Part shown: positions 1 through 23,344 of the stretch, piece after piece
Layout of the letters: every line of letters begins with the position of its first letter
Position numbering within the stretch: the first letter of the stretch is position 1
IMG/VR virus record: IMGVR_UViG_3300018040_000021
Span: 1-23,344 of that record
Source: a virus
Length of the DNA stretch: 23,344 nt
Direction: 5' to 3' (one strand)
Notes under the pieces: model-generated
Told to the model about the DNA's origin: nothing
Databases searched by the model: none
The model's input: the letters and a program-made list of their open reading frames with translations, nothing else
Translations under genes and position numbers: made by a program

Positions 1-2
1 CC

Positions 3-170
3 GTTATCGCCTTGGGGCTGTTTGCGGTCCGCTCCATGTTCTCTACGGGTAAGCGCGCGGCCTCGTCGGTGAGCAAAAAGGTGCGCAAGATTTCGAGGAT
101 TCCGGCGCAACGGCGGCAAGCAAGGGCGGCGAAACTCCGGGCGGAAGCGGCGCAACTGGAGGTGGCGTAA
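3..170 (+). CDS. C-terminal end of a small membrane protein (5' truncated by window edge)
   Basis: The open frame enters from the left edge and stops at TAA 168-170, giving 55 residues. The visible part starts with a hydrophobic stretch (VIALGLFAVRSMF), which looks like the end of a transmembrane helix, followed by a Lys/Arg/Ala-rich tail that would be cytoplasmic or DNA-facing. The stop overlaps the next start as TAATG, so the two genes are translationally coupled. Function is not recognisable. Confidence 0.6.
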   Translation, partial: VIALGLFAVRSMFSTGKRAASSVSKKVRKISRIPAQRRQARAAKLRAEAAQLEVA

Positions 171-361
171 TGCAGAACTGGCACAGATGGGTCTTGAGCA
201 TCGCGCTCGGCTTCCTGGGCGGGTTCTGCGCAGTCGCTCAGGCCGATTCCAAAGCCCCATGGCAAGATCCCTGGCCGTACACCAAGGGCGGCATGGTGGG
301 AGTGCTCCCGGCGATAGCGGCGCTCAAGATGACGCTCGAAAAGGGGGATGCTGCGAAGTGA
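170..361 (+). CDS. Small secreted or membrane-anchored protein, 63 aa
   Basis: ATG at 170 is preceded by a strong Shine-Dalgarno, GGAGGTG at 158-164. Residues 1-25 form a signal peptide or N-terminal membrane anchor: a basic/aromatic start (MQNWHRW), a hydrophobic core (VLSIALGFLGGFCAV) and an AQA site. The remainder is short, with an aromatic WQDPWPYTKGG patch and a hydrophobic VGVLPAIAAL segment that could be a second membrane helix. It overlaps the next gene by GTGA. No family is recognised; its place in a run of tiny membrane proteins suggests a virion-membrane or lysis-related role. Confidence 0.6.
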   Translation: MQNWHRWVLSIALGFLGGFCAVAQADSKAPWQDPWPYTKGGMVGVLPAIAALKMTLEKGDAAK

Positions 362-558
362 AGTTGCGTTTCTATATGTGGCTGGTCCTCTGGATGGCGA
401 AGCGGTGCGGTCCTGAAATCCGCAACACGATACTAGCGGCCCTGGACCGCAACAAGGCTGAAAGTTATGACTGCCACGTTGATCCGGCGGAAGTAAACAA
501 GTATGACAGAGCCATGGAACATCTGAAACAGCAACTCCGGGAGATTCAGTTCCTATGA
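358..558 (+). CDS. Small hypothetical protein, 66 aa, GTG start
   Basis: The likely start is GTG 358, which overlaps the previous TGA stop as GTGA; ATG 376 is an alternative. The protein begins with a hydrophobic/aromatic segment (KLRFYMWLVLWMAKRCG) that could lie on a membrane, followed by a charged helical region (NTILAALDRNKAES, AMEHLKQQLREIQFL) that is likely alpha helical. The next gene starts inside its stop codon as ATGA. No homologue is recognised. Confidence 0.5.
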   Translation: MKLRFYMWLVLWMAKRCGPEIRNTILAALDRNKAESYDCHVDPAEVNKYDRAMEHLKQQLREIQFL

Positions 559-677
559 CCGAGGGCGTTGTTCTTTATGGGCTTTGGTGCTTGGCGGGCG
601 CGACGTGTGCTTTCGCCTTACTGGGAATCGGCATGAGATCGGCAAAATACTTCCGATCTGAAGAGGATGCGCGATGA
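555..677 (+). CDS. Tiny single-pass membrane protein, 40 aa
   Basis: ATG 555 overlaps the upstream stop (ATGA) and the TGA at 675-677 overlaps the next ATG, so the frame fits exactly between two coupled genes. The product has one strong hydrophobic segment, about residues 4-26 (VVLYGLWCLAGATCAFALLG...), and a short basic then acidic tail (MRSAKYFRSEEDAR). This architecture resembles the small virion membrane proteins of membrane-containing phages or holin-like peptides; the sequence does not decide between them. Confidence 0.6.
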   Translation: MTEGVVLYGLWCLAGATCAFALLGIGMRSAKYFRSEEDAR

Positions 678-862
678 AAGACGCGTTGATTATCCTCGGC
701 GTCGGCGTTGCGGTGTATGGGGCGCTCGGCTACTATTCCGAATCTCAGTTAAACGCGGCGCTCGCTTCGTGTGGGGCCGGTACGCCGCTTGCAAACTGCC
801 CAGCCGCTCAAGCGGTACAGGCAAAATGGGCGCTGTTTTTGCCAAAGGCGGTGAGTTTATGA
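674..862 (+). CDS. Small membrane-anchored protein, 62 aa
   Basis: It starts at ATG 674 overlapping the upstream TGA and ends in TGA 860-862 overlapping the next ATG at 859. Residues 4-20 (ALIILGVGVAVYGALGY) form an N-terminal membrane helix; the rest is Ala-rich with two Cys (CGAGTPLANC) that could form a disulfide if the C-terminus is outside. Function is unknown. It is the last of a chain of coupled membrane peptides ahead of the large mosaic gene. Confidence 0.6.
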   Translation: MKDALIILGVGVAVYGALGYYSESQLNAALASCGAGTPLANCPAAQAVQAKWALFLPKAVSL

Positions 863-1953
863 AAACCCGCCGTAACATCTGGCCCTTCGGAACGAATCAA
901 CCTCTAGGCCCGCGCTCCTACGTCGTGAGGCGCCGTCCTGCGGGGCGTCCGGCGTCCACAAAAGCGGCGGCAAGGGCCGAACGCGAAAGCGCGGCGGAAC
1001 GCAAAGAGCGAACTTTAAGCGATCCTAATTTGGAAAAGAAACTGCGCGCCTGGTACGCCAAGGGCGGAACGTTAAACGAGTTCCTGAGCGCGAACCCCGG
1101 CACGTTCAACAACTTCTTCGATGAATCCTCCGAAGGCAAGAGCAAGATGTACCAGGGATACCGGATTTGGCCGGTGTTCGGAGGGTGGAAAACCTCACTG
1201 TCGGCCCTGGCAACGTTTGGAAGTGAACGGGAAGTCAAGCAGTTCATCGACACGTACTTTGCGCGAAGGAATCCCGCCGGCACGCGCGGCGAGTTTCAGC
1301 GTTGCGTCGATGCGGTCGCATCCAGGGGTGGGGCGTACGATCCGCGAGCGGTCTGCGCAGCCATGGAACGAAGGAAGTACGGGCAAAAGGAACTGACGCG
1401 GCGGTCTGTAGCTGGCCGCAAGGCGGCGAAGCGCAAAAGCCGCAACCCCGCTGCTGCCTCCGCTGCGGTCTATGAAGAGTTTCATGGTAGACCCTCTTCG
1501 GAGGAAGTGACCGTAATCGACAAACTGCATGTTCACGAGAATCTGGCCGGCCTGGGGAGCCTCCGCAAGATCGTCGCGGACTGCGTTGACGGGAAGCGGC
1601 ATGAAATCGTGGGCTTTGGAAAAGCAATCCTCTGCTCCAACGAGACGAAAAACCAGTTGTTCATCCGGGGCGGGGATCAGGCGTTAGATCTTGCGGAGTT
1701 CGGGATCTCGCGGCCTCACGAGTTGGAAACGATCGGCGTGGTGGTCGAAATCTGGTACTTCACCACGAAAGACCACTTGGGAAAAGAGGGCGGTACGGCG
1801 ATCTACTTCCACAAGGCCGGGGAAACGCGCACGTTTTCCGGCCGTACAAAGATGGCGGGCTATGGACCGGACCTCATCTACCGGGTCCGCGACAAGTTGC
1901 TTGAGTTCTCGGGCGGCACGTACGAAATTCGCGCGGAGGGTATCGACAAATGA
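859..1953 (+). CDS. Mosaic phage protein of RNP-separated small domains, 364 aa
   Basis: ATG 859 is chosen because it overlaps the upstream stop as ATGA; longer in-frame extension would run through the preceding gene. The protein reads as separate modules. Residues 1-55 are a basic, disordered-looking leader. Residues about 57-135 hold a compact unit containing YRIWPVFGGW and a helix ending FIDTYFA. After RNP at 137-139 comes a short unit with two Cys (C149, C166: FQRCVDAVASRGGAYDPRAVC), a motif I recall from many phage and metagenomic proteins. After a Lys/Arg linker and a second RNP at 195-197 comes the C-terminal domain (about 198-364, containing YEEFHGRP, LCSNETKNQLFIRGGDQ and HELETIG). 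These domains recur in phage genomes but have no assigned function known to me. It is coupled to the glycosyltransferase gene by ATGA. Confidence 0.7.
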   Translation: MKTRRNIWPFGTNQPLGPRSYVVRRRPAGRPASTKAAARAERESAAERKERTLSDPNLEKKLRAWYAKGGTLNEFLSANPGTFNNFFDESSEGKSKMYQGYRIWPVFGGWKTSLSALATFGSEREVKQFIDTYFARRNPAGTRGEFQRCVDAVASRGGAYDPRAVCAAMERRKYGQKELTRRSVAGRKAAKRKSRNPAAASAAVYEEFHGRPSSEEVTVIDKLHVHENLAGLGSLRKIVADCVDGKRHEIVGFGKAILCSNETKNQLFIRGGDQALDLAEFGISRPHELETIGVVVEIWYFTTKDHLGKEGGTAIYFHKAGETRTFSGRTKMAGYGPDLIYRVRDKLLEFSGGTYEIRAEGIDK

Positions 1954-3395
1954 AGCCGGTTTTTTCCTTGCTTCACGTTTCGGCGCGGCCTGACGGGTGG
2001 CGGGCTGCGTTTGAAGACTGGTGGATGCGCAAGGCCGATCATCCCGAAGCGATTGAGTACATCCTGTGCGTGGACGCGGGCGGGCCGTTTGAAAGTTTGA
2101 AAGTGCGCGACTCGATACCGTCTCCTGTTCGCCTGGTTTGGAACGAAGGCCGGAAATGCACGGTGGACGCCTGGAACACGGCTGCAAAGGCTTCGACGGG
2201 GCAAGTGCTCGTTGAGGTCGCGGACGATACATTCCCCTGCGAACACTGGGACACGCTGCTCCTAGAAGCAATCGGGGATCTCTCGAAAGAAGCCGCGGTA
2301 CATGTCGATTATCAAGACCCCTGGCCGTGGATCATGACGCACCCGATTCTCACCAGGGCCTATTACGAAAAGCCGGGGCGGGGCGGCTGCCGTCCGGGGG
2401 ACATTCTGTACCACGAGTACATCTCGGTGGGGTCGGATGACGATTTCACGGAGTACGCGACAAGAGACGGGGTGGTCATAGACTGCCGAAAAACCATCCA
2501 CTTCGAGCATCGGCATCCGCTGAACAAAACCGGCGCGACCTATGCCGATGGGGACGCGACCTACCAGCGGAGCAACCGGCAAGAGGCCTGGGCGGTGAAA
2601 GGACAGGTCATCGCCCGAAGACGGTTGAACGGGTACACCGATGCGCCGGGGCCTGCGGAGTTGAAGACGCTGGTGGTGATTACGCCCGGTTCTAATTTCT
2701 CGAGCGATTGGCTCTCGGAATACGATCAACTGTTTCATTATCTGTGGGGCCGGTTCGCTTTCGAGCGCATCTACTCCCAGAGCAACAATATCTATCAGGT
2801 CCGCGCGCAAGCGACCGTCGCGGCCTTGCAGCACGGCGTACCCGATTACGTTTTGTGGTTGGACTCGGACAATCCGCCCACGATTCAGGCATTCTCCCTT
2901 CTCATGGCGCAAATACAGGAGTCGGAACGCAAGACGGATGGGAAGTTGAGGCTTGGGGAGCTCCCCCCCATCAACATCATTGGGGCGTGGTACCGCTACC
3001 ACGGGCCGAATAAAGATCGGAGTTACATCGCGGCGGGGCGGTCCTTCGATTTGGAGGATTCGCAACTGAGGGAATCCGAAGTGCTCGCGCATCTTGAAAA
3101 CAACACGTTGATTCAGGATCTCGCGTTTATCGGGTTTGGAATGCTGCTCATGCGGGGTTCGGTGTTGGACGAACTGGGTCCGCAAGGCTTCTACCCGGTG
3201 TCGGTGACAAACGAGCGCGGATTTTTGACCGATGATGTGTCCTGGTGCTTCCGGGCGCGTCAGCGGGGGCATTTGATCTTCCTGCATCCGGGCGCGCATG
3301 TGGAGCATTTGAAACTCGCTCCAGTGGAGCCGGTACGCTCCAAAACGGTTTCGATTTCGCGGTCCAAAAAGCAACTTGAGGAGGTTGCATCATGA
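1950..3395 (+). CDS. Two-domain GT-A-type glycosyltransferase, 481 aa
   Basis: The protein likely transfers a nucleotide-activated sugar onto a surface or virion acceptor. It appears to contain two GT-A-like halves. The N-terminal half (about 1-210) begins with FSLLHVSARPDGW, has the strand-turn LCVDAGG and an acidic VEVADDTFP motif. The C-terminal half (about 228-481) begins LVVITPG and carries LWLDSDNPP, with D305 and D307 forming the DxD metal/nucleotide-sugar motif, then FIGFGMLLMRGSVLDEL and the late acidic/aromatic motif TDDVSWCFRARQRGH typical of phage GT-A enzymes. Residues 211-225 between the halves are encoded by a 45-bp segment that recurs at 17656-17700. The gene overlaps both neighbours by ATGA. 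Class is well supported; sugar and acceptor are unknown. Confidence 0.8.
   Translation: MKPVFSLLHVSARPDGWRAAFEDWWMRKADHPEAIEYILCVDAGGPFESLKVRDSIPSPVRLVWNEGRKCTVDAWNTAAKASTGQVLVEVADDTFPCEHWDTLLLEAIGDLSKEAAVHVDYQDPWPWIMTHPILTRAYYEKPGRGGCRPGDILYHEYISVGSDDDFTEYATRDGVVIDCRKTIHFEHRHPLNKTGATYADGDATYQRSNRQEAWAVKGQVIARRRLNGYTDAPGPAELKTLVVITPGSNFSSDWLSEYDQLFHYLWGRFAFERIYSQSNNIYQVRAQATVAALQHGVPDYVLWLDSDNPPTIQAFSLLMAQIQESERKTDGKLRLGELPPINIIGAWYRYHGPNKDRSYIAAGRSFDLEDSQLRESEVLAHLENNTLIQDLAFIGFGMLLMRGSVLDELGPQGFYPVSVTNERGFLTDDVSWCFRARQRGHLIFLHPGAHVEHLKLAPVEPVRSKTVSISRSKKQLEEVAS
2580..2624 (+). repeat. 45-bp dispersed repeat, copy A (within the glycosyltransferase linker)
   Basis: This 45-bp segment encodes the linker QEAWAVKGQVIARRR and recurs at 17656-17700 with one mismatch (Ala codon here, Gly codon there), read in the same frame. 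Because the residues fit the glycosyltransferase context on both sides, I infer this is the donor copy. Confidence 0.85.
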
Positions 3396-3844
3396 CGTTT
3401 GTACGAAAGATTTCGATTTTGGCGATTTTCGCCCTCTCGTTGGCGGTTGGGGTACTCTTCGGCCTCCATCAAGGGCTTCCGGTTCCGGCTTTGGTTGTGA
3501 CCTTTGGCGCGTGCCTCGGCTTGGCCGGTACCATCGTCGCCACGCCGGTCATCAACAACAACAACTACAAGTCCTGGACCATCACTTGTGCGGATGCCGA
3601 CACTACGGTAACCATCGCTCATGGATTCGGCACTTCGCCCGCCCTCGATTGCGCATGGATTCAATCGTATCTGGTGAACGGCGGCGGCACTACCACGGCG
3701 CTGGTGAGCCTGTGGGGTTGTCAGGTGGTGGGAACGGGCATCGTCCTGACGAAAGAGAACCTGGCCGGATCGGGCGGTACGACGGCGGGCACTTCGGTTG
3801 TCGCCAAACTCTTCGCCTGGCGTCCGCATTCGGCGGCTCAGTAA
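3392..3844 (+). CDS. Membrane-anchored beta-rich protein, 150 aa
   Basis: ATG 3392 overlaps the glycosyltransferase stop, and an upstream GAGGAGG at 3378-3384 supplies a good ribosome binding site. Residues about 7-52 contain two hydrophobic segments (ILAIFALSLAVGVLFGL and ALVVTFGACLGLAGTIVA). The rest (NNNNYKSWTITCADADTTVTIAHGFG...) is a Thr/Val/Gly-rich beta domain likely displayed outside the membrane. It opens the putative structural module, just before the basic membrane protein and the capsid-like gene. Family is not recognised; a virion membrane or spike-base component is plausible. Confidence 0.6.
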   Translation: MTFVRKISILAIFALSLAVGVLFGLHQGLPVPALVVTFGACLGLAGTIVATPVINNNNYKSWTITCADADTTVTIAHGFGTSPALDCAWIQSYLVNGGGTTTALVSLWGCQVVGTGIVLTKENLAGSGGTTAGTSVVAKLFAWRPHSAAQ

Positions 3845-3881
3845 GGGGTCGCGCGCTGTACCCCTTGTGAGGGGATGACTT

Positions 3882-4769
3882 ATGGCTTATACGGAGCGCG
3901 TCACAACGATTCAGAACCCGGCTTCCGTCCGGAAAAGGAGAGGTATGGCAAAAGCAAAGCGCATGACGCTCAAGCAGAAACTACACTTCGGGAGCAAGCG
4001 CCAGCGCGCCTCTGCGAAACAGGCCCTCTCCCGAAAACGCCACACAAAGGCCCGCAGACACAACGCGGCGCCTCGCAAAAGATCGGTTTCGAGACGGCGA
4101 ACCCAAGTCGCCGCTCATCGCCCGCGCACTCGCAAGAACATGGGCGAAGTGGTTTACGTGCTTGGGGCAAATCCAGCGAAAAGGAGAAAGTCAATGGCAA
4201 AAACGAAGACCGTCCGGCATCGTGCTGGAAAGCGTAACGCCGGACGGCGCAAGAACACGGGGCGGCGGCGGAATCCCGTCATGGCGGCGCGCCGTCATCA
4301 TCGCCGGAGGAATCCGGGCGGCATCGACGTAATGGGGTACGTGAAGGCGGGCGCATCCGTCATCGCCGGGGCGGTCGGATCAAAGGCTGTCACTCAAGCG
4401 GTGCTGGCGACGAGCAATACGGGGGTTATGGGGTATGCGGGGAACGCCGTGGCAACCGTGGCTCTTGGATGGGCGGCTCATGCGGCTTTTCGAGACAAGC
4501 TCATCTCGCAAATGGTGGTCGCGGGCGGCATCGCGCAAATCATCGTGCGAATCATCACGGACCTGACGCCCTACGGCACGTACCTTTCCGGAACCGGGGT
4601 TGGCGACTACCAGACCGGGTGGAACTTCGTGTGGCCGCAACGGGTCACTCCGGGGTATCCGCCGCGGGGCCTGGTCGTTCCTCCTGGTTGGGGCGGCGCC
4701 GCCGCTCCTATGGCCGTGGTCACGCACTCTCCCGCGGGTAAGGGGGTCGGCGCTTACGACTGGAATTAA
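3882..4769 (+). CDS. Arg/Lys-rich membrane protein with nested starts, 295 aa
   Basis: Residues 1-145 are extremely basic and low in complexity (KRRGMAKAKRMTLKQK, RKRHTKARRH, GRRRNPVMAARRHHRRRNPGG), a composition suited to binding DNA or RNA. Residues about 148-230 contain hydrophobic helices (VKAGASVIAGAVGSKAVTQAVL, VATVALGWAAHAAF, MVVAGGIAQIIVRIITDL), and the C-terminus is Gly/Pro-rich. RNP occurs at 130-132 and 143-145. Three in-frame starts carry credible ribosome binding sites: 3882, 3945 (AAGGAGAGGT just upstream) and 4194 (AAGGAG at 4181-4186, followed by MAKTKT resembling MAKAKR at the second start), so shorter isoforms are likely. A role linking packaged DNA to a virion membrane is a reasonable inference but not proven. 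Confidence 0.65.
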   Translation: MAYTERVTTIQNPASVRKRRGMAKAKRMTLKQKLHFGSKRQRASAKQALSRKRHTKARRHNAAPRKRSVSRRRTQVAAHRPRTRKNMGEVVYVLGANPAKRRKSMAKTKTVRHRAGKRNAGRRKNTGRRRNPVMAARRHHRRRNPGGIDVMGYVKAGASVIAGAVGSKAVTQAVLATSNTGVMGYAGNAVATVALGWAAHAAFRDKLISQMVVAGGIAQIIVRIITDLTPYGTYLSGTGVGDYQTGWNFVWPQRVTPGYPPRGLVVPPGWGGAAAPMAVVTHSPAGKGVGAYDWN

Positions 4770-4795
4770 GGCCGCTGCTGCGCGTAGCGGCTTGC

Positions 4796-4846
4796 GGGGC
4801 GCCGTTGATTAACGAACCGCGGCGCCCCATGACGACACTGTTTTTT
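4796..4846 (+). terminator. Strong hairpin with distal T-run upstream of the capsid-like gene
   Basis: GGGGCGCCG (4796-4804) pairs perfectly with CGGCGCCCC (4820-4828) around a 15-nt loop; a T6 run follows at 4841-4846, about 12 nt after the stem. The gap is too long for a textbook intrinsic terminator, so it may be a partial terminator, an attenuator, or a 5' processing/stability element for the next mRNA. It lies in the 122-nt gap between the basic membrane protein and the capsid-like gene. Confidence 0.5.
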
Positions 4847-4891
4847 ATGGTTGGGCGATCCTTTTGAGGGGTCCAACAAGGAGTTTTCACA

Positions 4892-5641
4892 ATGTCTCCG
4901 ACAGCAGCACAAGGAACAATCGGCAAGCAGATGCCGTCGCTCGTCCCCGGCGGGCAGGTGGACATGAACTCGCTCATCGGCAACATCAAGGATGCGATTA
5001 CGGGCAATTACTACTCGACCGTCAAACTGGCGGCGGGTACGACTCTGGCGGCGTTCTACAACCTGTTCAATGCGGGTTTGGGACAGCCCGATCCGTATCC
5101 GCTCTCGACCGTTACGGGCGCGGCGCCCATTTTGACGAAGGTCGAAACCAACGTTTTGGTCGCGGCCAACTTCGGGTTGACGCCTCCCTACGACATCGTC
5201 ATCGACTCGGTGGGCGTGTACGTCCATCCATTCGTGTCCAAAAACGATCTGGACATTCTGACGCTGTACAGCTACTTCGAGTTCGCCATCCTCGGCAAAG
5301 TCCAGTGGGATGGGAAACTCGAAAGCTACCCCGCCGGCATGGGGTATTCGGGATTCTCGACCCAGACGAACGAGTCCGGGTGGCAGATGGGCAACCCCGA
5401 TCCCAACGCGAAAAAGCGCTTTGGGCACTTTGGCAAGTACCTGAGCCCCAATCTCACCTTCTCCTGGCCGATCTATTTCCCGCCCACTAGCGGGCCGGTC
5501 GGCGGCACGTATCCGCCCACGGCGGCGTCGGGCACGCCGGCGGCGGCCACTCTCAGCGCCTACGCGAATACCCCGACGCCGGGGCATGGCGCCTGGATTC
5601 GCGGGCACATGTTCGGCATTCTGGGCCGGCCCGTTTCCTAA
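4892..5641 (+). CDS. Putative major structural (capsid-like) protein, 249 aa
   Basis: The start has one of the best ribosome binding sites of the window (AAGGAG, 4879-4884) behind a leader with a strong hairpin, both fitting a highly expressed gene. The protein has a mainly beta composition (TNVLVAANFGLTPPYDIVID, GVYVHPF, LTLYSYFEFAILGKVQWDG), Pro/Gly turns and few Cys or charged clusters, ending GAWIRGHMFGILGRPVS. There is no HK97-type signature, no scaffold-protease and no coiled-coil delta domain. Length is in the range of single-jelly-roll capsid proteins of small tailless viruses, but I cannot assign a fold from sequence alone. Its position first in a series of beta-rich proteins makes it the best candidate for the main shell protein. 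Confidence 0.5.
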   Translation: MSPTAAQGTIGKQMPSLVPGGQVDMNSLIGNIKDAITGNYYSTVKLAAGTTLAAFYNLFNAGLGQPDPYPLSTVTGAAPILTKVETNVLVAANFGLTPPYDIVIDSVGVYVHPFVSKNDLDILTLYSYFEFAILGKVQWDGKLESYPAGMGYSGFSTQTNESGWQMGNPDPNAKKRFGHFGKYLSPNLTFSWPIYFPPTSGPVGGTYPPTAASGTPAAATLSAYANTPTPGHGAWIRGHMFGILGRPVS

Positions 5642-5731
5642 ACTGGCGGTTGGTTGGCTGTCTGCCGTTCGGATGGGGCCGCGCTTTCGAGTGCGGCCCT
5701 TCCGGGCTTGTCTACTGTGGAAAGGGAAGCC

Positions 5732-5899
5732 ATGGATCCGAATCACATACTCGCCCCGTGGGGGGATGCGTACCAGACGCCGTGCTCGTGCGGCGGCGCT
5801 TCCGCGTCGGCATGGATCGCGGAGCATCCGTGGCTTTCCCTTGCCATTGCCGCGGCGGTGGCGTACCTGCTCTTTTCGGAGGGTGAAGGTGCCCGATGA
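5732..5899 (+). CDS. Small single-pass membrane protein, 55 aa
   Basis: ATG 5732 is chosen over a longer frame beginning at 5654 because AAGGGAAG sits just upstream and the upstream extension looks noncoding. The product has CSCGG near residues 19-23, then one membrane helix (WLSLAIAAAVAYLLF) and a short acidic end. It overlaps the next gene by 11 nt. It looks like another small virion or lysis membrane protein. Confidence 0.55.
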   Translation: MDPNHILAPWGDAYQTPCSCGGASASAWIAEHPWLSLAIAAAVAYLLFSEGEGAR

Positions 5900-6110
5900 C
5901 CCTGAAGTTTCCTTGCGGTTCTATATTGAGCGGATCATCGACGAGCGGCATAAGCTCTATCAAGCGCAATTCGCGGAAAGCGAAAAGCGCGTCATGTTGG
6001 CGCTGGAGGCAAAGGCCAAGGACTCTACCGATGCGCAATGGTCGATAGGCACGGTTCTTTCTATCCTGGTGGCATTGATCGCGTTGGCGGCGGTGATTTT
6101 CAAACGGTGA
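5889..6110 (+). CDS. Coiled-coil plus C-terminal membrane helix protein, 73 aa
   Basis: GTG 5889 is the most likely start, overlapping the previous gene. Residues 8-48 are a charged amphipathic helix (YIERIIDERHKLYQAQFAES, EKRVMLALEAKAKD) and residues about 53-70 are one membrane helix (IGTVLSILVALIALAAVIF) ending KR. A helix ending in a tail anchor is common in phage membrane proteins, including some holin partners. Together with the next gene, which has the reverse order (membrane helix then coiled coil), it may form a complex. Confidence 0.6.
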   Translation: MPDDPEVSLRFYIERIIDERHKLYQAQFAESEKRVMLALEAKAKDSTDAQWSIGTVLSILVALIALAAVIFKR

Positions 6111-6114
6111 AACG

Positions 6115-6336
6115 ATGAACCTCAACGATTGGGCGGCGGTGGCTTCCTTGGTGGCTTCGGTGGTCGCGTTATTCGCCGTTCTGCGGGGTTCCTTCATCGT
6201 GGGAAAGATTTATCAGCAGTTTGAAACCGTGCTTGAAGACGTTGCGGACCTGAAAAAACATCGGACGCAGTTCGACGAACAGCTGACAAAACTGCTGGCG
6301 CGGTGTAAGATGTGTTTGGATGAGGGAGCGGACTAG
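6115..6336 (+). CDS. N-terminal membrane helix plus coiled coil protein, 73 aa
   Basis: ATG 6115 starts 5 nt after the previous stop, with GTGAAACG just upstream as a weak ribosome site. Residues 6-24 are hydrophobic (WAAVASLVASVVALFAVL); residues 30-66 are a likely coiled coil (IYQQFETVLEDVADLKKH, FDEQLTKLLARC). Two Cys occur in the tail (CKMC). It mirrors the topology of its upstream neighbour. Function is unknown; a virion membrane or lysis complex is possible. Confidence 0.6.
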   Translation: MNLNDWAAVASLVASVVALFAVLRGSFIVGKIYQQFETVLEDVADLKKHRTQFDEQLTKLLARCKMCLDEGAD

Positions 6337-7290
6337 ATGACAAGCGCCATGCTGCACCAGGCCGATGTGGTCCTTTCGCGCTGTGGCCGGCCTCTGCCTC
6401 CGTTTCCGGGCGTTCGCGTCGTTCCCATCCCCGAGTCGTTCAAGCTCTGGGCGACGTTTCCTGCGTCTCCCTTTACGAATCAATCGACCGTTCCAACGCA
6501 GATCACCGGCGACACCACCTGGATGCTGCGCGCGATCTCCTCTTACGTCACTGCGCCGGTGGGGATCTCGCTCAACTTCCAGTTCCCCGATGGCAAATTT
6601 CTGCTGCATGACATTTCGGACATCCGGGCAATCGCGGGGTACGGTTCCTGGAAATATCCGCTAACGAAAGAGCGGGCTTGTCCTCCCGGTACCAAGATCG
6701 TGGCGACGGCGTATGATTCGACGCCTGCCACCGCGCAAGCTGTCCCGCTGCTTCTCGAAGGGGCTTACTATTTTCACGTCAAAGATGCGGGGGGCTCGAA
6801 GGCGCTTTCTTTGGTTTCTTCCTTGCCCCGCTACACTCCTGGCGACAATCAAAACATCCTGGCGCCCTGCTGGCAGTTCGGGCAAGGGCCGCAAACACCC
6901 GAAGGGTATCAGGACGATCCGGGCGGGTTCACCTATTCGTCCTTGCAACAGGCGATTGACGTTGGTTCTACCACGGCGAAAAACGCCACGCTCGAAGTCC
7001 AAATCGAGACGGCCTCGGATTTCGTTGTGCGAAATCTCTGGTTCGCAGTCTCCTCGGATGTGACGGCTACGGGAAACGTGCTGGTCAAGGTCCGGTCGTC
7101 AAAAGGCTATGCCCTGACGGACGATTACGTGCTCTACAACCTCATCAACGGCGTGCCCCAAGTGAAAGACTGGAATCTGAAGGCGGGGGACGCCATCGTT
7201 GTGGATCTGGCCCTGGTGGATTACTCAGGCACGGGCAACGTGTACGTGCAAGTCTTCGCAAACGGCGCGAAGCGGAGGAAAGCGGCGTGA
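6337..7290 (+). CDS. Tandem beta-sandwich structural protein, 317 aa
   Basis: ATG 6337 directly follows the previous stop. The protein appears to contain two repeats of one beta-sandwich pattern. Repeat 1 (about 53-150) runs from TGDTTWMLRAISSYV through a central Phe/Pro strand set to ACPPGTKIVATAY and LLLEGAYYFHV. Repeat 2 (about 222-315) runs from ETASDFVVRNLWFAV through LKAGDAIVVDLALVDY to GNVYVQVFANGAKR. The same signature (acidic-Asp-aromatic, strand with Arg, CP-G-S/T, final beta strand) is found in the genes at 7287, 7744 and 14256, so this is a paralogous family. A two-domain jelly-roll-like capsid or vertex protein is my inference; a tail-associated adhesin is the alternative. Confidence 0.55.
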   Translation: MTSAMLHQADVVLSRCGRPLPPFPGVRVVPIPESFKLWATFPASPFTNQSTVPTQITGDTTWMLRAISSYVTAPVGISLNFQFPDGKFLLHDISDIRAIAGYGSWKYPLTKERACPPGTKIVATAYDSTPATAQAVPLLLEGAYYFHVKDAGGSKALSLVSSLPRYTPGDNQNILAPCWQFGQGPQTPEGYQDDPGGFTYSSLQQAIDVGSTTAKNATLEVQIETASDFVVRNLWFAVSSDVTATGNVLVKVRSSKGYALTDDYVLYNLINGVPQVKDWNLKAGDAIVVDLALVDYSGTGNVYVQVFANGAKRRKAA

Positions 7291-7763
7291 ACTACCGGCC
7301 TCAATTCGTTCCGGCTCCCGCGCCTCAAGGCTTCCACGATGAAGAGTTCGTACACTACTTCGACGCCGTCTCCACTCCGGTTCTAGGTGCTGTTCTTGCG
7401 GCGGGCGCCACGCAAATGAACGTGACCCTCCAACTCGAGAACGACGCCGATTTCATCGCTCGCGGAATCAGGATAATCGGAACGGCGCGGTTTCAGTTCC
7501 GCGAACCCTTTGGAGATAAACTCCTGTCCGAAGACCTCCCCGCGACCCCTCCGGTCCTCAGGCACACGTATCAGGCGGGGGGCCTCGATCTCACACCTTC
7601 GGGAACTTTGGAGCTTCCCACGGTCCCGATTGAACCGGAAATCTTCTGCCCTGCCGGATCGGCCTTCCAGGTGAACATTTACAATCCCGCCGCGGTTCCC
7701 GCAAACGTGGCGGGGTTCATCGCCATTTTCGGAGTGAAACGCTATGCCAAGCCCTCCCACTGA
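7287..7763 (+). CDS. Single beta-sandwich structural protein, 158 aa
   Basis: GTG 7287 overlaps the upstream TGA as GTGA. An N-terminal Pro-rich segment (NYRPQFVPAPAPQGFHDEEF) leads into one domain: LQLENDADFIARGIRIIG, a long middle with acidic and Pro turns, then EIFCPAGSAFQVNIYNP and the closing strand GFIAIFGVKRY. The gene at 14256 is a clear paralogue in the N-terminal two thirds. It overlaps the next gene by 20 nt. I infer a virion component; the fold is not proven. Confidence 0.6.
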   Translation: MNYRPQFVPAPAPQGFHDEEFVHYFDAVSTPVLGAVLAAGATQMNVTLQLENDADFIARGIRIIGTARFQFREPFGDKLLSEDLPATPPVLRHTYQAGGLDLTPSGTLELPTVPIEPEIFCPAGSAFQVNIYNPAAVPANVAGFIAIFGVKRYAKPSH

Positions 7764-8664
7764 GCAATGGCGACACCAAGACTACGTGTTTTCGGCTCCC
7801 TCGCTTGCGGCCGGGGCGCTCTTACAGGCGATTCCGTTCCAACTCGACGCGGATTATCCCTTTGAGCTGCATGGGATCGCCGCGAGGGTACCGTACAACT
7901 CGACCGTGGGAGCGAACTTCGGGACTCAGGCTGGACTGAACCTTATCTCGATGCGGTGGTCCGGGCCTACTCAGAATTACCGGCAAGACGCGCTTGTACC
8001 CCTGCCCCTGTTGCTTGGTCCGTATTTCGGACAGGTGGGCAATCCCAGACCCGTCTACCCTGCGCAACGCTGGCCGCGCAGTGGCGTCATTAACCTGGAT
8101 CTGCAAAACAACGGGCCGAATACCATCACCGGGTTGCAAATCGTCTTTAGGGGCGTGAAGGTTGGACCCATGGGGTCTTGGAATACCTACACCTACCCCG
8201 CGAAGGTGACGCGAACGTTGCCGTTCTGGTATCCCTCGGGCGCCGGTCCTGCGATCCCTACGCTGACGCTTGGGGTCACCCAGAACCTTACCAATGTTCT
8301 TTTCACGCCCGATAACGACTCGGATTTCGTTCTGTGGTTCGGACAGGCGGGACCGGATACCGGCACATACGAAGTGTTTTTTACGATGAAAGACGACGGG
8401 TTCAAGCCCTACTCGAACGCCCCGGTTCATGCGGATATTCTGTTCGGGCGCTCCGGGTTCCCGGCTGCGTTTCCCGTGGGCGCGTCCTCCTACGTCGCTC
8501 CGGTAGGCCCTGGAGCCTCACAGCCGGGTCTGTTCGTGCCGGAAATCTACCTCCCGAAAAACAACCGCATGTTTTTTGACGTGCAACGAAGCGATGCGGC
8601 CTATGCGGGGGCGGGGAGCGTAACGTATCCTTTAACGCTCGGCGGAATGAAGGTGTTTTCATGA
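7744..8664 (+). CDS. Tandem beta-sandwich structural protein, 306 aa
   Basis: The frame begins inside the end of the preceding gene. Repeat 1 (about 10-150) has PFQLDADYPFELHGIAARV and closes with TITGLQIVFRGVKV; repeat 2 (about 170-306) has FTPDNDSDFVLWFGQAG and closes with PLTLGGMKVF. This two-fold repeat in about 300 residues is the size expected for a double jelly-roll capsid protein, though the fold is only inferred. Near its end, GLFVPEIYLPKNNRMF is encoded by a 47-bp segment that reappears, read in another frame, at 11735-11781. The next gene overlaps as ATGA. Confidence 0.55.
   Translation: MPSPPTEQWRHQDYVFSAPSLAAGALLQAIPFQLDADYPFELHGIAARVPYNSTVGANFGTQAGLNLISMRWSGPTQNYRQDALVPLPLLLGPYFGQVGNPRPVYPAQRWPRSGVINLDLQNNGPNTITGLQIVFRGVKVGPMGSWNTYTYPAKVTRTLPFWYPSGAGPAIPTLTLGVTQNLTNVLFTPDNDSDFVLWFGQAGPDTGTYEVFFTMKDDGFKPYSNAPVHADILFGRSGFPAAFPVGASSYVAPVGPGASQPGLFVPEIYLPKNNRMFFDVQRSDAAYAGAGSVTYPLTLGGMKVFS
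8529..8575 (+). repeat. 47-bp dispersed repeat, copy A (3' part of the tandem beta-sandwich gene)
   Basis: This segment encodes LFVPEIYLPKNNRMF in the host gene and is repeated with one mismatch at 11735-11781. Since it fits the beta-sandwich protein here, I take this as the donor copy. Confidence 0.85.
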
Positions 8665-8957
8665 CGCGCGCCGATGGCACTCAGACTACCCGGCCGTCTC
8701 AACAGGAGCGCTCCGCAACGCGGGCCGTCGATCTCTACAAAGGGATGGATACCGGACGCTTCGACCCGGAACGGTCGGACCACGTACACGGAAGGGCGGG
8801 GGCTCCGGCGTTGCTGTTCGACCGCATGAAGGGGGTTAAGGTTTTCGGGTGTGAGGCGTGCGTGTTCGGGGAGCGGTACGAGCATACCTGTGGACTGCCG
8901 GAGCCGGATGCACCAATCTTCACCTTCACGTACGCGGAACTGGAGGCGTCATGCTAG
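8661..8957 (+). CDS. Small Cys/His-containing protein, 98 aa
   Basis: It starts at ATG 8661 overlapping the previous TGA. The N-terminal half is polar and charged (TRADGTQTTRPSQQERSATR). The C-terminal half contains CEACVFGERYEHTCGL, a Cys-x2-Cys ... His-x-Cys arrangement that could bind zinc or form disulfides, then a Pro/acidic tail. Family is not recognised. Its place between two structural-type genes suggests a virion or assembly role. Confidence 0.55.
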   Translation: MTRADGTQTTRPSQQERSATRAVDLYKGMDTGRFDPERSDHVHGRAGAPALLFDRMKGVKVFGCEACVFGERYEHTCGLPEPDAPIFTFTYAELEASC

Positions 8958-9526
8958 GCCCTCTCTGGTTAGATCCTCTCATCCGGGCGACCTGGGGCCA
9001 GTACAACCCCTTGGTGCTGGCGCAACTCGATAGCCTGGTGGCGGAAGATTGCTACTCGCCCAAAATCTACCGCATCCCCGATCCTCAGACGGAAGTCGTG
9101 CCAGCGGGCGGCTATGTGGAGTTTGGCTTGCAAGTGACTCCCGGTTCCCTCCTCTATGGCTTCCTGGTACCGTGCAACCCCACAACCGGAGTACCGGCGG
9201 CGTTCACGTTTCAACTGGAAGACCTCAGCACGGGGCATGCGTTCTTCGATGAACCGATACCCTCGGTCCTGCTTGCCAACTACCATGCGGAAGTCTTAGA
9301 CCCCTACCAGGCACAAATGTCGTCGTTCTGGAACTTGCTGAACGCGGTGTACCCGGTGGTTGGCTCCGGTTTGTTCCGGGCTCAGATCCAAAGCACCGCC
9401 GCGGCGGGCTCGTCTCCGGTGAGAATCGAAATTGGGATTGGCGCTTTGCGACCGAAAAGGCGCGGGCCGAGCAGGAAGCCGAGCCGGAGCCGTTGCCCGT
9501 TGGAGGTGTCCGAATGTCGCAAATAG
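8951..9526 (+). CDS. Beta-rich structural protein, 191 aa
   Basis: ATG 8951 has GGAGGCG just upstream and overlaps the previous gene. After a helical N-terminus (PLWLDPLIRATWGQYNPLV) the protein has beta strands with a recurring pattern (VEFGLQVTPGSLLYGFLVP, FTFQLEDLSTGHAFFDEP, LFRAQIQS, VRIEIGIGALRP) and a basic tail (RPKRRGPSRKPSRSR). It belongs by composition and position with the beta-sandwich group, but similarity to the 7287 family is weaker. The 3' end overlaps the next gene by 13 nt. Confidence 0.55.
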   Translation: MLGPLWLDPLIRATWGQYNPLVLAQLDSLVAEDCYSPKIYRIPDPQTEVVPAGGYVEFGLQVTPGSLLYGFLVPCNPTTGVPAAFTFQLEDLSTGHAFFDEPIPSVLLANYHAEVLDPYQAQMSSFWNLLNAVYPVVGSGLFRAQIQSTAAAGSSPVRIEIGIGALRPKRRGPSRKPSRSRCPLEVSECRK

Positions 9527-10113
9527 CCTCGAATCGCACTGGTGCCGCGCCGCGCCTAGTGACCGGACCTGAAGCCGTCAAGCAGATGCACTCCCGTAAC
9601 CAGACAGAGCAACGGCGGGATCAATGGCCGTATCCCTGGCTCTGCCCTCCCGAGTCGGCCTTCCCGGTTTTCCGGCAAGACGTCATCGTGGCGCCCGCCG
9701 TAAACGCCTTAACCGAGGTTTTGGAATACACCGTACCATCGGGGTTTCAGTTCTGCTTGGAGGCGATTGTTCAGATGTACTCCGGCTCAGGTTACGTTCC
9801 TGGAGATGGGGACATTCAATGGACACTGGACGTGGACGCGCCTATCGGGGTGGCATCGCTTGAAGGCTTCCCCCTGGCCGGCCTGAACTTGATTTACACG
9901 CCCCTCGGCGGCTTCACGGGAACGGCGGCGGCGGGCGGGATCGTAAGCCCGTGGAAGTTCCCGAAGCCGTTTATTCTGAAACCCAATCAGGTTTTGCGGT
10001 CCAAAGTTTTCCTTCCGACTTTGAATCCCCTGTCGGCGGCTCCGAATGCGATCTCGGCCGGTTTCCCCAATCTGTTCATTTCGGTGTTTTCGGGGTTCAC
10101 ATACCCAGTGTAG
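9514..10113 (+). CDS. Beta-rich structural protein, 199 aa
   Basis: ATG 9514 is preferred over an upstream TTG because GGAGGTG lies just upstream. The first 45 residues are polar (QIASNRTGAAPRLV), followed by a single beta domain: TEVLEYTVPSGFQFCLEAIV, IQWTLDVDAP, FILKPNQVLRSKVFLP, and the closing strand LFISVFSGFTYPV. The pattern resembles a jelly-roll minor capsid or spike-base protein. It is the last of the beta-rich run that began at 6337. Confidence 0.55.
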   Translation: MSQIASNRTGAAPRLVTGPEAVKQMHSRNQTEQRRDQWPYPWLCPPESAFPVFRQDVIVAPAVNALTEVLEYTVPSGFQFCLEAIVQMYSGSGYVPGDGDIQWTLDVDAPIGVASLEGFPLAGLNLIYTPLGGFTGTAAAGGIVSPWKFPKPFILKPNQVLRSKVFLPTLNPLSAAPNAISAGFPNLFISVFSGFTYPV

Positions 10114-10121
10114 GAGGTTTT

Positions 10122-10484
10122 ATGGCTCGGTTGACCAAAGCGGACAGACGGAGGGCGGCATTGAAGGGATGGCGGAACCGGAAACGCGCGAATCCTCGCC
10201 GCAAGCCTGGCAGTCGGCGTTCGACGGGCCGTAGCGTGCCTTCGTCCGGGTGGAGTTCGGCGGCGCATCAGCGTGCGGTGTGGGATCTCGGTAGACAACT
10301 TCGGTTCCGCGATTCGTCGCTCTCTAAAGAGCAATCGTGGAAGTTGGCGGCGAAAGAACTTGAAGCCCCTGAACGCGAGAGATTTCCGAGACATTTTCAG
10401 AATCCTCCCTCTGGCTTCATCCCCTGCAAGGCTGTGAAGATCACCCGGAATGGTGGCAAAGTAGAGGTACGAATCAGGAAATGA
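10122..10484 (+). CDS. Basic protein ending in the repeated RNPP-type module, 120 aa
   Basis: ATG 10122 follows an excellent ribosome binding site (AGGAGGT). Residues 1-50 are strongly basic (MARLTKADRRRAALKGWRNR) and could bind nucleic acid. Residues about 50-90 are a likely helical unit (HQRAVWDLGRQLRFRDS). The last 27 residues, from NPPSGFIPCKAV to VEVRIRK, are the same module that ends the genes at 10856 and 11158 and are encoded by an 84-bp repeat. The stop overlaps the next ATG. Function is unknown. Confidence 0.65.
   Translation: MARLTKADRRRAALKGWRNRKRANPRRKPGSRRSTGRSVPSSGWSSAAHQRAVWDLGRQLRFRDSSLSKEQSWKLAAKELEAPERERFPRHFQNPPSGFIPCKAVKITRNGGKVEVRIRK
10401..10484 (+). repeat. 84-bp C-terminal module repeat, copy 1
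   Basis: Identical over all 84 bp to 11078-11161. It runs from an Asn-Pro-Pro codon triplet to the stop codon and overlaps the next start, so the repeat carries coding end, stop and coupling signal together. Confidence 0.95.
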
Positions 10485-10711
10485 AACTAGCGATTCATCT
10501 GCGGCCGCACTTTTTCAAGGGAAGGATTGCCTCATACCACCTTTTTGCTGAACTGGTGGGGGACGGCCTTTCAATCGCCTTGAACGGTAGCGATGAGTAC
10601 GGGACTACGGTTGGTGTTGAGGATGCGGATACCCTAATGCGGCTTACGGGGCAACAAATCACCTTGCTGCCTCTCGTTGCTTGCGATTCTGTAGGAACAC
10701 CCACGGTATGA
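10481..10711 (+). CDS. Small hypothetical protein, 76 aa
   Basis: It is coupled by ATGA to the previous gene and again to the next. The sequence is a mix of beta strands and helices (KLAIHLRPHFFKGRIASYHL, LVGDGLSIALNGSDEYGT, VEDADTLMRLTGQQITLLP). No motif is recognised. Placement in an accessory cluster of small genes suggests host-takeover or virion accessory function, but this is weak inference. Confidence 0.55.
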   Translation: MKLAIHLRPHFFKGRIASYHLFAELVGDGLSIALNGSDEYGTTVGVEDADTLMRLTGQQITLLPLVACDSVGTPTV

Positions 10712-10866
10712 CGCCTCATAGGGAACTATGGACAGGGCCAGTAAGCCTCGCGGATTTACGCAACGATCCGGGCATAAAACAGGCGCTTGAGCGGGTGATT
10801 GCAACGGGCGGCTACGTTCCCGCATCGGAGAGGTTTGGAGTAAAGCGGTACGCCAATGGCTGCTAA
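10708..10866 (+). CDS. Small hypothetical protein, 52 aa
   Basis: ATG 10708 overlaps the previous TGA; the end overlaps the next gene by 11 nt. The product is short and helical (LADLRNDPGIKQALERVIAT) with the end FGVKRYANGC. The FGVKRY string matches the closing strand of the beta-sandwich protein at 7287, but over too few residues to claim relationship. Function is unknown. Confidence 0.5.
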   Translation: MTPHRELWTGPVSLADLRNDPGIKQALERVIATGGYVPASERFGVKRYANGC

Positions 10867-11161
10867 AAGCGGTGCTGGGCAGGTCGTTACTCGCGCTTTT
10901 GAGATCACAGATCGGGATGGCATGTTCGCTTGGGTGGTCCGTCGTACCGATGGGAAATACGCACTAGCGGCGCATACCGATGTTTCTGAGGGAGACGCTT
11001 TAGAAGATGCGGTGGTAGAAGGGACGGTCTGGCATAAACGGCTTGCCGCTGTGCGGCGCGAGGTTGGAATGAAGCGCAATCCTCCCTCTGGCTTCATCCC
11101 CTGCAAGGCTGTGAAGATCACCCGGAATGGTGGCAAAGTAGAGGTACGAATCAGGAAATGA
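10856..11161 (+). CDS. Small protein ending in the repeated RNPP module, 101 aa
   Basis: ATG 10856 lies inside the preceding gene's end. Residues 1-70 make a compact alpha/beta unit (VVTRAFEITDRDGMFAWVVR, YALAAHTDVSEGDALEDAV). After MKRNPP begins the 27-residue module (GFIPCKAVKITRNGG, VEVRIRK) shared with two neighbours. The module thus joins a different N-terminal unit in each gene. It is coupled to the next gene by ATGATG. Confidence 0.65.
   Translation: MAAKSGAGQVVTRAFEITDRDGMFAWVVRRTDGKYALAAHTDVSEGDALEDAVVEGTVWHKRLAAVRREVGMKRNPPSGFIPCKAVKITRNGGKVEVRIRK
11078..11161 (+). repeat. 84-bp C-terminal module repeat, copy 2
   Basis: All 84 bp match copy 1; the identity with copy 3 extends upstream to cover AAGCGC as well, so copies 2 and 3 share the longer KRNPP start. 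Confidence 0.95.
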
Positions 11162-11448
11162 TGCCTCAAGCACAATCCGGTGAGCAAGGCTCGGCGGTGA
11201 CTGGGGCTCGTGGCACATTCAGAAGCGCCAAACCACGGACTGTCGGGTCCCTGGTGCACGACTTCAAAGGCAACACTTGGAGAGTCGTTACGGAGCCGGT
11301 TTTAGTGTCCGGTTTCAACGGCTCCTCGTGGTACGAATTCCACGTGGAGCGTGAGCCAAAGCGCAATCCTCCCTCTGGCTTCATCCCCTGCAAGGCTGTG
11401 AAGATCACCCGGAATGGTGGCAAAGTAGAGGTACGGATTCGCAAGTGA
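11158..11448 (+). CDS. Small protein ending in the repeated RNPP module, 96 aa
   Basis: The start is ATG 11158 or 11161 (tandem ATGATG overlapping the upstream stop). Residues about 20-67 (FRSAKPRTVGSLVHDFKGNT, WRVVTEPVLVSGFNGSSWYE) resemble a small beta unit. The final module (from KRNPP on) equals that of the two preceding module-bearing genes at the protein level; its last 14 nt differ from copies 1 and 2 only by synonymous changes plus the last Lys codon. Confidence 0.6.
   Translation: MMPQAQSGEQGSAVTGARGTFRSAKPRTVGSLVHDFKGNTWRVVTEPVLVSGFNGSSWYEFHVEREPKRNPPSGFIPCKAVKITRNGGKVEVRIRK
11365..11448 (+). repeat. 84-bp C-terminal module repeat, copy 3
   Basis: The first roughly 70 bp are identical to copies 1 and 2. 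The last 14 bp carry five substitutions that leave the encoded RIRK and the stop unchanged, indicating selection on the peptide or a conversion boundary. Confidence 0.95.
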
Positions 11449-11458
11449 GGTAACGAAT

Positions 11459-11785
11459 ATGTCTTGGTCGGTATCGGCGGTAGGCAAGGCTTCGGCGGTC
11501 GCGGCGGCGGTTGAAAAGCAGTTTTCGGATATGGCGGCGTACCCATGCCCGGAGCCGGAAGAGACAGCGAAGCAGCACGCGCGGCAAGCTCTCGGCGCAT
11601 TGTTGGCGGGGCATACCAGCGCGGATTTGGCTGTGAAGGTTGCGGCTAGCGGTTCGCAGAATCGCGCCACGGGGCAACCCGGCGTTTGCAATACGTTCAA
11701 CGTCAGCCTCGATCTTCTTTACGGTTTCGTGGAATCTGTTCGTGCCGGGAATCTACCTCCCGAAAAACAACCGCATGTTTTATAA
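11459..11785 (+). CDS. Small phage-type protein with a copied, out-of-frame C-terminal end, 108 aa
   Basis: ATG 11459 has GAGGTAACG upstream. Residues 1-92 form a recognisable type of small phage protein: MSWSVSAVGKASAVAAAV, a helix with PEPEETAKQHARQAL, then strands (DLAVKVAASGSQNR, FNVSLDLLYGF). Similar small proteins occur in other phages, where the end is near this last strand. Here the last 17 residues (SVRAGNLPPEKQPHVL) come from the 47-bp repeat shared with the gene at 7744, but read in a different frame. The current C-terminus is therefore a new sequence created by insertion or illegitimate recombination. Function is unknown. Confidence 0.6.
   Translation: MSWSVSAVGKASAVAAAVEKQFSDMAAYPCPEPEETAKQHARQALGALLAGHTSADLAVKVAASGSQNRATGQPGVCNTFNVSLDLLYGFVESVRAGNLPPEKQPHVL
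11735..11781 (+). repeat. 47-bp dispersed repeat, copy B (3' end of the gene at 11459)
   Basis: It matches 8529-8575 at all but one position. The host gene reads it in a frame different from the one used by the beta-sandwich gene and stops directly after it. Confidence 0.85.
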
Positions 11786-11833
11786 CCCGGAACAAGGGCA
11801 GGGTGGAAATCAGAATCAAACGGCGGTAGGCCC

Positions 11834-12331
11834 ATGCGCCTGGTGGTCGTCACTCCCTTTCAGCGCAATCTGACAGACCGGGCGCAACGCTACAGAGCTA
11901 ACCGGGAAGCTCCCCAAGGCCCAAAACACTGCGTATTCTGCGGCGCAACCAAAAAACTCATGGTGGGCCATTTGGACGGCCACGAATCGCATAACGAGCC
12001 GGAAAACCTGGCCTGGACATGCCGGCCCTGCAATACCTACCATGGGAACGCGCTAAAGAAGGCGCGGATGGGCAAGAGAACCCGCCAGTTCAATCCAACG
12101 AGGTCCGGGGGCGCTCAAAGCCTCGGGGAGTGGATGCAAGCCGTTGGAGCGATCCGCCCTCATCAGTACTCATATCGCAATGCGGACTTGGCGGCTGGTT
12201 CCACCATGAAGACCTCGGATGCGGTTGCCATGATCCGGGCTACGCCTCAGTACAAGCGGCAAGAATTTGCGGCGCAACTTGGAAAGCACAAGGGCGGGCG
12301 GCGCGGCGGGGGTTCGGAAGTGCTTTTCTAG
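11834..12331 (+). CDS. HNH-type zinc-finger protein, 165 aa
   Basis: Residues 33-70 carry C33-x2-C36, H46 with H50/H53, N58-L, then C63-x2-C66-N67, the layout of the zinc-binding HNH/WHH-like fold (CVFCGATKK, GHLDGHESHNEPENLAW, CRPCN). Such phage proteins are DNA-binding or nicking endonucleases, often near packaging or as homing enzymes; the catalytic His assignment is not certain here. The N-terminus is basic and the C-terminal half (SLGEWMQAVGA, KTSDAVAMIRATPQYKRQEF) is helical and basic. The ribosome binding site is weak. The next feature is the promoter of a noncoding RNA. Confidence 0.65.
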   Translation: MRLVVVTPFQRNLTDRAQRYRANREAPQGPKHCVFCGATKKLMVGHLDGHESHNEPENLAWTCRPCNTYHGNALKKARMGKRTRQFNPTRSGGAQSLGEWMQAVGAIRPHQYSYRNADLAAGSTMKTSDAVAMIRATPQYKRQEFAAQLGKHKGGRRGGGSEVLF

Positions 12332-12343
12332 CCCTGCTGGTAC

Positions 12344-12373
12344 TTGCGCGTTTTATTGATTTAGGCGTATAAT
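12344..12373 (+). promoter_or_regulatory. Promoter P1 (ACTTGCGC class) for the structured RNA
   Basis: -35 TTGCGC at 12344-12349, 18-bp spacer, -10 TATAAT at 12368-12373. The upstream stretch TAGCCCTG-TGGTACTTGCGC is shared with the promoter at 12760. Predicted transcription start is near 12380. Confidence 0.8.
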
Positions 12374-12379
12374 CTTCAA

Positions 12380-12725
12380 TCAGGGGAGAACGGCACGATA
12401 TGAGCATATCCGGCGCGCGGTTTCGCGGTAACTCCGGTGGACACATAGGCCGCCCCATCCTTTTAACCGCAGTCCTGATGAAGCACCCGGTAGACTCTGG
12501 CAATGCCCGGTGTGGAGGGCAAGGTTAAGGCGTGCGGCTGAACTTTGGGCGCTGGTTCGCCGGGTAGGGCTCGGTGATGCGGTCCTGACGCACGAAGCGA
12601 GGTGGACGCCGGTGATGTTAGCCGGATGCCGCAATAGGCGAGCCGTGTGGTTGTGGCGGCTCGGCTGAACGCCCGCACAGACCGGAAAGCGGGCCGGGGA
12701 ATAACAGAGAGTTCCCTGGCCTCGC
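12380..12725 (+). ncRNA. Structured noncoding RNA candidate, about 345 nt
   Basis: The region follows a consensus promoter and lacks a convincing gene. Visible stems: CCTTTTAACC 12459-12468 with GGTTAAGG 12523-12530 (bulged); GAGCCG 12640-12645 with CGGCTC 12657-12662; GCCCGC 12671-12676 with GCGGGC 12689-12694; CCGGGGAA 12694-12701 with TTCCCTGG 12712-12719. The 5' end CAGGGGA (12381-12387) can alternatively pair with TTCCCTG (12712-12718), bracketing the whole molecule. I see no RNase P, tmRNA, 6S or hammerhead core. A 42-codon frame (ATG 12400 to TAA 12528) lies inside with a poorly spaced AGGGGAG; it resembles no protein I know, so I treat it as secondary. Possible roles include packaging RNA, regulator or host-RNA decoy. 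Confidence 0.5.
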
Positions 12726-12759
12726 TCCTCATTTTCCTGCTATCTAGCCCTGGTGGTAC

Positions 12760-12789
12760 TTGCGCTTTCAGGGAGTGCGGACCTATAAT
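12760..12789 (+). promoter_or_regulatory. Promoter P2 (ACTTGCGC class), leaderless
   Basis: -35 TTGCGC 12760-12765, 18-bp spacer, -10 TATAAT 12784-12789. The next ATG (12797) is 7 nt after the -10 element, at the expected transcription start. Confidence 0.8.
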
Positions 12790-12796
12790 CGCTCCT

Positions 12797-13018
12797 ATGA
12801 CAATGACGATTACGAGCACTTCCAAGGTGGTGACGTTGGACGGCGTTCAATGTCGCGTCTGGGAAGGCTCCACGGAGCGCGGGGTGAAGGTGCATTGCTT
12901 CATCCCGCGCGTGGCGGTTCGGAATGGCCTCGATACCGCACAGTTTGAAGCGGAGTTACAGGAGCAAGCCGTACCCTCGCCGGAAGTCGAAGCAATCCCG
13001 TTAAGGATGATCCTCTGA
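12797..13018 (+). CDS. Small hypothetical protein, 73 aa (leaderless)
   Basis: ATG 12797 is chosen because the -10 TATAAT ends only 7 nt upstream and no Shine-Dalgarno is present; a second ATG follows two codons later. The product has beta strands at the start (TMTITSTSKVVTLDGVQCRV, GVKVHCFIPRVAV) and an acidic helix (TAQFEAELQEQAV) at the end. Family is unknown. The stop overlaps the next small frame as TGATG. Confidence 0.6.
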   Translation: MTMTITSTSKVVTLDGVQCRVWEGSTERGVKVHCFIPRVAVRNGLDTAQFEAELQEQAVPSPEVEAIPLRMIL

Positions 13019-13077
13019 TGGGCTTCGTGCGGTGTCCTACTTGCGCCGTTGCGAAGTCGCGGAGTAAAGCGGCATGA
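13018..13077 (+). CDS. Possible 19-aa Cys-x2-Cys peptide
   Basis: The frame starts at ATG 13018 in the upstream stop (TGATG) and ends in TGA 13075-13077 overlapping the next ATG. The peptide MGFVRCPTCAVAKSRSKAA has CPTC and a basic tail. Being bounded by coupling overlaps on both sides supports translation, but the same bases contain a degenerate ACTTGCGC-N18-TAAAGC promoter-like string, so the frame might be a by-product of a regulatory site. Confidence 0.35.
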   Translation: MGFVRCPTCAVAKSRSKAA

Positions 13078-13349
13078 ACAGCCAAGTATCAATGGAGTTT
13101 GCCGAATGGCTCTCCTACCACCTGACGGACGATCAGCTAGAGCGCATGTACGATTCAAGCATGGGGGCGCTGTTTCGGCTGTGGGAAACCGATCAGGCGG
13201 CGGCGCTGGCTCTCCTTGAAAAGTGGAAGGCAGAGGATACGGCGATAGAGGCCGTGGCGGACGAATTGGGTGCGCGGTACAAACTGAACATCTTGAGCGA
13301 GATCAGGCGGTTTGAGCCTCCATCGGCGCGAAGAGTGCGGACGCATTGA
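13074..13349 (+). CDS. Small acidic helical protein, 91 aa
   Basis: ATG 13074 overlaps the previous TGA. The product is mostly alpha helical (EFAEWLSYHLTDDQLERMYD, AAALALLEKWKAEDTAIEAV, KLNILSEIRRF) with a short basic end. No motif is recognised. It lies in a set of small accessory genes between the RNA and the first adhesin gene. Confidence 0.55.
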   Translation: MNSQVSMEFAEWLSYHLTDDQLERMYDSSMGALFRLWETDQAAALALLEKWKAEDTAIEAVADELGARYKLNILSEIRRFEPPSARRVRTH

Positions 13350-13368
13350 GTATGGCGGCGAGGGGTAC

Positions 13369-13452
13369 ATGATCCATGAGCTTGAAATGATTCTTTTGGT
13401 CGGCTCGTTTTCTTTGCTCATGGTCATACTCTTTGGCCGGAGACGGCGATAA
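13369..13452 (+). CDS. Tiny single-pass membrane peptide, 27 aa
   Basis: ATG 13369 has GAGGGG immediately upstream. The peptide is one hydrophobic helix (MILLVGSFSLLMVILFG) between an acidic start (MIHELE) and RRRR. This topology (acidic out, basic in) is typical of small phage membrane peptides such as toxin-like or holin-regulator peptides; function is not known. Confidence 0.5.
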   Translation: MIHELEMILLVGSFSLLMVILFGRRRR

Positions 13453-13456
13453 TCCC

Positions 13457-13503
13457 CCTTCCTGGGAGCCTCTAGGACGCATCGCCGGGGGCTTCCGAAT
13501 GGT
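13457..13503 (+). repeat. Perfect 47-bp intergenic direct repeat, copy A
   Basis: Identical to 14175-14221. It contains GGGAGCC and GGCTTCC, which can pair (7 bp, one G-T) around a 19-nt loop, so the transcript could fold. Both copies lie upstream of leaderless promoters. Confidence 0.9.
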
Positions 13504-13561
13504 TCAGTACCCTAAACATGGTGGTGGTTATGTTTGAAGGGTTCACATGGCCCGCGTGAGG

Positions 13562-13567
13562 TAGAAT
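13562..13567 (+). promoter_or_regulatory. -10 element TAGAAT for the gene at 13574
   Basis: TAGAAT ends 6 nt before ATG 13574, so transcription would start at the A of the start codon. I see no good -35 element at 16-18 bp. Confidence 0.5.
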
Positions 13568-13573
13568 CGGGGC

Positions 13574-14011
13574 ATGGCGAAAACGAAGATTGAAAGCGCT
13601 TCCGGCCTTCCCGGCCATTCCCCCTCCAGCCCGATCCGGCTGTTTACGGCTCCGGTTGTCAACACTGCGGTTCGCCGCAAGGCTATTCGCAGACTCACCG
13701 ATGCCTTGTACGGCTTTTTGACGCTCGATCTTGACGAAATGGAAGCGGCGGCGAAAGCGGCGGCGGAAATGCCACCTCCATCCATGGCAGACTTTCAGTT
13801 TCCGAAGTACGCAACCACCGAAATGCTGGTCAAGGCGACGGAGGAACGGGACGCGCTGCGCGAACAGCTTGAAAAGACTCGCGCGGCTATGGCTGATGCG
13901 CCGGAGATCATGCGGGGGTCTATGGAAGCGGCCTTGGTGCTGCCGCTGGAGGCTGCGTTACGGCATCAGGAAGAGAACGTGTCACGGATTCAAAAAGACC
14001 TAGAAGGCTGA
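13574..14011 (+). CDS. Coiled-coil protein, 145 aa (leaderless)
   Basis: No Shine-Dalgarno precedes ATG 13574, but TAGAAT lies 6 nt upstream. Residues 1-30 are polar/basic (MAKTKIESASGLPGHSPSSP), 30-60 contain a helix pair (RRKAIRRLTDALYGFLTL), and 60-145 are mainly long charged helices (EMLVKATEERDALREQLEKT, RHQEENVSRIQKDLEG) likely to coil. It resembles small scaffold- or chaperone-like phage proteins in composition only; no family assignment is possible. Confidence 0.6.
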   Translation: MAKTKIESASGLPGHSPSSPIRLFTAPVVNTAVRRKAIRRLTDALYGFLTLDLDEMEAAAKAAAEMPPPSMADFQFPKYATTEMLVKATEERDALREQLEKTRAAMADAPEIMRGSMEAALVLPLEAALRHQEENVSRIQKDLEG

Positions 14012-14013
14012 AC

Positions 14014-14121
14014 ATGGCCCGCGTAGACCCTGAGGACGTGATTGACGTTGAATGGCTGATTGCTGAATCAGTGCGGCGTGGGCTTTCCGGTGCGTGCAAA
14101 AGACTGGCTCCAAGTCTGTGA
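14014..14121 (+). CDS. Short or frameshifted gene, possible winged-helix remnant (35 aa as read)
   Basis: ATG 14014 starts 2 nt after the previous stop. The first 20 codons (MARVDPEDVIDVEWLIAES) look coding; the frame then closes at TGA 14121. A +1 shift at GTGGG near 14081-14085 continues into a sensible sequence in the next frame (FPVRAKDWLQVCEDF, then ADRGALERFGNGRYLAF), which looks like the recognition helix and wing of a small helix-turn-helix protein. The shifted frame runs into the 47-bp repeat copy at 14175. This may be a sequencing error, a decayed gene disrupted by the repeat, or a programmed shift. Confidence 0.4.
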   Translation: MARVDPEDVIDVEWLIAESVRRGLSGACKRLAPSL

Positions 14122-14174
14122 GGATTTCGCGGACAGGGGAGCACTTGAACGGTTTGGAAATGGTCGATATTTAG

Positions 14175-14221
14175 CCTTCCTGGGAGCCTCTAGGACGCAT
14201 CGCCGGGGGCTTCCGAATGGT
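14175..14221 (+). repeat. Perfect 47-bp intergenic direct repeat, copy B
   Basis: Identical at every base to 13457-13503. It falls at the end of the apparently frameshifted gene and just before the promoter of the 14256 gene. Confidence 0.9.
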
Positions 14222-14242
14222 ATTGCATCCCCCTTTTGGGCG

Positions 14243-14248
14243 TATAAT
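14243..14248 (+). promoter_or_regulatory. -10 element TATAAT for the gene at 14256
   Basis: GGGCGTATAATGGC matches the -10 context seen at 12368 and 14832. ATG 14256 is 7 nt downstream, predicting a leaderless transcript. Confidence 0.65.
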
Positions 14249-14255
14249 GGCTGCT

Positions 14256-14636
14256 ATGGGGTTCCGTCCTCACTTCGCCTACTCCCCTCCTCCTCCTGGA
14301 TTCTCCGAAGACGATTTCGAGTACGTCTTTGCGGCTGCCAACACCCCCATGCTTGGAATCCCGCTTTTGCCTGGTCAATCCATGCTCGATATCACATTAG
14401 GTCCTTTGGAAACGGACGCGGAGTACCGTGTCCGGTCCATCGAAGTCATCGATCCGAGCATAGGCCAGTTGGCCGGCCTGAGGCTGCGGGATGCGTCGGG
14501 GACCCTGCTGGTCGAACAAGGCGATTGGGTTCCCTCTGAGGTCTTTTCGGTTTCAGGACAGGGGATACCACTCGAATCGGAATTGGTCTGTCCTGGGGGC
14601 TCAGCGCTCACATTGGACTTGACGAATCTTTTCTGA
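14256..14636 (+). CDS. Truncated paralogue of the beta-sandwich protein, 126 aa (leaderless)
   Basis: The start at 14256 is preferred over longer frames because TATAAT lies 7 nt before it and the N-terminus then aligns with the protein at 7287: FRPHFAYSPPPPGF versus YRPQFVPAPAPQGF, then TPMLGIPLLPGQSM and LETDAEYRVRSIEVID versus LENDADFIARGIRIIG, and ELVCPGGSALTLDL versus EIFCPAGSAFQVNI. The copy ends at NLF, missing the last strand (GFIAIFGVKRY) present in the paralogue. It could be a decaying duplicate or a shortened functional variant placed by its own promoter. A terminator follows. Confidence 0.65.
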   Translation: MGFRPHFAYSPPPPGFSEDDFEYVFAAANTPMLGIPLLPGQSMLDITLGPLETDAEYRVRSIEVIDPSIGQLAGLRLRDASGTLLVEQGDWVPSEVFSVSGQGIPLESELVCPGGSALTLDLTNLF

Positions 14637-14683
14637 ATGGGTGTATGCTTGTGGTTGTGCGGCCTTCGCGGGGCGCCGCCTTT

Positions 14684-14708
14684 AGCCGGTCTTCGGACAA
14701 GGCTTTTT
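14684..14708 (+). terminator. Intrinsic terminator after the 14256 gene
   Basis: AGCC-G-GTC-TTCG-GAC-AA-GGCT forms a two-part stem with a TTCG tetraloop, followed by TTTTT at 14704-14708. It separates the small-gene cluster from the adhesin operon. Confidence 0.6.
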
Positions 14709-14747
14709 ACAAATAGCCCCGCCTCTAGGTCCTGGTCCCTGTAGTAC

Positions 14748-14777
14748 TTGCGCACTTCAGGAGTGAGGGCCTAGAAT
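14748..14777 (+). promoter_or_regulatory. Promoter P3 (ACTTGCGC class)
   Basis: -35 TTGCGC 14748-14753, 18-bp spacer, -10 TAGAAT 14772-14777. ATG 14784 is 6 nt downstream. Confidence 0.75.
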
Positions 14778-14783
14778 CGGCTC

Positions 14784-14846
14784 ATGGTTGCATTCCTGGC
14801 TAGCGACTTGGGGCTTAGTCCTGTGTGGGCGTATAATCGGCTTTGA
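14784..14846 (+). CDS. Possible 20-aa leader peptide overlapping a second promoter
   Basis: ATG 14784 lies exactly at the expected transcription start of P3, and its stop TGA 14844-14846 abuts ATG 14847. The peptide is MVAFLASDLGLSPVWAYNRL. Its codons contain the next promoter (14808-14837), so translation and promoter use may interfere. It may be a leader peptide or only a regulatory stretch. Confidence 0.35.
   Translation: MVAFLASDLGLSPVWAYNRL
14808..14837 (+). promoter_or_regulatory. Promoter for the adhesin-like gene at 14847
   Basis: -35-like TTGGGG 14808-14813 within GACTTGGGGC, 18-bp spacer, -10 TATAAT 14832-14837 in GGGCGTATAATCGGC. The start codon is 9 nt after the -10 element. Confidence 0.65.
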
Positions 14847-15878
14847 ATGCTCCTGTTCTGCGATTCCTTCAACAACTACAACACGCCGTCTCAAAAGTGG
14901 TCTCAGGTCTCTGGTAACGAATCCATCGTCTCAACCGGGGGCATCGGAGCGCGAACCGGAACCCAGTGGTACTCGCTCTCGGATTTCAACGGCTCCATTA
15001 TCAACTTTGCTGCCCGGTCCCAGTTCATTGCGGGTGATGCTTTCTGTCCGTACAACTTCGGAGGGGATGGGAATGCGCGGTGTTACCGTTGGGTCACTGC
15101 CGGGGGCAACTACAGCATCACGATTGTGGTCAAAAGCGACCTTAGCATCCACGTTTTCAGGCAGGGCCCGGGGTCAACGGACGTGGATATCGGCTCCACG
15201 CCGGCCGGAATTTGCACGCAACGGGGCTGGAATTACATCGAAACCAGCATTAAAATCGACCCATCCGCGGGCTTCGTCACGATCCGGTTAAACGGCGTCC
15301 AAGTGCTCTCGCTCGCCAATATCAATACCGAGGGCGGGGCGGGGTTGGCCTATGCCACGGGCTTTCAGTTGATGGGCGCCGGGGGCTCCGGTGGCGGTGG
15401 ATCACAGCACTCGGACACGTACCTCCTCGATTCCACGGTGAGTCCGAACACCACGTTTCTGGGGCCGGTGCAAATCTACGGGGCGAAACAAGTACCCTTT
15501 GAGGACTCGGCAACCGTTCAGTGGAGCCCGTTGGTCCCTGGTGCTCATTATCCGATGGTCGATTCGGTTCCTCCGAATCTCTCGGATTACGTGTACTCGA
15601 ACACGGGGCAGGTGGACGAATACCTTCATGCGATAACCGGCATTCCTCCCACCGTGGCGGTCCTGGCGGTCCAACACTGCCTCTTGGCCGAAATCGACGC
15701 CGCGGGCTCCCGGTCGATTGGTTCTTCGGTGAATGAGATCACGGGTTCCAACAGCGCGGCCTTGACGACTACGCCTCATTACGTTTTGCAGCCGTACGAT
15801 ACGGACCCGGTCACTGGACAAGCCTGGTTGCTGGCGAACATCCCTTTGCGGCGGATTGGGCCGGTGGTGACGGTGTGA
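14847..15878 (+). CDS. LamG-like/appendage structural protein, 343 aa
   Basis: The start ATG 14847 directly follows the upstream TGA and its promoter. Residues 1-200 have the look of a concanavalin/LamG-type beta sandwich (CDSFNNYNTPSQKWSQ, NYSITIVVKSDLSIHVFR, GWNYIETSIKI, VTIRLNGVQVLSL, then DTYLLDSTVSPN). Residues 210-343 resemble a second domain frequent in phage tail or adhesion proteins (WSPLVPGAHYPMVDSVPP, YVYSNTGQVDEYLHAI, VLAVQHCLLAEIDAAGSRSI, DPVTGQAWLLANIPLRRIG). It likely binds polysaccharide or contributes to a host-recognition appendage. It is followed 7 nt later by the next structural gene. Confidence 0.65.
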   Translation: MLLFCDSFNNYNTPSQKWSQVSGNESIVSTGGIGARTGTQWYSLSDFNGSIINFAARSQFIAGDAFCPYNFGGDGNARCYRWVTAGGNYSITIVVKSDLSIHVFRQGPGSTDVDIGSTPAGICTQRGWNYIETSIKIDPSAGFVTIRLNGVQVLSLANINTEGGAGLAYATGFQLMGAGGSGGGGSQHSDTYLLDSTVSPNTTFLGPVQIYGAKQVPFEDSATVQWSPLVPGAHYPMVDSVPPNLSDYVYSNTGQVDEYLHAITGIPPTVAVLAVQHCLLAEIDAAGSRSIGSSVNEITGSNSAALTTTPHYVLQPYDTDPVTGQAWLLANIPLRRIGPVVTV

Positions 15879-15885
15879 GGCGGGC

Positions 15886-16734
15886 GTGATTTCCTTGCTT
15901 TCGCATACCGGCGCTGCTTCCTCTGCCGGCGGAAACATCACTACGACTCCAATCAGCACCCTAACGGCCTCGGTGATTTTCGCCTATGCCGTCGCGGAGG
16001 GAGCGCAAAATCCAGTTTTTTCCGACTCCCTTGGAAACGTCTGGAAGGCTTTAACAACCCAAAGCGCTCCCGGTCATGAACAGGGCGTGCTCTATTACTG
16101 CGTTGCTCCGATCACGGGAGCATCCCACACGTTCATCCTCTCGGCGTCCAACGTTTCCTACCCGGCGCTCTGCGTAGCAGCCTTCACGGGTTTGACAACC
16201 TCGGCTTTTCTCGATGCCCAAAACGGGGCGGTCACCGCTTCGACCGTCTCCACCTTCCAGCCGGGAAGCGTAACCCCTGCGGTCAACGGGGAATTGCTCA
16301 TCGCCGGTCTGGGCTTCAACGGCGGCTCCCCTCCGATTACGGTTTCGATAGACTCTGGGTTTGCGATTACCGATCAGTTCTACCTTGCGAACTCCTACGG
16401 CTGCGCTCTGGCCTACTTAGTGCAAGCGGTCGCTGCGCCGGTCGATCCCACCTGGACGGTGGCGGCCAGCGGGACAATCGAAACCCCGGTTGCTTCCCTT
16501 GGGGCTTTCGATCCGATCACCCTGGCGAATGCTCGCGTAGCTCAATCTTCCCTGGACGTAATCACCCTGTCAAACCCTCACGCGCAGGTCTTTCAATCCT
16601 GCCTCGACATCATCACCATTCCCGCCGTGGTGGGCGTGCAAATCATCCTCCGGGGAGTGAAACGGCTTCAGTCCGGTCCCTCTGAAACGCTGCAAGACAT
16701 TCAAGGGGCGGCGCACGTCAAAAGGGCCGTATGA
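15886..16734 (+). CDS. Beta-rich adhesion/appendage protein, 282 aa
   Basis: GTG 15886 has GAGGCGGGC just upstream. Residues 1-205 are a Thr/Ser/Gly/Ala-rich beta domain (TASVIFAYAVAEGAQNP, GVLYYCVAPITGASHTFIL, TPAVNGELLIAGLGF). Residues 215-245 hold two short repeats (NARVAQSSLDVITL and PHAQVFQSCLDIITI), a pattern I recall from phage structural proteins. The last 33 residues, starting GVQIILRGVKR and ending HVKRAV, are shared with the next gene. It overlaps the next gene by ATGA. Receptor binding is likely by context. Confidence 0.6.
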   Translation: MISLLSHTGAASSAGGNITTTPISTLTASVIFAYAVAEGAQNPVFSDSLGNVWKALTTQSAPGHEQGVLYYCVAPITGASHTFILSASNVSYPALCVAAFTGLTTSAFLDAQNGAVTASTVSTFQPGSVTPAVNGELLIAGLGFNGGSPPITVSIDSGFAITDQFYLANSYGCALAYLVQAVAAPVDPTWTVAASGTIETPVASLGAFDPITLANARVAQSSLDVITLSNPHAQVFQSCLDIITIPAVVGVQIILRGVKRLQSGPSETLQDIQGAAHVKRAV

Positions 16735-17453
16735 CGATTACCCGGTTTTGGATGTACGGCACGGTGGGGCAAACGTACTGGGGTTACGTTGAAGTGTCCG
16801 GGGGCGTGGCTCCGTACTCCATCTCGATTGATGTTCTGCCTGCTGGCCTCGCCTTAAACCCGGTTCCTGTCAATATCTTCGGCGGCGTGCCTGGTGGAGA
16901 TTTCGAGTTTACAGGAATCCCCTCGGCGCCCGGAACTACGCCGGTAAACATCACGGCGGTTGATTCCTTGGGTAATACCGCGACTTTTTCAGACGTTTTC
17001 GTAGTGAACACGCTTGAAGCCCTATACATGGCCCTTCCTCCGGCTATGATTGGGGCGCCTTATGCTTTCCAGTACAACGATGATTTCGCGGACGCCATTT
17101 TCATTTTGGCCTTCGGGCATCCGGGCGTACATCCGTACGCCTATTCGACTTCCCCCCCTGTGATTGACGGCCTATTTATGTACCCTACGGGGCTTCTGAG
17201 CGGCGCGCCTACCTTCGCGCTGGCTCCGGGTCAAATCGGCGTGGGTTACATCGTGGCGGTCATCGTGGACGCAAACGGGGTGAATGTAGGAAACGCCACG
17301 TCAAACCAAATTGCGTTTTTCAACGTCCCTCCACCAATCCCTGTTATAGGCGTCCAAATCATCCTCCGGGGGGTCAAACGGTACCGTAGTAGTACTCCAT
17401 GCCCGGAATTGCAGGAAGCCAACGAGTTGCCTCACGTCAAAAAAGCGGTATAG
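16731..17453 (+). CDS. Ig-like-domain appendage protein, 240 aa
   Basis: Two bacterial Ig/cadherin-like domains are suggested: about 8-92 (YVEVSGGVAPYSISIDVLPA, GLALN, FTGIPSAPGTTPVNITAVDS, TATFSDVFVV) and about 95-200 (YMALPPAMIGAPYAF, LLSGAPTFALAPGQIG, YIVAVIVDANG). The last 34 residues begin GVQIILRGVKR and end HVKKAV, matching the tail of the upstream protein, which suggests that both attach to the same partner through this tail. The promoter of the next gene lies inside its 3' end. Confidence 0.6.
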   Translation: MTITRFWMYGTVGQTYWGYVEVSGGVAPYSISIDVLPAGLALNPVPVNIFGGVPGGDFEFTGIPSAPGTTPVNITAVDSLGNTATFSDVFVVNTLEALYMALPPAMIGAPYAFQYNDDFADAIFILAFGHPGVHPYAYSTSPPVIDGLFMYPTGLLSGAPTFALAPGQIGVGYIVAVIVDANGVNVGNATSNQIAFFNVPPPIPVIGVQIILRGVKRYRSSTPCPELQEANELPHVKKAV

Positions 17454-17454
17454 T
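17427..17454 (+). promoter_or_regulatory. Promoter inside the 3' end of the preceding gene
   Basis: TTGCCT 17427-17432, 16-bp spacer, TATAGT 17449-17454; ATG 17461 is 6 nt downstream, so the transcript would be leaderless. Confidence 0.5.
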
Positions 17455-17460
17455 TGGCTT

Positions 17461-17718
17461 ATGGAAACCCGCCAGAGGCTTTACAGCTTCATCGAAGTAC
17501 GCTATCGGAACGGGCAAAAAGAAACCTTCCCGTCCAATTACCGCTTCAAAACCGACGATGCCAGTAACCTTTGGGTCTGCGATCAGGAAGGCCCGTTGTA
17601 CGTGCGAAGCGGGGTGGCGGGGATTACGCTTGTCGAGGTGGAGGTGGCGTCATGGCAAGAGGGCTGGGCGGTGAAAGGACAGGTCATCGCCCGAAGACGG
17701 GTGGAGGTGGCGTCATGA
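17461..17718 (+). CDS. Small protein with copied glycosyltransferase-linker tail, 85 aa
   Basis: The native part (about residues 1-64: RQRLYSFIEVRYRNGQKETF, DDASNLWVCDQEGPLYVRSG, GITLVEVEVAS) looks like a compact beta protein that could have ended at VEVAS. Then follows QEGWAVKGQVIARRR, encoded by the 45-bp segment also found in the glycosyltransferase gene, and a second VEVAS with the stop. An 18-bp direct repeat (17637-17654 and 17700-17717) flanks the inserted segment. The stop overlaps the next ATG. Function is unknown. Confidence 0.6.
   Translation: METRQRLYSFIEVRYRNGQKETFPSNYRFKTDDASNLWVCDQEGPLYVRSGVAGITLVEVEVASWQEGWAVKGQVIARRRVEVAS
17637..17717 (+). repeat. 18-bp direct repeats flanking the 45-bp insertion
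   Basis: GGTGGAGGTGGCGTCATG occurs at 17637-17654 and again at 17700-17717. The left copy precedes and the right copy follows the segment shared with the glycosyltransferase gene; the right copy supplies the C-terminus, ribosome site and start region of the next gene. Confidence 0.85.
17656..17700 (+). repeat. 45-bp dispersed repeat, copy B (inserted in the 17461 gene)
   Basis: It matches 2580-2624 except for one base and keeps the same reading frame. It sits between two copies of an 18-bp sequence, as if inserted with duplication of the target. Confidence 0.85.
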
Positions 17719-17798
17719 ATTGGCCCTTCGTTCTGTACGCGGGTATGTGGATCGGCGGCTTTTTTTGCGTGACGGACAGCGGGTTACGGATGCGATAA
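17715..17798 (+). CDS. Tiny membrane peptide, 27 aa
   Basis: ATG 17715 overlaps the upstream stop with GGAGGTGG upstream. The peptide has one hydrophobic segment (WPFVLYAGMWIGGFFCV) and a short basic end (RMR). It could be a holin-like or virion membrane peptide; nothing more can be said. Confidence 0.5.
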   Translation: MNWPFVLYAGMWIGGFFCVTDSGLRMR

Positions 17799-17817
17799 TC
17801 GGGGAAGAGAAACGCTG

Positions 17818-18045
17818 ATGCCTCGATACCGGATCTTCACAAACGATCGGCGCTCGGAGAATGGCGTTCCCAAGTACTCGTGTTTAACCGAAGTAAGAGC
17901 AAAGGACGAAGCGGCGGCGGTCGCAAAAGCCCCAAGCTATCTTGGGCCTCCGCATTGGGGCGTTGAAGGCGTGCTGGCTCCCATCAAAGCAATTCTATGG
18001 CCCGCGTCCGGTGTCGATGTAGAATGGCTCAAGAGGCACGTTTGA
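17818..18045 (+). CDS. Small alpha/beta hypothetical protein, 75 aa
   Basis: ATG 17818 has a purine-rich upstream (GGGGAAGAGAAA). The product (RYRIFTNDRRSENGVPKYSC, VRAKDEAAAVAKAPSYLGPP, GVDVEWLKRHV) resembles a small beta-alpha-beta domain; no family is recognised. It ends at 18045, sharing a base with the start of the lytic gene. Confidence 0.55.
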   Translation: MPRYRIFTNDRRSENGVPKYSCLTEVRAKDEAAAVAKAPSYLGPPHWGVEGVLAPIKAILWPASGVDVEWLKRHV

Positions 18046-18590
18046 TGTACACCTTTCGCGGCCTCGGCCAATCCTCCTCGCTGGTTTCGGCTATTGCCGC
18101 GGCAATCACCCAGATGGAAGGCTTCTACCCTGGAAGCCTGGCCTATCGCAATAACAACCCTGGAAACCTTTCGTCGGGGCCGGGGATGACTGGAACATCC
18201 GGGGGCCTTGCGGTCTTTCCAGACCTCGCCACGGGACAGGCTGCGCTGGAAAACCAGATCCAGTTGAACATCGACCGTGGCTTGAGCCTCGATACGTTCT
18301 TTGCGGGGAACGGCGATTATCCCGGCTACGCTCCAAAGTGCTCAGACCCGAAGTGCGCGGGCAACGATCCCACTGCCTACGCGAACTTCGTTGGATCTCA
18401 GGTGGGGATTGATACAAGTACCCCGCTTTCGCAACTGGAATCGGATCTTTCTCCGGCGCCCTCTTCGGACGATTCTGGGGTAGACTTGTCCGGCGATTCA
18501 GACGGCGGCGGAAGCGGAGGCATCTCTACAGGCGTCATTCTGGCGCTCGTGGCGGCTTCGGTTGGGCTGGTATGGTGGGCCGCGGCATGA
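18045..18590 (+). CDS. Membrane-anchored peptidoglycan hydrolase-like (lytic transglycosylase-type) protein, 181 aa
   Basis: It probably cleaves peptidoglycan during entry or exit. Residues 15-45 have the core seen in phage lysozyme/transglycosylase-like proteins: a helix ending in EGFYPGS, with E25 in the catalytic position, then RNNNPGNL (35-42). Later motifs LAVFPDLATGQAALENQIQL, LSLDTFFAGNG and YPGYAPK continue the fold, and DPTAYANFV closes it. The C-terminal 55 residues are acidic/Gly-rich, then one membrane helix (GVILALVAASVGLVWWA). A tail-anchored muralytic protein is typical of membrane-containing phages, such as PRD1 P7-like enzymes, though other phages also have such proteins. It is coupled to the RHH gene by ATGA. 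Confidence 0.7.
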   Translation: MYTFRGLGQSSSLVSAIAAAITQMEGFYPGSLAYRNNNPGNLSSGPGMTGTSGGLAVFPDLATGQAALENQIQLNIDRGLSLDTFFAGNGDYPGYAPKCSDPKCAGNDPTAYANFVGSQVGIDTSTPLSQLESDLSPAPSSDDSGVDLSGDSDGGGSGGISTGVILALVAASVGLVWWAAA

Positions 18591-18808
18591 AACAACAGGG
18601 CAAAAAGCAACTCACCGTGAACCTGCCTGAATGGATGTTGTACGAATTGAAAATCGAAGCCGCAAAACGTAATACTTCGATGACAGAACTGGTTGCGGCT
18701 GCTCTGCGGGCGTCGATTGGTATCCCTGGGACAAAAGCACCCACGGAATACGACGACCGTACTTGCGCTTTCCCTCATCGTGCGCCTACAATCGCAGTCG
18801 AGGTATAA
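18587..18808 (+). CDS. Ribbon-helix-helix DNA-binding protein, 73 aa
   Basis: Residues 6-45 match the Arc/CopG/MetJ ribbon-helix-helix layout: a beta strand KKQLTVNLP, helix 1 EWMLYELKIEAAKRN, turn, helix 2 SMTELVAAALRASI. Such proteins bind operator DNA as dimers through the strand. The last 28 residues are polar and contain, at the DNA level, promoter P4. It may control nearby leaderless promoters; autoregulation is a guess. ATG 18587 overlaps the previous stop. Confidence 0.7.
   Translation: MKQQGKKQLTVNLPEWMLYELKIEAAKRNTSMTELVAAALRASIGIPGTKAPTEYDDRTCAFPHRAPTIAVEV
18763..18792 (+). promoter_or_regulatory. Promoter P4 (ACTTGCGC class) inside the RHH gene
   Basis: -35 TTGCGC 18763-18768, 18-bp spacer, -10 TACAAT 18787-18792. 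The next ATG (18813) is 20 nt downstream with GAGGT before it, so this transcript has a short leader. Confidence 0.75.
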
Positions 18809-18812
18809 ACGC

Positions 18813-19226
18813 ATGAGTTTAGGCAGTATCTTCGATTCGATAGGACACAAAATCGCAGCCTTTTTCGGCTCTCATCAAGCCGTGATTCAGGCCGTTCTGA
18901 CGGAGGCGCAAGCAGCGGCGAATGACGCGGCGGCGGTCGCCAAGGCGTTGAACGAACCGACCGCGTTGCAATCGGTTCTCGCGGGCGTTTCCGATGGACT
19001 TTCCAAGGTTTCGGCTGCGATTGCCGCTGAGGCATCGGCGGATACCCTGACGGCGCAAGCGTCCAATTTGACCGGTTTGGTTACGGGCCTGGTGCAAGCC
19101 ACCAACGATGTGGGCGTGAAGTCGGCAACCACCAAAACGGCAATCGGCGCGGCGCTGGTGAAAATCAACGGCGTGGTGTCCGCTCTCCGGACAGCGGCAG
19201 AGGCGGCGGCTCCGGCGGCGCAGTAG
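18813..19226 (+). CDS. Ala-rich helical protein, 137 aa
   Basis: ATG 18813 has GAGGTATAA upstream and follows promoter P4. The sequence is almost all Ala-rich helix (AVIQAVLTEAQAAANDAAAV, LTGLVTGLVQATNDVGV, INGVVSALRTAAEAAAPAAQ) after a short amphipathic start (LGSIFDSIGHKIAAFFG). It could be a virion-internal or membrane-associated helical bundle. It is similar in style to the protein at 19437. Confidence 0.6.
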   Translation: MSLGSIFDSIGHKIAAFFGSHQAVIQAVLTEAQAAANDAAAVAKALNEPTALQSVLAGVSDGLSKVSAAIAAEASADTLTAQASNLTGLVTGLVQATNDVGVKSATTKTAIGAALVKINGVVSALRTAAEAAAPAAQ

Positions 19227-19232
19227 GGGACA

Positions 19233-19430
19233 ATGCGGCGGGCAGCGGCGATCCTCGTTTTCCTTGCTGCTTCGGTCTCCGCTCGTGTCACCTGGACAAC
19301 GGCGGCGGCGGTTTCAACCATCGCCGTCAACGTCCTGGATATCAAACAGACCGTCTCAAAGGCTGTGAAGGCTGCTAAAGCGGTCAAAAAGGGAACGGTG
19401 AAAGCGGCCCGCAAGGTCGCGGGGAAGTAG
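19233..19430 (+). CDS. Small Lys/Ala-rich membrane protein, 65 aa
   Basis: ATG 19233 has AGGGGA upstream. Residues 3-18 form a short hydrophobic anchor or signal (AAAILVFLAASVSARV), then a Val/Thr/Ala-rich segment and a strongly basic tail (KAVKAAKAVKKGTVKAARKV) like a histone H1-type tail. It could bind DNA or a membrane surface. Function is unknown. Confidence 0.55.
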   Translation: MRRAAAILVFLAASVSARVTWTTAAAVSTIAVNVLDIKQTVSKAVKAAKAVKKGTVKAARKVAGK

Positions 19431-19436
19431 GACGAT

Positions 19437-19715
19437 ATGGACGTTGAAAGCTCGGCAACGATTCAGGCGGCGATTGCGGCCGGCAAAGAGGCGCTAGCGG
19501 CTACGTTGGCGCAAGCAACCAGCGATATCACGGCGGCGCTCGATCAGGCAACGGCTCAAGCGGCCAACGAGTTAACTGGCATCGTGCAAGGGGCGCTTAC
19601 TGCGCTGCAAGGCATCGCAACGAAGGCCGCATCCGATCTGGATGCCGTCGCTGGCCGGTTGGATGGCGCCACCGTAACCAGTACCATCAAACTGGGGCCG
19701 AAAACTTCCTCTTGA
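19437..19715 (+). CDS. Ala-rich helical protein, 92 aa
   Basis: ATG 19437 follows AGGA by 4 nt. The product is helical (TIQAAIAAGKEALAATLAQA, ITAALDQATAQAANELTGIV) with a regular Ala heptad-like pattern and a short beta tail (TVTSTIKLGPKTSS). It may pair with the helical protein at 18813. It is the last gene of the + strand run before a 357-nt gap. Confidence 0.6.
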   Translation: MDVESSATIQAAIAAGKEALAATLAQATSDITAALDQATAQAANELTGIVQGALTALQGIATKAASDLDAVAGRLDGATVTSTIKLGPKTSS

Positions 19716-19770
19716 CGGCCGGAACGTACGATGAAATCCGCCCCACCCATAATTCCCAAAAAATTGAGTG

Positions 19771-19776
19771 TATAAT
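19771..19776 (+). promoter_or_regulatory. -10 element TATAAT upstream of the tRNA-like RNA
   Basis: TATAATCGG at 19771 matches the -10 context of the other promoters; no strong -35 is visible. Predicted start is near 19783. Confidence 0.5.
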
Positions 19777-19782
19777 CGGTTC

Positions 19783-19966
19783 GTGCTGTGCTGGTAGATC
19801 CCCTTCGGCCAGCTTACGGCGTGAGGAGTGCGGAGGGAGAAATCCTGAGCCTGGGGCAGACAGGCGGAGTATTCCAACGGTGATCTGGTACCGAGTCCAA
19901 AGGGCTGTGACACGGCCAGCCACGGCCAGAGAGCTAAGGGCCGGGTTCAATTCCCGGTCTTTCCGT
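19783..19966 (+). ncRNA. Structured RNA with tRNA-like 3' domain
   Basis: The 357-nt gap 19716-20072 holds a promoter-like -10 and a foldable stretch. Stems: GCTGG 19790-19794 with CCAGC 19809-19813; GCCTG 19849-19853 with CAGGC 19861-19865 around a 7-nt loop; GGCTG 19903-19907 with CAGCC 19917-19921. Near the 3' end a canonical T-arm occurs: CCGGG-TTCAATT-CCCGG (19941-19957), followed by TCTTTCC-G (19958-19965). These seven bases can pair with GGAGGGA at 19832-19838, making an acceptor-like stem that encloses about 134 nt. A normal D-arm and anticodon arm are absent. Alternatives: a phage attachment site carrying the 3' end of a host tRNA gene, or a tRNA with a large insertion. Confidence 0.4.
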
Positions 19967-20072
19967 TAAACCTGCCCCGCTTTTCGCGTTTTAAGCCCCG
20001 TGGCCCATTTCCGGGCAGTTTCCCCCTCGGGTACCCCTGAAAGTGGAATCTAGCCCCGTTTCCGCCTCTTGG

Positions 20073-20237
20073 CTATAGGCTGTAGACGACGTTACCGGCT
20101 GAATCCGTGACTTGGGCGCTTCCTGCCGGTGGCTTGACGATCATGGCCTGACGGATGGCGGTCTGGTAGGGGAAAGGCCCGCCCGCCGCTTGCCAGTTGG
20201 GGGATTGCCGGGGGCAGTAGTACCAGACCCAATACAT
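20073..20237 (-). CDS. Tiny phage-type protein, 54 aa, minus strand (leaderless)
   Basis: Read on the minus strand from ATG 20237, the product begins MYWVWYYCPRQSPNWQ and continues PYQTAIRQAMIVKPPAGSAQ, VTDSAGNVVYSL. The aromatic start, Cys and KPPAGSA turn recall small conserved proteins I know from phage genomes, though no function is known. TAGAAT (minus strand, 20244-20249) lies 6 nt upstream of the start, as at several other genes here, which supports it as a real gene despite its size. Confidence 0.55.
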   Translation of the reverse strand: MYWVWYYCPRQSPNWQAAGGPFPYQTAIRQAMIVKPPAGSAQVTDSAGNVVYSL

Positions 20238-20243
20238 GCTCGG

Positions 20244-20249
20244 ATTCTA
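20244..20249 (-). promoter_or_regulatory. -10 element TAGAAT, minus strand
   Basis: It reads TAGAAT on the minus strand, 6 nt before ATG 20237. With the + strand TAGAAT at 20280 it forms a divergent promoter pair. Confidence 0.5.
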
Positions 20250-20279
20250 CGCCCGCGCTCCTAAAAGTTGCAAGGGGTG

Positions 20280-20285
20280 TAGAAT
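20280..20285 (+). promoter_or_regulatory. -10 element TAGAAT, plus strand
   Basis: TAGAAT ends 6 nt before ATG 20292. No clear -35 is visible. Confidence 0.5.
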
Positions 20286-20291
20286 GAAGGC

Positions 20292-20744
20292 ATGAAACGC
20301 AATGACTTCGCGCTTGTCGCTCTGGTTTTGATTGGGATTGCGGTAGCGTTCTTCGGATTCCCCGCGCCGCATTCGGCCCGCGCTCAAAACACCGCTCTGC
20401 CGGCGAATCCGGCGCCCATTGTGGTGGCAACTATGCCGGTCTACAATACTCACACCATCACAATTCAGATCGAACAGACGGCGGATGCAAACCTGGCGGC
20501 GCTGGCGGCGTCCGGGATCGCGCTACCGGGGCGCTTGGGACGGCCTGGCAAAACGCAACAGTTCGCCTCGACCGATGCCCTGCTTTCCGCTTTGCTCTTG
20601 GAATATGTCAAGCAGAATACCCGCTCGTCTCCCGGCGCAACCGAGCTGGGGTTACAACAGCAAATCGAATCTTTGCGGCAACAGATCGTACAGGCGCAAC
20701 AGGCAGTTGGGCCGGTGGCTCAGGCAGTTTCAGAACAACAGTAA
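20292..20744 (+). CDS. Secreted or periplasmic coiled-coil protein, 150 aa (leaderless)
   Basis: Residues 1-32 are a signal peptide: MKRND, hydrophobic core (FALVALVLIGIAVAFFGF), then HSARAQ, with cleavage likely after ARA. The mature part has a beta strand segment (NTHTITIQIEQTADANLAAL), a basic Gly/Arg linker (GRLGRPGKTQ) and a Gln-rich helix (QQQIESLRQQIVQAQQAV). Its mix resembles spanin-type or periplasmic accessory proteins but no lipobox is seen. It is the only + strand gene among minus-strand genes and converges on the next one. Confidence 0.6.
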   Translation: MKRNDFALVALVLIGIAVAFFGFPAPHSARAQNTALPANPAPIVVATMPVYNTHTITIQIEQTADANLAALAASGIALPGRLGRPGKTQQFASTDALLSALLLEYVKQNTRSSPGATELGLQQQIESLRQQIVQAQQAVGPVAQAVSEQQ

Positions 20745-20753
20745 GAGGCCGGT

Positions 20754-21035
20754 TTATTGTTTGGGGGGGGCGGGTGGATTCGGTTTGCAATCCGCCGTCT
20801 TGGGGTCGATCTCGCAGCCTTTCTTCTTTCCAATTTCACCGATGACGGCGGCCACATTCGCCTGGGCTTGGTCAACGGCCCTGACGGCTTGCCAGTACTG
20901 CGACTCGGCGGCGTTCCTTGCGGCTACGGCCTCGGCTGCAATCCGTTGGGCGTCTCGGATCTTTAAGCGGTCGGAGTCTGAGGTCTGAGCGAACGCGGCG
21001 GCGGCGAGAATCAGAATGACGATTAGGCGTTTCAT
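20754..21035 (-). CDS. Small secreted coiled-coil protein, 93 aa, minus strand
   Basis: ATG 21035 is preferred to a TTG at 21056 because the signal peptide then starts correctly: MKRLIVILILAAAAFAQ. The mature part is one long charged helix (RLKIRDAQRIAAEAVAARNA, QYWQAVRAVDQAQANVAAVI) followed by two Cys (CEIDPKTADC) and a Pro-rich end (KPNPPAPPKQ). Such proteins are typical envelope-spanning or lysis accessory proteins. It begins 5 nt after the stop of the large upstream gene, so the two form an operon. Confidence 0.6.
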   Translation of the reverse strand: MKRLIVILILAAAAFAQTSDSDRLKIRDAQRIAAEAVAARNAAESQYWQAVRAVDQAQANVAAVIGEIGKKKGCEIDPKTADCKPNPPAPPKQ

Positions 21036-21040
21036 GGTGT

Positions 21041-22714
21041 CTATGTTCCTACGCAAGCGGTTGCGCTCGATACGAGTAGTCCGGTAGTCGTGGCGCAGAC
21101 GAAGCGTTGCCCCGTGGTGGACTTCAAGGGCGTGACGGTCAAGGTTCCGGAAAGTTCCGATGGCAATCCCCCCTCTTCAAGCAGAAAATAAATGGTAGAT
21201 CCACCTACAGGGGCTTGGAGGGAATGCACGCAGGCATTTTCAACTGTAGCGGGAGCGATAAATCCTTCTGCAGGGCAATCGTACGCAGCAACATTCTGAA
21301 ATTTTCCCAAACCCCACGAAGCAACTCCTTGAAACGCAATGGCTGCACTCCATCCCTCCACGTTTCCTGCACCGAGATCTACGATGTAGGGGTATATGGC
21401 TGCAATCGGGGCCTGATTGTTTGTACTGCCGTTGTAAGCGGCGCCATAATACAGCCCATAAGCTCCACCCCCGCCGTCATCCATTACCGCAATGCCGCTC
21501 ATGCCAACAGCAAATGATCCAGATTCCGAATAAATCGACAAGGCCGCATTGCCGTTGTTTGTCGATATTGTCACGGATGAGGGAAAGAGTTCTAAGGCTT
21601 CTGTTAATCCCGGCAGTAGAAGCGGGTTAACTCCAAATGTTGCCTCAGTGCTAGTAATCGCACTTACATATAACCCTGTCGATAAATCTGGAATCGAGAT
21701 ACCGTTTAGCATCCCATGGGAAACTCCGTAAATGTCATCTATTGGAGAGCCGCACACTCCGGTTACCGGCAGCGCTCCGGTATTCGAGTTGGGGTCCGTG
21801 GTCCGCTCGACAATGTAGCCGCTGGCGTTGGTTGGGCACGCGGGCGGGGTGATGATATTGTAGTTGCTGGCGCTCAAGGTCGCGTTACCGGTCGTCGTCG
21901 TGGCAATCGCTCCACCGGGCCCATTCCCGGCCAAAGTCAACCACGCGATTTGATACGCATACGTGGTTAAGCCCGCCGTACCGTGCTGCGTAATGCTAGG
22001 AGCCGCTGGCGTTCCAATCGACGTTTCAAACCATGCAAAGTTTGCGGAGTCGCCGGCCAGGAGTCCGCTCGAATTGTATTGCACGCTGGTATTCCCATCG
22101 CCGGCCGGAGCGCTGGTACAGGCGATGAGTTGTCCCGCCGCGTTTGTGCCTATGCAACCGTCCGATTTGGGGATTAAAGCTCCGTTGGTTCCAACTACCG
22201 TGGGGTTCGGATAGGTCCCCGCCAAATCTCCCCCCGCGGGTCCGATGGGCGTTGATCCCGATCCGGCGGCGGAAGTTCCGATGTAGCCGTAGAGCCTCGC
22301 TGTGACCTGGCCTGCGGCTCCTGTGGGCGTGAATAGGGTCACTCGAGTGCGGATGAAAGGCTGGTACCATCCATCGCTCAAGATGAGCGTTCCTGAAGTC
22401 GCGGAGGTTAGCGGATTGGTCCCGATGACGATGTAGCTTGACGAAACTATGGTGAACGTTCCAGGCCCGGTCCCCGCGGAGTTCCAGGGCGCCCCGTCTA
22501 TTTCGATGGATACCGCGGTCATGTCGATGGCGTCGTAAGTGAGGCGGAAGGCTACGCAGGGCGCGGTTCCACCGCTGGTATTGGCGTGACTGGGGCCGGC
22601 CGTGGCGCTCGTGTAGGTATCGGTCCATGCGCAGTCGGCCGTACCCTGTCCGAAAACGCAAACTGCGCTCAAAAGGAAGATCGCAAAAGCGGAAAGGGCT
22701 GGTATAGTCTTCAT
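21041..22714 (-). CDS. Large secreted beta-rich fibre/spike-like protein, 557 aa, minus strand (leaderless)
   Basis: ATG 22714 is chosen because it lies 7 nt after a minus-strand TATAAT and starts a signal peptide (MKTIPALSAFAIFLLSAVCV, cleaved near FGQ); a longer frame overlaps another gene. After an N-terminal beta domain (WTDTYTSATAGPSHANTSGG, TAVSIEIDGAP) comes GPAGGDLAGTYPNPTV (about residues 164-179), a motif widespread in phage fibres and collagen-like or trimeric beta proteins. Further beta repeats are Gly/Ser/Thr-rich. The last 40 residues (TIYFLLEEGGLPSELSG, KSTTGQRFVCATTTGLLVSS) could be a trimerisation end. A secretion signal is unusual for a virion fibre, so a host-derived or surface-displayed decoy/adhesin is also possible. 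Confidence 0.6.
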   Translation of the reverse strand: MKTIPALSAFAIFLLSAVCVFGQGTADCAWTDTYTSATAGPSHANTSGGTAPCVAFRLTYDAIDMTAVSIEIDGAPWNSAGTGPGTFTIVSSSYIVIGTNPLTSATSGTLILSDGWYQPFIRTRVTLFTPTGAAGQVTARLYGYIGTSAAGSGSTPIGPAGGDLAGTYPNPTVVGTNGALIPKSDGCIGTNAAGQLIACTSAPAGDGNTSVQYNSSGLLAGDSANFAWFETSIGTPAAPSITQHGTAGLTTYAYQIAWLTLAGNGPGGAIATTTTGNATLSASNYNIITPPACPTNASGYIVERTTDPNSNTGALPVTGVCGSPIDDIYGVSHGMLNGISIPDLSTGLYVSAITSTEATFGVNPLLLPGLTEALELFPSSVTISTNNGNAALSIYSESGSFAVGMSGIAVMDDGGGGAYGLYYGAAYNGSTNNQAPIAAIYPYIVDLGAGNVEGWSAAIAFQGVASWGLGKFQNVAAYDCPAEGFIAPATVENACVHSLQAPVGGSTIYFLLEEGGLPSELSGTLTVTPLKSTTGQRFVCATTTGLLVSSATACVGT

Positions 22715-22721
22715 GCGGACT

Positions 22722-22727
22722 ATTATA
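22722..22727 (-). promoter_or_regulatory. -10 element TATAAT, minus strand, for the fibre-like gene
   Basis: TATAAT on the minus strand ends 7 nt before ATG 22714, matching the leaderless arrangement on the other strand. Confidence 0.55.
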
Positions 22728-22750
22728 GGCCCGTGAGGAAGGCGGGGGGT

Positions 22751-22782
22751 ATTCCCAAGACCTTTTTGCGATCTTTGGGAAT
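22751..22782. repeat. Inverted repeat between zinc-finger and fibre-like genes
   Basis: ATTCCCAA (22751-22758) pairs perfectly with TTGGGAAT (22775-22782), with extra GA/TC pairs inside. No T-run follows on either strand. It may be a terminator for the upstream minus-strand pair that depends on a factor, or an operator for the promoter at 22722. Confidence 0.6.
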
Positions 22783-22956
22783 TTAGTGCGTTCCAGGAGT
22801 CGGGATTCGCGGTTTGCGGCGTTCTCTCCGCCAGCGGGCGCGGCGGGCGTTCCCGCACTGGCGGCATTCGCGCCGGGTGCCTTCGTCGTAAAACGTCAGG
22901 TTGGGCGATAAGAGGGCATGCCCGCGCTTACAGAGTTTGTGGGGATGGTCGCTCAC
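22783..22956 (-). CDS. Cys/His zinc-finger protein, 57 aa, minus strand
   Basis: GTG 22956 overlaps the stop of the upstream Nmad1-like gene as GTGA. The product has HKLCKRGHALLSPNLTFYDE then RRECRQCGNARRARWRRERR: Cys9-x3-His13 and Cys31-x2-Cys34 separated by about 17 residues, a small zinc-ribbon/HNH-like finger common in phage proteins, followed by a basic tail. It probably binds nucleic acid. The overlap and the conserved spacing support it despite its small size. Confidence 0.65.
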   Translation of the reverse strand: MSDHPHKLCKRGHALLSPNLTFYDEGTRRECRQCGNARRARWRRERRKPRIPTPGTH

Positions 22957-23324
22957 AGCGGTTGAGGTTGGGTGGGGTCGTACTCGAAAAATTGATGCTT
23001 TCCGGCGTTGGCGTCTTTAAATTCGGTTTGTACGATCATGCCGGAAATCAGCGTCAGGTAGGTGATAGCGTCCACGATGCGGCCGTGGATGCTTTCGGCG
23101 CTGAACGTCTTCCCGGTCTTCATGTAGCTGGCTATCGAGTCCAGGTGCTTCTTGGTGTACACCCACGCGACCTGATAGTCTTTCAGGCCGAGCTCGTCGG
23201 CGAGGCGCCGGAAGTTGGCGAAGCGGTCTGTGTCGTGGGCGTATTCCTTGCCCTTGGTGTCGCGCATCTTCACGACTTGGGCAAGCAGCGCGGCTTGGTA
23301 CTGGTCAAACGTTTCAAAGTTCAT
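22953..23324 (-). CDS. Nmad1/DUF1599-like phage protein, 123 aa, minus strand
   Basis: ATG 23324 has GAGGAG (23331-23336 complement) upstream. The sequence follows the layout of the nucleotide-modification-associated domain 1 (DUF1599) group as I recall it: KGKEYAHDTDRFANFRRLAD (Lys/Glu/Asp region), WVYTKKHLDSIASYMKTG, then IHGRIVDAITYLTLISG (the HGRI-D helix near the end). Members are widespread in phages and are proposed to act on nucleotides or modified bases; the reaction is not established. The all-helical pattern fits MazG/dUTPase-like folds. It is coupled to the zinc-finger gene. Confidence 0.6.
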   Translation of the reverse strand: MNFETFDQYQAALLAQVVKMRDTKGKEYAHDTDRFANFRRLADELGLKDYQVAWVYTKKHLDSIASYMKTGKTFSAESIHGRIVDAITYLTLISGMIVQTEFKDANAGKHQFFEYDPTQPQPL

Positions 23325-23344
23325 TGTGGGCTCCTCGGTTCAAA

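Follow-up and report, generated by a model that had tools for sequence, protein, structure and literature searches.

A short basic module carried by unrelated small genes in three genomic slots of an uncultivated virus lineage

Tagged genes in the window

The window, that is, the whole stretch of DNA analysed here, is the whole of a viral contig of 23,344 bases, and the module copies, relics, patch and slot genes described below as part of it lie on its plus strand. Searching it for repeats yielded a single three-copy family of 90 nt, located at positions 10395-10484, 11072-11161 and 11359-11448, and each of the three copies forms the 3' end of a different gene. Copy 1 of the module (10401-10484; NPPSGFIPCKAVKITRNGGKVEVRIRK followed by a stop codon) terminates gene p1 (10122-10484), whose basic N-terminal part, or head, is of a type (MARLTK...ALKGWR) that also occurs in module genes of two related contigs, G001 and G005. 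A small untagged gene (10481-10711), the start of which overlaps the p1 stop codon (ATGA), separates p1 from p2 (10856-11161), which starts with the sequence ATGGCTGCTAAA, typical of the slot termed A below, and ends in copy 2 (11072-11161; KRNPPSGFIPCKAVKITRNGGKVEVRIRK followed by a stop codon). The p2 stop in turn overlaps (ATGATG) the start of p3 (11158-11448), which ends in copy 3 (11359-11448). Further downstream lies gene 11459 (11459-11785), whose N-terminal part is weakly related to sequence located behind the HNH gene of the related contig L035.

A sequence-only reading of this DNA had proposed that the three genes share an ending of about 84 bp while their N-terminal parts are unrelated. 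Both the repeat family and the absence of any mutual blastp match at E<1 between the heads of p1, p2 and p3 bear this out, and the latter result rules out that the three genes are paralogues over their whole length. Copies 1 and 2 (10401-10484 and 11078-11161) are identical over 84 bp including the stop codon; without the upstream Lys-Arg codons the module occurs for the third time at 11365-11448, and the sequence AAGCGC (Lys-Arg) immediately ahead of it is common to copies 2 and 3. As that reading had also stated, copies 2 and 3 encode the same amino acids: they are identical over 77 nt and then differ at five positions, all of them silent and all within the last 13 coding bases. The probability that all five differences fall into one terminal 13-nt stretch by chance is about 3.5e-5, indicating that a copied tract has its boundary there and that the difference did not build up gradually, and plain divergence of copy 3 can be dismissed on the same grounds. 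Judged by its sequence, copy 3 thus looks like a patchwork of a recently copied front and an older module end. The suggestion of recent copying or gene conversion is therefore well founded, given the 84 identical base pairs and the tract edge in copy 3.

Distribution, slots and exchange of heads

Starting from gene 4892 of the window, the related contigs G001 (36.5 kb) and G002 (38.5 kb) were found, and then G003 (40.0 kb), G004 (41.8 kb) and G005, a 39.5-kb contig binned with a Bryobacterales bog MAG. Direct terminal repeats of 30, 127, 116 and 123 nt in G001, G002, G003 and G004, respectively, suggest that these four genomes are probably complete, and either circular or circularly permuted. 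When the whole viral collection was scanned with a DNA pattern for PxG[FW]xPxxAVKIxR, matches were obtained in this lineage only and L035 (12.7 kb) was added, while a second pattern for the other half of the module brought up no further contigs in the same collection, and a strict DNA pattern for the module gave no match. All genomes compared are metagenomic and stem from an uncultivated lineage of peat and soil, and the genes of the related contigs are mechanically called open reading frames backed by conservation. The single MAG contig, G005, hints that the host might possibly belong to the Acidobacteria.

A profile of the module detected 12 intact copies and one relic across seven related viral contigs (three and the relic in the window, two each in G002, G004 and G005, one each in G001, G003 and L035), and according to the blastp table the 12 carriers possess nine different heads. 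The module is thus exchangeable, as had been proposed, and the predicted variety of genes joined to it was found, but within one virus lineage and not in phages generally. No match to the module was obtained in 50,697 phage records or in a plasmid collection, a sequence of such shortness being one for which more distant relatives may be missed. Similarly, genes 4892 and 7744 and the module had no tblastn match in annotated phages, and a search with the whole of p3 found nothing, since the module alone is shared and is short. Among 257 genomes, three others from the same order gave weak module-like matches (E 0.0016-0.006 per genome), which were taken as chance. The tagged genes and heads tested matched no Pfam or PHROG family at its cut-off or with a convincing E-value, and in G001-G005 (36-42 kb) none of the genes could be recognised as a Walker-A packaging ATPase, terminase or polymerase. 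One G001 protein, by inspection probably that of the 354-aa gene L013:1336-2397, has a strong match to the Pfam ice-binding family (E 4.6e-56).

Wherever the conserved genes 4892 to 11834 are present, the contigs are colinear across them, and the module genes are restricted to three syntenic slots among these genes. Slot A, between the homologues of 7287 (7287-7763; a conserved predicted beta-sandwich protein) and 7744 (7744-8664), holds module genes in G001 and G005, and slot B, between 7744 and 8661 (8661-8957), holds them in G002, G003 and G004; both slots are closed in the window. Slot C, between the conserved gene 9514 (9514-10113) and the HNH endonuclease-like gene 11834 (11834-12331), is occupied in the window, G002, G004, G005 and L035. 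The HNH-like gene is conserved at the border of slot C in 7/7 contigs and might promote recombination there. Near the end of the conserved gene 8951, the window has an insertion of 18 codons (9449-9502; RPKRRGPSRKPSRSRCPL) which is absent from 6/6 relatives.

The MARLTK...ALKGWR head is found in slot C in p1 and G005, and in slot A in G001. A Ser/Thr/Gly-rich linker, TATSTKATTTGNKTGTSTGG, is common to carriers of G001, G005 and G002, and in G002 it follows a different head than in the other two. In slot B of G002, G003 and G004, related modules are joined to unrelated heads, the modules of G002 and G004 being 86% identical in DNA while their heads lack any match. These alignments indicate that domains are exchanged around a fixed module. 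L035 and G002 share 90-96% DNA identity around slot B. L035 has no slot-B gene; its junction sequence is CCAGC-ATGAG-CATTCG, where G002 has CCAGC-ATGAG-gene-ATGAG-CATTCG. The G002 cassette of 457 bp extends from start to stop, and ATGAG flanks this clean indel on either side. Slot C of these two viruses contains different genes between matching start and stop regions.

With the slots thus defined, the window locus can be read as rebuilt. The segment upstream of p2 (10834-10870) comprises the end of a 7287-type gene (FGVKRYANG) and the start of a module gene; it matches the slot-A junction of G001 at 27/28 nt, and the corresponding G005 junction is very similar to it as well. This is a slot-A flank, although slot A itself is closed in the window, and p2 most likely derives from a slot-A locus. 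A fourth, broken module copy, consisting of the 3' half, is located at 11782-11829 (ITRNKGRVEIRIKRR followed by a stop codon; profile E = 4.5e-4). Its position is that at which the slot-C modules terminate in G002 and G004, a few bp ahead of the ATG of the HNH gene, and its RR(R)-stop ending is the same as theirs. Joined to it is a 59-bp patch (11735-11793) which is 90% identical to 8529-8587 inside gene 7744 and which lies out of frame in gene 11459, replacing the 3' end of the latter. From this arrangement, the patch appears to have overwritten the upstream half of the relic module. In the simplest order of events, the ancestral slot-C gene would have been p1 carrying a relic-type module; a tagged gene of slot-A type (p2) would then have inserted into slot C, cutting off the old module and leaving it as a relic, and the displaced p1 would have acquired its present module anew, in a form that does not differ from the p2 copy. 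The renewed presence of an in-frame module in p1 suggests that it is of importance to this gene. No direct match to these events was found in the literature on short-patch recombination.

Character of the module and other repeats

The module comprises 26 residues with the consensus [KR]RNPPxG[FW]xPxxAVKIxRxxGxVxVRIRK and has a net charge of +6 to +8 in most carriers, and all tagged proteins are basic (pI 10.1-12.0). The alternating AVKIxRxxGxVxVRI pattern is probably that of a two-stranded beta-hairpin. Between viruses, the DNA of the module has changed mainly at silent positions, as in copy 2 compared to the slot-A module of G005 (pS 0.61, pN 0.05) and in the slot-B modules of G002 and G004 (pS 0.30, pN 0.08). 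Together with the exclusively silent changes between copies 2 and 3, this strongly indicates purifying selection at the protein level. Its description as a C-terminal tag holds only in part: in 11 genes it is found at the C terminus or close to it, one of them, in G004, continuing with a basic tail of 10 residues, but in L035 it is internal, and behind it come about 70 residues, with a basic linker, and a second small domain. The internal copy and the tail argue for a movable domain rather than a strictly terminal tag.

The junction ahead of the module, [KR][KR]NP, occurs 22 times in 210 conserved open reading frames compared to 1.4 times expected from shuffling (about 16-fold). Three different C-terminal domain families begin with it, and it also lies ahead of such conserved domains in genes 826 and 3945; by its distribution it looks like a general domain junction of these viruses. 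Among the carriers, the variants QNPP, SNPP, NPGGPP and RRNAPK are found.

Other repeated elements were observed in the window. Two adjacent beta-rich genes (15886-16734 and 16731-17453), one with a borderline match to the Ig-like He_PIG family, have different N-terminal parts and the same C-terminal module, GVQIILRGVKR...HVKKAV, which is unrelated to the 84-bp one and is found at the end of genes in G001, G003 (two) and G005 too. A 57-bp repeat (93%; 13447-13503 and 14165-14221) encodes SWEPLGRIAGGFRMV, which ends a G001 protein (31256) as well and may be another movable piece. A 50-bp repeat (96%; 2578-2627 and 17654-17703) encodes GWAVKGQVIARRR in a glycosyltransferase-like gene and at the end of gene 17461. 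Finally, a promoter-like intergenic element, TACTTGCGC with TATAATC or a variant thereof about 17 bases further on, is present at about 12340, 12756, 14744 and 18759.

Possible role of the module and comparison with known systems

We tentatively favour, at somewhat less than an even chance, the reading that the module is a shared docking or packaging tag for accessory proteins of the particle. The module would bring unrelated small proteins to one common partner in the assembling particle, for which the inner face of the capsid, a core protein or the packaged DNA are candidates, in analogy to the capsid targeting sequence of T4 internal proteins discussed below; the carriers would reside in the virion. 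Their genes come and go in the slots as complete cassettes, from start to stop, which are joined where ATGA starts and stops overlap, and heads are swapped ahead of the module and short stretches copied between modules. The slots themselves are probably part of a structural operon. The 7287 family (7287 and a paralogue) is predicted to form a beta-sandwich (pLDDT 71.6), which is consistent with a structural gene cluster. With regard to the jelly-roll capsid protein of single jelly-roll viruses, chains of the membrane-containing viruses HHIV-2 and HCIV-1 are among the Foldseek/VIA-align matches of the 7287 model (Z 6.5-6.7); all matches lie at Z < 8 and would reflect a common beta-sandwich arrangement only. 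The AlphaFold model of 4892, a candidate capsid protein, has a pLDDT of 28, at which we make no claim on its fold, and searches of PDB sequences returned nothing useful.

The main rival to a docking tag is a small DNA- or RNA-binding beta-hairpin whose carriers would work on nucleic acid of the virus or the host inside the infected cell, without having to enter the particle. The basic charge of the module suits plain nucleic-acid binding equally well, several heads are very basic themselves (+18 to +20 in the MARLTK...KGWRxR type), and the module of L035 has a small domain on each side, as is usual for an ordinary domain. However, the heads of p2 and p3 are nearly neutral, and the genes are situated among conserved, probably structural genes and not beside replication genes, so that we consider this explanation possible but on balance doubtful. 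Docking from the other side, with the module anchoring decoration or spike proteins to the outside of the capsid, would fit the proximity of the slots to the predicted beta-sandwich gene and the Ser/Thr/Gly-rich linker ahead of the module in three carriers, which could be a stalk. It is nevertheless unlikely, as most heads are small, very basic domains that do not resemble receptor-binding proteins, and the adhesin-like proteins of these viruses end in the other, GVQIILRGVKR-type module. We regard it as quite improbable that the [KR]RNP junction is a processing signal, cut by a viral or host protease to free the module or the head at maturation: the enrichment of the junction and its position at the start of three domain families would agree with such a role, but an Asn-Pro linker accounts for the enrichment as well, the junction is variable, and no protease was recognised in these genomes.

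A recombination seed or selfish sequence without protein function, spread by conversion and perhaps aided by the HNH enzyme, might be suspected from the identical 84-bp copies, from several other short copied patches in the same contig and from the HNH-like gene beside slot C in all relatives. It is very improbable, as the module is always in frame with its gene, and the silent-only differences between copies 2 and 3 and pN far below pS between viruses largely refute it. The contig is metagenomic, and duplication of one module by the assembler might thus be considered; this is scarcely credible for copies in three different in-frame genes, one with a diverged end, accompanied by relics of slots A and C, the more so as p1 shares synteny with the corresponding gene of another virus and six other, independently assembled contigs contain the module.

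Returning to the docking tag, which in view of the internal copy in L035 and the tailed one in G004 would not have to be strictly terminal, it might be speculated further, though we consider it rather doubtful, that an undescribed virus lineage, with Acidobacteria as possible hosts, loads its particle with rapidly exchanged small proteins, for example anti-defence or DNA-organising ones, by means of a basic hairpin tag; the structural operon would contain slots dedicated to such cassettes, and genes that have lost the tag would be tagged anew. If the module is indeed a virion tag, every gene carrying it would encode a predicted protein of the particle in these uncultivated viruses, and proteins that are delivered to host cells could be sought in the slots. 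The exchange of heads between near-identical viruses and what appears to be the re-tagging of p1 offer a direct view of a signal that is kept while its cargo is exchanged.

No direct match to a shared-tag system of this kind was found in the literature. The L035 module has a strand-turn-strand pattern similar to that of Paratox (PF24313 / phrog_2133), aligned over 18 residues with E = 0.035 and 14.2 bits at a cut-off of 27 bits, and there is no other sign of kinship. Phage tailspikes and adenovirus fibres combine a shared anchor domain with an exchangeable functional part, their receptor-binding heads being located outside. The conserved docking part and the exchangeable part would be similar here, whereas the heads are small and mostly basic. 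In phage T4, the capsid targeting sequence (CTS) is N-terminal and is removed by the prohead protease. The T4 internal proteins IPI-IPIII are diverse small proteins that have only this short sequence in common, contact the packaged DNA via lysines, and, in T4-type phages, differ between related phages with respect to the carriers (PMC3012670). As in that system, a short segment is common to otherwise unrelated proteins of one virus. In contrast to the CTS, the module is located at or near the C terminus or internally, is longer and basic, has no sequence relation to it, and belongs to a virus group without a recognised terminase. We thus view the T4 CTS as the closest functional analogue of the module, by analogy and not by homology, and do not claim membership in that system.
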